A stretch of DNA of 64,000 bases from Spirochaetota bacterium (lineage in GTDB: Bacteria > Spirochaetota > UBA4802 > JAFGDQ01), in assembly GCA_034190085.1 (NCBI GenBank), contig JAXHTS010000030.1:62001-126000 (forward strand). Direction: 5' to 3'. Under the pieces are notes generated by a model that was not told where the DNA came from, ran no database searches, and was given only the letters and a program-made list of their open reading frames with translations. A program made the position numbers and the translations under genes. Shown here piece by piece: positions 1 through 64,000 of this stretch. Each line of letters begins with the position of its first letter. The stretch's first letter is position 1.

Positions 1-1572
1 CAGTAAACCCAAAACATCTGATGGTTCTTCATAATTACTGACTACTGGGCATGAGGAAGTGCATGTACTACAGCTAAAGCATTTTGTGTATGTGCCCGCA
101 ACGATTGATAGATCAAGCTCTGTTAGAAAGTCTCTGTCCAGCTTGGAAAGGGAGATGACCGGTTTTTCATTTTTAATCTCTTCAAGTTTTGTTGTTAGAT
201 CTGCTTTTGAAGCAACTATTGGCTTTGAATAATACTCTAAATCTATTCTATCTCTCATTAGTCCTCTACTGAATGAAAAGGGGGAGAGAACGAGCGATGT
301 GGGATGTCCATTATGTATTAGTTGTTCCTTTACTTGAAACCAGAGATTTTTGAGATCAATCCCTGAAGGACAAACAACAGTGCATCGATCACAATTAGTA
401 CATATGTAAACACCCTCTTGAAGGCTCACCATCTCATCCTCTGTCATTTTTCTACCATTTATTAACGCCTTGATATGGGTTATTTTCTCTGATGGTAGTA
501 TATTTGAATTACCCGTCATTAGATATGCGGCTAATGCTGAACAACGAAGGCTGCATGTGCTGCAATGAGTACATGCATCTAGTTCCATGACCTGCTTTGT
601 TGCAATGTTGGCAGGATTGCTTTCTCCATCCTCTTTAATTACAGAATTCACTAACAAGCTGATTGGAGTTGTGATAATATGAAACATCTTGCTAAATGGA
701 AGATATGCAAGAGCCATAAAGACGGCAATAAAGTGGATATATAGTAAAAAGGTTCTAATATTGGACTTATCCAGTTCATGAGCAACGGGTTTAATAATAC
801 CAGCCGTTATGTAGCCAGTAAAGGCCCATTTGGGATTTGAGTGACATTCAGAACAATTCTCGTCATGCATTTTTTGACCAAAACGGAGAGTAGCTTCATC
901 AAATTCCTTGGGTTCTATAGGTGGCACAATTAAAAATTCTCTTATCCAGTACAACTCCAGGCTTTGCAAATCATCTTTAGCGTCTGTTGAACTGTATTCC
1001 TCAACCATCTCCTGGTATCTGGAGTATGATGTTATCTTTACTCCTTCGAGAAGAACGCCTGACAATATGATAATAATTATTATTATGATAGCGTACACAT
1101 CCATCCCGTTTGTCGAAAGGCGGGGCACTTTGAGAATAAACCTCCGATAGACTGCGATCAAAATCCCCAAAATCACCAAAAGACCAAAGAGATCTCTTAA
1201 AAACATAAACGGGTTGAGGGTTGAATAGTAGTCATCAAAGAGATTTGAGGTTATTATTTTTTCCATGGCATGCATAAACAGGAGAAGCAGGAAACCAAAA
1301 TAAATAAATATATGCATTAACCATTTCAGGAAGTCTTGTTTTAGGAGTTTTCTCTGCAGTATTACGTCAAGCAAAAATACCTTTAGGAGTGTGAAGAATT
1401 TACTGCTAAAAAGAGTAGTGAAAATGCCTGCAAAGGCAGTGGCAATTCTTTTAGAAGCAGTAATATCCTCGGCATCTTTGCCTATTTTTCGAGTGAACCA
1501 TATTGATAATTTATAGAGCAAGCCAAGCCCAAAAATTACCAATGATACATACAAACTGATTGTATAAAACAT
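1..1572 (-). CDS. NarI-like / haem c / Fe-S electron-transfer membrane protein, 3' end cut by window edge
   Basis: This reading frame is open for 524 codons and runs off the left edge, so the C-terminus is missing. The ATG has GGAG eight bases upstream. Hydrophobic segments around residues 5-20, 85-103, 127-142, 160-175 and 275-295 resemble the NarI/DsrM cytochrome b family. A CSECH haem c motif lies at 240-244. Three cysteine clusters follow: CTHCSTCSLRC (334-344), CTNCDRCTVVCP (391-402) and CFSCSTCTSSCP (498-509). The family (HdrD/DsrK/GlpC-like '(Fe-S)-binding proteins') normally continues into CCG cysteine domains, which would lie outside the window. The likely role is moving electrons between a membrane quinone pool and a cytoplasmic or periplasmic partner. 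The partner is not visible. An extra ferredoxin cluster combined with a single CxxCH motif is an uncommon arrangement. Confidence 0.8.
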   Translation of the reverse strand, partial: MFYTISLYVSLVIFGLGLLYKLSIWFTRKIGKDAEDITASKRIATAFAGIFTTLFSSKFFTLLKVFLLDVILQRKLLKQDFLKWLMHIFIYFGFLLLLFMHAMEKIITSNLFDDYYSTLNPFMFLRDLFGLLVILGILIAVYRRFILKVPRLSTNGMDVYAIIIIIIIILSGVLLEGVKITSYSRYQEMVEEYSSTDAKDDLQSLELYWIREFLIVPPIEPKEFDEATLRFGQKMHDENCSECHSNPKWAFTGYITAGIIKPVAHELDKSNIRTFLLYIHFIAVFMALAYLPFSKMFHIITTPISLLVNSVIKEDGESNPANIATKQVMELDACTHCSTCSLRCSALAAYLMTGNSNILPSEKITHIKALINGRKMTEDEMVSLQEGVYICTNCDRCTVVCPSGIDLKNLWFQVKEQLIHNGHPTSLVLSPFSFSRGLMRDRIDLEYYSKPIVASKADLTTKLEEIKNEKPVISLSKLDRDFLTELDLSIVAGTYTKCFSCSTCTSSCPVVSNYEEPSDVLGLL

Positions 1573-1804
1573 AAGCGGATCTCCTATATAATATGCAATT
1601 CGATTGCTGTCCAAATTTTTATAGAAAGGTCGCTTACACTATAAGTTAATACAATTCGATCGGTTCTTGTGTAGGCCACTATTCTTTGTCAATCAATCAT
1701 CTACCCTGAAAGTCAGAAAAGTATATGAAACATTAAGCATTGGCAAAGCTTTGTGGGTTAATATATGTTTGATATCCTCCTTAAATATAAATATGAAATA
1801 TTAT

Positions 1805-2668
1805 CTATACCTTCGCAGCATCCAGAAAGTAAGGGATCTTAGCCTCCCAACCCATGGCCATAATATTTACCCCATTACAAAGACTCTTAAGACCATTTAT
1901 AAGCTCTGCTGTTATGGCCATACTCTCCTTTTGTTTATCTCCAGCAGAGGTCAGCCTTTCAATTATGCTGTCTGGAACATCCACACCATTCACATGCTTG
2001 TTAAGAAATCTTGCAGTCGCGGCAGATTTCAATAATATCATGTTAGCAATAATGGGAATATTGAGATGCTTCACTTTATTGCTAAAATCTCCAAATGCCT
2101 CAAGATCAAAAACAGCATCAGTGATAAAAAATGTAACATCCTGTTTACGCAGATGCTCAATTTTATCGATTAGAATTTTTTCTGAGGTATTAAAGTTTAA
2201 ATATGCTCCAGTATTTAATTTGGGCGTTCCATCAAGAGTATTATCATTATGATCTACACCATTTTTCATCCCTGCTACAATAGAAATCAATTCAACAGCG
2301 GTAACCTCGTTAACTGCTTTCGCATGTGGATGATCACCAAATGTTATATCATCCCCATCTGTAATATATATATTTTCAATTCCTATAAAGGATGCGCTGA
2401 GTATATCTGATTGTAGTGCAATTACATTTTTGTCTCTACATGTAATATTTGCAATAATATCAAAACCCTGATTTTTCAAAAAAGAGCCGGTGGCAATAGA
2501 ACCCATCTTCATTACTGCACTCGGCATATCAGTTACAAGAAGGGCATCAACTCTCCCTTTTAGGTGATTGACTGTTTCAAGAAGCGATGACGTATCCGTG
2601 CCCTTTGGCGGATCAATCTCTGCAATGATCACAAAATTACCGCTTTGAAGGCTATCGATAAGACCCAT
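1805..2668 (-). CDS. metF: Methylenetetrahydrofolate reductase family protein
   Basis: The 287-residue protein matches the MetF TIM-barrel fold: an early AEIDPPKG segment (the Glu is the usual catalytic acid position), a central ITDGDD stretch and GAYLNFNT, where family members bind folate and flavin. MetF reduces 5,10-methylenetetrahydrofolate to 5-methyltetrahydrofolate, for methionine synthesis or the methyl branch of the Wood-Ljungdahl pathway. The MetV zinc partner found with acetogen-type MetF is not next to it. It lies 24 bases downstream of the histidine kinase gene on the same strand. Which C1 pathway it serves cannot be decided here. Confidence 0.85.
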   Translation of the reverse strand: MGLIDSLQSGNFVIIAEIDPPKGTDTSSLLETVNHLKGRVDALLVTDMPSAVMKMGSIATGSFLKNQGFDIIANITCRDKNVIALQSDILSASFIGIENIYITDGDDITFGDHPHAKAVNEVTAVELISIVAGMKNGVDHNDNTLDGTPKLNTGAYLNFNTSEKILIDKIEHLRKQDVTFFITDAVFDLEAFGDFSNKVKHLNIPIIANMILLKSAATARFLNKHVNGVDVPDSIIERLTSAGDKQKESMAITAELINGLKSLCNGVNIMAMGWEAKIPYFLDAAKV

Positions 2669-2692
2669 TTTGTCCCCCCTAACTAAAATTGA

Positions 2693-4606
2693 TTATTCAT
2701 TTATAGGCAGTTTAATTGTAAATGTAGTCCCCATGCCAACCCTGCTGCGAATTTCTATTATTCCTCCATGGTCTTTGATTATCCCATATGATACACTGAG
2801 ACCTAAACCCGTTCCTTCACCAACCTCCTTTGTTGTGAAAAATGGGTCGAAAATTTTTGGTATTATTTCTTCCGGTATTCCATGACCAGTATCAGTAAAC
2901 TCTATATCAACCCTCCCCCTCTCCTTCTGGTATTTTGTTCTCAGAGTAAATGTTCCCTTTTTACCCATAGCATCTACAGCATTCAGTATAATATTGATAA
3001 AAACCTGATTTATCCTTGCGCTATCACATCTCACAGGAGGCAGGTTCATGTCATAATCCTTAACCACCTTAATATTATGAAAAATAACCTGATTTTCCAA
3101 AAGGGACATGCCTTGCTGAAGTAACCGATTGATGTCGACCAAGGTCATTTTATAATCAGTCTGTCTTGAAAATTCCAATAATCCCTTTACAATATTCTTA
3201 CATCTTGCAGCTTCAGATACGATTCGCTTAATATCCTCCTTCCTATCATCAACATCATCCGATTCCTCGAGCATCATGTTAGCAAACATCATTATCCCGC
3301 CTAAGGGATTATTGATTTCATGAGCAATACCCGCGGCAAGTTTACCTAGAGCTGACATCTTTTCTGATTGCACCAATTTTAGATGAGTCTCCTCTAATTC
3401 TTTCTGCATCCGTTTACTCTCCCTCAAATCAGAGAAGATACCAACACTGGCCACCTCATTAGCGTCCTTGTCATATATTAGTGCAGCTGATAAATTGCAT
3501 GGAATTTCTTCTCCATCTTTGCTGACTGCCTTCCACTCGATTGTCTCCATCTTGCCAACCCCGCCATATTCCTCGCTTCTAAGCATCTTCATAACCTCTT
3601 TTGCAACACCGGGACGATATATCTTTGTAATATGGACGCTATTTATTGCCTCTTCCTTTTTATAACCAAGAAGTTTTTCAGCGCTATCATTAAATATAAT
3701 AATATTCCCCTTCATATTTGCAGCGATAATGCCATCAACAGAGCTTTCAATTAGATTCCAAAGGAACTCATTCGTCTGCTTGAGGTCATTTTGCAGCTTT
3801 TTTTCCTCAGTTATGTTACGAAGGTACACATACATCGTTTTATGATCTTCAGCCTCTTCTGTTTTCGTTACACACATCTCAACAAGATGCAGATTTTTCT
3901 TGCCGAAAAGTACGCTTTTTTCGGAATAATAACAGAGGCTATCGCTTCTACCATCGCCATTATAAACCTTATAAAGAAAATTAATTACATCCTCATGATG
4001 GAAAAATTCCCTGAAATCTACACCTATTATCTCTGCATACAATTCGTCAATCATTGTAACAGCAGCAGAATTGGCAAACTCGATAATAAAATCTTGATTA
4101 ATTACAAGAATTGCATCAGCCGCTAATTCTACTGTATTCCTAAAACGCGATTCTAATTTTATGGCTTGTGAGTTAGCGGTTGCTATTTTAGAAAAATCCT
4201 CAACCACAATTGATAGGATATTCCCCTCACCATCCGTTAATGGAAAGGCATGAATATGACAATTCACTATTCCAAGATGATTTGATACCTTCATGTCAAT
4301 GGGATTTGCCTTTAGTAACACCTCAGATATGGGGCATTCACCAGCAACTCCAGTGGATTTACACTCTAATTGATAACACGTTTTACCAATATATTCATTT
4401 CGGTCTAGGGAATAAAAATTTTCTGCGGATTTGTTGATATACTCAATGCGGTAATCTGTAGAAAACACCACAATTGGGGCTGACATATATTCATAGTAAT
4501 CGTGATATACTATATTTTTATTTGAATATTCAAATTTTATTGTATTATTTGGAGATATTTTGATTCTTTTATTTCTTATTGGTGTTCCCAAATATTCCTC
4601 CATCAA
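2693..4606 (-). CDS. PAS-domain sensor histidine kinase
   Basis: The 637-residue protein has three PAS-like modules at about 35-140, 150-270 and 280-400. A HisKA domain follows with the phosphoacceptor His429 in HEINNPL. The HATPase domain has an N-box (NIILNAVDAM), DTGHGIP and GTGLGLSVSYGII. No transmembrane segment is evident, so it is probably a cytosolic sensor. The first PAS module holds four cysteines (Cys77, Cys81, Cys91, Cys116), which could be a redox or metal site; this is inference. No receiver domain or response regulator gene is adjacent, so its target is unknown. Confidence 0.9.
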   Translation of the reverse strand: MMEEYLGTPIRNKRIKISPNNTIKFEYSNKNIVYHDYYEYMSAPIVVFSTDYRIEYINKSAENFYSLDRNEYIGKTCYQLECKSTGVAGECPISEVLLKANPIDMKVSNHLGIVNCHIHAFPLTDGEGNILSIVVEDFSKIATANSQAIKLESRFRNTVELAADAILVINQDFIIEFANSAAVTMIDELYAEIIGVDFREFFHHEDVINFLYKVYNGDGRSDSLCYYSEKSVLFGKKNLHLVEMCVTKTEEAEDHKTMYVYLRNITEEKKLQNDLKQTNEFLWNLIESSVDGIIAANMKGNIIIFNDSAEKLLGYKKEEAINSVHITKIYRPGVAKEVMKMLRSEEYGGVGKMETIEWKAVSKDGEEIPCNLSAALIYDKDANEVASVGIFSDLRESKRMQKELEETHLKLVQSEKMSALGKLAAGIAHEINNPLGGIMMFANMMLEESDDVDDRKEDIKRIVSEAARCKNIVKGLLEFSRQTDYKMTLVDINRLLQQGMSLLENQVIFHNIKVVKDYDMNLPPVRCDSARINQVFINIILNAVDAMGKKGTFTLRTKYQKERGRVDIEFTDTGHGIPEEIIPKIFDPFFTTKEVGEGTGLGLSVSYGIIKDHGGIIEIRSRVGMGTTFTIKLPINE

Positions 4607-5065
4607 CCCATATTCGTCAATCTAATGACTTTTATTTATATAATATGATAACCCAGTCATGGATTATTATGTTGATTAGATTCCTCTTTTAACCTTTGAT
4701 ATTCAGTTGACGGAGATATATCAATACAAATAATAATCCCTAAATGAGTATCTCTCATTTAGCTGAGATAGAATTTTGGCGCAATTTTTAGTAAATTTCA
4801 ATAAGTAAACCCTTCCATGGGTCTTCTAGCAGCTTAGTTCGGATAATTTCTAAAAAAAACTTCCTTGTATTTTTTTAGAAATTCTATGGCTGTAAATTAC
4901 ATTTTTGTAATCTATTGAAATTCTGATGCGCTTAAATAATTTACATTAACCACATGGTGTTAAATGTTTAAGGATTAATGAATTCTGTGAAAAAAACCTT
5001 GGATATATTTTGTTTACTTTTCTAATATTAACACCTATATGTCAATTATTTTTTAATCATCCTTC
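4607..5065. other. Intergenic region without a gene
   Basis: AT-rich sequence between the histidine kinase and mobA, both on the minus strand. No convincing ORF is seen. The notable content is a perfect 14 bp inverted repeat described separately at 4845-4883. Confidence 0.6.
4845..4883. repeat. Perfect 14 bp inverted repeat with 11-base loop
   Basis: The arm AATTTCTAAAAAAA at 4845-4858 is exactly complementary to 4870-4883. The loop is ACTTCCTTGTA. Because the arms carry A- and T-tracts the hairpin could act as a weak terminator on either strand. There is no GC-rich stem base, so a protein-binding or structural role is equally possible. Confidence 0.55.
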
Positions 5066-5644
5066 CTATACCTTTTTCAGGGAGCCAAATTTTCTAAGAT
5101 CAGTAGGCCTATTGATATTCATGGATTCATTCCAATTATCCGGATATGAGAGGGCGAGGCAATCTACATAGTTGAAAATCCGCCATAGGGCATATTTCCC
5201 CTTGGAGATAACATCATTAACCGCATTGAAGACTGATATATGGTATAGAGTAAAGAGGGTCTCCCAAAATTCCCCACGGAAGGCGACTATTTGATACTCA
5301 CCCCTAGGCGCAGATATAAGCATATTCAGCCATTCATCTCTAATACCGAGAAGATCGCATGATGTTAGAAAGAGCCATCCCTCTTCTTCCATATCTGAGA
5401 TAGCTCTGTGCAATCCGCTTATCGGGCCTAAATCCTTTATCTCATCTTCGATTGTCCTTAATCCAAGATAATCGTATTTGTCAGCCTTATCTGCCACAAC
5501 TGTTATTTTTTTTGCAATAGTTTCAACTGAATGTGCGATATGTACTATCAATGGATTATTATTATATATGACTTTTGCTTTATCTTCTCCAAAACGGGAA
5601 CTTTTGCCCCCAGAAAGGATGTAAACCGGTACTTTTTCTAGCAT
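5066..5644 (-). CDS. mobA: Molybdenum cofactor guanylyltransferase
   Basis: The 192-residue protein has the nucleotidyltransferase signature of MobA: LSGGKSSRFGEDKA at residues 10-23, DLGPISGLHRAI in the middle (canonical GPLAG) and a metal-site SCDLLGI. MobA attaches GMP to molybdopterin to give the guanine dinucleotide cofactor used by DMSO-reductase-family enzymes such as formate dehydrogenase. The usual Met in RMGRDK is Phe here, a mild variation. No other moco genes are adjacent, but the ThiF/MoeB-type protein at 33.5 kb could be related. A formate dehydrogenase-type enzyme would also fit the selenium theme of this genome; that is inference. Confidence 0.85.
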   Translation of the reverse strand: MLEKVPVYILSGGKSSRFGEDKAKVIYNNNPLIVHIAHSVETIAKKITVVADKADKYDYLGLRTIEDEIKDLGPISGLHRAISDMEEEGWLFLTSCDLLGIRDEWLNMLISAPRGEYQIVAFRGEFWETLFTLYHISVFNAVNDVISKGKYALWRIFNYVDCLALSYPDNWNESMNINRPTDLRKFGSLKKV

Positions 5645-5708
5645 ACTTCCACGCGGATTTGATATATTATATAATTTGACATATCTAATATAATCGTAAT
5701 ATGTTGAA

Positions 5709-5752
5709 TTCTATAATATTGACACTGATTTTAGTCGATTACAAGCGATTAT
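5709..5752 (+). repeat. Diverged copy of the core of the 41 kb inverted-repeat element
   Basis: Hand alignment of these 44 bases with 41045-41088 gives 38 identities and no gaps. The terminal inverted repeats seen at 41 kb are absent. The sequence lies just upstream of mobA, and may be a relic of the same mobile element or a shared RNA/DNA motif. Confidence 0.6.
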
Positions 5753-5877
5753 TGCAAAACAATAAGGATAAAATCGAAATAAACCCAATAATTTTACCTG
5801 TGTATTATGAGGGTCTTGTTTACTCCCATCTGCATTTTTTTCACCTTTTTCTTATGTATAATGTTTTCTTATGAAAA

Positions 5878-6237
5878 CTACCAACCACCATCTACAAGAT
5901 CAGAACTTGCTTTTTCTAATTGTCCATTTAGATAGCTTTCAACTGCCTTTTCCACAGTACCCTTTGCTCCAATATAAACTTCTATACCAGCAGAATTCAG
6001 CGTTCTATATGCCTTTGGGCCAATGTTTCCTGTTATAAGGACGCTTGCATTATTATTAGCAATTGTCTGTGCTGCCTGAATACCGGCACCCTCCTTAGCA
6101 TTGAGATTCTGCGTATTATCAATATTTCTGATTTCACGGTTTTCAATATCAATAATTGCAAAACACTTTGCCCTCCCGAATCTTTGGTCAACATATGCAT
6201 TAAAACCATTGTCCTGTGCTGTTACTGCTATCCTCAT
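5878..6237 (-). CDS. NifX / NifB C-terminal-like iron-molybdenum cofactor family protein
   Basis: This protein of about 119 residues belongs to the dinitrogenase iron-molybdenum cofactor biosynthesis family (COG1433): an MRIAVTAQDN start, a DQRFGRAKCFAI segment, AGIQAAQTIA and VLITGNIGPKAYRTL. Stand-alone members bind metal-sulfur clusters or labile metal cofactors. Two ATGs are in tandem; GGAGG is only three bases from the first but six from the second (6237), so the second is chosen. It ends in a GGW tail. No nitrogenase genes are present, so a nitrogen fixation role should not be assumed. Confidence 0.85.
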   Translation of the reverse strand: MRIAVTAQDNGFNAYVDQRFGRAKCFAIIDIENREIRNIDNTQNLNAKEGAGIQAAQTIANNNASVLITGNIGPKAYRTLNSAGIEVYIGAKGTVEKAVESYLNGQLEKASSDLVDGGW

Positions 6238-6240
6238 CAT

Positions 6241-6962
6241 TTACCTCCTTTGTTACTTTAGACATTAAATATATACTTGTTATTGAATAATAACATCTTA
6301 AGCATAAATAATTCGACCTTTCTACTTGCATAGCATAATGTTTTTCTTTTAGCCTATTGCTCTTAGTTGACAAATCCTAACATTAATTTGATTCTCATTA
6401 ACTCTATCACTAAGGCAAAATGCTGTCATTATTCGCATAGATTGAAAATTTTTCAATACTCAGACTTATTAATCGGCAAAAAACATGCCAAAATGGAATA
6501 ATGATTACAAAATATGAGATTACATGAAAGAATACTGATTATTTTTAATAATACAAGCATAATCAAGGGGGAAAAAAATTTGGATAGCATTGAGTAATTT
6601 CATATCATAATAGATCAAAAGATTTTAATAGAGAATTGACCTGAAATAATAAATCATGTTGCATTTTGCAATAATATTTATTGAAATTCAAAAACGAACA
6701 GGAGGTATCCTAATAGTATGCTATATATTTCAGTAATCCATAAATTCGTTATAATTCTTGACATTTGATTATTATGGTCTATTAAATCTACCTAAGATAA
6801 GGTCTTTCCTAAATCTGTTTCATAGAATCCTGCTTTTCAGTAATGGCTCCTATCGTTAGTTGTTGTCTGATTAGTATCGATACCTGAGGAAAGGTTTTAG
6901 ATATAGTTCAATGATTATAAGACATATATATAGAGAGAAGAATATTCAAAAGTGAATGAAAC
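6241..6962. other. Long intergenic region with one weak promoter candidate
   Basis: 722 AT-rich bases between divergently oriented genes, so promoters for both are expected. On the plus strand TTGACA at 6758-6763 and TATTAA at 6780-6785 are separated by 16 bases and could drive the radical SAM gene. No ORF or recognised RNA was found. Confidence 0.4.
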
Positions 6963-7970
6963 ATGATCAACTATGAGATTCCTCCCTTTAGACCTCCTAG
7001 TGAATGCAACAGTCTCCTTCTAAGGGCAACACGGAACTGCCCTTGGAGAAGATGTGAATTCTGCAATATGTACATGGGTACTAAGTTGGAGATTAGAACA
7101 GTTGAGGAGATAAAAAAGGATATAGAATCAGCAAAATTATTAACCGATGAGATCATTGATTTCGCAAGAAAGAGTGGACGAGATGATCATATTAGATACA
7201 TAGCCAGGTATAATGGTATTTCATGGCTTGATGAGGGGGTTGTAAAGAATATCTTTATTGGCGATTCGGACAGCCTAATAATGAAAACAAAGGATCTTGC
7301 AGAAGTCACATCATTCCTTTATGAGATCTATCCCTATTTGGAAAGAGTAACCATTTATGCCAGGGCAAAGACTCTATTCAAAAAACATTTAGAAGAGCTT
7401 AAAATTCTTAGAAGGGCAGGTTTAACACGCCTTCATGTTGGACTTGAGACCGGAGATGATGAACTGCTCAGATATATAAACAAGGGAGCAACATCTGAAG
7501 AGATGATCATTGCCGGCAAGAAGGCCTTGAAGGCTGGATTTGAGCTTTCAGAGTATGTGATGATTGGACTGGGAGGATCAGAAAGATGGGAACAGCATGT
7601 TCTTGGAAGCGCAAGGGTATTAAATGAGATAAATCCCCATTTTATTCGGCTAAGAACCCTTAACCTAATGATGGCTCAAAACTCACCACTCTATAAAAAA
7701 AGCCAAGATGGCGAGTTTACAGTTCAGTCAATAGTCTCCCTTATCAAGGAGGTGCAAGAACTCATAGAGAGACTCGACGTAACTTCGCAACTCATTGGGA
7801 ATGATTTTGCAATGAATTATTATATGGGAGACATTGATGGAATTCTTCCAAATGATAAGTCAAAGATGATGCAGTCGCTCGATACTGCTATGAAGTGGTT
7901 TTTATCCAAGGAAAAGAAAAGCTCAATGTTGAAATCATTAAATACTTCAAATCCATCAACGTGGGAATAA
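6963..7970 (+). CDS. Radical SAM protein of unknown substrate
   Basis: 335 residues with an N-terminal radical SAM cluster motif in RNCPWRRCEFCNM (residues about 23-35), reading C-x4-C-x2-C. It then has the barrel features typical of the HemN/COG1032-type group: TIYARAKTLF, LTRLHVGLETGDDELL and SEYVMIGLGG. No B12-binding domain or extra cysteine-rich (SPASM) domain is visible. The reaction cannot be inferred. It is monocistronic, its 3' end meeting the convergent tal gene after one base. Confidence 0.8.
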   Translation: MINYEIPPFRPPSECNSLLLRATRNCPWRRCEFCNMYMGTKLEIRTVEEIKKDIESAKLLTDEIIDFARKSGRDDHIRYIARYNGISWLDEGVVKNIFIGDSDSLIMKTKDLAEVTSFLYEIYPYLERVTIYARAKTLFKKHLEELKILRRAGLTRLHVGLETGDDELLRYINKGATSEEMIIAGKKALKAGFELSEYVMIGLGGSERWEQHVLGSARVLNEINPHFIRLRTLNLMMAQNSPLYKKSQDGEFTVQSIVSLIKEVQELIERLDVTSQLIGNDFAMNYYMGDIDGILPNDKSKMMQSLDTAMKWFLSKEKKSSMLKSLNTSNPSTWE

Positions 7971-7971
7971 A

Positions 7972-8634
7972 TCATACTACTTGTGTGAACTCTTTCGGAA
8001 TCCCTTCCCAATCCCTTAGGAATCGTTCAATGCCAATATCAGTGAGATTATGCTTAAACATAGCTATGATAACCTTGTATGGTATTGTTGCTATGTGAGC
8101 GCCCATTAACGCTGCTAATTTTACATGATGAGGATTCCTGACACTGGCGACTATTAGTTCAGTTTGAAAGGAATAGTTATTATATATGTCAACTATCTCT
8201 TCAACAATGCCCATCCCATATTCTCCAATGTCATCAAGCCGACCAACGAATGGGCTAACGAAGCTTGCCCCTGCCTTAGCTGCGAGAATAGCCTGACAAG
8301 GTGTAAAGATGAGCGTAACATTTGTCCTAATACCTTCATTGGACAATGCATTTACAGCTTTAAGCCCTTCCTGTGTCATGGGGATCTTTATTACAACATT
8401 CTTATGGATTTTGGAAAGCTCTCGCGCCTCATTTATCATGCCATCACTTTCCAGGCTGACGGCTTCAGCACTTATAGGGCCATCAACTATTTCACTTATC
8501 TCTCGAATATTATCTTTAAAATCTCTCCCCTCTTTGGCTACTAGAGTAGGATTAGTGGTAACTCCATCTAATATTCCTAATTTATTTACTTCTCGTATCT
8601 CTTTCACATTTGCAGTATCAATAAAGAACTTCAT
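7972..8634 (-). CDS. tal: Transaldolase / fructose-6-phosphate aldolase family (TalC type)
   Basis: The 220-residue length and the sequence [10 protein letters not shown]...[13 protein letters not shown] are typical of the short TalC/FSA transaldolases. The Schiff-base lysine lies in NVVIKIPMT. Transaldolase moves a dihydroxyacetone unit between sugar phosphates in the non-oxidative pentose phosphate pathway. Some short members are instead fructose-6-phosphate aldolases, and sequence alone does not separate these. It is the last gene of the prs-mtnA-rpiB-tal operon, eight bases after rpiB. Confidence 0.88.
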
Positions 8635-8642
8635 CTTGCCCC

Positions 8643-9095
8643 CTAGTATTTGTTATTCTTTTCAATCATATCCAATCTCCTCTGATGACGACCACCCTCA
8701 AACTCCGTGTTGATCCATGTGTCTACAATATTAATGGCAACACTTTCACCCGTAACCCTCCCTCCAAGTACTAGGATATTAGAATCATTATGTCTTCTGG
8801 ACATCTCAGCAGTGTATGCATCATGACAAAGAGCCGCCCGAATCCCAGGTATCCTGTTTGCTACAATGCTCATACCCAAACCAGTTCCACATATTAGAAT
8901 TCCCCTTATATTTTCCTCACCCACCCTCCTCGCAACCTCACTCCCAATTTTAGGATAATCACAGGATTCAGAGGAATAACAACCCAAATCATCAACGCTG
9001 CATCCTATTCCCTTAAGATGTTCGATAATAACCTCTTTAAGTTTAAATCCACCATGATCACTACCAATAATTATTCTATCTCTTTTGCTCATCAT
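8643..9095 (-). CDS. rpiB: Ribose-5-phosphate isomerase B
   Basis: A 150-residue RpiB with [10 protein letters not shown] at the start, CDYP, the catalytic-cysteine loop [12 protein letters not shown], and [19 protein letters not shown]. It interconverts ribulose 5-phosphate and ribose 5-phosphate. Its ATG overlaps the mtnA stop as TAATG, indicating translational coupling. A second ATG follows directly; AGGA lies nine bases from the first. It supplies the ribose 5-phosphate used by Prs from the same operon. Confidence 0.93.
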
Positions 9096-10168
9096 TAGTC
9101 GATTTCCTTTAATATCTTTGCTAATCCCCTCTCACTTGCTGGGAATATGCCCCGTTCAGTGATTATACCTGAAATATACTCAGCAGGAGTTATATCAAAT
9201 GCAATATTGAGAGCGCTGCACCCATCAGGTGATATTTTTATCCTGGAAATATTCCCTCCCTCGTCATTCCCAAACATATACAAAGTCTCACTCTCATCCC
9301 TCTCTTCAATTGGGATAGATTTCCCGGAAGGACAATTTGGATCTATTGTTGATACTGGGGCTGCGACATAAAAGGGGATGCCATTCTCCTTCGCAACCAC
9401 AGCGGAAGAATATGTGCCAATCTTATTGGCAATATCTCCATTTTTAGCTATCCTATCTGCCCCTACAATAACTATATCGATTTCCCCTTGCCACATCAAG
9501 GCGCCTGCAACATTATCAACGATAATAGTATGTGGGATATCCTCATGTTTAAGTTCCCATGCGGTTAACCTCGATCCCTGGCACCTTGGTCTGGTCTCAT
9601 CCACATATACGAAAACCCTTTTTCCCTCTTCCTTTGCTGCATAATATATTGGAGATAGAGCAGTCCCCCAGTCAACAAAGGCAAGCCATCCGGCATTGCA
9701 ATGAGTGGATATTCTTACGCCGTCCTTTAATAGGGTTGCTCCATATTCCCCTATTCTTTTGCAAGCCAAAGCATCCATTTCAGCATACCTCTTTGCCGCC
9801 TCAACGGATTTCATTCGCGCCTTCCGGGGATACTCTTCCCCTCTCACCTCATCTAACATCATATCTATAGCTGTAAAAAGGTTTTGAGCAGTAGGTCTAG
9901 TATTTCTTAACTCATTAGCAGCCATCTCAATGCATTCAAATAGATCCTCATCGCTTGACTTAAGCGCACTCTGAGCTATACCATAAGCGCCTGCAGCGCC
10001 AATTGCGCCCGCGCCGCGGATTGTCATGTTGTTTATAGCGTCTTTTAAAGCCTCCAGGTTATTTACCTCAATAATCTCAAATCGGTGCGGTAGGAGCGGT
10101 TGATTTATCATATGGATGGTTGAATCCTCCATCCATATGGTTCTATAATGAACACCATTTACTCTCAT
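9095..10168 (-). CDS. mtnA: Methylthioribose-1-phosphate isomerase (MtnA family)
   Basis: The aldose isomerase family is recognised from NNMTIRGAGAIGAAGAYG, STHCNAGWLAF, ETRPRCQGSRLTAWEL (catalytic Cys) and IVGADRIAKNGDIANKIGTY (catalytic Asp). MtnA converts methylthioribose 1-phosphate to methylthioribulose 1-phosphate. The start is placed at MRVNGVHYRT (357 residues). A longer version would need a TTG inside the end of prs and lengthens the N-terminus beyond the family norm. No mtnP, mtnK or downstream aldolase is nearby, so its role beside prs, rpiB and tal could be salvage of a different ribose 1-phosphate. Confidence 0.88.
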   Translation of the reverse strand: MRVNGVHYRTIWMEDSTIHMINQPLLPHRFEIIEVNNLEALKDAINNMTIRGAGAIGAAGAYGIAQSALKSSDEDLFECIEMAANELRNTRPTAQNLFTAIDMMLDEVRGEEYPRKARMKSVEAAKRYAEMDALACKRIGEYGATLLKDGVRISTHCNAGWLAFVDWGTALSPIYYAAKEEGKRVFVYVDETRPRCQGSRLTAWELKHEDIPHTIIVDNVAGALMWQGEIDIVIVGADRIAKNGDIANKIGTYSSAVVAKENGIPFYVAAPVSTIDPNCPSGKSIPIEERDESETLYMFGNDEGGNISRIKISPDGCSALNIAFDITPAEYISGIITERGIFPASERGLAKILKEID

Positions 10169-10190
10169 TGCTCTTTCCGATGACAAGAAA

Positions 10191-11132
10191 TTATTGAACA
10201 AATAGAGAACTCACTGATTCTCCATTGTGAATTCTACGTATTGCCTCCCCAAATAACTTGGAAACTGAAAGTATATGCATATTGGATAATTGTTTTATTT
10301 TATCAACTGGTATTGTATCTGTTAGAACAATCTCCTCAAAGGGGGCTTCCCTTAGTTTTTCATATGCTTTTCCAGAGAGGATGCCATGTGTTGCGTAGCA
10401 GTAGACTCGATTTGCACCATTATCCTTTAAAGCCCGTGCTGCACCAGATATGGATCCGCCTGTATCAATCATGTCGTCAACCAGTATACAACTCTTTCCA
10501 TCAACATCACCTATTACATGCATAACTTCAGAGACATTTGCCTGTTCCCTCCGCTTATCAATAATCGCTAAACCAGCCTTCAAACGCTTTGCAAAAAAGC
10601 GAGCCCTGTCAACACCACCAGCATCGGGAGATACTACCACCTTTTCATCATCATTCATTTCTTTAAAATAATCAATGGCAATCGCTGAACCAAAAAGGTT
10701 GTCAACAGGGATATCAAAAAAACCCTGAATCTGATCAGCATGCAAATCCATAGTGAGCACCCGGTTAGCTCCGGTTGTTTGTATTATGTTCGATATAACC
10801 TTAGAAGAGATTGGAACCCTGGGTTCAACTTTTCTATCCTGACGAGCGTAAGCAAAGTATGGTATTACTGCAGTAATACGTCGAGCAGAAGCCCTATAAG
10901 CAGCATCAATCATAAGAAGTAGTTCAATTATATGATCATTGCCAGGATAACATGTTGATTGAATAATAAAAACATCCACTTCACGAACATTTTCCATTAT
11001 TTTTACAGATATCTCACCATCGCTAAATCGTCTCAATTCAATATTCGATAGTTTTATTCCAAGATATTCAGCAATCCTTTGCGAAAGTTCTTGGTTCGAG
11101 CTACCAGAGAAGATTTTCATCCTATCTGTCAT
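10191..11132 (-). CDS. prs: Ribose-phosphate pyrophosphokinase (PRPP synthetase)
   Basis: 313 residues with the full class I Prs signature: FSGSSNQELSQRI, RRFSDGEISVKI, PYFAYARQDRK, the metal-binding MDLHADQIQGFF, VVSPDAGGVDRARFFAKRL and the PRPP loop ILVDDMIDTGGS. It makes phosphoribosyl pyrophosphate from ribose 5-phosphate and ATP for nucleotide, His and Trp synthesis. It is the first gene of a four-gene minus-strand operon that also supplies and consumes ribose phosphates. Confidence 0.96.
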   Translation of the reverse strand: MTDRMKIFSGSSNQELSQRIAEYLGIKLSNIELRRFSDGEISVKIMENVREVDVFIIQSTCYPGNDHIIELLLMIDAAYRASARRITAVIPYFAYARQDRKVEPRVPISSKVISNIIQTTGANRVLTMDLHADQIQGFFDIPVDNLFGSAIAIDYFKEMNDDEKVVVSPDAGGVDRARFFAKRLKAGLAIIDKRREQANVSEVMHVIGDVDGKSCILVDDMIDTGGSISGAARALKDNGANRVYCYATHGILSGKAYEKLREAPFEEIVLTDTIPVDKIKQLSNMHILSVSKLFGEAIRRIHNGESVSSLFVQ

Positions 11133-11229
11133 TATTACTGCTCCTATTAAAATTACTTTATATAAATATCGTAATTAAAAATCAATTTCAAATACGGAAA
11201 GAATTTAATCATAGAAGTGACTTGATCGT

Positions 11230-12006
11230 TTACTTTAAATCAAAGTATATTCTATCACCACTCTTAACCTTCATTTTTTTTGCTGTATTATCCTGATTCA
11301 TTGATATCTCAACAAAATTCAAACTTCCTGGAATAGTTAATAATTCACCAGGGGATCCGTCTTCATAAGCAATGCTTACTCTATTAATAATCCCTTTATT
11401 AACATAAATGGCTTTAATATTGTCCAATAAATCATTTTTTATATTTGTTATTAGATTTCCAAATTTATCAATATAAATTACAGTTGCTATCCCTCTCTTT
11501 TTGTCGATCTCAACCCTTGGCATGCTGATGGTATTAAATTTATCTGTTTTTTCCCCTATACTCTCTGGCTTGATGCCTTTTGATAAAAATGCTCCCACTG
11601 GTGCGAATATATCCCTTCCATGAAAGGTATTGCTAACTTCAGGCAAAAAATATTTTCTATTATAAATTTCAAAGATTTCCACATCCTCCTTGTCAATTAT
11701 AAAGGAAGCAATTCCATTATCTGGCACAACAAATGTATAATTATTGGTTTTAATTATCAGTTTATTTCTATTCCCACCAACACCCGGGTCTACTACAGCA
11801 ATATGAATTGTGCCTGAAGGGAAGAATTTATATGATTGAAATAATACAAAAGCCCCTTCAAATATTTGATGAGACTCTATCTCATGTGTTATGTCAATGA
11901 TATTAACGGATGGATTTATATTAGCAATAACACCCTTCATCATTCCTACAAAGGGATCACTTAATCCAAAATCCGTTGTCAATGTCACAATTCTACTCTT
12001 TTTCAC
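11230..12006 (-). CDS. SAM hydroxide adenosyltransferase (chlorinase/fluorinase family)
   Basis: Motifs of the DUF62/SAM-dependent halogenase family are present: LTTDFGLSDPFVGMMKG near the N-terminus, VVDPGVGGNR, FVVPDNG, TFHGRDIFAPVGAFL and DKFGNLITN. Most bacterial members hydrolyse S-adenosylmethionine to adenosine and methionine; true halogenases carry extra insertions not apparent here. A GTG at 12006 is preferred, with AGGGGTG upstream; a TTG 14 codons earlier has no ribosome site. It lies 97 bases upstream of prs, on the same strand, so its adenosine product may feed purine salvage, perhaps with the PfkB kinase at 34 kb. That link is inference. Confidence 0.85.
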   Translation of the reverse strand: MKKSRIVTLTTDFGLSDPFVGMMKGVIANINPSVNIIDITHEIESHQIFEGAFVLFQSYKFFPSGTIHIAVVDPGVGGNRNKLIIKTNNYTFVVPDNGIASFIIDKEDVEIFEIYNRKYFLPEVSNTFHGRDIFAPVGAFLSKGIKPESIGEKTDKFNTISMPRVEIDKKRGIATVIYIDKFGNLITNIKNDLLDNIKAIYVNKGIINRVSIAYEDGSPGELLTIPGSLNFVEISMNQDNTAKKMKVKSGDRIYFDLK

Positions 12007-12298
12007 ACCCCTGTATTCACCCCTATATCTGGAATTATATAATATCAACTAAAATTCAATATATTTTTATCATTAATTTAAAATATATTAATAATATCTT
12101 AATAAAATTAATAGCAATCCTTCACATCCTGAATGCTATAGCGATTTACAGCCATGAGAATGCAAATGTCAATAAAATTGAGTGAAAATTTGGTTGACTT
12201 TCAGTTTTGCTTTTTCAAGTATATTAATCATTATATAGTGATGTATAATTATATTATGCTTTAGTAAGTAACATTACAAATGTAGGTAAAAGATATTC

Positions 12299-13330
12299 AT
12301 GCAAGTAGCGATGTACTATAGCAACATAGATGTGCGCTTGGAAGAGATGCCAATTCCTCAAATAAGGGATGATGAGTTATTAATTCAGGTGGTAGCTAGC
12401 GGCATTTGTGGCAGCGATGTTATGGAGTGGTACCGTCGTGACAAGGTTCCTCTAGTCCTTGGACATGAGGTAGCTGGCGAAGTGATCTCTATTGGCAATG
12501 GCGTTGAAAAATTTAAAATAGGAGATCGGGTAGCCTCCACCCATCATGTACCCTGTAACACATGTCATTATTGTCTTAATGATCACCATACAGCATGTAT
12601 GACGTTACAAAAGGGAACTCACTTCGATCCGGGCGGTTTCGCAGAATATGTAAGAGTCCCTGCTATGAATGTTGATAGAGGAACATTCCATATCCCTGAA
12701 AATGTATCCTATGAGGATGCCTCTTTTATGGAACCTCTAGCATGTGTAATAAGGGGGCAAAGGAATGCTAGGTTTAAACCAGGCCTGAGCGTATTGATTA
12801 TTGGAAGCGGTATCTCAGGATTGCTGCACATCAGCTTAGCACGGGCAATGGGTGCTGGATTAGTTATAGCTGCTGATACAATCCCACAACGCCTGGAAAA
12901 GGCAAAGGAGATGGGAGCTGATCTTGTTTTATATGCAGATGAAAATATGATTGAATCGCTTCGCAAAACCAATTCTGGACGCCTGGCTGATATTGTGATT
13001 ATCTGTCATGGTGAATTTATACCCTATGCTACCAAAGCCGTTGAAAAGGGTGGCACAATACTCTTCTTTGCGTCAGCTCCTGAAGGTGCTACAATACCAA
13101 ATACGGTAAATGAATTATTCTGGAGAACTGAGGTAACCCTAACCAGTAGCTATGCAGGGAGTCCAGCTGACTGCAGTCTTGCCCTAGCATTAATAAAATC
13201 TGGAAACATTTCAGTTGGCAAACTCATTACCCATCGAATCAGACTTGCTGATACCTGTAAAGGATTTCAGGCCGTAGCTGATCCTATTAAGCATAAATCA
13301 ATTAAGGTTATCGTTGAACCTCAAGCTTAA
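12299..13330 (+). CDS. Zinc-dependent medium-chain alcohol/polyol dehydrogenase
   Basis: 343 residues of the MDR superfamily. The catalytic zinc site is formed around SGICGSDVMEW and GHEVAGEV, with structural zinc cysteines in CNTCHYCLNDHHTAC. The Rossmann glycine motif is IIGSGISGLLH, followed by the acidic IAADTIPQR, suggesting NAD preference. It resembles the sorbitol/threonine dehydrogenase group; the substrate cannot be assigned. It stands alone, convergent with the MaoC gene. Confidence 0.88.
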   Translation: MQVAMYYSNIDVRLEEMPIPQIRDDELLIQVVASGICGSDVMEWYRRDKVPLVLGHEVAGEVISIGNGVEKFKIGDRVASTHHVPCNTCHYCLNDHHTACMTLQKGTHFDPGGFAEYVRVPAMNVDRGTFHIPENVSYEDASFMEPLACVIRGQRNARFKPGLSVLIIGSGISGLLHISLARAMGAGLVIAADTIPQRLEKAKEMGADLVLYADENMIESLRKTNSGRLADIVIICHGEFIPYATKAVEKGGTILFFASAPEGATIPNTVNELFWRTEVTLTSSYAGSPADCSLALALIKSGNISVGKLITHRIRLADTCKGFQAVADPIKHKSIKVIVEPQA

Positions 13331-13384
13331 CTTTAGGATTTGATTAACATACTGACATGCTTGATAGATGATCCTGTATAGCAT

Positions 13385-13852
13385 CTAGGTAATGAGAAGA
13401 GAAAGGGTTTCTGCTATTAATGCCGGTTTCTCAATTCCTTCTATTTCCATAGTATTTTCAATAGTCATGAGAAATCTGCCATCTCCCTTGTCCGTCACAT
13501 CCTTGAGTACCCTCTTATTGCGAATTTTTGAACCAACCTTTACCGGCTCTAAAAACCTCACCCTATTAAGCCCATAATTGATTCCCATCTTTATGCCTTC
13601 AGGAACTATCATTATAGCGCCGCTTAAACCGGATATCAATGAAAGGGTAAGATAACCATGGGCAATAGTAGCTCCAAATGGACCATCTTTGGCCTTTTGC
13701 TCATCAACATGAATCCACTGATGATCATTAGAACAATTAGCAAAGGAGTTGATACGATCTTGATCGATTTCAAACCAATCGGAAATACCTAACTCTGTAC
13801 CGATATAATTACTTAACTCATCAGGTTTTACAACTTTAGGCATGTTAGGCAT
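13385..13852 (-). CDS. MaoC-like (R)-specific enoyl-CoA hydratase
   Basis: A 155-residue single hot-dog MaoC domain. The hydratase motif is present as DQDRINSFANCSNDHQWIHVD (Asp and His active-site pair) with GPFGATIAHGYLTLSLISGL. It would hydrate or dehydrate a trans-2-enoyl-CoA. AGGAGG lies five bases before the ATG. The gene is near acyl-CoA enzymes (CoA-transferase at 15.2 kb), fitting a fatty or aromatic acid CoA pathway, although it points the other way. Confidence 0.88.
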   Translation of the reverse strand: MPNMPKVVKPDELSNYIGTELGISDWFEIDQDRINSFANCSNDHQWIHVDEQKAKDGPFGATIAHGYLTLSLISGLSGAIMIVPEGIKMGINYGLNRVRFLEPVKVGSKIRNKRVLKDVTDKGDGRFLMTIENTMEIEGIEKPALIAETLSLLIT

Positions 13853-14374
13853 AGTTACCTCCTGATAAATATAATCATCATCACTTCAAAAGATTAAAAA
13901 TTCAAAGACTAAAATGCCTAGGGTAATTATCCTGTCAAAAAACGGATATCTCAACACTTACAATGAGTGTTTATATATACTTTTTATGATCATGAGGGAC
14001 AGATCTGTCAAGTATGCTTTAAAATTTTTCATTATAAATATAGACCTTTGAATTCTCAATATGCTGATTAAATTTAATAATCAGATTCCTAATGATATTG
14101 TTGGTAATATAAGATTATGCAACATTTTTTTTGCATAATTCAGTTTAAAATTCTTGAAATTCTATTCAGGAATATAAAAAATTATTATTCTTTCTAATGA
14201 GAAATATACATATAGAAATTGTATTCTCAATCGATGATATTGGGGAGGGTTTTATTTCAATCATCGCTCTGAACAATTAGTGTAATTTACTAGAACAGAA
14301 AAGCATATATATCCTTGGTCTCACTAAAATAAATTAATCTGAATAAGCCATTATTATATGAAAATGGAGGATTT
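13853..14374. other. Intergenic region between divergent genes
   Basis: No ORF is supported. Two small hairpins can be drawn: AACACT...AGTGTT at 13953-13971, and ATTATGCAA...TTGCATAAT at 14114-14139, which has a T-rich loop. The region should hold the promoters of the two divergent genes, but no clear sigma-70 box was picked out. Confidence 0.4.
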
Positions 14375-14734
14375 ATGTCCAACACTAACGACAAGTCAAG
14401 ACCAATGCCGGGTGATATTGTAAAGATTACTCATAGTAATGTTCCACTTGTCCCAACAGGGACTACTGGAATAATAGAGGGTATGGTGGATAAATATGAA
14501 GAAGAATATTTAATTGTCTTCAATTCAGAAGTGCCTTATATGGATGATAAATATGTTAAATGCACAGGCAAGCCTGCATATTTTATCAAATCATGCCGAC
14601 TAGTATCAACAAGTCAGGTTGATAAGCAACTATTTTGGCGATGGGAAAATAAAATCACAAAATACGGCGAAACATTTTATAAAAAGGATGTTAATATATT
14701 TAACCTGGAAATGACAAATAGTGTAATACTATAA
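14375..14734 (+). CDS. Small protein of unknown function, SH3-like N-terminal half
   Basis: 119 residues with a good ribosome site (GGAGG six bases upstream). The N-terminal half has a turn-rich PGDIVKI...GTTGIIEGMV pattern like KOW/SH3 barrels and some nitrile-hydratase-beta-type barrels. No family is recognised. It precedes the DUF6166 protein by 66 bases on the same strand and may be cotranscribed with it. Confidence 0.65.
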   Translation: MSNTNDKSRPMPGDIVKITHSNVPLVPTGTTGIIEGMVDKYEEEYLIVFNSEVPYMDDKYVKCTGKPAYFIKSCRLVSTSQVDKQLFWRWENKITKYGETFYKKDVNIFNLEMTNSVIL

Positions 14735-14800
14735 TCTTACTATAACAAAAATAATTGAAACATTACAAACAGCCCATAGGCTATAAATAAGGGTGAGGAT

Positions 14801-15103
14801 ATGAAAATTCATCTTGAAAGTGATTATGTAACAAAAGAAATTAAATTGAATGGGAAAATATTAGATCCTAAAAAGAGCATGGATGTATGGAATTATTGCC
14901 CAACTGGATTTATGTGGGGGCATGGAGGATCAGGCTCTTCTCAATTAGCCCTTGCAATTTTACTTGAATTTTTACCTCAGAATGAGGCAGTTGATAGGCA
15001 TGAGGATTTCAAATGGAAAGTGATTGCTCGCTTACCTCAAGCCAAATTCGATCTTGAGATAGATATTAGCAAGTGGTTGGCTAGTGAGAATTCAACAGGA
15101 TAG
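14801..15103 (+). CDS. DUF6166-like protein
   Basis: 100 residues including FMWGHGGSGSSQLALAILLE, very like the F-x-WGYGGSGPAQLALAIL core that defines DUF6166, a family of unknown function. GAGG sits just before the ATG. It is followed 64 bases later by the acetyl-CoA hydrolase homologue, in the same direction. Confidence 0.75.
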   Translation: MKIHLESDYVTKEIKLNGKILDPKKSMDVWNYCPTGFMWGHGGSGSSQLALAILLEFLPQNEAVDRHEDFKWKVIARLPQAKFDLEIDISKWLASENSTG

Positions 15104-15167
15104 GCTATAGTTCGTATATTTTTAAGGCTAAACAAGAATAAACAGATAGAAACACTGGAGGTAGAGA

Positions 15168-16643
15168 ATGGATTGGAAAGAAGAGTACAGGAGCAAACTG
15201 ATCTCAGCAGAAGAGGCAGCCAAGCTTATCAAATCTGGAGACAGGGTGATGGTTGCTGGTGGCTCCACAGATCAACCAAAAATTATGAAGGATGCCATAT
15301 TTGCTCGCAGGGATGAGCTGATGGATGTATCGATTCTTCATTTTTGCCCAATAAAGGAGCCGCCCTGGCTTGAGCCTGGACATGAAGACCACTTTAGGGT
15401 CGAAATTACTGGATTCACCTCACCCATCGGTCGTCCTTCTGTTGCTGAAAAGCGAACCGGATTCATTCCCTTGGCATGGGATTGCACCTTAAAGGATTTT
15501 GAAAGGGCGAATGAGCATAAGATAATAGATTGGGATCTGGTCACACTCTCACCACCTAATAAACATGGTTTCTGTTCTCTTGGACCAAATCTATGGATAA
15601 AGAAGGATTATATCAGAAAGGCGAAGAGGGTAATTGCGGAGGTGGATAATAACATACAATGGTTTTATGGAGATACTACTATTCATATCTCTGAGATAGA
15701 TTATTTTGTTGAGCATACCCCTGAGATTATCACTGATGAGGACTTAATCAATGCAATTGCAGATATTGAACCTGAGGAAAAGAGGAGAAAGATTGAAGAG
15801 TATGGTAAGCAGATATTGCCTCAGATGCGTCCTATGGTTTTAGAATTATTCAGCCTGTTTGATGTTGCCACAATAGATTCATTTGCCGATACAATAGGAT
15901 TAGTTCCACCAAAGGAGGCGGAGGCGATTGCGGGCTATGTTAATACGCTAATCAATAGTGGCGATACCTTTCAGATAGGTCAGGGATCCCCAAGTGCATA
16001 TATGCACCGCTTCGGGGCCTTTGATGGCAAGGAGGATCTGGGATATCATGGAGAGATGACTGCAAGAGGGATTGGAACAATGATCAAAGAAGGACAGATC
16101 ACGGGAAAATATAAAAACTTTAACCAATATAAATCCATCTTCTCATCCCTAGATGGAATGAGTCCTGAAGAGTTGGAATATGCATCTGAAAATCCCTTGA
16201 TTGAGATTTACGCTACCAATTGGGTTACATCAATCCCGATTGTTGCTGCCAATGACAATATGGTAGCCATTCAGAATGGCATCTCAGTTGATCTTACTGG
16301 ACAGATCACTGCTGAAACCATTTTCGGTAGTGAACCACTCAATGGTCCTGGAGGGCAACCGCCCTCTCACATAGGCGCACTCTATTCTAAGGGTGGAAGG
16401 GGGATTACTGTTCTGCGATCTTCAGCAATTAATGGTACAGTATCCTGTATTGTCCCCCAATTCGATCCAGGAACTGTAGTAACCATAGCGAGATGCTATG
16501 CTGATTATATTGTGACAGAGAATGGTATAGCTCGGCTTATGGGGAAAACATTACGTGAAAGGGCTGAAGAGCTTATCTCAATAGCACATCCTGATTTCAG
16601 ATCCGATTTAATGAAGGAGGCCAAAAGACTATTCTGGCCTTAG
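15168..16643 (+). CDS. Acetyl-CoA hydrolase / CoA-transferase family protein (4-hydroxybutyrate CoA-transferase-like)
   Basis: 491 residues. The N-terminal EEAAKLIKSGDRVMVAGGSTDQP and the C-terminal domain with GGRGITVLRS, VVTIARCYADYIVTENGIARLMGKTLRERAEELI are typical of the family. The catalytic Glu of this group normally lies in a TENG/E-rich loop and cannot be pinned here without alignment. It moves CoA between short acyl-CoAs and carboxylates. It is some 50 residues longer than typical 4-hydroxybutyrate CoA-transferases, mostly in the middle. GGAGGTAGAGA precedes the ATG. Confidence 0.85.
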   Translation: MDWKEEYRSKLISAEEAAKLIKSGDRVMVAGGSTDQPKIMKDAIFARRDELMDVSILHFCPIKEPPWLEPGHEDHFRVEITGFTSPIGRPSVAEKRTGFIPLAWDCTLKDFERANEHKIIDWDLVTLSPPNKHGFCSLGPNLWIKKDYIRKAKRVIAEVDNNIQWFYGDTTIHISEIDYFVEHTPEIITDEDLINAIADIEPEEKRRKIEEYGKQILPQMRPMVLELFSLFDVATIDSFADTIGLVPPKEAEAIAGYVNTLINSGDTFQIGQGSPSAYMHRFGAFDGKEDLGYHGEMTARGIGTMIKEGQITGKYKNFNQYKSIFSSLDGMSPEELEYASENPLIEIYATNWVTSIPIVAANDNMVAIQNGISVDLTGQITAETIFGSEPLNGPGGQPPSHIGALYSKGGRGITVLRSSAINGTVSCIVPQFDPGTVVTIARCYADYIVTENGIARLMGKTLRERAEELISIAHPDFRSDLMKEAKRLFWP

Positions 16644-16837
16644 GTTGTAATAACTGATATGCTATGATTTTAGAAGTTTGATAGTATTTATGCTATTGGG
16701 AATTGGAATTGCTATCCCTTCCTCAACAAGAGGTTATTTCTGTAACCTCCTTGAATATTATCACATCCAGGATTAGTAATGCCTTCTCCTTATTCAACTA
16801 AACGATTTATGATTGAACAGTCTGTTCTTAGATGCAA

Positions 16838-17686
16838 TCAATAGGATAAGTATGCCCCATTGCCCTCTTTCCCTTTGGCTTTCAATTCCAAATGCAAAGA
16901 AAGCAATATGGATTCCATCACATCCTTGTTTACCTGTAGGCTATCAATAAAAGCCTCTTGGACAGAAGCTCCTATTGCCACAAGCTCGGCAATCATGAGT
17001 GTATGTCGAATAGAAACAATGATTGGCTCCTGTGTATTCCCTCTCAATTGATTAGCAATGTTTACAATAGTAAGCGCCTCAGCTTCATCAACACCTGTTT
17101 TCAAACTTAATACCTTTAACTCAATATCTGATGGCAGATAATCCATATACATACTATAAAATCTATCCCTCAACGCGGCATCCAGCATCTCAGTGCCTAC
17201 AAATTCATCTCCCTCATTGAGGGTTGCAAAAAATACCACCTCATCCGCAACCTTGATCAATCCTAATTCATCTATCCATACCTGTCTATCATCTGAAAGT
17301 ATTGAAAATAACATATTCAATGCCTTTGGATGCTCAGGACGGTTAATCTCCTCAAGATGAATCACACAACCTGGAGTCTGAATTGCCTGAGGAAAGAGAA
17401 ATTGCTGGTAATATGTCTCTCCATCCTTTAATCTATGGTCTCCAAATAATTGACCTGGCTCAGATAGAATACCAATTTGAAATGTAGCTAAACATCTATT
17501 ATTTTTTGCTGCAAACTGTCTAACCATAGTAGATTTGCCACATCCCTGTCTTCCGGTGACTAAGACATTAACTGGATGTTTTTTGGAAAGCACATCAATT
17601 CGGTCCAATGACTTTATCTCTTTTTCATTCAAGAAAAAGTTTTCCTCTGACTTCGGAATACTTGCTGATAAGTCTAATCCTTGCAT
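16838..17686 (-). CDS. MoxR-family AAA ATPase (NirQ/CbbQ-like)
   Basis: 282 residues with Walker A GRQGCGKST at about 45-53, Walker B CVIHLEEINRPEHPKALNML and the arginine-finger segment LDAALRDRFYSMYMDYLP. Members are remodelling ATPases that activate metalloenzymes, usually with a vWA partner such as NorD, CbbO or CoxE. No vWA gene adjoins; instead two zinc-ribbon selenoprotein genes lie directly upstream on the same strand, the nearer 74 bases away. GGGAG lies seven bases before the ATG. The neighbourhood suggests the selenoproteins are partners or substrates of the ATPase. Confidence 0.88.
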   Translation of the reverse strand: MQGLDLSASIPKSEENFFLNEKEIKSLDRIDVLSKKHPVNVLVTGRQGCGKSTMVRQFAAKNNRCLATFQIGILSEPGQLFGDHRLKDGETYYQQFLFPQAIQTPGCVIHLEEINRPEHPKALNMLFSILSDDRQVWIDELGLIKVADEVVFFATLNEGDEFVGTEMLDAALRDRFYSMYMDYLPSDIELKVLSLKTGVDEAEALTIVNIANQLRGNTQEPIIVSIRHTLMIAELVAIGASVQEAFIDSLQVNKDVMESILLSLHLELKAKGKEGNGAYLSY

Positions 17687-17760
17687 ATTTATACTCCCCT
17701 AATTATTATAATTATCGAATGAATACTATGTGCTGATGTTCAATTTCGATATAACGATAT

Positions 17761-18102
17761 TTAACTGTAAAATAACTCACGTTGACGTTCAGTCAAGAAA
17801 TCCTCTAACTTAGGGTTATTATGTCTCATGTTTGCTCTTCTAAGTTCAGATATAATCTTCTTGGCTTCAGCTAGCGTATCACTGTCAGCCTCTTTTGTAA
17901 TAGCTGATAGTTTACGTGAGAGTTCAATCATATCCTCTATTTCTTCTCCAATCGCTTCGGGTTTATTTAGTATATTCCTTGCACCACACTGGGGGCACTC
18001 GCGCAGTTCACTGGCGCATGTAGCAGGTCACCCGGCAGGAGCAATAAACTTGAATTCACTATAATCGGCCTCATGCTCACATTTATCACACCTCAATTTC
18101 AT
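17761..18102 (-). CDS. Putative zinc-ribbon selenoprotein A (in-frame UGA at codon 25)
   Basis: The frame runs from an ATG with GGAGG upstream to TAA, 113 codons, interrupted only by TGA at 18030-18028. Reading TGA as Sec gives CxxC (5-8), AGUPAT (23-28), CPQC (36-39) and a helical C-terminal half ending RQRELFYS. Its neighbour at 18379-18720 has the same length, the same Sec position and about 55% identity (62/113, counted by hand). Downstream of the UGA the two genes differ at synonymous sites while the protein is kept, for example in the last ten codons, so translation past UGA is under selection. A hairpin starts 14 bases from the U of the UGA. Function is unknown; a redox-active Sec inside a zinc ribbon is plausible. 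Confidence 0.82.
18001..18017 (-). promoter_or_regulatory. Candidate SECIS hairpin for selenoprotein A
   Basis: Counting the U of UGA as 1, bases 14-20 (GCGCCAG) pair with 25-30 (CTGCGC), leaving a bulged C17 and a UGAA loop. A bulge near 17 and an apical loop near 21-25 match the geometry of the E. coli fdhF SECIS element bound by SelB. Confidence 0.6.
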
Positions 18103-18378
18103 ATTACACACCTCCCTCATTTTGAATAATATAAATAACAGGATGCTCCTTTGACTTTTTTTACATCACCTCATAGCAGCTATATCCTGTCAAATCAAAA
18201 ACATTTATAACCTCAATACTCAATTTGATTGACTATTTTGAATAATCTCATGTCTGCAAAATAACCTAGATTATAAAATACTTATCACACCCTTGAAAAA
18301 CAATAGGGGTTATTTCTTATCTATATATGTATTCTTACAAAATAATTAACATTAAACCCCTGATAAAAGATAAAATCC

Positions 18379-18720
18379 CTAACTGTAGAATAATTCACGT
18401 TGACGCTCTGTTAAGAATAGATCTAACCTCGGATTGTTATATCTCAGGTTTAATTCTCTCAGTTTAGAAATTATCCTCTTAGCCTCTGCCAGCATCTCAC
18501 TATCATCAGATTTAGATATTGATGCTAATATCTGGGAGAGTTCTATCATCTCATTCTCTTCTTCTTCTAATCCATCAGCCTTTAGCAGAGTACATAGATT
18601 CCCGCATTTGGGACACTCTCGGGTTACACCCGATCCAGTAGATGGTCATCCTGCTGTACAAAAATATTTAAATTCACCAATATCACTCTCATAATCACAA
18701 TTATCACATTTCATATTCAT
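18379..18720 (-). CDS. Putative zinc-ribbon selenoprotein B (in-frame UGA at codon 25)
   Basis: 113 codons from ATG to TAG with one TGA at 18648-18646. With Sec it reads CDNC (5-8), TAGUPST (22-28), ECPKCG (35-40), then a charged helical region and the same RQRELFYS ending as its paralogue. It carries extra cysteines at 21 and 43 and lacks Cys29 of copy A. There is no indel relative to copy A. The ribosome site is weak (AGGG). It lies 276 bases upstream of copy A, and both face the MoxR gene, so the three may form one operon, although each selenoprotein gene could have its own promoter. Confidence 0.82.
18619..18633 (-). promoter_or_regulatory. Candidate SECIS hairpin for selenoprotein B
   Basis: Bases 16-21 after the U of UGA (TCGGGT) pair perfectly with 25-30 (ACCCGA) around a GUA loop. 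The stem ends at +30, exactly as in copy A, although the sequence of the stem is different. Confidence 0.62.
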
Positions 18721-19183
18721 TTGATTAACCCTTTATTGATCAGTATGGGGAATTGAAGGCTCAATACTTACAATTCCTATAAATTATCAAATAATCCCAA
18801 CATTATGAAAAACCATATAAATTTTTAGCAATATAGAAGAAAATTATATCGTATCAATTAAGAAAAGGTGTATTTTGTATTATAAAAAATGTAAATATTA
18901 AAAAATGTAAGTCAATTAAAAAAAGCATTAAACAACAAAATAATAGCTCGATTCCAAATATTTCTATAACTATCAATTACAGAATATATGTTTTCCATAT
19001 AGAGAATACTCTAAGTATATCATTTTTCCTATTTCACCCTTGAATATCCAGCAAATCACATCCATTTTACCTTATTAAATGGTGTTTTCTATGATTAGTT
19101 ATATGTGCAGTATATAATACTCCTTCTATATATTACCTGTGATGATACATGAATGTGACATTAAGGGCTGAGTTATTCTGATA
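18721..19183. other. Intergenic region, no gene seen
   Basis: 463 very AT-rich bases upstream of selenoprotein B and downstream of the aldo/keto reductase gene, both on the minus strand. It should carry the promoter for selenoprotein B; no convincing -35/-10 pair was identified. Confidence 0.4.
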
Positions 19184-20425
19184 TTATGATGCCAGCTTTT
19201 CCACTGCTTCAGAAATCATCGACTTAATGGGAATCTTTTGTGGACATTTCGCTTCAGCTTCAGAATAATTGTTATTCATCAGTCCTCTTCGAATTTGAGC
19301 TGGAATTTTCGAAAAAAGGATTTTGGCCTTTTCCTGTTCATTATAGCTGTTATAATACATCAGATATCGCATTATATCGCTTATGTAAGGCGCAGCCTCA
19401 GACCAGTCGTCACTACAGATATCCGCACATCCAGCACAATAGTGATCGCAGGAAGATTTTGCATAATCCTTTAAAATGTCACGGTCTTTTCGACTAAGTC
19501 TCTTTTTATCAATAACCGCAGAGGCATTCGTGGTTATCATCGCAACGCTAGGCATAGTAACACAGGCTGAAGCAATACGACTATCATCCAGCACAACCTT
19601 TAACTTCGCCTGACCGTCAGTGTATCCCTTGACCCTGAATTTATTAATGAGCTTTCTATCATCATCAGAACTAATCTTTAGTCCCATAATCTTCATTGCA
19701 ATAAGCCCAATATCAGCCTTGTGACATGCCTCTATGGCTTCCTGCATTTCAGGGTTTTGCATTAACCGAAAATTATAGCTTGTCATAACAGCATCGATCC
19801 AATCCAACTTTGCTACAGCCATTAGGCATTTCGCCATGTTCTTATGAGTGCTTATTCCGAAGTGTCTAATCAGCTTTCTATTCTTTGCGCTAATAACCCA
19901 CTTCTTCAGATCATCAGTCAGGTCCGCCGGATCACTAAGAGCATGAATCCCATAATATAGATCGATATATTTTGTATTCATTCTTTTTAGAGACGTCTGG
20001 AGTCTGTTTTCAACTTCAGATATTGAACTTGCCCCTGAAGCCTTGCTAACTATAAAGATATCATCCCTCCTATCGGGATACTTAGTAAAAAATTTCCCCA
20101 CCCCAAGCTCGCTGTTACCCCCGGCGTAACCATGGGCAGTATCAATAAAGTTGATCCCCCACTTAAGGGCATTATGAATTACTATCTGGTTCTCAATAAG
20201 GTTATACATTATGCCATGTGAAAGACAGGGAACCTTCACATCTGTTTTGCCCAATCTTCGCTTCGGCACCTGGGGGTAACTGCCTTTTGATTCATCTGGA
20301 TATGCCTGTAGAACGATTTCAGGTTCCTTCTTGCATCCAGCAAGTGCAAAAGTAGAACCTAAACCAAAAGCTCCGATATTTATAATAAAATCCCTACGGT
20401 TTACGCCATTCCTTGGATTTTTCAT
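19184..20425 (-). CDS. Tat-exported aldo/keto reductase with C-terminal cysteine cluster
   Basis: The chosen ATG (MKNPRNGVNRRDF) has AAGGAG six bases upstream; two earlier in-frame ATGs lack one. A twin-arginine signal (NRRDF) runs into a hydrophobic stretch ending in the lipobox LAGC, so the protein is probably exported and lipid-anchored. The aldo/keto reductase barrel follows (RRLGKTDVKVPCLSHG, NFIDTAHGYAGGNSE, YIDLYYGIH). The C-terminus has CDHYCAGCADIC, a ferredoxin-like [4Fe-4S] site. It overlaps the preceding Fe-S membrane gene by 32 bases. Its substrate is unknown; its neighbours suggest it takes electrons from a membrane Fe-S protein. Confidence 0.85.
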   Translation of the reverse strand: MKNPRNGVNRRDFIINIGAFGLGSTFALAGCKKEPEIVLQAYPDESKGSYPQVPKRRLGKTDVKVPCLSHGIMYNLIENQIVIHNALKWGINFIDTAHGYAGGNSELGVGKFFTKYPDRRDDIFIVSKASGASSISEVENRLQTSLKRMNTKYIDLYYGIHALSDPADLTDDLKKWVISAKNRKLIRHFGISTHKNMAKCLMAVAKLDWIDAVMTSYNFRLMQNPEMQEAIEACHKADIGLIAMKIMGLKISSDDDRKLINKFRVKGYTDGQAKLKVVLDDSRIASACVTMPSVAMITTNASAVIDKKRLSRKDRDILKDYAKSSCDHYCAGCADICSDDWSEAAPYISDIMRYLMYYNSYNEQEKAKILFSKIPAQIRRGLMNNNYSEAEAKCPQKIPIKSMISEAVEKLAS

Positions 20426-22181
20426 TAGCATCTCCTTCATTTTTTTGTTTAAGCATTAATGACCTCTTTCTGCTTCTCGATTCACCAACACCTGAAACCC
20501 TTATTGCCCTCTTGCCGCTGACCGGGCATTCATGCTCGCAAATACCACATCCATTGCAATGTTGGATATCTATATAGGGCCTTTGAAGTCGAACCTGAAT
20601 TTCAACAAAATTTACATTGACCAGATTGTGCTCTATGCTTTGAGATAAGACAATTCTATTTTTTGTTTTATCAATTATTTTTTTCCGTTTTGTCCCTCTT
20701 ATTAAACAATAGTAATCCCCTGAAGCGATATTAGATGGTAAATTTGCATCATTTAATACCTCAATACTCCGATTCCCTATTTTTTCTGCAGTGATAACCC
20801 CTCCACGAATTGTTGCATATATCTCGTCAGTATATATTGCCTTTGGGCTTACAGGGCAGTTTTCCTGACATACAATACAGGGTATATCCATTGCCCATGG
20901 AAGACATCTTCCGCGGTCAATAAAGGCAGTACCTATTCTGATGAAACCTGTTTTTACAAATTTTCCCTTACCATGCTTTTCATCCAAAGTAATCGGTCTA
21001 ATCGCAGAAGTGGGGCATACCTGTCCACATGAGACACAATTGTATTGGCATCCACTTGATCCAATACGATTATTAAGTACAGGAGTCCAGAGATTTTCGA
21101 ATCCTCCTTCAATTCCACCGGGTTGAAGGACATTGGTTGGACATACACGTATACACTGACCGCATTTAATGCATCTCCTTACAAATTCTTGCTCCGATAG
21201 AGAACCTGGCGGACGAATAATCTTATGATGCCAGTTTTGCTCCAGGCTTCTGCTCAATCTTAAAGCAGGCATTACCAAAAGGCCGGTTCCAAGCGATAAA
21301 AGAAATCCCTTGCGTGAAATGCCAAAGGACGAGGTTTCTCCAGCGATTGAAGGCTTTATCTGATATTTGATTACGCCTTCTCCACAATCCTCACGACAAT
21401 TAAGGCATAAAATACATTCAGTTGTTCTTATTCTACTGTCAGGATTACACCCTCCCTCACAGGAAAGTTCACACTGCTTGCAGTTAATGCAGTTTTTTGT
21501 ACTCTGTCCAATCCTCCAGATGGAAAACCTGCTAAAGACTCCCAAAAGCGCGCCTAGAGGACATATAAATCTGCAATAAAAACGTGGAATTTTAAGATTC
21601 AGGAATAGGGCTGCTAGGAAAATTGAAAATATCATCCATATCTCTTCATAATATCTGCCTGCAATTGAGGTAATATTTATTCTGTTATCCAGAATCGGCA
21701 GCAAGACCAGATTGAACGAACGTGTTAAGAGCGGTATTGGATCGAGAAGCCCTGTATGCAAGGTTGAGGTGTGAATAGGGATCAGGGCTGTGATTATAAA
21801 GAGTAGAAGAATATAGTACTTAATATTTTGGGTTCTTCTATATCGATTCAGCGAAATCCTTTCTGAGGTAGGAGCATTTCTGTTGCACAGATATCCAATA
21901 GATTGATGTATAGAACCAAAGGGACATATCCATCCGCAGAAGAAGCGACCAAAAATAATTGTAAGCACAATAATCCCCAATGACCAGAGTAGAGGCCAGT
22001 ATAATTTATGGGTTGAAAGAATTGTGCCCAGCGCGACCAGGGGATCTAATTGAAGGAGCCATTCTATAGGCCATCCGCGTATCTGCCAAAATTTCTCTCC
22101 CACTGTGCTGACGATACAGAACCAGAGAAAAAGCAGAAAAAAGAATGATTGACTTATCCTTCTTACTGTTATTAGTTTCAT
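20394..22181 (-). CDS. NapH/NosR-like membrane protein with multiple ferredoxin domains
   Basis: 595 residues. Five or so membrane segments in the first 210 residues include the NapH-type motifs FCGWICPFGS and FYCRFICPLGA. Four or more ferredoxin-type clusters follow: CINCKQCELSCEGGC, CILCLNCREDC, CIKCGQCIRVCP, CVSCGQVCP, CIVCQENCP and, near the end, CNGCGICEHECP. A second RKGFLLSLGTG hydrophobic segment lies near residue 290 and looks like an embedded Tat-type element. It is presumably a membrane electron conduit from quinol to the exported aldo/keto reductase encoded next. Confidence 0.85.
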   Translation of the reverse strand: MKLITVRRISQSFFFLLFLWFCIVSTVGEKFWQIRGWPIEWLLQLDPLVALGTILSTHKLYWPLLWSLGIIVLTIIFGRFFCGWICPFGSIHQSIGYLCNRNAPTSERISLNRYRRTQNIKYYILLLFIITALIPIHTSTLHTGLLDPIPLLTRSFNLVLLPILDNRINITSIAGRYYEEIWMIFSIFLAALFLNLKIPRFYCRFICPLGALLGVFSRFSIWRIGQSTKNCINCKQCELSCEGGCNPDSRIRTTECILCLNCREDCGEGVIKYQIKPSIAGETSSFGISRKGFLLSLGTGLLVMPALRLSRSLEQNWHHKIIRPPGSLSEQEFVRRCIKCGQCIRVCPTNVLQPGGIEGGFENLWTPVLNNRIGSSGCQYNCVSCGQVCPTSAIRPITLDEKHGKGKFVKTGFIRIGTAFIDRGRCLPWAMDIPCIVCQENCPVSPKAIYTDEIYATIRGGVITAEKIGNRSIEVLNDANLPSNIASGDYYCLIRGTKRKKIIDKTKNRIVLSQSIEHNLVNVNFVEIQVRLQRPYIDIQHCNGCGICEHECPVSGKRAIRVSGVGESRSRKRSLMLKQKNEGDANEKSKEWRKP

Positions 22182-22188
22182 AGATGTT

Positions 22189-23184
22189 TTAGCTTGAATT
22201 AACGAATATTGGCTTCAGAGAATGATAATCGGATGTTCCGACTCCAGCCATTTCAGCCTTAATAATATGTGGCAATTCGACTTTACTTAAACCCAAAAGA
22301 CCAGAGCCAAATGAATCTGCAGCTACCTGATCACAACTTACAATAAGGGTTTCCATTGATTTCAAATCCGAAATTGAACCACCCGTTGGACCGTTATTCA
22401 TCATAACGTAGGTGCCATCCAACACGACCAAGGTTGGCCGCACTAGCTGTGACAGCTCCGAAATAATTGTGTGAATATCCTGATGAAAGATGTTGCGTCT
22501 TCCTCCCAAGAGACCATACCAATTTTTCATAATCATCGAAGCGCCGCTTCTGTGATGTGATTTTATTGGAGCAACACCAATCAGCTTATCGGCCTTGATT
22601 AATGGATCAAAAAACACAGGCCATTCGTGGATTAATCTGCCATTTTCAAGACTGGTGTATTTAAAGAAAGCCTCTTTAGGAAGGATGATTTGAGCGCCTG
22701 ATTCTTGAGCGGCCTTCTCAATGCCACTAAGATAAAAGCAGCTTGCAGGGGCATTAATGGGATTGTCTAAAATGATGACCGCTCTTGCTCTGGCTTTAAA
22801 ACATAGACGAACAAGCGCTGAGATTAGATGTGGGTGACTCGTTGCGCCCAGCTCAGGTGAGGATGCAAAGGCGACATTAGGTTTTATCGCTACGGTCTCA
22901 CCCTGTTTCACAAAACGCTCAATACCCCCAAGGAGCTTAATCGCCCTTTCCAACCCATCTCCCCGATTAAAGCCCCTGACAACGCACATCGTCTTTCCAC
23001 TAATAGGATTTACAGAAAAATTTGGGAGAGTGACAAGATCCTGGTATATTTCATCCCCACTCGGGCCATAGGGATCATATAAAAGGTAAGATGCTGCTCC
23101 AGCGAAAGCAATTGATACGCAGGCCTTTAGCGAGCGATTTATAAATTCCCTTCGCAGGATATTATCCCCTTCTCTTTTTACCAT
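22189..23184 (-). CDS. DUF362 family protein with N-terminal signal anchor
   Basis: 331 residues. A Tat-like LRREFINRSLKAC start and a hydrophobic segment (residues 19-34) indicate export or anchoring. The DUF362 core is seen in ETVAIKPNVAFASSPELGATSHP, KSHHRSGASMIMKNWYGLLGGRR and VVLDGTYVMMNNGPTGG. DUF362 proteins often occur beside Fe-S membrane proteins; their reaction is not known. It ends seven bases before the Fe-S gene and overlaps the DUF6599-like gene by 23 bases, so the four genes form a tight operon. Confidence 0.85.
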   Translation of the reverse strand: MVKREGDNILRREFINRSLKACVSIAFAGAASYLLYDPYGPSGDEIYQDLVTLPNFSVNPISGKTMCVVRGFNRGDGLERAIKLLGGIERFVKQGETVAIKPNVAFASSPELGATSHPHLISALVRLCFKARARAVIILDNPINAPASCFYLSGIEKAAQESGAQIILPKEAFFKYTSLENGRLIHEWPVFFDPLIKADKLIGVAPIKSHHRSGASMIMKNWYGLLGGRRNIFHQDIHTIISELSQLVRPTLVVLDGTYVMMNNGPTGGSISDLKSMETLIVSCDQVAADSFGSGLLGLSKVELPHIIKAEMAGVGTSDYHSLKPIFVNSS

Positions 23185-24190
23185 CTACCTGATCCGCATC
23201 CTTGATTTCTCCCAAAATAATCCTGAGCAATCTTTCAGCCAGCCTTTGGTTGTCTGCTCCATGTACACCAATCACAAAATTTCTATAGATACTAATAGTT
23301 TCAAATGATCCATATATATCAATTATTTTAGAACCTTTAATATCATTCGCCCTTAGAGGAACACCCCCGTTGTCAATTAGAAATTTGTAGTATCCATCCG
23401 CTAAATCAGCGGCCTCCTTATGGCTATCCCTAATACTGAAAAAAACCGTTGTTGTAGAGTCATCAAGCCTGTAACTTGCGGAAAAGACATTGGTAAATTT
23501 ATTATAACCAAAGGCATCCTTCAGAAATAATCTCTCACTCCCTGGGATGAGATAATCCTTGTCAAACAGGGTTAGTTCATATATTTCTTCACTACCGGTA
23601 GATTTTAGCCTTGACCTAATATTTCTACCCGTTTCAATTATCCCCTGCTTAAGATGATTAGAAATTGATGCACCAATAATCTCAATATAATATCTTCCCT
23701 GAATAAAAAAAAGGGCGCTCGATGCCCAGTATGCTTTGCTAAAATTTGCAACCCTCTCTGTATCGATTCTTTTTTGGCGGCTATAGACCGAATATGCATT
23801 TTTAATTGTACCCATATCATAGATAAATGCCTCCATCCAAATGTCCTTGGAACTAGCATACATGAATCGTTGAGAGATCATTAGCCTGAATCCAGAGTCT
23901 AAATAGAGGGGAGCCTTGCCATTTATCTTCTCATGCAGTGTATTCTGATTATACGCTTCAGGTTCTAATAGAACCTTAAATCCCCTAGCTGTAAGGGTAT
24001 CCATTTTTAGATTGCCCAGCGATATTAGTGATTCTTTATTATTATTTCCACCTGGTGATATCATGCCAAATTTACTAATATCATAACTGGATTGCCTTGC
24101 TATCACTACAACCGCTATAATACCTAAAATGGATAATAGAAAGAAGCTGATGATGGATTCTTGGTTTTGTTTAATATATTTTATCTGCAT
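23162..24190 (-). CDS. Membrane-anchored DUF6599-like protein
   Basis: 342 residues with one N-terminal membrane segment (about 13-31) and a soluble remainder, likely extracytoplasmic. Features such as KAPLYLDSGFRLMISQRF, YDMGTIKNAYSVYSRQKR and SALFFIQGRYYIEI resemble DUF6599, a family found beside DUF362 and Fe-S proteins. The assignment is by eye. It is the first gene of the four-gene minus-strand cluster. Confidence 0.6.
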   Translation of the reverse strand: MQIKYIKQNQESIISFFLLSILGIIAVVVIARQSSYDISKFGMISPGGNNNKESLISLGNLKMDTLTARGFKVLLEPEAYNQNTLHEKINGKAPLYLDSGFRLMISQRFMYASSKDIWMEAFIYDMGTIKNAYSVYSRQKRIDTERVANFSKAYWASSALFFIQGRYYIEIIGASISNHLKQGIIETGRNIRSRLKSTGSEEIYELTLFDKDYLIPGSERLFLKDAFGYNKFTNVFSASYRLDDSTTTVFFSIRDSHKEAADLADGYYKFLIDNGGVPLRANDIKGSKIIDIYGSFETISIYRNFVIGVHGADNQRLAERLLRIILGEIKDADQVDGKKRRG

Positions 24191-24384
24191 ATTGATATAT
24201 ATATAAATATGAATTAAACACTCTATGTCAATAAAATTGTTTTTTAATTGATATTAATCAAATAATAATTATGCATAATCAAAATTACTAATCATTGTAT
24301 ATTTTTGACAAAAATTGATTTCTACTATAAAAAACAATAACCATATGGGTTTTGAGATAAGATTATATTAGGAGTAATGCTATT

Positions 24385-24849
24385 ATGATAATTAAAATAC
24401 TTATTCCACTTCTATCCTTTATCCTAGTCCTTTCAATCCATATAGTATTCTCCGTGTGGGATATATCCCAGACAATATTGGAAGTTGATCCATCAATAAG
24501 AATCGACTATTTTTCTATCTATGTTTCTACTGTGAGTCAATTTAATGGATTATCCTTAGCCCTTGTATCTGCATTTGCTGCATACTCAATGATTAAGTAT
24601 ATTGAGGCAAGAAAGAAGACCAGGATTAGAGCCATCATAATAGGTATTTCCATTGCTTTCACAATTTATATGACTCTAAGCTTCTTTTTCGGTGTTCTCG
24701 GTTCATTCTTTAAAGATATCTTTATTGATGAAATCGGATGGATTTATATACCTATTAAGGAAAGATTATCTTTGCTGATCACCATCATCTCAGTGTTAAC
24801 TGGGTTCATTTATATTAATAGAAAGACGAGGAACAGTATTGATCCTTAA
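24385..24849 (+). CDS. Small four-helix membrane protein of unknown function
   Basis: 154 residues with hydrophobic segments at about 3-26, 54-72, 83-112 and 128-146. GGAG lies eight bases before the ATG. No family is recognised. It stands alone, divergent from the DUF6599-like operon. Confidence 0.65.
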   Translation: MIIKILIPLLSFILVLSIHIVFSVWDISQTILEVDPSIRIDYFSIYVSTVSQFNGLSLALVSAFAAYSMIKYIEARKKTRIRAIIIGISIAFTIYMTLSFFFGVLGSFFKDIFIDEIGWIYIPIKERLSLLITIISVLTGFIYINRKTRNSIDP

Positions 24850-25280
24850 TTCATCTTCCACCATGATATTCTTTTAATAATTTTTCTTCAAAGCTTGGTA
24901 CTTTATTGCATCAGTTCAGGAAAAAAAGATAGGGAGCATTAGTCTGCGACATGAATTTCATAATTTGTCATTTTACAGTGACTATGATTTTGTCCATCCT
25001 GAATTAATTTATATGTTGCAATATAAACCTAATATTACTAAAAGTGACAAAGTGTTTTTTATATGAATTTTGCTATTTCTTGAATTACTTTTTTATATTA
25101 TATTGATTTATCACTGATAGCAGTTTTACTTCAATCCCTATACAATTGAACAGACTTCTGTCTATAAATCATTAATTTTATAACGAAGAATTATAGTCAG
25201 ATTATATATATTTGAATGTCAGTGATTGACTATTATACGACTCTTCTGTAATATAGACTCATGCAATTAGATCAGAGTGG
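24850..25280. other. Intergenic region before carA
   Basis: 431 AT-rich bases without a supported ORF. A pyrimidine-responsive leader is conceivable upstream of carA, but no terminator-antiterminator pair or PyrR-like element was recognised. Confidence 0.4.
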
Positions 25281-26375
25281 ATGTTAAATATGAGAAAAAA
25301 GGCTTATCTTGTTCTTGAAGATGGCGTTGAGTTTGAAGGCACCAGTTTTGGTTTTGAATCAGATAGTATAGGAGAGATCGTCTTCAATACCTCTATGAGC
25401 GGATATCAAGAGGTGCTTACAGATCCATCATATAATGGCCAGATCATCGCAATGACCTACCCAATGATAGGGAATTATGGAGTGAATGAAGAGGATGTGG
25501 AATCAGACAAAATTCAGGTGGCTGGTTTTGTTGTAAAGGAGTACAGTAAAAGCTATTCAAATTATAGGGCTACAATGTCTCTCGCTGATTATCTTCAGGA
25601 ATCAGGGATATCAGCGATAGAGGGCGTTGATACACGAAAACTAACCCGTCATATAAGGGATAAGGGTGCACTTAGGGGGGGAATTTTTTTTGATAAATCC
25701 TCTGCAATTGACAGACTCCTTTCTCATCCAAAAATGGAGGGCCTTGACCTAGCCAGCGATGTCTCCTGTAAAGAGCCCTATCGATTTGGCAAAATGGATG
25801 AGACTAGACCCTTGATTGCTGTTTTTGATTTTGGAGTAAAGAGCAGTATTCTAAAATACCTATACGAATCAGGATTTTCGGTTATGGTATTTCCTGGCAA
25901 TCATCCTTTAAGTGATGCCCTTAGGGAAAATGTAAAGGGGGTATTCCTATCCAATGGACCAGGGGATCCTGATGCTATTCCCTATGCCAAAAATCTTGTG
26001 CGTGATATCTTAAGAGAAGAGATCCCATGCTTTGGAATATGTCTTGGTCATCAGCTTCTATGCCTGGGCTTGAAGGGAAGGACATATAAACTGAAGTTTG
26101 GTCACAGGGGGGCAAATCAGCCAGTCAAGAATCTGTTAACTGGAAGGGTTGAAATTACTTCTCAGAATCATGGTTTTGCAGTGGATTATGAATCCTTAAA
26201 GAGGAATGGGGATGTTGAAATTACTCATTTAAATCTCAACGATAATACTGTAGAGGGCATTAGACATAAGAGATTAAAGCTCTTTTCGGTACAATATCAC
26301 CCTGAAGCAAATCCCGGCCCGCATGATTCGATCTATCTCTTTAATCAATTTTACAGGATGATAATTGAAGGATAA
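25281..26375 (+). CDS. carA: Carbamoyl-phosphate synthase small subunit (glutaminase)
   Basis: 364 residues. The N-terminal CarA domain (LVLEDGVEFEGTSFGFE, TSMSGYQEVLTDPSYNGQI, GVDTRKLTRHIRDKGALRGGI) leads to a class I glutamine amidotransferase domain with the nucleophile in CFGICLGHQLL and the His-Glu of YHPEANPGP. It feeds ammonia to CarB for pyrimidine and arginine synthesis. No carB is in the window. An alternative start at the fourth codon (MRKKAY) has similar spacing to GAGTGG. Confidence 0.95.
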   Translation: MLNMRKKAYLVLEDGVEFEGTSFGFESDSIGEIVFNTSMSGYQEVLTDPSYNGQIIAMTYPMIGNYGVNEEDVESDKIQVAGFVVKEYSKSYSNYRATMSLADYLQESGISAIEGVDTRKLTRHIRDKGALRGGIFFDKSSAIDRLLSHPKMEGLDLASDVSCKEPYRFGKMDETRPLIAVFDFGVKSSILKYLYESGFSVMVFPGNHPLSDALRENVKGVFLSNGPGDPDAIPYAKNLVRDILREEIPCFGICLGHQLLCLGLKGRTYKLKFGHRGANQPVKNLLTGRVEITSQNHGFAVDYESLKRNGDVEITHLNLNDNTVEGIRHKRLKLFSVQYHPEANPGPHDSIYLFNQFYRMIIEG

Positions 26376-26459
26376 ACTGATTGTGACCATAGTTTAGAGA
26401 AAGGACATTTTTCTACCATTGCTAATGACATACACCCTTTAGTCAGAATCAGATGACTT

Positions 26460-26786
26460 TTAATACCTTTTCCTCTCCCTGTCATGAGTCAATCTATTCA
26501 TTATGTATACTGCCAAATAGCCACCAATGAATCCGGCAATTACGTTAACACCGGTCTCATAGACCAGAAATTGCATTATCCTGATTGATACATCAAGCAA
26601 CAACTTGTCTAGGATAAACCCCCCGATAAGGGCTCCAATTACACCAATAACCATCCCACCGATGTACCCCCCAAAGAGGTCTCTTCTCTTGGCATAATAG
26701 AATATCCAAGCTACGATTGCTCCTAATCCCAAATATATTGCTATAGAAAGAAGCTTCGTTATAAAGCCAGAAAATTCATCCGACAT
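26460..26786 (-). CDS. Small glycine-rich membrane protein
   Basis: 108 residues with three or four hydrophobic segments rich in glycine: AIYLGLGAIVAWIFYYA, GGYIGGMVIGVIGALIGGFIL and GVNVIAGFIGGYLAVYIM. The G-x-x-x-G pattern resembles GlsB/YeaQ-type transglycosylase-associated proteins. The start at MSDEF has GAGG five bases upstream. A longer version would begin inside a terminator hairpin and is rejected. Confidence 0.7.
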   Translation of the reverse strand: MSDEFSGFITKLLSIAIYLGLGAIVAWIFYYAKRRDLFGGYIGGMVIGVIGALIGGFILDKLLLDVSIRIMQFLVYETGVNVIAGFIGGYLAVYIMNRLTHDRERKRY

Positions 26787-26841
26787 CTCAACCTCTAAAA
26801 ACCAATTAAACCTATACTCTGCTTGATTGGCACATTGTAAA

Positions 26842-26878
26842 AAAGGCTTTTGCAGGAGTGCTGTCTGCAAAAGCCTTT
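26842..26878 (-). terminator. Strong hairpin with T-tract upstream of a membrane protein gene
   Basis: A perfect 14 bp stem (AAAGGCTTTTGCAG with its complement) around a nine-base loop. On the minus strand the stem runs directly into further T residues, the form of an intrinsic terminator. It lies in the 5' leader of the downstream gene, so it would either end a short RNA or act as an attenuator. Confidence 0.7.
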
Positions 26879-27272
26879 AACCTGGTTAATTTAACATTGG
26901 GAGTGTAATTATCAATCAGTATAATAATCGGTTTTCTAAGGTGTAGCTTTAACATTTTTTTGTTATTTTATACATCTTAAAGCCTATTCGGCTGAGGACA
27001 AATCACAAGGGTATAGGATCGATTATGAATACAAGGGCTTGGTCATTGATAGTCTAATTAAAATATGAATAATGCTTTACAAATAATGTCAAACATACAT
27101 ATCTTCATGGAGAGTATTAAAATTTTTGCATTCAGCATTAAGTAGGATTAATTTCATCCTCATCCTCAATGAAAGCAAAAAGGCTTGAGCCAGATGCACT
27201 ATTGGGATGTCTGAACAAAAAGCAGAAGATAATTATTTGAGATTGAAATGCATTTAAATATACAATGATATC
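26879..27272 (-). ncRNA. Possible structured leader or small RNA ending at the hairpin
   Basis: There is no ORF in this stretch, yet a minus-strand transcript would end in a strong terminator. 27045-27051 and 26910-26916 are complementary over seven bases (TATCAAT/ATTGATA), and an AGCC-GAATA-GGCT hairpin can form between them. TTGACA at 27092-27087 is a possible -35 box with a poor -10. No riboswitch or 6S RNA family was recognised. Confidence 0.3.
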
Positions 27273-27866
27273 ATGGTAATAATATTAGGCTCCTCATCTC
27301 CTCGAAGAAAAAGTATTTTGCATACTATCATTGAAGACTTCGAGATTCGCATACCTCATGCATATGAAGAGATAAGGGAAGAATATGATCCAATCCAATA
27401 CTCGAAAAGGATATCAAAAGAGAAGGCCGACTCAATCATACACACACTTCCGGATAAGGAAGATCACCTGTTAATCTGCTGTGACACTATTGTAACTGTA
27501 AACAATTTAATATTAGGCAAACCCACTGGGCTTACTGATGCAAAGGAAAAATTGCATATGCTAAAGGGGAAAACACACAAGGTGATAAGCAGCATTATCC
27601 TAATCCATAAACATAATGATATTATAGAGAATACCGATTTCGAAATTACTCATGTTACCTTTAAGAATCTAAACAATACTGAGATATTAAAATACCTGGA
27701 TAGCATTAACTATATGGACAAGGCCGGTGGATATGCCATTCAGGATAATGGTGAAATGATTATTGATAGTATAGACGGTTCAATTTCAAATGTGATTGGA
27801 CTCCCTCTAGGTCTATTTTTTCGGATGCTATCTGAGATGCATCTTACAGAGAAGATATTCCTATAA
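27273..27866 (+). CDS. maf: Maf-family nucleotide pyrophosphatase
   Basis: 197 residues with the Maf signature SSSPRRKSIL near the start, a CCDTIVTVN catalytic Asp region, LGKPTG, MLKGKTHKV and GGYAIQDNGEMIIDSIDGSISNVIGLPLG. Maf enzymes hydrolyse non-canonical or modified nucleoside triphosphates. Which base is preferred cannot be told. The ribosome site is weak. Confidence 0.88.
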   Translation: MVIILGSSSPRRKSILHTIIEDFEIRIPHAYEEIREEYDPIQYSKRISKEKADSIIHTLPDKEDHLLICCDTIVTVNNLILGKPTGLTDAKEKLHMLKGKTHKVISSIILIHKHNDIIENTDFEITHVTFKNLNNTEILKYLDSINYMDKAGGYAIQDNGEMIIDSIDGSISNVIGLPLGLFFRMLSEMHLTEKIFL

Positions 27867-28043
27867 CCAAAGAATGCTTTCAGAAAATACTAGTCTTATA
27901 CGAAGCATTACTCACATCAGGGTTTCTGACTATTTATTGAACACCTAGAAGAACAGAATATAGTCTCTGAGATTTGAAAATCAATAGTATTAACACCCTA
28001 TCAATGATCCACGGATGTGGGAATGAGGAAATAAAATACTATA

Positions 28044-30263
28044 ATGTTAAATAAAGGATTATCCAGAATAGACCTATATGTTATTACCCTTTTTTTCGGT
28101 TTCTCATCTGCAATTGCACAAGTTTTACTTATCCGAGAACTCCTTACCATATTCAGAGGTAATGAGTTAATCATTGGAATAATATTTGCCGCATGGTTCA
28201 TTGGAATATATTTAGGAGCTAGATTTAATCCAGAAGGTGAGAGGGTTACACTTGAGAGAAGGGTTGTTCTGTGTCTGATCCTATTTCCTATTCTGCTTCT
28301 TTTTTTTATATATCTTCCTCACTTCATCCCATTTGTTATTCCCAGAACTGTAGGCACATTCTACTCCATTACCACAGAATTAATATTATCCCTACTATTT
28401 ACAATTCCCATAAGTTTTTTGATAGGTTTCTTCTTCCCTCCAGTTGTTTCATTAACATCAGCCGTTGATGGAAAGCTATCCGGTGGAAACATATACTATT
28501 TAGAGACCTTAGGAGCATTTGCTGGAGGGATACTCTTCACTGCTATTTTGATTGATTTCTTGAATCCTTTGGGAATAATCTCAATTATAATATCTATATC
28601 ACATCTTATTTATTTAAAAAAATATAAAAATAGGTTAAACCTCTTTCTATTATTTATTCCCCTCATGCTCCTTCTTATGTCCGAGAGAATTGAAAACTGT
28701 ATATTTGAATTTGTGTGGGAACGGACACATGAGGGCAACTTAATCCATCATAAAAGGACGAGGTATCAGATACTCTCTTTTGAATCCTATGAAGAAGAGA
28801 TAAGAATATATGGGGATGGGATATATTATAATTACATACCTGACAGCTACGATGCAAGAGCCATATTTCATCTGATACAGAGCATCAGACATAAAAAAGA
28901 TGAAAGGCTTCTTGCACTTGGGATTGGATTCGGTTCTCTTCTCAATAATCTTCTTAAGACAGATATTTCATACTTATACTATTTTGAAACAGACCCATGG
29001 CTTTGGAGAATCGGAAATCAATATAGACAAAAATACTATAATACAGAGGAGAATGCTAATAAACTTAGGGTGTATCTTCAAGATATCAGATATTTCCTCT
29101 CACATACTGATGAAAAATTTGATTTGATCATATGCCTTCCACCCCAGCCCGAGAATGCAATGCTGAACAGATTCTATACAAAGGAATTTTATTCGCTCTG
29201 TAATGATCATCTTAAACCAGATGGGATATTTCTAACCTCCATCCATGGATTCACAAACTATATGGGATCAGATCTTACTAGATATATTGCATCAATATAT
29301 AAAGGCTTCAGGGAAGAATTTCCCTATCATCTTATTTCCTCTGGCGAAAGGATATATCTAATAGGCGCCACTGGAGAGGGGATCATTCCTAATCACTATG
29401 ATGAGCTGATAACAAATTATAAGAAAAAAAGTTCATTGTATACAAACAATAAATTTGAAATTGAGGTTGTTGAGAATTTTGATCCTGAAGAGCTTAGGAT
29501 GCTATTCGAAGAGAGTCAGATTGAATATTTTACAAAGCATATGATAGAGAATGTATCCGGGATAGATAAGAATCTCGATTTGAAACCTAAGGCATACTGG
29601 AACAAAACAGTATTATCTGCCTTCCAGGAGAAGTCCTTTATTTACAGCATATTGAAGAGACCGTATATTCCCCTATTATTATCAGTATTGCTTATTGCTA
29701 TTGTTCTTCTAGATATACGAAAGAAGTATACGGGTCAACAGTTTATTAGCGGAATAACAATATTTACAACAGGATTTGTGAGCATCTCGACAATTATTCT
29801 TCTAATTATACTATATCAAAACATCTACGGTGTTGTGTATTATAGAATATCTCTAATTAATGCGCTATTCATGCTTGGGCTTACGCTTGGAAGCTACTAT
29901 GCAAATAAAAAACAAATCAAATCTCTGAATAGAGTATTTATGTTCTTAATTATAACACTCCTTTTAATACTGCTTTATTTTCATACAAAGATTGAATCTA
30001 TCTTTTGGATTATAATTATCAGCTTCGCTTTCTTCTGTGGCAACGTATTCCCAATGCTCTTTAAACAAATTGGATGCATCAATTATCACACCTCAGCCTC
30101 TATTCTCGATTCAATGGATCACTTTGGATCAATCATCGGGTCCCTACTAACCGCAGTTTTTCTCATCCCTATATTCGGAATATCTGGGACAGTCATCTTC
30201 AATATAGCGATGTTGTTGGTGATAATGGTACTTTCAAAGTATTGGATAAGTAATTCGACCTAA
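28044..30263 (+). CDS. Polytopic membrane protein with spermidine-synthase-like domain
   Basis: 739 residues: about six membrane helices (residues 10-215), a soluble Rossmann domain (about 275-440), and about seven more helices from 545 to the end. The soluble part has LLALGIGFGSLLNN, YYFETDPWLW and LRVYLQDIRYFL, matching the glycine loop, acidic ribose-binding residue and DAR-like segment of aminopropyltransferases. The LICLPPQPENAML segment replaces the usual catalytic D-x-x-D-P, so polyamine synthesis is doubtful. The FSSAIAQVLLIRELLTIFRGNEL start is typical of these membrane fusions. Confidence 0.78.
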   Translation: MLNKGLSRIDLYVITLFFGFSSAIAQVLLIRELLTIFRGNELIIGIIFAAWFIGIYLGARFNPEGERVTLERRVVLCLILFPILLLFFIYLPHFIPFVIPRTVGTFYSITTELILSLLFTIPISFLIGFFFPPVVSLTSAVDGKLSGGNIYYLETLGAFAGGILFTAILIDFLNPLGIISIIISISHLIYLKKYKNRLNLFLLFIPLMLLLMSERIENCIFEFVWERTHEGNLIHHKRTRYQILSFESYEEEIRIYGDGIYYNYIPDSYDARAIFHLIQSIRHKKDERLLALGIGFGSLLNNLLKTDISYLYYFETDPWLWRIGNQYRQKYYNTEENANKLRVYLQDIRYFLSHTDEKFDLIICLPPQPENAMLNRFYTKEFYSLCNDHLKPDGIFLTSIHGFTNYMGSDLTRYIASIYKGFREEFPYHLISSGERIYLIGATGEGIIPNHYDELITNYKKKSSLYTNNKFEIEVVENFDPEELRMLFEESQIEYFTKHMIENVSGIDKNLDLKPKAYWNKTVLSAFQEKSFIYSILKRPYIPLLLSVLLIAIVLLDIRKKYTGQQFISGITIFTTGFVSISTIILLIILYQNIYGVVYYRISLINALFMLGLTLGSYYANKKQIKSLNRVFMFLIITLLLILLYFHTKIESIFWIIIISFAFFCGNVFPMLFKQIGCINYHTSASILDSMDHFGSIIGSLLTAVFLIPIFGISGTVIFNIAMLLVIMVLSKYWISNST

Positions 30264-30291
30264 TAAAGATCACTCAACATTCTGGCAAGGA

Positions 30292-31503
30292 TTAACCTAT
30301 TACTCCATCTTCCCTCAGTTTTAATATCTCATTTTCAGACATACCCAAAAGCTCGCCAAATATATAATTATTATGCTGCCCAAATAATGGGGCATGCTCA
30401 AACTTTACTGAAAGGGTTGAATATTTAAAGGGTGGAGCTAAGCAAATCATATCCCCAATTGCTGGATGTGTAACCTTCATGGCAAAATCACGCTCCTTGA
30501 GATGAGGATCGCTAAAGAGATCCTGACTATTATATTTTTGTACAGCTGCAACCCCAGCGCTTTGTAATCTCCTCATTGCCTCATAGGGATCATAGATCAT
30601 TGTCCACTCACTAATGAGTTTATCCAATTCCTCTCGATTGACCAACCTACTCTTAACATCAGAGAATCTATCATCCCTAGTCCACTCCGGATTCCCAATG
30701 GCATTACAAAATGACAACCACTCATCCTCGGTTTCTATTGCAATACTGATCCACTTGTTTTCACCTTTGCAGGGATAACAATTATGAGGTGCCATGTGAT
30801 CGTCCATATTACCCTGCCTGGTCTGCACATTCCCATTCATGAAGTAATCCATGAATAATTCGCCAATGAGCACGCTGCCTGCTTCTGATGAGGATTGATC
30901 GATATACTGACCCTCCCCTGTGCTCTTTCTATAATTGAGGGCAGCAAGAATGGCATATACTGATGTCAGACCGCTGAGCAGGTCTATTTCACCCCCAATT
31001 GTACTAGGGGGATCATTAGGATGACCCGTCACATTAGATAAGCCGCTCAGAGCGCCAAAGCTGGGTGCATAGCCTGTATAATTCCGCTCTGGCCCCTTTG
31101 CGCCACGTGATGAGGAAGCCAGATATATAATGCTTGGATTTAACTCACAAGCAACCTCATATCCAAGCCCAAGTCTATCCATAACCCCTGGGCGCATGTT
31201 CTCCATCACAACATCGCACTTCTCTATCAGTCTCTTCGCAATCTCAATTGCCTTTGTATTTTTAAGGTCTAAATTTATGCCTAACTTACTCAAGTTTATA
31301 TCATTAAAGATTGGCGACATGTTGATGTCTTCCAACATCTGAAGATTTACTAGATCGAATATTCTGATAGTATCCAATCTCCTCTGACTCTCAACCTTGA
31401 TTACCTCTGCTCCCATGAACCCTAAGAGCATGGTAGCATAGGGCCCTGCCCACATAAATGTAAAATCAAGTACCCTTATCCCATCCAATGGAAATTTATT
31501 CAT
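30292..31503 (-). CDS. Class III (CaiB/BaiF) CoA-transferase, second of a tandem pair
   Basis: 403 residues. LDGIRVLDFTFMWAGPYATMLLGFMGAEVIKVES is the N-terminal hallmark; STGEGQYIDQSSSEA carries the G-x-G-Q-x-x-D motif where the family's catalytic Asp lies. It would transfer CoA from a donor acyl-CoA to an organic acid. It follows a paralogue by 16 bases on the same strand, and GGGGAGG precedes the ATG. Tandem class III subunits can form heteromers (as in benzylsuccinate CoA-transferase), which is plausible here. Confidence 0.88.
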   Translation of the reverse strand: MNKFPLDGIRVLDFTFMWAGPYATMLLGFMGAEVIKVESQRRLDTIRIFDLVNLQMLEDINMSPIFNDINLSKLGINLDLKNTKAIEIAKRLIEKCDVVMENMRPGVMDRLGLGYEVACELNPSIIYLASSSRGAKGPERNYTGYAPSFGALSGLSNVTGHPNDPPSTIGGEIDLLSGLTSVYAILAALNYRKSTGEGQYIDQSSSEAGSVLIGELFMDYFMNGNVQTRQGNMDDHMAPHNCYPCKGENKWISIAIETEDEWLSFCNAIGNPEWTRDDRFSDVKSRLVNREELDKLISEWTMIYDPYEAMRRLQSAGVAAVQKYNSQDLFSDPHLKERDFAMKVTHPAIGDMICLAPPFKYSTLSVKFEHAPLFGQHNNYIFGELLGMSENEILKLREDGVIG

Positions 31504-31519
31504 AATAATTACCTCCCCT

Positions 31520-32725
31520 CTATATAACTCCGGCTTCAGCCATTTCTTTTATCCTGTTTTGTGAATAACCCAGACGTTTACAGAAAATCTCTTCATTGTA
31601 CTCACCCAAAAGCGGAGCTGGCAGTCTCGCCTTCCATGGTGTCTTGGAAAATCTGCATGGTGATTGAGGATATTTGAACCTCCCAGTCTCTTTTCGATCT
31701 ATATCTACAAAGAATTCCCTTGCCTTCATCTGCTCAGAATTTGCGACTTCATCTACTGCGCTAACCATGGCAACGGGACAACCATATGCCTGGCCTTGGT
31801 GATATATCTCCTCCTTATTGTGATTGAGCATCCACTCCTTAATATATGGCGCAATCTTTTCATAGTTCAGGGCTCGAGAGAACATATTATCCAGGTCCGG
31901 ATCATTTGCCCACTCAGGATCGCCTAATAACTTGACAAATGAACTCCAATGGTGTTCTTCTGCGTTTGTAAATATCACATAACCATCCTTGCATTGATGC
32001 AGCCCGCCCATTCCACCTGAAATCGATGACATTGAAAATTCAGGTCTACCTACATTCGGATAAACGACTGATGTCACCCTTAACAATGCGAGGAGAGCCT
32101 CCTGTTTTGAGATATCAATATGCTGTCCCTCTCCTGTCCCTCCTAAGGCAAACTGCGCGCTTAGAGTGGCTGTAGCTGCGCTCAATCCGCATAAGTAGTC
32201 GCCAAAAAAACCTCCCCCCTTTGCCGGCTTATAATCGTCAGGCACATCGAGAGGTTTATATAGCAATCCACTTCCAAAGTACATGTTAAGGTCATGGGCT
32301 TTATAATCGCTATGTGGTCCATTCTGCCCGAAGGGTGTAATGGATGTCATAATCAAAGAAGGATTTATCTCTTTTAGATTATCATAATCTAATCCAAGTT
32401 CCTTCATCATCTTTGGAGGATTGTCCTCAATCAAGATGTCAGTCTCCTTCACCAGTTCCTTGAATACCCCTGCTCCCTCTTCTGTATTTATATTTAGCGT
32501 AATACCCAATTTATTGGTATTGAGATATAAGAACAATCCGCTCTTCTCTCTATGAGAGGTATTCTGTAAAAATGGCCCTCTCTTCCTAGCTTTATCCCCC
32601 ATACCCGGCTCTTCAATCTTGATAACCTCTGCTCCCATATCTCCAAGCAATTTACTGCAATAGGGTCCAGAGATAAGACTACATAACTCAAGTACCTTTA
32701 AGCTCCCTAAAGCTTGTCCTGTCAT
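31520..32725 (-). CDS. Class III (CaiB/BaiF) CoA-transferase, first of a tandem pair
   Basis: 401 residues with LGSLKVLELCSLISGPYCSKLLGDMGAEVIKIEEP at the start and GTGEGQHIDISKQEALLALL, which holds the conserved Asp. It differs clearly from the neighbour at 30.3 kb, so the pair is either old paralogues or two subunits. GGGGGGA lies before the ATG. No acyl-CoA synthase or dehydrogenase adjoins, so the substrate acid is unknown. Confidence 0.88.
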   Translation of the reverse strand: MTGQALGSLKVLELCSLISGPYCSKLLGDMGAEVIKIEEPGMGDKARKRGPFLQNTSHREKSGLFLYLNTNKLGITLNINTEEGAGVFKELVKETDILIEDNPPKMMKELGLDYDNLKEINPSLIMTSITPFGQNGPHSDYKAHDLNMYFGSGLLYKPLDVPDDYKPAKGGGFFGDYLCGLSAATATLSAQFALGGTGEGQHIDISKQEALLALLRVTSVVYPNVGRPEFSMSSISGGMGGLHQCKDGYVIFTNAEEHHWSSFVKLLGDPEWANDPDLDNMFSRALNYEKIAPYIKEWMLNHNKEEIYHQGQAYGCPVAMVSAVDEVANSEQMKAREFFVDIDRKETGRFKYPQSPCRFSKTPWKARLPAPLLGEYNEEIFCKRLGYSQNRIKEMAEAGVI

Positions 32726-33138
32726 AATATCCCCCCTTTATATTTTAATATCCTCCTAAGATCCTTGTTGTTAATTCAGCATTACAAATGTAAAATGCAA
32801 TTAAGTTAATTCTGGCTATTTCATATTATAAATTCTGTTTAAAAAGATTATTTAAAAAAGGTTTAAGATAATTTCTTATAGCTCAGTAATAATATCAAGA
32901 ATAAATTGAGGAATCGATTATATAATACAGTTATTAGGATTTGGATAATAATTTATAGTTAATATGTTTAATAAAATCGGTTTTTGAAAGTCTCGTAAGA
33001 CTATCCCTTTTAAAATTGTTTGAAGTATTAGCTAATCTATGATATCACTATACTTACAATGTTTTTCATTGTTTATTGAAATAGAGAGTAGTAGATTTAT
33101 GATTACTGGATAAAACCTAAAAAATTATGTAAAAGATA
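32726..33138. other. Intergenic region, no gene seen
   Basis: 413 AT-rich bases between the CoA-transferase operon and the tRNA pair. It should contain the CoA-transferase promoter. No structured element was recognised. Confidence 0.4.
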
Positions 33139-33167
33139 TTGACAAATGAAGATGATATTTATTATCT
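33139..33167 (+). promoter_or_regulatory. Sigma-70 promoter of the tRNA pair
   Basis: A perfect TTGACA at 33139-33144, a 17-base spacer and TTATCT at 33162-33167. Transcription would start a few bases before tRNA-Thr. Confidence 0.75.
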
Positions 33168-33183
33168 GAATCCACGTCAAATT

Positions 33184-33256
33184 GCTGGCGTAGCTCAATC
33201 GGTAGAGCAGCTGATTTGTAATCAGCAGGTTGCGGGTTCGAGTCCCATCGCCAGCT
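33184..33256 (+). tRNA. tRNA-Thr (anticodon TGT)
   Basis: The 7 bp acceptor stem GCTGGCG/CGCCAGC, a D-arm with TAGCTCAATCGGTAGAGCA, the anticodon loop TTTGTAA within CTGAT/ATCAG and a GGTTCGAGTCC T-arm fold perfectly. The 3' CCA is not encoded. Confidence 0.97.
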
Positions 33257-33260
33257 AACA

Positions 33261-33342
33261 GGTGAGGTTCCCGAGCGGCCAAAGGGAGCAGACTGTAAAT
33301 CTGCCGGCGAAGCCTTCGGAGGTTCGAATCCTCCCCTCACCA
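33261..33342 (+). tRNA. tRNA-Tyr (anticodon GTA)
   Basis: 82 bases with the GGTGAGG/CCTCACC acceptor, anticodon loop CTGTAAA and the long variable arm of a type II tRNA. It follows tRNA-Thr by four bases, so both come from one transcript. CCA is not encoded. Confidence 0.97.
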
Positions 33343-33510
33343 CTAATAATAATTCTACAAAAGTTATCTATTCGGACCTTGGTTTAGCAATATAAATAAA
33401 TCCCACCATTTTAGAATTGAATCAGGATTCCAATATCATAATGATTTTAGCTGTATCTTGCCAAAATTGGGATTGTACAGCCTAATTAAACAATATCAAA
33501 TTATTTAAAT

Positions 33511-34239
33511 ATGTTAACTGAAGATGAATATAGGAGATACAAAAGACAATTAAATATATCGAATTGGGGTGAAGAAGCGCAAAACAGGCTGAAAGACTCA
33601 ACTGTTTTAGTTGCTGGCGCCGGTGGGCTAGGCAGCCCCCTACTCTTCTATTTATCTGTTGCTGGAGTTGGAACCCTGAAGATTTGTGATTATGATAAGA
33701 TTGAACCTTCAAATCTTAACAGGCAGATCCTCCACTCTGACAAAGATGTTGGGAAATATAAGGTGGACTCTGCTTATGAAACTCTTACAAATGCAAATCC
33801 CAATACTAAGGTAATCAAAATATATGATAAAATCTCAAAAGAAAATATCCATGAATTCATTGATAAGGTTGACCTCATTGTAGACTGTCTAGACAACTTT
33901 CAAACAAGATTCATCATTAACGAATTATCAGTAAAAAAAACTATACCCCTGATACATGCAGGGGTCTCAGGATTTGTAGGTCAGATCACATTTCTGCAAC
34001 CTCCTGAAACACCATGCCTTGCATGTTTCTCACCACAGAATTATAAAAAAGAAGAAATCCCGGTCTTAGGAGCCACACCAGGTGTTATTGGTTCGCTTCA
34101 GGCGATCGAAGCAATAAAGTATTTGACAGGCATCGGCACTAACCTGAAGAATCGACTCCTATTCTGGGATGGGATAGACATGAGTTTCAGAATCATGAAA
34201 CTAACAAAGAATAATAAATGCCTTGTATGTCAGCATTGA
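33511..34239 (+). CDS. ThiF/MoeB/HesA-family adenylyltransferase
   Basis: 242 residues with the E1-like ATP site VLVAGAGGLGSPLLFYL, CDYDKIEPSNLNRQILH (Arg finger and metal Asp) and two zinc CxxC pairs, CLAC in mid-protein and CLVC near the C-terminus. It adenylates the C-terminal glycine of a ubiquitin-like sulfur carrier (MoaD or ThiS). It has no rhodanese domain. It stands alone, so thiamine versus molybdopterin use is undecided; mobA at 5 kb shows molybdopterin is made. Confidence 0.88.
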   Translation: MLTEDEYRRYKRQLNISNWGEEAQNRLKDSTVLVAGAGGLGSPLLFYLSVAGVGTLKICDYDKIEPSNLNRQILHSDKDVGKYKVDSAYETLTNANPNTKVIKIYDKISKENIHEFIDKVDLIVDCLDNFQTRFIINELSVKKTIPLIHAGVSGFVGQITFLQPPETPCLACFSPQNYKKEEIPVLGATPGVIGSLQAIEAIKYLTGIGTNLKNRLLFWDGIDMSFRIMKLTKNNKCLVCQH

Positions 34240-34273
34240 GTATACTTAATTTTTAGAAGAGAGGTTTATTTCC

Positions 34274-35314
34274 ATGGAATCGATATCGGGAAACGATGCA
34301 AAGAATCATCCTAATGTACAAGAGTCAGAGTCTAACTCAGGAAAAGCAGACTATGATGTGGTTGGTATTGGCTCCCCTTTATTGGATTTTACGATTGAAG
34401 TGGATAAAGCTGTTTTGGATGAGATTGGCCTAAAGAGGGGACAGATGCATCTTGTTGATGAGAATAGAAGCATGCAGATTCTGCAAAGATTGAATGGTTA
34501 TCCTATGAAAACAACTCCAGGTGGTAGTTCAGCTAATACCCTGGCGGGAATCGCTAATTTTGGGGGAAGGTGTATTCTATTCGGTAAGGTCGGGAATGAT
34601 ACCCATGGAGAGTTGTATATACGAGAGAATGAGAAGGCTGGTGTGCGCACAAGGCTGAACAAGCATGAAGCAATGACTGGACATGCAATCACATTGATAA
34701 CCCCTGATTCTGAAAGAACCTTTGCAACACATTTAGGGGCAGCCATTCACTTTGTTAAAGAGGATGTCTTCGAAGATGACATAAAGGGAAGCAAGATATT
34801 GCATATAGAGGGGTACCTGTTGGAACTCCCTGAAGTGCGAGAGGCCGTCGTACATGCAATGAGGATTGCGAAAGAGAATAATGTTATAATTTCAATTGAC
34901 CTTGGCGACGCTAGCCTCGTTGATAGGATTAAGGATGTCTTTAATAGTATAGTTGATGAATTTGCTGATATTGTTTTTGTTAATGAAGATGAAGCAAAGG
35001 CATTTACCGGGGTTGAGGAGAAGGAAGCTCTCGATATGATATATTCCATGTGTGATATTGCAGTTGTTAAGTTGGGAGCTGATGGAAGTATGATAAAGCG
35101 GGACAATAAAATCTACAATATCTCCGCGAATAGGGTTGGGGTAGTCAACACAAATGGGGCAGGGGATATGTATGCAGCTGGGATACTCTATGGTGTGGCA
35201 AATGATCTTCCAATAGATAGGGCGGGCAGGATAGCAAGTTATGCATCATCCCTGGTAGTTTCACAGGTTAGCGCAAGATTAAATAATAAAGTCAATATCG
35301 ATCAGATAGAATAA
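34274..35314 (+). CDS. PfkB-family (adenosine kinase-like) sugar/nucleoside kinase
   Basis: 346 residues: VVGIGSPLLDFTIEVD at the start, the substrate-lid TTPGGSSANTLAGIANFGG, and the PfkB signature NTNGAGDMYAAGILYG. In this signature the usual N/DTTGAGD reads NTNGAGD. The layout resembles adenosine kinase-type members of the Treponema/Bacteroides kind. Phosphorylation of adenosine would fit the SAM hydrolase at 11 kb, but this is inference. GAGAGG lies 11 bases before the ATG. Confidence 0.85.
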   Translation: MESISGNDAKNHPNVQESESNSGKADYDVVGIGSPLLDFTIEVDKAVLDEIGLKRGQMHLVDENRSMQILQRLNGYPMKTTPGGSSANTLAGIANFGGRCILFGKVGNDTHGELYIRENEKAGVRTRLNKHEAMTGHAITLITPDSERTFATHLGAAIHFVKEDVFEDDIKGSKILHIEGYLLELPEVREAVVHAMRIAKENNVIISIDLGDASLVDRIKDVFNSIVDEFADIVFVNEDEAKAFTGVEEKEALDMIYSMCDIAVVKLGADGSMIKRDNKIYNISANRVGVVNTNGAGDMYAAGILYGVANDLPIDRAGRIASYASSLVVSQVSARLNNKVNIDQIE

Positions 35315-35332
35315 AAGTCTGTTATTTAGGGT

Positions 35333-35359
35333 AAGTTCCTTTTCAATAGAAGGGGACTT
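35333..35359. terminator. Possible bidirectional terminator between convergent genes
   Basis: AAGTTCCTT at 35333-35341 pairs imperfectly with AAGGGGACTT at 35350-35359 (one G-T pair, one bulge). It sits between the convergent kinase and transglycosylase genes and is followed by T-rich sequence on the plus strand. Confidence 0.4.
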
Positions 35360-35406
35360 CTATTTTCCTTAATAGCTGAACGCTCCCTTAAATTGAAATA
35401 ATTTCG

Positions 35407-36576
35407 CTAGATTGGTATATAGAGTGTTAGGCCAGGTTGAATCAGGCGCGGACTCTTAATATCATTGAGGATAATGATCTTCTTTGTCTTAGCCCTGTAG
35501 CGTCTTGCAATACGACTGATGCATTCGCCTTTCCGAACTATGTGTTTCCTGATACCCTTGAACCTAACTTTATAAATATTATTCCCATCACTCTCGAGTT
35601 TATTCTTTGCGCCAACTGGTAATCTGAGTTCATATTTCCTATAATACGGGGGTGTATGATTCCTCTTTAACTCCGGGTTTAGCCTTCTTATTGTTTCACT
35701 AGGAACATTAGCGAGTTTGGATATATGATGGATGCTGACAGGAAAGTCAAGGACAATGGTTTCTGTTTTCATGGTAGGTTTTTTTTCATCACAGTTATCA
35801 ATATTAAAAAGCCATTGATTTTCATATATGATAGTAATTGCTGTAAAACGCGGGATAAACTCTGCTGTTTCTCGATTCATTGCCCCATGCGCCTTCAATT
35901 CCCAGAAATCCTTTGCGCCGCTTCTTAACATAGCCTTTTTAATATAAGAAGCCCCACCATTGTATGCAGCCAGGCTCAGTTCCCATGAATGAAAAATTCT
36001 GTAAAGATTTCGAAGATGTCTGATTGCAGCAATTGTGGATTTTTCTATACTTCTCCTTTCATCAACCCACCTATCGGTACGTAAGCCAAGGGAATGCGAG
36101 GTTCCCCTGATAAATTGCCATAAGCCAACAGCTTGGCTTCTCGATACGGCATATGGATTAAATCCGCTCTCCAGAATCGGCAGCAATGCTAAATATTTTG
36201 GTATATCCTGATTTTTATCGAATATGCTCGTAATTATGCCAAGGTATTCCTTTGATCTCTCAAAGGACCTATCAATGTATCCCCTTTGTTCAGTTAAATA
36301 TTGTAATAAGAACCTTCGAACTTCCCTTCTTCTGCAAATAGAGAGATCAGCAATAGCCTGAAAAAATGTTTTATTATGCAATGGGGGCAGGAGGATGATA
36401 TCCCTTGTAGTATCCAAATGGAATGTCTTGCTTAAATTATTCTCTTTAAAATCTTCCGCTTTGAAGAGATCTATTAGGCTCCAGCATGAGACCTCTTTCA
36501 CTATTCCAATTGTTATAATCGAAGTTATCACAAGTATCAAAATAATTTTCAATAAATTCTTCTTAATCCTTAACAT
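35407..36576 (-). CDS. LysM lytic transglycosylase (MltD-like)
   Basis: 389 residues. An N-terminal hydrophobic segment (about 9-26) is a signal peptide or anchor. The SLT domain follows with the catalytic Glu in LPILESGFNPYAVSRSQAVGLWQF, plus ELSLAAYNGG. LysM-like segments are SIHHISKLANVPSETIRRLNPEL, and HIVRKGECISRIARRYRAKTKKIIILND near the C-terminus. It would cut peptidoglycan in the periplasm, in wall turnover. It resembles MltD, though shorter. Confidence 0.9.
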   Translation of the reverse strand: MLRIKKNLLKIILILVITSIITIGIVKEVSCWSLIDLFKAEDFKENNLSKTFHLDTTRDIILLPPLHNKTFFQAIADLSICRRREVRRFLLQYLTEQRGYIDRSFERSKEYLGIITSIFDKNQDIPKYLALLPILESGFNPYAVSRSQAVGLWQFIRGTSHSLGLRTDRWVDERRSIEKSTIAAIRHLRNLYRIFHSWELSLAAYNGGASYIKKAMLRSGAKDFWELKAHGAMNRETAEFIPRFTAITIIYENQWLFNIDNCDEKKPTMKTETIVLDFPVSIHHISKLANVPSETIRRLNPELKRNHTPPYYRKYELRLPVGAKNKLESDGNNIYKVRFKGIRKHIVRKGECISRIARRYRAKTKKIIILNDIKSPRLIQPGLTLYIPI

Positions 36577-36659
36577 CCTTGATATCTATCTTTTGATAGT
36601 ATAGAGTAGAAGTGCATTTGTTTAATACCTGAGAAATCAATCATTTCATCAGTTATTGA

Positions 36660-37382
36660 TCAATACTCTTCATATTTTTCGCTCTGTTTTACATAATCTC
36701 TTAAATCAAAATCCTCTCCTCTATCCACCTCAAGATATTCATTCATTAAAATAATATACCACATAAGGGTATCATCCTTTGTCTCCAGGGCTATGTAGCT
36801 TCTCTTCTCACGCCAATTTTTGATAATAATACCCTTATGAAGTATGGCAATTATATCGCATTCATATTCATGACCAATACCCTTGGACATATAATATTCT
36901 AAAATAGCATTTTTCAACTCAGGAAGGGTATAACTAGAATCATAGGCAAAGATAAATGCAGGGATCAAGGGCGATTCCTTCTCTCTGTCTATATATCGGC
37001 TCACCTTTTTAGTCTGGACTACCCTATCAAGTACCTCTGGTAAGCCCTTCTTATTGACATTTGGAGATACATGATAAGTGGCATAGGTCAGTTCCGCTGG
37101 AACGAAACCACCCATCATATTAACAATATCCCTGAAATATTCCTTATAAACAATAAAATCAACGCCCTTCGGTGAGTAACCGCTAGCATCGATTAGCCTA
37201 TTTGTATCGATCTTAAGGTGGGAGGGTATCATTTTATTCAATCTTTCAATCAGGTCATTGAAACTGGTTGATTCTTGCTTTTTTGATTTTGTACCCTTGT
37301 CGCTTTGACCCTTGGTTGTTTTTCTAGATTTAGCCTTCTTTAATATTTCTTTTTCATGTTTAATGAAATATTCTGCGAACAT
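36660..37382 (-). CDS. DUF6602-like protein
   Basis: 240 residues with a lysine-rich basic stretch at 14-37. The VDFIVYKEYF, GGFVPAELTYATYHVSPNVNKKGL and DRVVQTKKV pattern resembles DUF6602, a nuclease-like fold family of unknown role, where E-x-K residues would be expected; here the E-V-K position reads Y-H-V, so any active site seems lost. It lies downstream of the SbcCD-like pair on the same strand, 105 bases away. Confidence 0.5.
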   Translation of the reverse strand: MFAEYFIKHEKEILKKAKSRKTTKGQSDKGTKSKKQESTSFNDLIERLNKMIPSHLKIDTNRLIDASGYSPKGVDFIVYKEYFRDIVNMMGGFVPAELTYATYHVSPNVNKKGLPEVLDRVVQTKKVSRYIDREKESPLIPAFIFAYDSSYTLPELKNAILEYYMSKGIGHEYECDIIAILHKGIIIKNWREKRSYIALETKDDTLMWYIILMNEYLEVDRGEDFDLRDYVKQSEKYEEY

Positions 37383-37487
37383 ATATCTCCTCCTTATATT
37401 GAAATTATATTTTCAAGCTGATAAAAGTAGTGGAAAACTTTTTCTGCTTCTTGTCAGCAATATCACTCATCATTTTAATTGTATAGA

Positions 37488-39830
37488 CTAATTAAGCCAA
37501 TTTATGTTAATGAGATTGATCCTTTTTTCGTTTATATCATCACCTAAAATTTCGATAATTTCATTCTTGGAACTGAAGTAGAGAATCTGCCACCCTTCAC
37601 TTGATATCTTTTTTAGGGTCTCCATCTGTCTTAAAATTCTATCAAAGTCAGACTTTATAAATGGATCATCTAGAATAAATAGACCCTTTTCAGCTTTTAA
37701 TATCTTTTCTCCCAGCGCCAGTCTTATCGATAAATAGAGTTGGTCATAAGCCCCACCTGAGAGCACATCAGCATTAATTAGTTCATTGGTACTATACCGT
37801 ACCTTCACCCTTTCATCTTCCTTATCATAGATCACTTCATCGTACAGGCCATTAGTTATTGTTTCAAAGATATTTGACACGGATATGTAAGAATCCTTGG
37901 AAAAGAGTTCGAGAACCTTCTCCTTCTCATCCCTCTCTATTTCATCCAATATCTCAACTGCATTTATTATCGACCTTCTTCTCCTATCATTTAAGTTAAT
38001 GAAATCCCGGAGTCGGTTCTCTATTCCATCAAGATCGCTGAGGGTTTTACAATAATATATCTCACCCCCTGCTACAAGCACATCATTCGCTGTCCTCTCT
38101 ATCTCTAACATCAGATCTCCCAACCTATCAATCCTTTCTGTTAAACCACTTATCTCCTTCTCCACTCCTCTCAATTTATTCTTAAGCTTAGAATATTTAT
38201 TTTCATCATATACCCTTCCCTGCCCTCTATCTCTGAATGTCTCCAACTCCTGAATCTTAGATCCCCAAAAACTGATGTTCTCTCTCAAATTTCTCCCCGC
38301 TTTACCCAGCAGGCTTTCAAGTTTGGAAAAGAGGTTCTCTTTATCCGATTCAGCAATTCTTTTTAGGGTTAATATTTTTCTATACTCATCAATCGTTCCA
38401 ATCCGTATTTCTCTTTTGATTGTGTCCAACTTTTCAACTTCCACATCGATTATCCTTTTAAGCTCCTTTAATCTTTCATCCACTTCACTGATATGCCGCT
38501 TCTTTATCATTAGAAGGGTTTTGCATTCCTCAAACTCATACTTTTTATTATCTAACACTGCATTAAATCCCTGAATACCTGATATCATCTCTTCAATTGT
38601 TGAAGAATTGATGCCTAACTGTACTATATTTAATTTAACATCTTCAAAAGATCTCTTTATTCTCCTTCCCCTTATCTCAATAATCAATTCATATCCCAAA
38701 AGCGTAATCGTAATCAATAGAGCTATTATGCCAGGTATATAAAAATAGGCAGAGGGTTTAACAAATATGATGGCCAAGAATAGAATAAAGAATATGGATA
38801 TGGATAGGATAAGGGTTCTTTTTAGATGAATTTGTAAAGATATATTCGAATGAATCTGCGTGAAGCCGTCTTTAATATCATTTATCCTTGGCTTCTCTTC
38901 ATCAAGTAGGCTTTTCCTCTTTTCCATGGAAAGGAGTTCATTCGAAATTTCTCTTAGATTTATTTCATTAGTATCAATTTCATAATTTAAGGCATCCTTC
39001 TTATTATTGAGTTCAAGTATTTCCCTTTCGCTCCTCATTACCTCCTTTTCGCCATCCTGCCATCTCTGTGCTACATCTTCCTGATAGACATCCATGCCCT
39101 TCAGTTCACCTACCCTTTTCTCAAAATTTTTTAATAAATTGCTGCATATTTCGAATCTCTCCCTATTGCGCGCATTTTCATACTCATCAACCTCGTAGTT
39201 GAGTTGAATAAATTCTTCCTTTAATCTGTAGAGCCTTATCTCAAGTTTATCATATCCCTCTTCCCTAAGTCTTTTTTTATGCGATTGTATTTTTATGAGC
39301 AAGTCCCTCGCTCTATTGAGCCTTGTCCTTAGTTTATGTGTCTTTTCATCATTCTTGTAATCCAGACCATCAGTTAGTCGACCAATCTCTTTAAGGCTCT
39401 TTCTTATCCTGCTTATATCTGAGGTTCTTAATCCCACAAGTTTTTCGGTAATAGCTGTATAATAGTCTGCCTCATCAGCGATGGATAGATCGCTATTCCT
39501 GATGATAAAGATATTTCTAAAATCGGATGCAGTTAAGGGTATTTGAGCTGATTTTGTTAGAATAGTCAGATCCCCATCTTGGGGAAGTGTGCGAAACCCT
39601 TCCTCATTTGTAAAACCGAGAATTATGTAGCCCATTGGATCGCTACTTACTCTATTTAGCTGTTTAAACTGCTTTACATTCTTTCCCAAAAGTAGTCTTA
39701 TTAGGGCATCAATGGTAAGCGTTTTCCCGCGTTCATTTTTACCGTAAAGGAGATTGAAATCACCTAATAGTATTTTACCAGTTTCGCCAAGGGGGCCATA
39801 TCTGGTTATACAAAATTCCTTTATCCTCAA
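37488..39830 (-). CDS. SbcC/YhaN-like coiled-coil ATPase with membrane hairpin
   Basis: 780 residues. Walker A GKNERGKT (about 30-37) at the N-terminus, long coiled coils on both sides of a two-helix hydrophobic hairpin (about residues 330-375), then an ABC signature LSGGAYDQLYLSIRLALGEKIL and Walker B GLFILDDPF. The central hydrophobic hairpin is characteristic of the YhaN/COG4717 group rather than true SbcC. It starts with TTG that overlaps the TGA of the nuclease gene; GGAGG lies seven bases upstream. It probably forms a complex with that nuclease acting on DNA ends. Confidence 0.88.
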   Translation of the reverse strand: MRIKEFCITRYGPLGETGKILLGDFNLLYGKNERGKTLTIDALIRLLLGKNVKQFKQLNRVSSDPMGYIILGFTNEEGFRTLPQDGDLTILTKSAQIPLTASDFRNIFIIRNSDLSIADEADYYTAITEKLVGLRTSDISRIRKSLKEIGRLTDGLDYKNDEKTHKLRTRLNRARDLLIKIQSHKKRLREEGYDKLEIRLYRLKEEFIQLNYEVDEYENARNRERFEICSNLLKNFEKRVGELKGMDVYQEDVAQRWQDGEKEVMRSEREILELNNKKDALNYEIDTNEINLREISNELLSMEKRKSLLDEEKPRINDIKDGFTQIHSNISLQIHLKRTLILSISIFFILFLAIIFVKPSAYFYIPGIIALLITITLLGYELIIEIRGRRIKRSFEDVKLNIVQLGINSSTIEEMISGIQGFNAVLDNKKYEFEECKTLLMIKKRHISEVDERLKELKRIIDVEVEKLDTIKREIRIGTIDEYRKILTLKRIAESDKENLFSKLESLLGKAGRNLRENISFWGSKIQELETFRDRGQGRVYDENKYSKLKNKLRGVEKEISGLTERIDRLGDLMLEIERTANDVLVAGGEIYYCKTLSDLDGIENRLRDFINLNDRRRRSIINAVEILDEIERDEKEKVLELFSKDSYISVSNIFETITNGLYDEVIYDKEDERVKVRYSTNELINADVLSGGAYDQLYLSIRLALGEKILKAEKGLFILDDPFIKSDFDRILRQMETLKKISSEGWQILYFSSKNEIIEILGDDINEKRINLININWLN

Positions 39831-40897
39831 ACACCAGCCTCCATCATTGATCTTATAAATAATTCTCTTATTACAACCTTTTCCGATTCATCCAAACTCA
39901 TATTGTTTAACTTTCCATTAAAGCTCTGGTAGATATTGTCCTCCAGTAATCTGCTAATGTCTACATACTCATATGCTGCTTCTACAATATTTCCCATTTC
40001 ACACCTTAATGATTCGATTCGCTGAGTGAGGTCTTTTTCATCTATTCCATGATCTCTACAATTTATATATCCCTTTATGGTTAACAATATTTTTGAGTTT
40101 GATTCAATTTTGCATAACCTCTCTCTTATTATTGACAATGGATCTAGTTCGTCATATGGATTAAGCTCAATTTTTATAATATCATAATAAGGGGTGTCAA
40201 TATATCTTTCTATTGGGGCTTCACCAGTACTGAATATATTGACTCCTCTCTTACCAGTTTCCCTTCTTGTTATCGAGATGGGCGAACCCGGGTAGACAAA
40301 GTATTTCTTTGAGTTATATTTTATGGAATTAAAGGTTGTGTGAAAATGCCCCGCAAGAATATAATCAAAGTTCATATCTCTAAAGTAATCGAGCTTAACA
40401 GGCATATATCTCTTATCATCCTCATTGCCGAAGTCTTTTCGTGAATAGAAGCTATCTAACAACTCCCCGTGATATAAGAGAATATTGGTTTTATTTGAAT
40501 CCAATTTGCTGGAGATGTAATTTAGCTTTGAATAGATTTCCCCTTCACTAATCTCCATAAATGGCAATCCAACTATCCGCACATTACCAAATTCATAGAC
40601 ATCTTCTATTGAGCATATCACCTCTGCATTTTCGCCTAGGTAACTTCCACCCTCAAAGGATTTTGAGTCATGATTTCCTGGGAGAATATATATTCGGTAT
40701 CTATTACCGGAAAAGAGCTTTCTGATTTTTATTCTCAATTTATTTGCATCGATATCCCGATCAAAGAGATCACCGCTTATGAGTAAAATATCCACTTCTT
40801 CTCTATTCCCAAGTTCGATTATCTCAAAGAGTGCTTCCCATCTCTCTTCACTTGTCTCTTGTAGATGTATATCAGCGGTATGTAGAATTTTCATCAT
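39827..40897 (-). CDS. SbcD/YhaO-like metallophosphoesterase
   Basis: 356 residues with the five Mre11-type motifs: HTADIHLQ, ISGDLFDRD, LPGNHDSKS, LLYHGELLD and AGHFHTTF. It is the nuclease partner of the ATPase encoded next; the genes overlap by four bases (TTGA). The C-terminal 100 residues are helical. Two ATGs start the gene; AGGA precedes them. Role in double-strand break processing is from family knowledge. Confidence 0.9.
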   Translation of the reverse strand: MMKILHTADIHLQETSEERWEALFEIIELGNREEVDILLISGDLFDRDIDANKLRIKIRKLFSGNRYRIYILPGNHDSKSFEGGSYLGENAEVICSIEDVYEFGNVRIVGLPFMEISEGEIYSKLNYISSKLDSNKTNILLYHGELLDSFYSRKDFGNEDDKRYMPVKLDYFRDMNFDYILAGHFHTTFNSIKYNSKKYFVYPGSPISITRRETGKRGVNIFSTGEAPIERYIDTPYYDIIKIELNPYDELDPLSIIRERLCKIESNSKILLTIKGYINCRDHGIDEKDLTQRIESLRCEMGNIVEAAYEYVDISRLLEDNIYQSFNGKLNNMSLDESEKVVIRELFIRSMMEAGV

Positions 40898-41016
40898 ATT
40901 ATCCTGCTAAGCTACCCTTATTATTTGTAGGTGAGAAGGGATTGATGTTATAGGTCTATCATCAATAATCTATATCTGAAATCATCATTAACAATTAGAT
41001 TACTCTCCTTAATACA

Positions 41017-41146
41017 TTTAATGGCGTTACTGCAAAAAGTCGATTTCTATAATATCGATACTGATTACAGTCAATTACAGGCGATTATAACCAAATATGG
41101 AACACAAAATTTTGTCAAAAGTAATTTTTGCAGTAACGCCATTAAA
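41017..41146. mobile_element. MITE-like element with perfect 22 bp terminal inverted repeats
   Basis: 41017-41038 is the exact reverse complement of 41125-41146; the inner part of each repeat is TGGCGTTACTGCAAAAA. TTAA occurs at both ends (41018-41021 and 41142-41145), consistent with a TTAA target duplication, although TTAA is itself palindromic. The 86-base centre has no ORF. The core 41045-41088 recurs at 5709-5752. As RNA it would form a long hairpin, but no T-tract follows it. Confidence 0.75.
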
Positions 41147-41279
41147 TTGTATTTGGGAAATATAATGATAATTAACTCAGAGGTATAACTTTTCAAGTAA
41201 AAAAAGTATGGTAGGAGAAAAGGTATCTATTGCTAACTGAGTTATTTATTATGAGTTGTATGAATATTGTTTTATGAAT

Positions 41280-42536
41280 TTATAACTCAGCAACATTTTC
41301 AAGCTTAATTTTTCCGCCCCTCTCTAAAAGCAGGTATCTATTGTCTCCAGATACCTCCTCATCCTTTTCATGTGAGATACTCTCCTCTTCAGGCGCGGCG
41401 TTGTTTTCTGGTATCTCTTCAGTTTCAGGGGTCTCTTGAACTTTAGGAAGTTTTTTCCTATCAATACGAAGGATAAGCTCTTCAGTGCTCTGCTTTTTCC
41501 AATCTCTAGCCCGTGGGGCATACTTGCCATTAGGATAATTGTTCAGATATATCTGGAATTCCTTTGCAGCAAGGTCAAACCTTTTGCTCATAAAGTATGC
41601 AAATCCCTTCTTCAACTGTGCATCATGATCCTTATGATAAAAGTTATTGGTCAGCGCCCTATTGAAATAAGTTATAGCCTTATCAAATTTCTTTAACGCA
41701 AAATAGCATTCCCCTATCCAGTAAAAGGCGTTCTCGCTTTTCTTATCATAAGAAAAGTTTTTTAATACACGATTAAAAAATGAGATTGCATCATAATATC
41801 TTGCTGTTCTAAATGCATTCAGGCCACTCTTATAGGCCTGTTCCTTATATGATCTCTTTACATCCTTAGTGTACTGACTTATTGGCCCATAATACTTTAA
41901 GAAATGTTCATATAGGTCATATGCTTTATTATCATGACCCATCCTCTTTATTGCTCTTGCTTTGCCAAGTATTGCGTCTTCATTGCTTCCATTTTCATTG
42001 AGGGAGATATCGAACATCTTCTTAGCCTCTGTATATTTTCCTAAATTGAGATATGTATGTCCCAACTCTGAATATACTTTGCTTCTGAAATCCTTATTGA
42101 ATGACTCATTAAGAAGATCATGCAATTGGTTTATGCCCTCTTCTGAGTATTGTTTAATAATATTGAGATGAGCAAGTCTCACTAATATCTCTTTTTTAAA
42201 CTGCTTTGTTAGGGTGCCAGCTCTGTTCTTTAAAAGATAGTTATATTTTAAATAAGCAAGACGGTTGAGACCAAGCTTTTCATAACATCTACCAATATAA
42301 TAGTAGGCATCAGGAATCGCTTTTGATTTTGGATACTTAGCAATTACCTTATTTAATGTATTGATTGCATGATTAACAGAATCCTTATCACCTCTTTCAA
42401 ATATCAACTTAGCCTCTGTAAGCAATTCTTTAGATTCCCTTTCAGGTTTTACATAATTTTCGTAATAAGCGAATAAGCCTACACCTATTACTACCAATAT
42501 TATTCCAATTATAAATATCATTGATCTAGATATCAT
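41280..42536 (-). CDS. TPR-repeat membrane-anchored protein
   Basis: 418 residues. One N-terminal membrane segment (6-25) is followed by about eight tetratricopeptide-like helical pairs (for example AIPDAYYYIGRCYEKLGLNRLAYLKYNYLL, AFYWIGECYFALKKFDKAITYFNRAL). The C-terminal 75 residues are acidic and proline-rich, then end in a small beta segment. It probably acts as a periplasmic or envelope scaffold (YbgF/BamD-like architecture). GGAG lies nine bases before the ATG. It follows the FN3/TPR gene by 30 bases in one operon. Confidence 0.8.
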   Translation of the reverse strand: MISRSMIFIIGIILVVIGVGLFAYYENYVKPERESKELLTEAKLIFERGDKDSVNHAINTLNKVIAKYPKSKAIPDAYYYIGRCYEKLGLNRLAYLKYNYLLKNRAGTLTKQFKKEILVRLAHLNIIKQYSEEGINQLHDLLNESFNKDFRSKVYSELGHTYLNLGKYTEAKKMFDISLNENGSNEDAILGKARAIKRMGHDNKAYDLYEHFLKYYGPISQYTKDVKRSYKEQAYKSGLNAFRTARYYDAISFFNRVLKNFSYDKKSENAFYWIGECYFALKKFDKAITYFNRALTNNFYHKDHDAQLKKGFAYFMSKRFDLAAKEFQIYLNNYPNGKYAPRARDWKKQSTEELILRIDRKKLPKVQETPETEEIPENNAAPEEESISHEKDEEVSGDNRYLLLERGGKIKLENVAEL

Positions 42537-42566
42537 TGACTGAATCTCCTGGTAAACAGAATTGTA

Positions 42567-44429
42567 TTAATACACTCTTGAAATGGCATGTTCACTCCAG
42601 AATTTTGATTCCTGTGGAAAGTGCTTCTTTACATCTGGTAAGAGTAACATTTTCAGGGCTTTTCGATATCTCTTCAATTCGAGCCATGATCTACCTATAA
42701 AGAGTTTTGCCTTTGCTGCCTCATATTCGTTATCGGTGTAATTTATTATATTCTGCAATTCTTTAATTGCAACATTATATTTCCCTTTGAAAAAAAAATC
42801 TTGCACAATTGAGTCCACTTGCTGTCCAGAAGGCTTGACCTTTTGTTTTAAACCTTTTCTAATAGGTTTCCTTATCTGGTATCTCTCTTTGATGCCATTT
42901 TTTTTATCATCTATTGCGATTTCTTCTTTGGGTCTTTCCATCTTTTTCTGAATTACAACCGGATACTCAGTGACATTTACACCCTTGAGTAATCTATAGT
43001 CACTATAGCGTTTTAAATCTTCTGGTACTAATGCATAGTAATGGCTTCCTGATGGTGGAGATTCATCAATATAATTTTGATCAAATACATTTATTATATC
43101 AAGAGTAAATGAGTCATCAACATCAGCTAATGTCATTATTTCATTATTGTTTCTGACAATCCTATAATTCCTATTACCAGCGCTGCCATTAAATTTCCAA
43201 TTGATAATCACGCTCTTATCTCTCGTCTCCGATGTGATGAATTGTATTTGAATCGGTTTTCCAATTGATATTGGATCTGTTGTGTAATTTTTACCCTTAA
43301 TCAATTTAGTGTCTATTGTACCATCTCCCAGTTTGTTGAGAACCGCATAGTAATGATTACCAAATCCGGGATAGTGATCCACATAGCTTGTTGCCCCCAC
43401 ATCGACCCTCTCTAAAAAAGTCGCTAAAGAAAGCCTCTGTGCATCAGATATGGGTTTATAATACTTATATATTAAAAACTGAGAGATGCCTGATGTCTCT
43501 CCACTCCAGTTTATCTTTATTGATCCCTTGTCAGTCAATCTCGCTTGTATATTTGATACAGTCTTATGTATGCCAATAGATATATATACTCCAGTGGTTG
43601 TGTAGCTCTGATCTGAGATTAATTGAAGGTCTTCATTACCCTCAAAATCCCTTGTCGTAACTGCATAGTAATATGTGCCGCTTTTTTTTAAATTTTTATC
43701 AATAAAACCTTCCCTATCATCTGTAATGCTGATGATCTTTTCAGCCCTTCTTAGCTTTTCAGTTGTATCCAATACTGAGTTTCCTCTATATACTGTATAT
43801 ATTATACCACGGGCTTCAATCCCCCTCCATGTTATTAAGACCCATCTCTGGCTTATTCTCCTCGTATGAATTAGAGTAACCTGCATTGGTGGATTTTTTG
43901 AAAGTATACGCGGTGTTTCTTTTTCAATTACTACAGGTGTAGTGGTATAATTCATATTAGGGTATAGTGTAATTGTTTTATTGATGATACTCTTTTTAGC
44001 AAGAATACAATAATAATATATACCAGGTGGCAGATTCGAATCAATCACACTAGGGGGGGAACCGGATGGAACAACCTTTACTGACATCGAACCAAGGGCC
44101 TTGTTCGCAGTATCCGCTTGTTCTGTCGTTCTTCCTACAATAAAGTCATCCTCCGAGTCTTCAGGCATCTTCCATGTTATTCTGATAGCCCCCTTTATAT
44201 CAGGAATCGACTCAGCATAGATCCCTGTAACTATGCCTTTCGGTAATGATTTTTCTGGTGTATCCTGCTTTTCAGGTTTTATCTCTTCTGTTTTGTCAAC
44301 CTCTTCTTCATCAAGCAAGAATTCCGGATATATAGTAATATTTATAAATACTATTAAAATTATTAGAGCACAAAAAAAATATGATCGCCCTGTAATATTT
44401 TTTAAAAAAATCATAAAAATATCATTCAA
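42567..44429 (-). CDS. Membrane-anchored protein with four FN3-like modules and TPR-like tail
   Basis: 620 residues: an N-terminal hydrophobic segment (about 14-32), a PEK-rich linker, then four fibronectin-III-like beta modules, each with a Trp-containing strand (IRITWKMPED, WVLITWRGIEA, SIKINWSGET, SVIINWKFNG) and a YYYxIL/HYYA-like strand. The C-terminal ~90 residues are TPR-like. Start is uncertain: a TTG at 44429, or ATG five codons on. With its TPR partner it probably forms an envelope complex; no more can be said. Confidence 0.78.
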   Translation of the reverse strand: MNDIFMIFLKNITGRSYFFCALIILIVFINITIYPEFLLDEEEVDKTEEIKPEKQDTPEKSLPKGIVTGIYAESIPDIKGAIRITWKMPEDSEDDFIVGRTTEQADTANKALGSMSVKVVPSGSPPSVIDSNLPPGIYYYCILAKKSIINKTITLYPNMNYTTTPVVIEKETPRILSKNPPMQVTLIHTRRISQRWVLITWRGIEARGIIYTVYRGNSVLDTTEKLRRAEKIISITDDREGFIDKNLKKSGTYYYAVTTRDFEGNEDLQLISDQSYTTTGVYISIGIHKTVSNIQARLTDKGSIKINWSGETSGISQFLIYKYYKPISDAQRLSLATFLERVDVGATSYVDHYPGFGNHYYAVLNKLGDGTIDTKLIKGKNYTTDPISIGKPIQIQFITSETRDKSVIINWKFNGSAGNRNYRIVRNNNEIMTLADVDDSFTLDIINVFDQNYIDESPPSGSHYYALVPEDLKRYSDYRLLKGVNVTEYPVVIQKKMERPKEEIAIDDKKNGIKERYQIRKPIRKGLKQKVKPSGQQVDSIVQDFFFKGKYNVAIKELQNIINYTDNEYEAAKAKLFIGRSWLELKRYRKALKMLLLPDVKKHFPQESKFWSEHAISRVY

Positions 44430-44726
44430 TCAGTGATATGATTATATAATCAATATAGATATGTTGTTATATAAGGGTTTCAATATGATTTTCGGAAAAA
44501 GGAACATAACGCTTTATCTTTTATTTGATTGAATTCATATTACATAATTCAAAGTTTTTGGTCTATTCTATTTTTTATAAAAATTCTATTACTATTTAAT
44601 ATTCAACAATCAAAAGGAATATTCCGAATCTTTTATCGAGTAGATATTAGGTTATTATAGTTAAGATTAAATTATCTGCTGTGGGAATCATTAAAGTTTT
44701 TTATAGTAATTTTTGAATTATATTCC

Positions 44727-44756
44727 TTGACAGAGGTCAAGTTTCAGGTTTATTAT
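44727..44756 (+). promoter_or_regulatory. Sigma-70 promoter for the vWA gene
   Basis: TTGACA at 44727-44732, an 18-base spacer and TATTAT at 44751-44756. An ORF start at this TTG would overlap the -35 box, so translation must start downstream. The rest of 44430-44826 is AT-rich with no gene. Confidence 0.7.
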
Positions 44757-44825
44757 ACTTTAATTTTAATATTGCCAATAGATTATTCAACTTCAGGAAA
44801 ACTAATATTATATAAGGAGTTTGTT

Positions 44826-46058
44826 TTGAAGAAGATAAGAGAATCAAAAGGCGCTAAAATATTAATGGTATTATTAGTATTAGTCTTATTGCATATGAAC
44901 TTGGGAGTTCTTCATGCTGGTGAAGAGAAGGATCTAATATTGGTTCTGGATACATCCCTGAGTATGATTGGATATGGTGGCAAAAATATATTAGCAATGG
45001 TTAAAAAAAGCCTATCTCAATTTATTCATCAACTTGATGATGGAGATAGTATTACTTTTATTACATTTGATACAAGAGTAAGGGTATATCCAACGGTTTT
45101 TATTGATAACTCCAATGATAAGGATATCATCAATAAGTATATATCAATAGTAGAGGCGAATGGAAAATGGACATATACAATGGAGATGATAAAAACTGTT
45201 TTGCAAAAGGCTCAGGAATTGGAAGAGAAGGAGAAGGATAGGCAGAGATTGATCGTTATTTTAACCGATGCACTTGATGACCCCCCCCCTGAAATGCGCA
45301 AAAATAGATTGAACATCAATGATGTTACTGGCGCATATCAAGGAAAGGATTGGTTTATATACTTTGTCAATTTAGGTGATCTAAAAAAGAACAAGAGGAT
45401 GATTCAAACTCAAGAGGTTTTAAAGAAGAGGGTATCAAAATATACTAAGATAATAGATGCTGAGGAGAATTTACAGAAGAGTATTGAAGAGGATCTGAAA
45501 ACAGATGTTGAGAGAATGACTATTGAGAAGAGAATGGATGATGAAAAAGATGAGGATGGCGGATTCTCCTTTTTATATCTATTACTATTACTATTATTGA
45601 TTGCAATAGTAGCTTTATTAATATATTATTTTAGACAGATATATGGTTGGATTAGTGAATTCCTTTCGGATCTTTTTTCTACAATCTTTACTGGACGGTT
45701 TATGGGTTTAATAGGAGCATTGTCTGGTTCATTATCTGGAGTGAAGTTAACTGGGAAACTGGAATATTGGGATCATACTATCATACAACCATATATTAAC
45801 ACATTTAATATTACGAAACAGCAGATTAAAGAGCTTACAATAGGTAGAGATTCCAGTTGCACTCTCCGTATTAGCGACATCGAGATTCGTAAACCCTTTA
45901 CGATAGTTGCTCAAAAAGATAGTGGTACAGTAAAATTAAATGTTCAGGAGAGTGAAGGCAGCCATGTAGATTACATAAATAAGGATCCGGGTGGTTTCTT
46001 GGAAAATGGAGATATGTTCAAGGTGGCTAATTACACCTTCAGATATCTCCTTGATTAA
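44826..46058 (+). CDS. vWA-domain membrane protein with FHA-like C-terminal domain
   Basis: The TTG at 44826 with AAGGAG six bases upstream gives 410 residues. A signal sequence (MVLLVLVLLHMNLGVLHAG region) precedes a von Willebrand A domain with MIDAS motif DTSLS and VILTDALDD. A membrane helix near residue 260 (FLYLLLLLLLIAIVALLIYYF) is followed by an FHA-like domain with LTIGRDSSCTLRISD. The vWA would be outside the cytoplasmic membrane and the FHA-like part inside, suggesting signalling. It lies upstream of cfpA with separate promoters. In Treponema a vWA protein also lies near cfpA, as I recall. Confidence 0.85.
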   Translation: MKKIRESKGAKILMVLLVLVLLHMNLGVLHAGEEKDLILVLDTSLSMIGYGGKNILAMVKKSLSQFIHQLDDGDSITFITFDTRVRVYPTVFIDNSNDKDIINKYISIVEANGKWTYTMEMIKTVLQKAQELEEKEKDRQRLIVILTDALDDPPPEMRKNRLNINDVTGAYQGKDWFIYFVNLGDLKKNKRMIQTQEVLKKRVSKYTKIIDAEENLQKSIEEDLKTDVERMTIEKRMDDEKDEDGGFSFLYLLLLLLLIAIVALLIYYFRQIYGWISEFLSDLFSTIFTGRFMGLIGALSGSLSGVKLTGKLEYWDHTIIQPYINTFNITKQQIKELTIGRDSSCTLRISDIEIRKPFTIVAQKDSGTVKLNVQESEGSHVDYINKDPGGFLENGDMFKVANYTFRYLLD

Positions 46059-46145
46059 TAATGATAAAGCGCTATGTTAACAAACAAAGTGCCCAAATAT
46101 TTTTTAACTTGTGTAATAAAAAATATTAAATTTGAATAAAAAAAC

Positions 46146-46174
46146 TTGACAATTGATTTTATGCTAATTACATT
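46146..46174 (+). promoter_or_regulatory. Sigma-70 promoter for the cfpA-like gene
   Basis: TTGACA at 46146-46151, a 17-base spacer, and TACATT at 46169-46174, leaving a 123-base leader before the ATG. Confidence 0.55.
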
Positions 46175-46297
46175 ATTATGATTTATTCAATCAGTTTTTT
46201 AACCATAAAATTAAGCAATGAGAATTATCAATTACTGATTTCAAGGTAAAGCAGAATATTTGAAAAATAGATTGCTATTTAAAAAGGAGGTTTTTCA

Positions 46298-48253
46298 ATG
46301 TCAGTTTTCCAATTTCCCAAAAGCCCTAATAAGATTCATCCTACTGAACCTAGTGCCGTAGGTTCAAGAAATTCGATAGTTCAGGAGGGCCGCGATAAGG
46401 TAGCTGAAGCCAAGCTCATGGTAAGCGAGACCGCTGATAAGGTTTTACATGAGATTGAGAATAAGCTACCAGAAGAAGTATTGGCCAAACTTGATGTTAT
46501 GGGTGGATTGAAAGAGAAGCTATATAATTATGTTAATCAAAGTTATGTGAACATGTTTAACAGATATACTGTTACCATGGAAGATGAAATAATCAAAAAG
46601 GTCAGAGATTTTGTCGACAAGGAAGAATCAAAAGGGTTGGCAAGATATACGCCAAGGGAATTGGTTGAACTTATTGATAAAATAGGCGGGGCAGAAAAGT
46701 TCAACACAGGCGAGGTTGAAAAATCCTTAGTAAACATGTATGGTCATTTGCATGGGCATATTCAACGGGGATTGAATGAACTCGAAAATGATACTAATTC
46801 AATTTTAAGGCAAAAAACCGATGTCGGATCATTCATTAGGGGTCAAAATGCTTATGCCATATTAAAGTGTGTATTTAAGGATAATGTCTATAGGCCTAAG
46901 TATGTGTATGATGTAAAGCTATCTGTAAACGTTCTAGATAGTGAGTTAATAAGCCCTCTGCATCATTATCAGGTTACACTTGAATCATTGTTAAAGAATT
47001 CTATACAGAAACACATTCATGAATTGATTGAAAAACAGATAGATCAACTTAAGGAAGAGCTTGTAGATCAGGGCAAAAGTGAGTTAAGCGGATCAGAGAT
47101 AATGTTTGAGAAGATTAAGAAAGTTGAGAATTTTACTGATGACGACAAGGAAGATGAGCAATCAAAGAGGTATACCATTCTTGCTAAGAAATTTTTGGAT
47201 AAAATAGAGGGTTTGAGAGCTGAGATTGAGTTGGAGGAATATGATTCATTAAACATAAGAGAGAATATCAAATATATAATTGATGAGGAGAATATAAGAA
47301 ATAGAGGATACAATACATCAGTTAATGCTCTAACCTCTATACTCGATACAAGTAAATTAGGATATCAGGTATGTGATAATCTTAAAAATGCAAGGGTTTG
47401 TCACATTAGAGAATATGAGGAGATTGAAGCTTCCATTCTTCCTGATGAGAGATACAGCATAAGATTGGCATATTATGACCAAAATCAGTTGAGGGAAGAG
47501 AAGAAGGAGTATGATAAGCAGATGGATGCTTTTGCAAATGAAGTACTGAAAGCATGGGATGTGGTTCATGCCCTTTATGAGTCAAAGAAGAGGTTTAGGG
47601 CTCTCAGGGATTTTGATGATCTTACTAATAGATTGATGAGTAAGGAATGGAGAAGAAGGAAAAAGGAAGAGGAATCTGATCCTGAAGGCGTACTCTGGAA
47701 TGAAATCGGCGAGATGTATCCAGAGAACACCTTCGTTGAAAAAAATAATAGAACCTATGAATATCGGATATTACATTTAAGAAGGAAAATGAAATATTTG
47801 ACTGATATGGTAAAGGAGATGTATGGATTCCAAAATCCAATTGAACGTGTGATATTGGATGAGAGAATAAAATTTCTTGAAGATAGGTTTCACGAGTTTA
47901 CCTATAAGGTTAATCCGCATCATATTCAACCAGGTGTAATCATTGATATAGATGTAACGACAACTAAGAGAAAACAGTATCTATTAAAGGGGATGGCTAA
48001 TGTTTTAAATGAGTTTCTTTTTGAGATATCGAAGGGATTTGCTGATGCTGCCTTTGCTGCTTTTAAGAGAAGAAGATCCACAATGAGATCAGATTTTGAT
48101 CAATCATTTGGTGAAGAAGAGATAAAAGAGGACCTTTTTGAAGCAGCCTATAAGGAGGCTGATCAAGGCACATCGGATGTCAAGGGATCTATTGCATTAT
48201 CCCCTCCCAAAAGAAGATCAAGGAGCAAGACCTCAGGACTAAAAGAATTATAA
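46298..48253 (+). CDS. cfpA: Cytoplasmic filament protein CfpA-like
   Basis: 651 hydrophilic residues without signal or membrane segments, rich in Lys and Glu, with extended helical stretches. It resembles the spirochaete cytoplasmic filament protein CfpA in length (Treponema CfpA is about 680 residues), composition and gene neighbourhood: a vWA protein before it and, after one gene, a pyruvate phosphate dikinase homologue. CfpA assembles ribbons under the cytoplasmic membrane along the periplasmic flagella. GGAGG lies seven bases before the ATG and a terminator follows the stop. The recognition rests mainly on context, not alignment. Confidence 0.6.
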   Translation: MSVFQFPKSPNKIHPTEPSAVGSRNSIVQEGRDKVAEAKLMVSETADKVLHEIENKLPEEVLAKLDVMGGLKEKLYNYVNQSYVNMFNRYTVTMEDEIIKKVRDFVDKEESKGLARYTPRELVELIDKIGGAEKFNTGEVEKSLVNMYGHLHGHIQRGLNELENDTNSILRQKTDVGSFIRGQNAYAILKCVFKDNVYRPKYVYDVKLSVNVLDSELISPLHHYQVTLESLLKNSIQKHIHELIEKQIDQLKEELVDQGKSELSGSEIMFEKIKKVENFTDDDKEDEQSKRYTILAKKFLDKIEGLRAEIELEEYDSLNIRENIKYIIDEENIRNRGYNTSVNALTSILDTSKLGYQVCDNLKNARVCHIREYEEIEASILPDERYSIRLAYYDQNQLREEKKEYDKQMDAFANEVLKAWDVVHALYESKKRFRALRDFDDLTNRLMSKEWRRRKKEEESDPEGVLWNEIGEMYPENTFVEKNNRTYEYRILHLRRKMKYLTDMVKEMYGFQNPIERVILDERIKFLEDRFHEFTYKVNPHHIQPGVIIDIDVTTTKRKQYLLKGMANVLNEFLFEISKGFADAAFAAFKRRRSTMRSDFDQSFGEEEIKEDLFEAAYKEADQGTSDVKGSIALSPPKRRSRSKTSGLKEL

Positions 48254-48276
48254 TAGCAAAAATATTATTAGTTGTT

Positions 48277-48307
48277 AAAAAGGATGCTGTAAAGAGCATC
48301 CTTTTTT
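48277..48307 (+). terminator. Intrinsic terminator after the cfpA-like gene
   Basis: A 12 bp perfect stem (AAAAAGGATGCT with its complement) around GTAAAG, ending in a run of six T. It sits 24 bases after the stop codon and separates cfpA from the next gene. Confidence 0.85.
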
Positions 48308-48470
48308 ATTATGCTAATTAAGTTATATATTAATAATTAAATTATAATTGAAAATACCGATAATTTATGTAAAGATAGAGACCTCACATCGTTCATTTAT
48401 GAAATCCAAAACTGCTAATTCATTTTAATAAGACATGATTGAATGAAAAACCAGAATGGAGAATTATATC

Positions 48471-49370
48471 ATGGATACAACGTTTTATTCACTCGCAACC
48501 AAGAGACATTTTAACAAGAGTTTGAATCATTTTTTTAAAGTAAATGAAATTGTTGAAGAACTGGAATTAAAGGGAAATCTTGCTGATATTGTAGATGAAC
48601 AATTGAATAATAACGAGTTATTAGACGATCAAATATTACCAATTATTGGAGCGGTTGTTAAGGATAAATTTGGTTACTCTTTTCATTCCTTTATCATACC
48701 AACTACCATAACCGATTTCAATAAGATCCAGGAAGAAACCTCCAAATGGACAACAATTGATATTATAATGGTATATTACGATCCCAATGGAAAGATAGCA
48801 TTATTAAATCCAAAGAATCTTGAACATTGGGAGAGGGTAAGAGAATTGACCAGGGATCAGTTGATCATTATTTATACAAAATATTTAAAGTCAGATGATG
48901 AACAGAAGATTGAGTTCGAGGCAATTTCAGCTATTGAAGAGATGATAGCTGGACGAGATGTTTTTATTAATCAGAAGTTTATAGATCATACAGTTATAAC
49001 CAAAAAGAAATTGAAAAAAGATCCCACAATTGCCGGACAGAAACGTTCAACACCGAAGTATTCAGTTTTGGTTACAAATGAATTATTTCATAATGGGAAT
49101 GTTGAGGCCTGGAAAAAAATAATTGAAAGCTTTACTGTTTCGCATCCTGATCTAGAGGTTGCAATTTTTTATGAGGGCGAAGTAATAAATAATATAAATA
49201 CACTTTTTAAGTGGGGAAAGGTAAAGAATGGGTGCTTGATCTTTTTCCAGGTGATTGGTGAAGAGATAAGGGATGTCTCTAAACTGCAGAAGTACCTATT
49301 TGAGGGAGCAAGCCCAAGATTTGAGCAATTCTTAAAGCTTGGTGTAGGAAAGATTCTCAAGCTTTTTTAG
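48471..49370 (+). CDS. Soluble protein of unknown function
   Basis: 299 residues from the ATG at 48471, which has GGAG nine bases upstream; an ATG five codons earlier has no site. There is no signal or membrane segment. The two halves each contain alternating beta/alpha patterns (IIPTTITDFNKIQEET, ISFTVSHPDL-like), and the last 100 residues are strand-rich. No family is recognised. It lies 30 bases before the PPDK homologue, in the same operon. The same slot is filled by a hypothetical protein in Treponema, as I recall, so it may be a conserved spirochaete partner. Confidence 0.7.
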   Translation: MDTTFYSLATKRHFNKSLNHFFKVNEIVEELELKGNLADIVDEQLNNNELLDDQILPIIGAVVKDKFGYSFHSFIIPTTITDFNKIQEETSKWTTIDIIMVYYDPNGKIALLNPKNLEHWERVRELTRDQLIIIYTKYLKSDDEQKIEFEAISAIEEMIAGRDVFINQKFIDHTVITKKKLKKDPTIAGQKRSTPKYSVLVTNELFHNGNVEAWKKIIESFTVSHPDLEVAIFYEGEVINNINTLFKWGKVKNGCLIFFQVIGEEIRDVSKLQKYLFEGASPRFEQFLKLGVGKILKLF

Positions 49371-49400
49371 GAACTAAACAATTGGAGGTTGAATAATTAA

Positions 49401-52010
49401 ATGGAAAATATTATTTTTTTTAATAAAGACTTAAAGAGGATTGATGAAAAAATAAAGAAAAAATGTGGGATCAGGGGCAGAAGGGCTATCGATTTAGCTA
49501 TGATGGGTCTGCAGATAGCTCCAGGTTTTATTATTGATTCAGAATTGACTAAAAAGTTACCCCGTGTAAATGTGAAGCAGATCATTAAGTCATTTATTAC
49601 GCATTTAGAGAAGGATACTAGCAAGAGATATGGAGATTCCAACAAACCCTTGCTATTAAAGGTTGTTTTGAGTTCAGATCTTAATGTTCCAAATTTTCCA
49701 TCTGTACATAATATTGGCTTAAATGATGAGACCGTCATTGGATTTGGTAAATTTACGAGTGAAGATTTTGCTTATGGAGAATATAGATTTTTATTGAATA
49801 ATATGGGCAGGAAGATATATGAACTGGATGAAGAGGTTTTTAACCAGATAGATAATAAGCTTTCAACACACCCCAAGGCAGCTGAGTTAAAGCAGGCTGT
49901 GGATAGCTATAAAAAGTATTTAGGTGATGTGTTTAATCAGGATGTTTATGATCAGCTTGGACTTATATTAAAGGGCGCTGCTTCGAAGTATTGTGATTCT
50001 GAGCTAGATGTTGACAACTCCCTATCCATAATGATCCAGGCAATGGTATATGGGAATTTTGGAGAAAGCTCTTATGCAGGGAATTATTATACTCGAAATA
50101 TAGTCACTGGTGATTCAAAAATTCAGGGGCATTTTATTAATAATGAATTCGATATTGATAGAGGGAAGCCAAAACCTGTTGATAAAATTGAAAAGAAATA
50201 CTTTAATATGTTTTCTGAAATATCAAAAAAGGTTGAGGAGAATTTTAAAGAGATTCGGGAGATAAAATTTACTATTGAGGAGGGTAATTTTTGGATTGTT
50301 GAACAGTATGAAGTTGATGAAAAATCAACACAATCTCATATTAAAACCCTCTTAGACCTTTGTAAAAGGAAAGTGATAGATGAGGACTATCTTATTAACC
50401 ATATAAAACCTGAACAGCTTAATGAATTGTTGCATCCTGTGATCGATCCCAGTACTGTCAAGACTATAAAAACTATAAAAGGTGGGATTGCCGGCTCTAC
50501 TGGCGCTGCTATTGGGAGGGTCTACTTCTCAACACAGAGGCTCTTGAAAGAATATAAAAGGGAAATTATGCGTGGTGGTGATACAAATACGATTCTTGTA
50601 ATGCCGGCGACCTATGCAGAGGAGGTTAAGGCCATTGAGGTTGCCCAAGGTGTAATAACCACAGAGGGCGGCTTCTCTTCTCATGCCCCAGTTGTTGCGC
50701 GCAGTCTTGGGAAGGTGGCAATGGTTCAGCCGGATATGAAGATCAATAAGGATTCCTTAACTCTTGGAGAAAAGACTATTCGCGAGGGTGAGTATGTTTC
50801 AATCAATGTTCCTTATTACGAAGACCCAACTATCTATCTTGGTAGAGTTGGATTAATAGAACCTAATTTTAAGAATAACGGTCTACTCGATTTTCTGGAA
50901 ATAGTAGAAAAATATATCAACAGATTTGATGTCAGAGCTAATGTCGATCAGGGAAGGGAGGCTCTAGTTGCAAAGGATTTCAAGGCAAAGGGTGTTGGAC
51001 TTTGTAGGACTGAGCATATGTTCTTTAATGAAAAAAGAATTATGACCTTTAGAGAGATGATTTTGGCAAAGGATGAAGCTGAGAGGAGGAAGGTTTTAGA
51101 TTCATTAAAGCCCATGCAGAGGTCGGATTTTTATGATTTGTTCAAAATTATGGAGGGTAGTCCTGTGACAATAAGGTTGTTGGATGCCCCCCTTCACGAG
51201 TTTTTGCCAAGAACTGAAGATAGCATGAATAATTTTATCAAATACCTACAATCAAAGAAAAAGGGAACCAAGCCTAATGAGATAAGGAGTAGATGCGAAG
51301 AACTCGATGAGATGAATCCCATGTTGGGTCATCGGGGATGCAGGGTAGCAATAACCTATCCAGAGATATATGAAATGCAGTGTAGAGCAATTTTTGAGGC
51401 TGCATGTATGCTAACAAAAGAGGGTATAGTAGTCAAACCTGAAATTATGATACCAATTGTTATGAGTGAACAGGAGATCAAGTTTTTGAAAAATGGCAAA
51501 CGGATTGAGGGAAAGATTGTTAAGGGTATCAGGGATATCAAAGAAGAAGTTATTAAGGATTATGGAATTGATGATCTTGAATATAGTGTTGGTACCATGA
51601 TTGAACTACCGGCAGCTGCTTTACGAGCAGGTAATATTGCTCAGTATGCTGATTTTTTTAGTTTTGGTACAAATGATTTAACTCAGACATCCTATGGTTT
51701 ATCAAGGGACGATAGCACTTCATTCTTCCCAAGTTATTCACTGTATGACCTAATGAAGGATAATCCCTTTAAGATACTTGGTGAGGAGGTTAAGGAACTG
51801 ATTGAGATTGCATCCCTTAGGGGAAGGCTAACAAGACCAGACATTAAAATTGGTTTATGTGGAGAACATGGCGCTGATCCCAATAATATTGAGTTTTGTA
51901 TAACTACTGGACTAGATTATGTATCCTGTTCACCCTATTCTATACCACTAGCTAAATTATCAATTGCACAAAATAATCTAAAGATGAAACAACTTGATAT
52001 GGAGCAATAA
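49401..52010 (+). CDS. Pyruvate phosphate dikinase homologue with degenerate ATP-binding domain
   Basis: 869 residues. The central phosphohistidine domain (TTEGGFSSHAPVVAR, His428) and the C-terminal PEP/pyruvate barrel (GVGLCRTEHMF, NPMLGHRGCRVA, FSFGTNDLTQTSYGLSRDD, GLCGEHGADP) are well kept. The N-terminal ATP-grasp domain is not: the RSGA-xx-SMPGMMDT loop reads VLSSDLNVPNFPSVHNIG, and the LQTR site reads VEQYE, losing arginines that bind ATP phosphates. PPDK normally interconverts PEP and pyruvate with PPi. Here ATP use looks impaired, so it may phosphorylate by another route or be a regulator. Confidence 0.85.
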   Translation: MENIIFFNKDLKRIDEKIKKKCGIRGRRAIDLAMMGLQIAPGFIIDSELTKKLPRVNVKQIIKSFITHLEKDTSKRYGDSNKPLLLKVVLSSDLNVPNFPSVHNIGLNDETVIGFGKFTSEDFAYGEYRFLLNNMGRKIYELDEEVFNQIDNKLSTHPKAAELKQAVDSYKKYLGDVFNQDVYDQLGLILKGAASKYCDSELDVDNSLSIMIQAMVYGNFGESSYAGNYYTRNIVTGDSKIQGHFINNEFDIDRGKPKPVDKIEKKYFNMFSEISKKVEENFKEIREIKFTIEEGNFWIVEQYEVDEKSTQSHIKTLLDLCKRKVIDEDYLINHIKPEQLNELLHPVIDPSTVKTIKTIKGGIAGSTGAAIGRVYFSTQRLLKEYKREIMRGGDTNTILVMPATYAEEVKAIEVAQGVITTEGGFSSHAPVVARSLGKVAMVQPDMKINKDSLTLGEKTIREGEYVSINVPYYEDPTIYLGRVGLIEPNFKNNGLLDFLEIVEKYINRFDVRANVDQGREALVAKDFKAKGVGLCRTEHMFFNEKRIMTFREMILAKDEAERRKVLDSLKPMQRSDFYDLFKIMEGSPVTIRLLDAPLHEFLPRTEDSMNNFIKYLQSKKKGTKPNEIRSRCEELDEMNPMLGHRGCRVAITYPEIYEMQCRAIFEAACMLTKEGIVVKPEIMIPIVMSEQEIKFLKNGKRIEGKIVKGIRDIKEEVIKDYGIDDLEYSVGTMIELPAAALRAGNIAQYADFFSFGTNDLTQTSYGLSRDDSTSFFPSYSLYDLMKDNPFKILGEEVKELIEIASLRGRLTRPDIKIGLCGEHGADPNNIEFCITTGLDYVSCSPYSIPLAKLSIAQNNLKMKQLDMEQ

Positions 52011-52247
52011 AAAACATACATAATATAGATTAAATTGCACTAGCATATATATTAATCCTACACCTCAATTGACTTTTACTGTATGTAAGTTATTATTTAG
52101 CAACTTAGATAGAACACTATTATTCAACCCTTGAAATGTTAACATGGACTTTTCCCATAACATTGCTTTCAGGAATGTGTCCTCTATACTACCAATTCGC
52201 TGAATATATCAGAACATCCTAGAAGATCGAACATATTACAATTTGAC

Positions 52248-52276
52248 TTGACACTGGTTAGGGTAAAAACTATAGA
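52248..52276 (+). promoter_or_regulatory. Sigma-70 promoter for the MFS transporter
   Basis: TTGACA at 52248-52253, 17 bases, and TATAGA at 52271-52276. Transcription would start about 52283, which rules out a TTG start at 52281. Confidence 0.65.
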
Positions 52277-52313
52277 ATAGTTGAACATTCCGACCAGAGG
52301 ATTTTCAAAAATT

Positions 52314-53567
52314 ATGCTCTTCCGCTTTAGTCTTTACGGTTTTCTTAAAAATCAAAAATATTTCGAGCCTGTATTCTATCTGATATTGCTTCAAGAAAAG
52401 GGCTTGACCTTCACTATGCTTGGAATATTGATTGGTTTTGGCGGAATATGTGTCAATCTCTTTGAGATTCCAAGCGGAGCGTTAGCCGATATCTGGGGTC
52501 GACGAAAATGTATGATCTTTAGTTTTATTAGCTATATCTCGAGTTTTATTCTATACTATATATCACAACAGATATGGTTGCTCTTTTTTGCTATGATACT
52601 CTTTAGTATAGGAGAGGCCTTTAGAACAGGGACACATAAGGCTATGATCTTTGACTGGCTCAGGATGCATGAGCGGCTTGATGAAAAGACCATGATTTAT
52701 GGCTATACTCGATCTTGGTCTAAAATTGGATCTTCCCTCAGCGCGTTAATAGGCGTAGCCTTTATGTTGAGTTGGAGATCACTTAACCCCAAGGCAGAGT
52801 ATAGTCATGTGTTTCTGCTATGTATTGTGCCATATTCAATTGCGATAATTAATCTATTGGGTTACCCAAAGGAGTTGGATGGAGAGAGGAAGAGGGCCTC
52901 TCTAAAGATTGTATTGCATCATCTATTCAACACGATAAAGGATGCCATTAAAATATCTCAACTTCGCCGTCTTTTTATCGAATCCATGAGCTTTGAAGGC
53001 ACATTCAAGGCAGTAAAGGACTATGTTCAACCAATTACATATCTTATGGTGATGAGTCTGCCAGTCATTATAATCTTTACAGAAATGGAACAGCTAACAA
53101 CACTTGTGATCTATGGTATTTATTTTATAATGGATTCAATTGCTAGCATAGCCTCCAGGTATTCTTATCGGTTTAGCTTTATAGTTGGTGGAGAAGAGCG
53201 AGGATGTCGATTTATCTGGTGGATGACCTTGATGCTCTTCATTATTATGGCACCTTTATTATACTATAAGATATATTTAGGGGTCATTTCAGCCTTTATC
53301 GTATTCCACTTTCTCCAGAATGTATGGCGCCCAATGTTAATTAGCAGATTTGACACATATTCACGTCCTGAGAGCGGGGCGACAATACTATCAATCGAAT
53401 CACAGGCTAAGTCATTTTATATATTAATTGCTGCTCCCCTTCTCGGTTTTGTTATTGATTATACAAACAGCGGTGGTTTTGAGAAAAATTTCTGGCCTAT
53501 TGCAGCAATGGGCATTGTTATTTCCCTTCTTATGATAACAACCAGTTTGAAAATGCAGCGCACTTAA
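52314..53567 (+). CDS. Major facilitator superfamily transporter
   Basis: 417 residues from the ATG at 52314, chosen because the promoter excludes an earlier TTG. Eleven or twelve hydrophobic segments; loop 2-3 has the MFS motif GALADIWGRRK after an N-terminal helix and FEIPSG, typical of uncharacterised exporters. The transported compound is unknown. It is followed by the Nudix-like gene after 30 bases, so the two may be cotranscribed. Confidence 0.85.
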   Translation: MLFRFSLYGFLKNQKYFEPVFYLILLQEKGLTFTMLGILIGFGGICVNLFEIPSGALADIWGRRKCMIFSFISYISSFILYYISQQIWLLFFAMILFSIGEAFRTGTHKAMIFDWLRMHERLDEKTMIYGYTRSWSKIGSSLSALIGVAFMLSWRSLNPKAEYSHVFLLCIVPYSIAIINLLGYPKELDGERKRASLKIVLHHLFNTIKDAIKISQLRRLFIESMSFEGTFKAVKDYVQPITYLMVMSLPVIIIFTEMEQLTTLVIYGIYFIMDSIASIASRYSYRFSFIVGGEERGCRFIWWMTLMLFIIMAPLLYYKIYLGVISAFIVFHFLQNVWRPMLISRFDTYSRPESGATILSIESQAKSFYILIAAPLLGFVIDYTNSGGFEKNFWPIAAMGIVISLLMITTSLKMQRT

Positions 53568-53597
53568 TTTTAATCTTAATAAGGATAGAATATCGAA

Positions 53598-54281
53598 TTG
53601 ACAGAGCCTTTACAAAAAATTGATGAGATGATAGAAGAGTGGGATTGGATAAAAGCCATCCCTATAGGTAAGGCCATTTATAGAGATAAGGCGCACAAAG
53701 AGGGCATTCCTCATGAAGGTGTGCATCTTTGGGTAATAAGATCTGAAATGGATAAAATAGAACTCCTATTTCAACATAGATCAAGACTCAAGAAGACCTA
53801 CCCAAATTGTCTTGATATAACTGTTGGCGGACATGTCCCCTTTGGAGTAAATGAAAATAAGATACAGAAGGAAAGCTATGAAGAGATCGGTATCTTTCCA
53901 GCGGCTGAGGATTTTATTGATCTAGGCTACTACCGCTATGAGGAGAAGGATGAGGTGATGTTTCATCGAGAATTCCAGCGTGTACATCTACTTGTGGAAA
54001 ACAGACCATTGGATCAGTTCAGTTTTAATGATGGTGAGGTAGATGAAATCTATACGATTCCACTTAATAAACTTGAGGAACTTCTTATCAAGGACATAAC
54101 CTTCTATGCTAATGGATATGATGGCAGTAAGATAATAACAAAAAAAATCTCCAGGAGGGATTTTCATCCACTTTTGTTCTCACCTACGATGAAAGAGTAT
54201 ATGAGTGTGGTGATTGAGGGAGCAAAGGAGCTAGTCCAGAAAGGAGTTGTGACAGTTAAAATGCCCTCTCTAGTGTTATAA
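53598..54281 (+). CDS. Nudix hydrolase-like protein with altered Nudix box
   Basis: 227 residues from a TTG with AAGGA upstream. The central part resembles the IPP-isomerase/YfcD-like Nudix group (VHLWVI, LDITVGGHVPFG...KESYEEIGI). Compared with G-x5-E-x7-R-E-U-x-E-E-x-G-U, the first Glu is missing, the Arg reads Lys and the box is one residue short; the E-E pair that binds metal is kept. It would hydrolyse a nucleoside diphosphate derivative or isomerise a polyprenyl precursor if active. It follows the MFS gene closely. Confidence 0.75.
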   Translation: MTEPLQKIDEMIEEWDWIKAIPIGKAIYRDKAHKEGIPHEGVHLWVIRSEMDKIELLFQHRSRLKKTYPNCLDITVGGHVPFGVNENKIQKESYEEIGIFPAAEDFIDLGYYRYEEKDEVMFHREFQRVHLLVENRPLDQFSFNDGEVDEIYTIPLNKLEELLIKDITFYANGYDGSKIITKKISRRDFHPLLFSPTMKEYMSVVIEGAKELVQKGVVTVKMPSLVL

Positions 54282-54386
54282 TATCAATCGTAATTCAAAT
54301 GAGAAATGATAAAGCCTTCATTAAAACGATTTAAAGCAATCCTAACTCATCGAAATTTCGACAGATTACATGGGAGTAATATTTAA

Positions 54387-56609
54387 TTGAAATTAATTAA
54401 CAGATCCATATTATCCCATGGAGGAAATATTTTATCCTTTATGAAGAGGAATAGGGACTATTATATATCTGGTATAATTGTATTTTTGGGGCTCTTTTTG
54501 GCAAGCCTCATGATGAACCATGAGTTTTCCTACATGGGGAACCAGAGCGATAGCATAAGCAAAATAATAATAAACAACTTCTGGCATATAGTTTTATTCC
54601 AATTAGTTAAGCTATTATTAATATATCTTATAATAGGAATTACTCTAAACGTAATATTTTATGGCGCCTTGATCCAATTTCAAATGATGTTCAATATTAT
54701 TCGAAAACCCTTAACAAATAATATAATGAATATGTCAATGCTGCTCTTCTTCGCTCTGCTGTTATTCTCTAAAAAGCTTATAGAAAATCCTCAGTTGTAT
54801 GTTGAGAACTGGTCTCAACGCTCAGAGTTATTCAGGAAATATCAAATATTCTTAACTGACTCAATTTCACCAAATATATTCTATTTACTTATACTTTTTA
54901 TCTTTGCTATTGCTCTATTTTTTTTTCTACTATCCCTAGATTGGAATGATTATTTCAAGAATTTGTTTAATTGGGTTAAACATAATAGGGGTATTCAAAC
55001 AGTAATTATTACTCTAGGGATTGGAATATCATTCATTATTATTTATTCAGGAAATGTAAAATTATACAATAATAATACTGAGAGACCAAATATTCTGATA
55101 ATCTCAGCTGATGCCCTGCGTCCTGATCATCTTAGCTGTAATGGTTATCATAGAAAGACAACGCCACATATTGACAGATTGTCAAGGCAGTCCCTTCAGA
55201 TTAGAGGTGTAATAACAACTGTTCCAAGAACCTTTCCATCCTGGGTGAGTATCCTTACTTCTACATATCCTCTAACTCACGAAATAAAGCATATGCTTCC
55301 AAGGTCCAGAGAGAGAAATGCTGAATTCAACACTGTTTGTAATGATCTTAACAAATTAGGATACAAAACTGCTGTAATTTCTGATTTTGCAGGTGATATC
55401 TTTCCGAGAATAGACCTGGGTTTTGACAAGGTGATAGCGCCTGATTTGAATTTTTCAACATTGATAAAGCAGATCCTATTAGAAAGACAGACCTTTCTCT
55501 TGCCCTTTGTAACCAATAGAATTGGAATGCTTTTATTTCCTGAGATGCGTGGTATTGCTCGATTCTCAGTACCCTATATTTTAACAGAAGAGACCAAGAG
55601 AGAGATTAAGGCTTCACAAGGAAATCCATTCTTCATTGTAACGTTTTACTCAATAACTCACTTTCCCTTTGCGGCGCCCTACCCTTTTTATAAAAAATAT
55701 TCTAATCCAGATTATAATGGCCCCTATAAATACTATAAGGAAAGAATTATTAAACTCAGCGAGGATAATAAAGCCTCTCATCAGAATGTCATAGGGGAAG
55801 ACAGCGAACAGGTCACAGCGTTATACGATGGATGCTTCAACCTTTTTGACAGGGAAGTGGGTAAAATTGTTGATTTCCTCTCTGATAAAAAAATGTTAGA
55901 TAACACAATAATTGTGATTACTTCTGATCATGGGGAGAATCTGTATGAAAAGGATTTAGGGATGGGGCATGGAGAACATCTACGAAGCAATCTATCATTG
56001 GAGGTCCCATTAATTATTTTTTCCAATAATAATAAAATTCAAAAGGGAGAGAGGCTTAACAGGCTATCCAGCACAATTGATATCATACCAACAATATTTG
56101 ATATTGCTTGTTTAAACGAACCGGACTATTTTGAGGGTGTATCTATCCTGAAGAAAAGGAATATTATTGGTTATAATGAAATCACAAACATTGATGCCTA
56201 CTCTGAGACAGGGGTATGGTTTGATAATAATAAAAATTCAGATCTCTTCTTTCATCACCTTAGAATAGACTATCCTGATATCTCAGTAATATCAGAGATA
56301 GATCTTTTGCATAGGAATGAAATTGTTCTTCAGCAGGGATATCAAAATATTGTCAATGCATCGAAGCATAGAACTATATATTCAGGTAGATATAAACTGA
56401 TCTATGTTCCTCTATCTGAGGGTCCCAGATTTGAACTATATGATTATATTGAGGACCCCTACAATAGAATCGATCTTTCGAAAACGAAGAAGGATCAGCT
56501 TGAGATCATGAAAAAAAAATTTTATCAATTCGTGGATGAAAAGAGTTCAGGTAATTATCTCGTAAAGGAGGAATTCCTTTTGCCCATCTTCACGGATCCA
56601 ATATTTTAA
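54387..56609 (+). CDS. Alkaline-phosphatase-superfamily membrane enzyme (LtaS/phosphoethanolamine transferase-like)
   Basis: 740 residues from a TTG with GGGAG upstream. Five membrane helices lie within residues 27-222. The catalytic domain begins NILIISADALRPDH (metal Asp), and the sulfatase-like signature reads TFPSWVSILTSTYP, placing a Thr where sulfatases have Cys or Ser; metal ligands also appear in TSDHGENLYE and GHGEHL. A Thr nucleophile is typical of LtaS and phosphoethanolamine transferases, so phospholipid head-group transfer to an envelope glycan is more likely than sulfate release. It pairs with the similar enzyme downstream. Confidence 0.82.
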   Translation: MKLINRSILSHGGNILSFMKRNRDYYISGIIVFLGLFLASLMMNHEFSYMGNQSDSISKIIINNFWHIVLFQLVKLLLIYLIIGITLNVIFYGALIQFQMMFNIIRKPLTNNIMNMSMLLFFALLLFSKKLIENPQLYVENWSQRSELFRKYQIFLTDSISPNIFYLLILFIFAIALFFFLLSLDWNDYFKNLFNWVKHNRGIQTVIITLGIGISFIIIYSGNVKLYNNNTERPNILIISADALRPDHLSCNGYHRKTTPHIDRLSRQSLQIRGVITTVPRTFPSWVSILTSTYPLTHEIKHMLPRSRERNAEFNTVCNDLNKLGYKTAVISDFAGDIFPRIDLGFDKVIAPDLNFSTLIKQILLERQTFLLPFVTNRIGMLLFPEMRGIARFSVPYILTEETKREIKASQGNPFFIVTFYSITHFPFAAPYPFYKKYSNPDYNGPYKYYKERIIKLSEDNKASHQNVIGEDSEQVTALYDGCFNLFDREVGKIVDFLSDKKMLDNTIIVITSDHGENLYEKDLGMGHGEHLRSNLSLEVPLIIFSNNNKIQKGERLNRLSSTIDIIPTIFDIACLNEPDYFEGVSILKKRNIIGYNEITNIDAYSETGVWFDNNKNSDLFFHHLRIDYPDISVISEIDLLHRNEIVLQQGYQNIVNASKHRTIYSGRYKLIYVPLSEGPRFELYDYIEDPYNRIDLSKTKKDQLEIMKKKFYQFVDEKSSGNYLVKEEFLLPIFTDPIF

Positions 56610-56698
56610 TACTTATATTAAATAGAATTTATTCCCAAATAGTATTGAAGATCCCTTTACTTAGCTTTTTTGATAAACATTCGGTTGATTACTAAACT

Positions 56699-59188
56699 AT
56701 GGCTTTAAAACTGGATATACGATTAGGTAGGATTCTATTATTTATCATTCTTATATTGATAATCCTACTCGCCCTCTTTTATGTATGGTGGGCATACATA
56801 TTCTTTCCCAATGATTATGAACGTACGAGAGAGGAAGCCCTTCAACCTGGCCCGAAATCTGCTTCACAGGTGATTGACATTTCACTCATTGACAGAATTG
56901 ATGAGGCAAAAATGGAAGGAGATTTCTCTGAAAAGAGAATCAATAAGATAGTTACAGATCTGCATGAAAATAATTTTTTTCTAAAGGATGATCCATATAT
57001 TAATAAAAGAAGAAGAAAATATATCTTTCGATTTGGATCAGGTTTTCCTGGGATATGGATGGATGAGCGGTCATCCTTAATCATACCCAGTCATAGTAAA
57101 ATTTCTTTTCAAGCACAGATGAAGGATTCTCCACATCTGAATTTTTCAGCCCTATCCCCTCTTTCCAACGGCAAGCTTAGGGTTGAATTATTTTATGATA
57201 ATGGAGAATCAATTCGCCATGAGTTTGATATGGAAGTCTATGAGCAAAGGTACTCGATTAGGGATATTGGTATTAAATTCTGCAATAGAAAATTTGATAA
57301 TGCCACTAATGACGTGGGTTGGGTAGATCTTTCAATAAACCTTTCAAAAACAGCATATAAGAATGTAAATATCAGTTTTTCCTATCAATCAAAGGATAAG
57401 GATGGTGTTCTCTTTCTAGCAAATCCAAGGATATTTAGTCCTTCAGTGCACAGACGCTATAATGTGATATACCTCGTTTTTGATGGCGTATCTACCAGGC
57501 ACTGGAGCTTCTATAATAATAGATCAGACTTGACCCCCTTCATGAAAGAGGTGGCTGACAGAGAATTTATAGTATTTGATAACATGTTTGCATTAGGCAA
57601 CAAGACCAGAATATCAACATCAGGACTCTTTTGCTCGGTTTTGCCCTTTATTACAAGACATGGCATCAATAGAAATTTTATCCCTGAGAGGGAGAAGGAG
57701 AGCTTTTATAAGTTAGTCCGAAGGGGTAAACTTGCAACACTTCCTGACATCTACAGGCAAAGAGGATACATTACTCATCAGTATGGGAACAGTGGTTTTA
57801 CTGTTCACCTGATAACCACTGGAGTTGATTATGGGTTTGATCGATCCTATGAGTTTTCCTATAATCCATATGACTCATACGGGGTTTCACATGCCCTTTT
57901 CAAATTTTTAAGGGAAAATAGAGAAAAAGAATTTTTTCTCTACCTTCACTATAATTCACCGCATAAACCATTTTTTGCTCCGATAAAATACTATCTAAAA
58001 GGAATAGTAAATGCGCCTAAAGAGTGCCTTTGGAGGCCCCTTTTCATGGGCTGCATAAATTATACTGATGATGTCTTTAAAAATATTTACTCAGCGCTAA
58101 AATCCAATGACCTTCTGAACAATACAATATTAGTTGTTGCCACAGACCATGGAGCCGGATATGATGCTATAAAATATGACAAGGGTTTTCAATATAATGA
58201 CTATACTCGAATGAGTTTTATGATACGTCTACCTGATAACTTGAGAAAGAAACTTGGCATCACCAAGAGAAGAATAGATACTTTTTTATCAGCCATTAAT
58301 ACAGGGCCCACACTATTGGACCTATGTGGGATGGGAAAAGCATCCGCGTTTATGGGAAGAAGTTATTCAGAGCTTTTACATGGAGAATATAACAAAAGAT
58401 TTTTTGATAAAGAAATTTGGTGCTTTGGTAGAAAGACTGTCTCTTTGATTAGTGACAATATGTATAAATACATACTATCCGCTGCAGATGCAAAGAGGAA
58501 TATTGATTGGGAATATACCTTTTTCGGATATGGAAGGGAGATGCCTTTTGAAGAAATATACAATCTGAAATATGATCCCCTTGAAAGTCATAACCTTATT
58601 CATTCAGAAAGATCTATCTTAAGGGATTTTAGAAATAGATACGTAAAGAAAGATCTCCATCATCCTGAAAGAAGAGTGCTCACATTTATGCCATCTGATG
58701 AAAAGAGCAGATCTATTGAGGTAGTGATTAAGAGTCCTTCAAGAGTGGTAAAAGCAGGGTTATATTCGACCAACCTCAAAAAAGAGGACATCCCAAAAGA
58801 GATTTATGGGCGAAATAGTTACAGTTTTTATTTTGCTGTAAAAGGAAAACCAGTACATTTTATATTTGAAAATGAAGACGATAGATCACCCCTCTCAATA
58901 TTCATTAAAGCTAATGGTGAATATATCCAAGGGGATAGTATATTTGCTACATATTTGAATCTCAACATCTTTCAAAATCCGATTATTCTAAAGAAAAGCA
59001 CTGATTTTCTCATACTGAATGATACAAGGCTTCCTGGGGATAGTGTAATTGAGGATGAGAGTAGAGATCTAATGGTAAAGATATCCATAATTGACCTCCA
59101 TAGATGGATCGATATTGGAAGATATGAGAACTATGGGATATCTGCTGGAATGAAGGAAACACTTAGATCATGGGGATATATACAATAG
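56699..59188 (+). CDS. Second alkaline-phosphatase-superfamily enzyme, single-anchor
   Basis: 829 residues. One N-terminal membrane helix (10-33), an extra beta-rich N-terminal region to about 255, then the catalytic domain starting VIYLVFDGVSTRHW (metal Asp) with a Thr-containing signature KTRISTSGLFCSVLP in place of sulfatase C/S-x-P-x-R, and TDHGAGYD. Its C-terminal 180 residues are beta-rich and may bind carbohydrate. The two enzymes differ in topology: the first has five helices, this one a single anchor. Four bases separate its stop from mnmH. Confidence 0.8.
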   Translation: MALKLDIRLGRILLFIILILIILLALFYVWWAYIFFPNDYERTREEALQPGPKSASQVIDISLIDRIDEAKMEGDFSEKRINKIVTDLHENNFFLKDDPYINKRRRKYIFRFGSGFPGIWMDERSSLIIPSHSKISFQAQMKDSPHLNFSALSPLSNGKLRVELFYDNGESIRHEFDMEVYEQRYSIRDIGIKFCNRKFDNATNDVGWVDLSINLSKTAYKNVNISFSYQSKDKDGVLFLANPRIFSPSVHRRYNVIYLVFDGVSTRHWSFYNNRSDLTPFMKEVADREFIVFDNMFALGNKTRISTSGLFCSVLPFITRHGINRNFIPEREKESFYKLVRRGKLATLPDIYRQRGYITHQYGNSGFTVHLITTGVDYGFDRSYEFSYNPYDSYGVSHALFKFLRENREKEFFLYLHYNSPHKPFFAPIKYYLKGIVNAPKECLWRPLFMGCINYTDDVFKNIYSALKSNDLLNNTILVVATDHGAGYDAIKYDKGFQYNDYTRMSFMIRLPDNLRKKLGITKRRIDTFLSAINTGPTLLDLCGMGKASAFMGRSYSELLHGEYNKRFFDKEIWCFGRKTVSLISDNMYKYILSAADAKRNIDWEYTFFGYGREMPFEEIYNLKYDPLESHNLIHSERSILRDFRNRYVKKDLHHPERRVLTFMPSDEKSRSIEVVIKSPSRVVKAGLYSTNLKKEDIPKEIYGRNSYSFYFAVKGKPVHFIFENEDDRSPLSIFIKANGEYIQGDSIFATYLNLNIFQNPIILKKSTDFLILNDTRLPGDSVIEDESRDLMVKISIIDLHRWIDIGRYENYGISAGMKETLRSWGYIQ

Positions 59189-59192
59189 AAAG

Positions 59193-60212
59193 ATGAAGGA
59201 GATAACATACGAAGAAGCCTATACATTAAAAAAACCCTTCTTTATTGATGTTCGATCTCAATATGAATATTCTATTGATCATATACCTGGCGCTGTTAAT
59301 GTTCCTCTTTTTAATAATGAAGAGAGAAGGGAGATTGGACGGATATATCATCTCTTAGGAAAAGGTGATGCAATAATTAGAGGAAGTGAGATTGCTGGCA
59401 GTAAAATCGGAGATATTGTAGCAAATTTACATAAAGTTAGGGACAGCGATTTTGTAATATATTGTTTTCGTGGAGGTCTTAGATCAACATCCCTTGTTTC
59501 GCTTTTCACATCACTCGATTTCAATATATATAAGCTTAAGGATGGTTATAAGGGATATAGAAAATATGTTTTATTGAGGCTAAATTCATTAAGCATCAAA
59601 CCCAAAGTATTTGTAATTCAAGGACTAACAGGAACAGGAAAGACTGCTGTACTGAGGAGGTTGAAGAACTCAATCGATCTTGAGGGGATGGCAGGGCATA
59701 GAAGCTCTGTTTTTGGAGGGATTGGCCTACAGCAGAAGACACAGAAGATGTTTGAAAGTCTTCTGCTGAACAGAATAGATTCTCTTAATGAGGAAGAGTA
59801 TATTGTATTTGAGGGAGAATCAAGAAAGATAGGGAATTTGCACATTCCCTTGAAAATACTCAATCACTTATATAATTCTCCCACAATACTTTTGAAGGCT
59901 AGCATAGAAAGAAGGGTAGAGATTTTATTAAAGGAATATACAGTAAATTTGAATTCTGATGAGGTGGTCTCAATAGTTAAATCATTATCCAACCGCATAG
60001 GAGTTAAGAATGTCAACCTCTTGGTAGAGCTTTTTATGAATGGGAAGTTATTTGAGTTTACGAGATTGCTTCTTGATAAATACTACGATCCTCTATACAA
60101 GCATACCCTGAAAAAGATGGATTTTATTGCTGAAATTGTGAATATAAACTGTAACAAAACGACAACCGAGATTGAGAGGATTATTGAGGAGCATATCCAC
60201 AGTGCAGCGTAG
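59193..60212 (+). CDS. mnmH: tRNA 2-selenouridine synthase
   Basis: 339 residues: a rhodanese domain with the catalytic Cys91 in IYCFRGGLRS (canonical YCWRGG; here Trp to Phe) followed by a P-loop GLTGTGKT at 144-151, and LEGMAGHRSSVFGG. MnmH (SelU/YbbB) replaces sulfur by selenium in the wobble uridine of tRNAs for Lys, Glu and Gln, using selenophosphate. It proves a selenophosphate supply (SelD) must exist in this genome, although selD is not in the window. It is transcribed with the upstream enzyme gene, four bases away. Confidence 0.93.
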   Translation: MKEITYEEAYTLKKPFFIDVRSQYEYSIDHIPGAVNVPLFNNEERREIGRIYHLLGKGDAIIRGSEIAGSKIGDIVANLHKVRDSDFVIYCFRGGLRSTSLVSLFTSLDFNIYKLKDGYKGYRKYVLLRLNSLSIKPKVFVIQGLTGTGKTAVLRRLKNSIDLEGMAGHRSSVFGGIGLQQKTQKMFESLLLNRIDSLNEEEYIVFEGESRKIGNLHIPLKILNHLYNSPTILLKASIERRVEILLKEYTVNLNSDEVVSIVKSLSNRIGVKNVNLLVELFMNGKLFEFTRLLLDKYYDPLYKHTLKKMDFIAEIVNINCNKTTTEIERIIEEHIHSAA

Positions 60213-60277
60213 CACATATATCAGTTTGTTTTACATTACCTTAGAAAGGAGTATAATGATATACAATAAGCTATTTG

Positions 60278-61006
60278 TCAATCAACCCATAGAATTGAGC
60301 TGAAATCCTTTATTTTCTGTGATTTTATAATTTTTTTCCATTTCTTCCTAATCAGTGATCCACGAAGACTTGCACCTTTAAAATTTACTGAGCTGAGGTC
60401 CGAAAAAGTGAAATCCACTTGAATAAGCAATGAGCTGCCAAAGTTTGCCTCATTGAGTTGTGCCCTCCTGAGATCTGCTTTTGTAAGATTTGCGTTAAAC
60501 AAATTCGTTAATGTAAGGTCTGCATCCCTAAAATTTGCGCCCCTCAAATCAGCCCCTAGCATGTTTGCACCTGATAATTTTGCTTTATTGAGGTTAGCAT
60601 TTAATAATTTTATTCCACTTAGATCAGCATTACGCAGATTTGCTCCGGTAAGATTTGCTTCAGTCAGATTCGCATTAGAGAGATTTGCATTGGTGAGGTT
60701 GGCGTTACTGAGATTTGCGCCAAAGAGATTCGCATTTGAAAGATTAGCATCAGTAAGGTCTGCATTCCTGAGATCCGCATTGCTTAGATTTGCTCCACTT
60801 AAATTTGCTCGTCTAAGGTCCCTACCCTTAAAATCCGAATTGCTGAGATCTCTTTTGCTTAGATCAATCCCAATAAGATTCTGATCCTCTTGCTGGAGTT
60901 GGACATTATCAGCATCCTTTGACAATGAACTACAATTTACACTAAGTCCGATAAAGAGTATAAAGCATAGATCCATAATTTTGGAAATAAATTTTATTCT
61001 TGTCAT
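60278..61006 (-). CDS. Pentapeptide-repeat lipoprotein
   Basis: 242 residues from the ATG at 61006 (MTRIKFISKI); an upstream extension has no lipoprotein signal. The lipobox is LSVNC (Cys at residue 24), so it is lipid-anchored. About 34 tandem pentapeptides of the A(N/D)Lxx type follow, with a right-handed quadrilateral beta helix expected. Such proteins may mimic DNA or act as scaffolds; here a surface or periplasmic role is more likely. The ribosome site is poor. The antisense strand shows a long spurious ORF because of the repeats. Confidence 0.88.
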   Translation of the reverse strand: MTRIKFISKIMDLCFILFIGLSVNCSSLSKDADNVQLQQEDQNLIGIDLSKRDLSNSDFKGRDLRRANLSGANLSNADLRNADLTDANLSNANLFGANLSNANLTNANLSNANLTEANLTGANLRNADLSGIKLLNANLNKAKLSGANMLGADLRGANFRDADLTLTNLFNANLTKADLRRAQLNEANFGSSLLIQVDFTFSDLSSVNFKGASLRGSLIRKKWKKIIKSQKIKDFSSILWVD

Positions 61007-61198
61007 TTTATGCAAACCTGTTGAAATTAAAATATTGACTAATTCACTAATTGTCAAGATAAAATATAACCTCATTGACCTTTGGTTGATTATAAAGAAT
61101 AAACCTAATACTCCTAGAAACAAGTGATTTATTATTTAATAATAACATGTAAAACTATTTGAGATTAGTTTAATAGTATATATTAACGATAAGTTTAT

Positions 61199-62476
61199 AT
61201 GAAGGATAAGATAAAAGGAATTCTAATTGGGAATATTCTTGGCGATTCCCTCGGAACGTCATTAAATGGATTAAGCAGAGGACATATTAAATCTATATAT
61301 AAAGAAATCGTCGCATATCCGGATCCAATTCCCGCGTTAAAGGGTAAAATAAATAAATGGCGCAAACCAGGACTATACTCTTCTCTCACCCAGATGATGA
61401 TAATATTTTCATCTATATTAAATATCAGCCCTAAGAGGAAAATATCAATATTTCTGAAGTATATTAAGAATTGTCCACAAATTGGGGGATGCGAATATGG
61501 CATATTTCGGCATCCAGGACATATGGAACGTAACCTAATTAAAAGAATCTATTCTACGGATAAGCGCGAAGAAATATCTGAATTCACTTCTCCATGCGCA
61601 AGGCTTATTCCAGTAATTATACCAGGGCTTTTAGACAATTCAATCCCACAGATACAATTTATATCTAACATAATAACCTTCTCTCAGGTATTTAACCGAA
61701 ATATTGCAACAACTGCCGCCACTTTAGCCTTTGCAACAATCCTTAGGCGACTATTATATGATAAATATGTTTCCAAGCTGATTCCCATTGCGATAGAGGA
61801 AATCAATATCCTGCAAGGAGTAATAATGGACAATTCTCTCCTCATAGATGAACAAATAATTGATGTTCATTCCCTAAAAGACTCATTAGCTTCCTTTAAT
61901 AAAATATTTAATGAGATTGAAGCAATAGAAGTCAAGGAATGTGCTGAAGAGATCATCTGTAAGCATGTTAATAGATCACTGAAGACACCGATAAAAAGGG
62001 CAACAGTAAATAATCCCCTTAGTATTGTTCCATATGCTATCTATCTTGCTGGAATACAGCTAGAAGACCCATCTACCGCCCTTTTTTCATCTCTTCATGA
62101 AGGTGGATCTACCTCTGTTTTATGCTCTCTCACTGGAATAATAATGGGAACGATCTTGGGCACATCATGGCTTCCAAATAATTTAGTTCAGGGACTGGTA
62201 AATAGAAAGCAAATTCTTTATATTGTTGAATCCATTGCATCCAGAAATGTCACAGATTCAATGATCCTTGACTTTGTTCAATCTGAGGTTTCACTAACTA
62301 CAAAAGAGATTGAGGAATTGAATGCAAAAATGAAACATTGGAAACCAAATGTCAAAACTCATAAAACAAAAAAAGATCAGGAAAAAGAACTTACACAACA
62401 TGTTGTTGAGAGTTGGACAAAACTCGACAAATCGAAATGGAAAAGAGAAAAAAGAAGAAATATAAGTAAAACTTAA
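61199..62476 (+). CDS. ADP-ribosylglycohydrolase-like protein lacking metal-binding residues
   Basis: 425 residues. The start IKGILIGNILGDSLGTSL and the late GGSTSVLCSLTGIIMGTILG segment are typical of the DraG/ARH family. In active enzymes the first metal motif is T-D-D-T and the late one D-x-D-T; here they read S-S-L-T and S-T-S-V, so the magnesium-binding acidic residues are missing. The 60-residue lysine-rich tail is extra. It is probably a pseudoenzyme that may still bind ADP-ribose. It is monocistronic and divergent from the pentapeptide gene. Confidence 0.72.
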   Translation: MKDKIKGILIGNILGDSLGTSLNGLSRGHIKSIYKEIVAYPDPIPALKGKINKWRKPGLYSSLTQMMIIFSSILNISPKRKISIFLKYIKNCPQIGGCEYGIFRHPGHMERNLIKRIYSTDKREEISEFTSPCARLIPVIIPGLLDNSIPQIQFISNIITFSQVFNRNIATTAATLAFATILRRLLYDKYVSKLIPIAIEEINILQGVIMDNSLLIDEQIIDVHSLKDSLASFNKIFNEIEAIEVKECAEEIICKHVNRSLKTPIKRATVNNPLSIVPYAIYLAGIQLEDPSTALFSSLHEGGSTSVLCSLTGIIMGTILGTSWLPNNLVQGLVNRKQILYIVESIASRNVTDSMILDFVQSEVSLTTKEIEELNAKMKHWKPNVKTHKTKKDQEKELTQHVVESWTKLDKSKWKREKRRNISKT

Positions 62477-62853
62477 TATATCTCCTACATAGATGGAGTC
62501 ATACTCCTTCAATTATATTTTCACTAATACATTTAAAGTTTGCTTATATATATTTGGCAGCTTAAAATCTTCATTGTATGAAGGTTCGTGAATTTCAACC
62601 CTATTTGTTGAAGCACCTCCTTTACAACTTTCTAATCTCTAAAATATAATTAACTAATCTAAAAAATACTTGCATATTCCATTCTGATATTGTTTATTAT
62701 TAAGACATTCTGAGTAAATTAACATCAATGCAAATGTTGAAATATCAACACAATAAACGCACTATTTTATAGGAAAAATTAGACAATTTACAGTGGTTTT
62801 TTTAACTCGGGTTGTATTAAATAATTTATTTACGAGGATGTGTAAATTTAGTC
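62477..62853. other. Intergenic region, no gene seen
   Basis: 377 AT-rich bases before the DUF1573 selenoprotein gene, presumably holding its promoter. GAGG near 62835 is the likely ribosome-binding site, somewhat far from the ATG. Confidence 0.4.
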
Positions 62854-63297
62854 ATGAGTAAAAGATTTATTATATTTTCAGTTTATATTATTTTTAGCAT
62901 GTTAAACCTCTCATGTTTTGGAGAACCTAAAATTGAATTCTATGAGACACATCACGACTTTGGTGAAGCAGGACAGAATATGACCTTAAAGCATACCTTC
63001 TTCTTCAAAAATGCTGGAGGAGGGACATTATTGATAAAAAAGATAAAAGCAGGTTGAGGTTGTACCGGAGTTCTTCTCTCAAAGAAGGATATCCCCGCTG
63101 GATGCGAGGGAGAAATTGAGGTAATCCTAAAAACAGGCAAGAGAAAGGGCAAAATTAAAAAATCTATTTATGTACATTCAAATGATCCGAAATCGAAGAG
63201 AATGAAATTAACTATATCTGCAACCATTTCTGAAAAGATGACATTGTCTTTTGAACAGTTTAATAATCCATTTTTTCAACTTGATGATGACAAATAA
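62854..63297 (+). CDS. DUF1573 lipoprotein with selenocysteine (in-frame UGA at codon 68)
   Basis: 147 codons from ATG to TAA with one internal TGA at 63055-63057. The N-terminus is a lipoprotein signal with lipobox LNLSC. The fold matches DUF1573: HDFGEAGQNMTLKHTFFFKNAGGG, then IKKIKAG-U-GCTG, KDIPAGCEGEIEV and a KSIYVHSNDP strand. In ordinary members the motif is S/A-CGCT; here the first Cys is UGA, an exact Cys-to-Sec replacement. The protein downstream of the UGA is a complete family match to the natural stop. Role unknown; a thiol/selenol redox role in the periplasm is likely. Confidence 0.88.
63071..63089 (+). promoter_or_regulatory. Candidate SECIS hairpin for the DUF1573 selenoprotein
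   Basis: Bases 17-22 after the U of UGA (TTCTTC) pair with 30-35 (GAAGGA, with one G-T pair) around TCTCAAA. The position matches bacterial SECIS elements, but the stem is AU-rich and a GGAG/CTCT alternative is possible. Confidence 0.45.
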
Positions 63298-63445
63298 TAT
63301 CTTCTGGGAAGTGTTTTCTTACTTAATTGATAAAGGTGAGTTATACTAATCGTTGCGCTAATTAAAAGAGCTATTTATTCTTTCGACCTGTTTAGGTTAA
63401 TGAGTTTCTTAAGAGGTTTGCAAGTAGATTTAAAGTGAAATTATC

Positions 63446-63491
63446 GGGGCTGCCTGAAAAGAGCGCTTTTCCAAGACAGCCCCCTTTTTTT
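63446..63491 (+). terminator. Intrinsic terminator after the DUF1573 gene
   Basis: GGGGCTG at 63446-63452 pairs with CAGCCCC at 63477-63483, with an inner AAAAG/CTTTT pairing, and is followed by seven T residues from 63485. It lies about 150 bases after the stop codon and before the convergent barrel gene. Confidence 0.85.
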
Positions 63492-63516
63492 CTAACTTAT
63501 AATCTTATATTATTAA

Positions 63517-64000
63517 CTAAAAATTATAACACACCGAGCCATAGATTGTAAATGGCAGCCAATCTCCCAGACTGAGATCAATAACATCAATTCTTCCGCC
63601 AATGTCAATTAGAATATCACCCTCTAATGGTATTACATAACCACCCTTCACTACAAAAGTTGTGAAACTTTCATCAGCTGAATAAGACACACTATAAGGT
63701 ACGAAGGTATAGTCGTAATAAGGATATGTAGGAATAGTAGTCATAACAGGCATGTAAGATTCCATTTCCCAATCCCATTTCAATTTTGTTATTGCCAGAC
63801 CTGCTCCAATATATATTGCATCAAAAGCGCTACCCTCCTTAAAATCTTTTGACAACCAATAACGGGCGCCTACACCAATCTGATATACCTGGAAATTACT
63901 CCATAAATCCGTTGCCTCGGATATTAGTAGATCATAGTAAAAATCTCCCTCTATTGTTATTGCCGGATTTACTTCATACTGAAAAGAGAGTAACAATGGA
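63517..64000 (-). CDS. Outer-membrane beta-barrel protein, 5' end cut by window edge
   Basis: The last 161 codons of a protein that continues beyond the right edge. Alternating hydrophobic/aromatic strands (EGDFYYDLLI, YQIGVGARYWLSKDF, DAIYIGAGLAITKLKWDWE, TTFVVKGGYVIPLEGDILIDIGGRIDVI) end in FTIYGSVCYNF, the C-terminal aromatic signature of outer-membrane barrels (OmpW/OmpA-like fold). No start or signal peptide is visible, so the family cannot be fixed. Confidence 0.75.
   Translation of the reverse strand, partial: PLLLSFQYEVNPAITIEGDFYYDLLISEATDLWSNFQVYQIGVGARYWLSKDFKEGSAFDAIYIGAGLAITKLKWDWEMESYMPVMTTIPTYPYYDYTFVPYSVSYSADESFTTFVVKGGYVIPLEGDILIDIGGRIDVIDLSLGDWLPFTIYGSVCYNF

Follow-up and report, generated by a model that had tools for sequence, protein, structure and literature searches.

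Two adjacent genes in the window (the whole 64,000-nucleotide stretch of DNA that was analysed) each carry an in-frame UGA at codon 25, raising the question of whether this codon ends translation or is decoded as selenocysteine (Sec) and, in the latter case, whether the products belong to a selenoprotein family that has already been catalogued. Such a pair had been claimed in an earlier note (113 codons each, UGA at codon 25, about 55% gapless identity), and the coordinates, lengths and alignment were reproduced; both genes lie on the minus strand, which that note had left out. The pair (G1 and G2) and the gene downstream of it are laid out as follows, with positions given in the window:

18379–18720, minus strand: G1, 113-codon predicted selenoprotein gene, very probable UGA-Sec codon 25, stop TAG
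18646–18648, minus strand: in-frame UGA of G1 (very probable Sec codon)
18607–18645, minus strand: SECIS-like hairpin region of G1, 6-bp stem UCGGGU/ACCCGA, loop GUA from 19 nt past the UGA
17761–18102, minus strand: G2, 113-codon paralogue of G1, very probable UGA-Sec codon 25, stop TAA
18028–18030, minus strand: in-frame UGA of G2 (very probable Sec codon)
17989–18027, minus strand: SECIS-like hairpin region of G2, apical loop from 18 nt past the UGA
16838–17686, minus strand: MoxR-family AAA+ ATPase (AAA_5 and CbbQ_C domains, GvpN/NorQ-like), 74 nt downstream of G2

The translations of G1 (from MNMKCDNC to ELFYS, with TAGUPS around the UGA) and G2 (from MKLRCDKC to ELFYS, with PAGUPA) align without a gap and share 62 of 113 residues (55%). 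In G1, a first CxxC pair (C5, C8) precedes the Sec position (U25) and a second (C36, C39) follows it, ahead of predicted helices at residues 49–112. The genes stand in tandem with a spacer of 276 nt, and the ribosome-binding site of G2 is a strong Shine-Dalgarno sequence (gagggaggtg).

Paralogues and selection past the UGA

The genome that holds the window (4.27 Mb in 86 contigs, 96% complete) was itself searched with G1, and two further full-length paralogues were recovered on other contigs (C23:89495-89830 and C5:14380-14718), each with a single UGA and no other stop. When the four paralogues (G1, G2 and the copies on contigs C23 and C5) were aligned, the UGA occupied one column in all of them; the cysteines C5, C8, C36 and C39 and most of the C-terminal tail were invariant, the tail (FLTERQRELFYS) being conserved in the selenoprotein family, and the residues preceding U varied (TAGU, PAGU, SASU and PPTU). 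A fifth relative of 115 aa, encoded on contig C1, has neither a UGA nor a Cys at the Sec column (hhalign E 1.1e-10, 101 columns).

Synonymous changes had been said to dominate 3' of the UGA, and this was borne out in every one of the six pairs that the four paralogues form (pS 0.69–0.90 vs pN 0.23–0.36). The excess of pS over pN also held in all six pairs for codons 49–113 alone, and dN was far smaller than dS both before and after the UGA. All four UGA-containing paralogues are under purifying selection beyond the UGA. Furthermore, the second metal knuckle lies 3' of the UGA, so that a 24-residue product would be unable to form the ribbon.

Decoding of the UGA codon

The four genes of the Sec machinery named in the earlier note (selA, selB, selC and selD) are all present in the same genome. 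A tRNA-Sec with a UCA anticodon is followed by selA, assigned by reading of its translation, and selB (SelB match, 312.8 bits), all on contig C50, and SelD is encoded on contig C49 (380 bits), its gene carrying a UGA of its own at the canonical GAGU site. The selD gene (C49, 117329-118249) shows a clear hairpin with a 9-bp stem and the loop GGA after the UGA of this catalytic site; genes of the desulfurase-like and TusA/YedF types precede it on the contig.

The apical loop of bacterial SECIS elements lies about 16–37 nt from the UGA, and the position and shape of these elements count more than their sequence, such that a missing column alignment is usual. RNA folding placed a hairpin in each of the four UGA paralogues (-8.8 to -9.8 kcal/mol), with loops starting 19, 18, 16 and 19 nt past the UGA; the hairpin of selD in the same genome has its loop start at +18 (-10.1 kcal/mol), and the corresponding position in the UGA-less paralogue reached only -3.7 kcal/mol and lacks a SECIS-like hairpin. 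The lowest-energy 39-nt segment of each UGA gene lies at +9 or +12 nt past the UGA, and synonymous-codon shuffles gave a combined p = 0.002. Column-wise covariation of the four hairpins was tested and is absent, because their registers differ.

Cys homologues at position 25, which the earlier note had regarded as decisive, gave weak support at most: the nearest full-length paralogue has no Cys there, and two FeoB-linked ribbons from two distant genomes (L020 and L067) are weak positives. In both, a loop Cys precedes the second knuckle by 11 residues, just as the Sec does in G1 and G2, and they were aligned to the UGA family with an hhalign probability of 95.7% over 40 columns. They share with G1 and G2 the two CxxC knuckles and the loop residue at this spacing, but are short (~57–64 aa), have extra loop cysteines, lack a helical domain and adjoin feoB. 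They are the only Cys-for-Sec support, and a weak one; the searches found no full-length homologue outside this genome, and so no Cys orthologue across species. The two ribbons are Cys-rich (two CxxC and three loop cysteines) and sit directly downstream of feoB, and the L020 ribbon (1501–1692) is located upstream of a metal-dependent repressor/FeoA-like gene.

Two other readings of the codon were weighed. If the UGA were a true stop, the genes would be pseudogenes or would encode a 24-residue peptide, with the downstream frame decayed or separately translated. Readthrough is deduced from sequence, and the copy on contig C23 has an ATG four codons past the UGA at which translation could restart, but neither G1 nor G2 has a conserved internal start, the metal site depends on a second knuckle that is encoded past the UGA, and purifying selection extends to codon 113 in all six pairs. 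The UGA is also never swapped for UAA or UAG, and the genome has the Sec machinery and the SECIS-like hairpins. The earlier note had argued that a pseudogene would not be kept twice in the same way; the UGA column has here been kept four times, and termination at codon 25 is very improbable. Readthrough alone does not fix which residue is inserted, and the codon might stand for Trp or Gly through code reassignment or near-cognate suppression. Yet UGA terminates many ordinary genes in the window and on nearby contigs, and this normal use as a stop elsewhere in the genome excludes a general code change; the UGA of selD, moreover, falls at a canonical Sec/Cys position, a tRNA-Sec with a UCA anticodon is present and the hairpins lie at the SECIS position, which leaves insertion of another residue with the smallest probability of all.

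The UGA in four paralogues, the selection past it, the hairpins and the Sec machinery together therefore make G1 and G2 very probably selenoproteins, and decoding of the UGA as Sec in this family is close to certain.

Relation to catalogued families and distribution

An inventory from 2026 lists 119 selenoprotein families or subfamilies, in which the small proteins with CxxC and Sec are NF041197 (OS_HP3 with RxU; DW with GxU) and DG (PMC13188914); DW was first predicted by deep-Sep (PMC12013277). No NCBIfam selenoprotein model matched above its cut-off. The NF041197 profile had no match to G1 or to the copies on contigs C23 and C5, and matched G2 at 10.3 bits (cut-off 40) with only the first-knuckle region aligned; no member of NF041197 over the cut-off was found in the phylum. 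NF041197 resembles G1 and G2 in its small size, two CxxC pairs and one predicted Sec (in an RxU or GxU motif), whereas its profile is shorter (53 positions), its knuckles are apparently more tightly spaced (CxxC pairs ~14–16 residues apart, judged from the weak match L068, vs 27 in G1 and G2) and it has no helical domain. NF049953 (DG) is likewise a zinc-ribbon protein predicted to be a bacterial selenoprotein, but is 172 positions long and has a GUxG motif, and none of the four UGA proteins matched it.

The family could in principle belong, as a divergent branch, to the NF041197 dual CXXC motif small (seleno)proteins, the AGU of G1 and G2 corresponding to the GxU of DW, given that both groups comprise small proteins with two CxxC and one Sec, that G2 touches the profile at 10.3 bits and that DW with its GxU is filed under NF041197 in the inventory. 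However, three of the four paralogues lack any match and G2 remains far from the cut-off of 40, the knuckle spacing differs (~14–16 vs 27), the 53 positions leave no room for a helical domain, and the residues before U are not conserved across the four paralogues, all of which make such a descent improbable. Judged by profile score and description, the family is probably separate from DW and OS_HP3. The earlier suggestion of an unreported type holds in that the proteins fall below the NF041197 and NCBIfam cut-offs and no tested inventory entry fits, but not for the general kind, as ribbons with paired CxxC and Sec are known (NF041197, NF049953). G1 and G2 would thus in all likelihood be real UGA-Sec selenoproteins from an as yet uncatalogued family.

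Protein-pattern scans of 84,980 GTDB species genomes, for which either G1 or the four-member alignment served as the query, detected no full-length relative outside this genome, and full-length relatives were also absent from 59 near relatives and 393 genomes of the phylum. Plasmids and phages searched by tblastn held no relative. The single match on a viral contig (L019) was rejected as an ordinary zinc ribbon without UGA, and the weak matches in the 393 phylum genomes, L020 aside, were mostly stop-containing or located inside long unrelated frames. By these sequence searches the four-paralogue family is seen so far only in this genome. Because it is lineage-restricted, short and without close Cys homologues, the family tends to escape homology-based searches, and if correctly identified it adds to the bacterial selenoproteome.

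Predicted fold, genomic neighbours and a candidate role

The AlphaFold model (mean pLDDT 80) consists of a small ribbon (residues 1–45) and three well-predicted helices (49–112), with the Sec loop (25–27) below pLDDT 50; the N-terminal half is predicted to be a rubredoxin/zinc-ribbon domain and the C-terminal half a three-helix domain. The two CxxC knuckles are 27 residues apart and should hold one metal ion, putatively Fe or Zn, with the Sec in the loop between them as an extra, non-knuckle residue. This arrangement would place Sec beside an intact metal site and not in place of a knuckle cysteine.

Foldseek returned no significant match in the PDB. A profile search gave MasE (9o8u_D) as the top PDB sequence match (E 5e-4, residues 3–46), a modest match to the ribbon only, and short Cys ribbons are prone to chance matches. 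MasE (MASS delta) is a rubredoxin-like subunit of 1-methylalkylsuccinate synthase that binds one Fe by Cys3, Cys6, Cys32 and Cys35 and whose tail contacts the glycyl-radical domain of the alkane-activating enzyme (PMC12358834). MasE is like G1 and G2 in having two CxxC knuckles with a long loop in a single-metal ribbon (predicted in G1 and G2), but its loop has neither Sec nor Cys and it ends in a ~20-residue tail where G1 and G2 have the three-helix domain. The same genome encodes UGA-less, MasE-like short ribbons upstream of an 829-aa glycyl radical enzyme (contig C45) and beside two activases (contig C35), which matched the UGA-family profile with 96.8% probability. In the stretches read around the four UGA genes (G1/G2, C23 and C5), no glycyl radical enzyme or activase was found. 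Given the MasE match and the MasE-like ribbons beside radical-enzyme genes, the selenoprotein ribbon looks related to a glycyl-radical-enzyme accessory module, and sequence comparison somewhat favours its membership in a MasE-related ribbon lineage.

The genome contains 33 PFL-like glycyl radical enzyme matches in its 4.27 Mb, or ~30 such radical-enzyme genes. This unusually large expansion is spread over C64, C67, C79, C52, C66, C4, C45 and other contigs, and many of its members stand in tandem on C64. In the locus at 2010–6308 on C45 (L037, C45:1-13000), two FMN-binding-like genes and two genes for MasE-like ribbons (79 and ~60 aa) lie upstream of the glycyl radical enzyme gene, and the locus looks like a variant of the X-succinate-synthase type.

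G1, G2 and the MoxR gene probably form an operon. CbbQ-type MoxR ATPases help to load metals or remodel enzymes. The same is described for NorQ-type MoxR ATPases (PMC9976466). Among the 59 relatives, no orthologue of the window's MoxR was found at E 1e-20 or better, and the sole other close MoxR in the genome is a 59%-identical paralogue on C75, located beside a MoaD-like gene and without a ribbon gene. At that locus (L065, 7977–9810), the MoaD/ThiS-like gene and a 173-aa gene lie upstream of the MoxR paralogue. The copy on contig C5 occurs within a run in the order TusA, DsrE, NifS, IscU, the UGA gene, a Grx/TrxR fusion, a flavodiiron protein and flavodoxin (TusA, DsrE and flavodoxin assigned by reading of translations), and the copy on C23 is isolated, without a cluster. 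The three contexts (MoxR, FeS/thiol redox and the isolated C23 copy) differ and do not single out one function; their common denominator is thiol redox and metal/sulfur handling.

A role in maturation or repair is put forward tentatively, with partner and chemistry inferred. The two knuckles would bind one Fe or Zn to form a rigid docking base, and the loop between them would present a mobile selenol; in three of the four proteins, a Cys lies within four residues of the Sec. The helical domain and the conserved tail may recognise and bind a partner, and the selenol could then carry out thiol/selenol redox or a sulfur or metal hand-over on a client enzyme. Clients might be anaerobic metalloenzymes or glycyl-radical enzymes during maturation or repair. 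In this scheme G1 and G2 would act together with the MoxR ATPase, and the C5 copy would act alongside the NifS-IscU/glutaredoxin-thioredoxin reductase cluster. A more specific history, in which an accessory rubredoxin-like subunit of a glycyl-radical enzyme gained a selenol and a helical adaptor and was then duplicated for several maturation or repair systems, is rather unlikely; if true, it would tie selenium to radical-enzyme upkeep in an anaerobe with ~30 glycyl radical enzymes. More broadly, the family hints that selenium, MoxR ATPases, Fe-S/persulfide relays and glycyl-radical enzymes may be connected.

Elsewhere in the window, a four-gene run on the minus strand (19184–24190) encodes an aldo/keto reductase with a Tat-like start, a NapH-like membrane 4Fe-4S protein, a DUF362 protein and a 342-aa protein, and looks like an exported electron-transfer unit.
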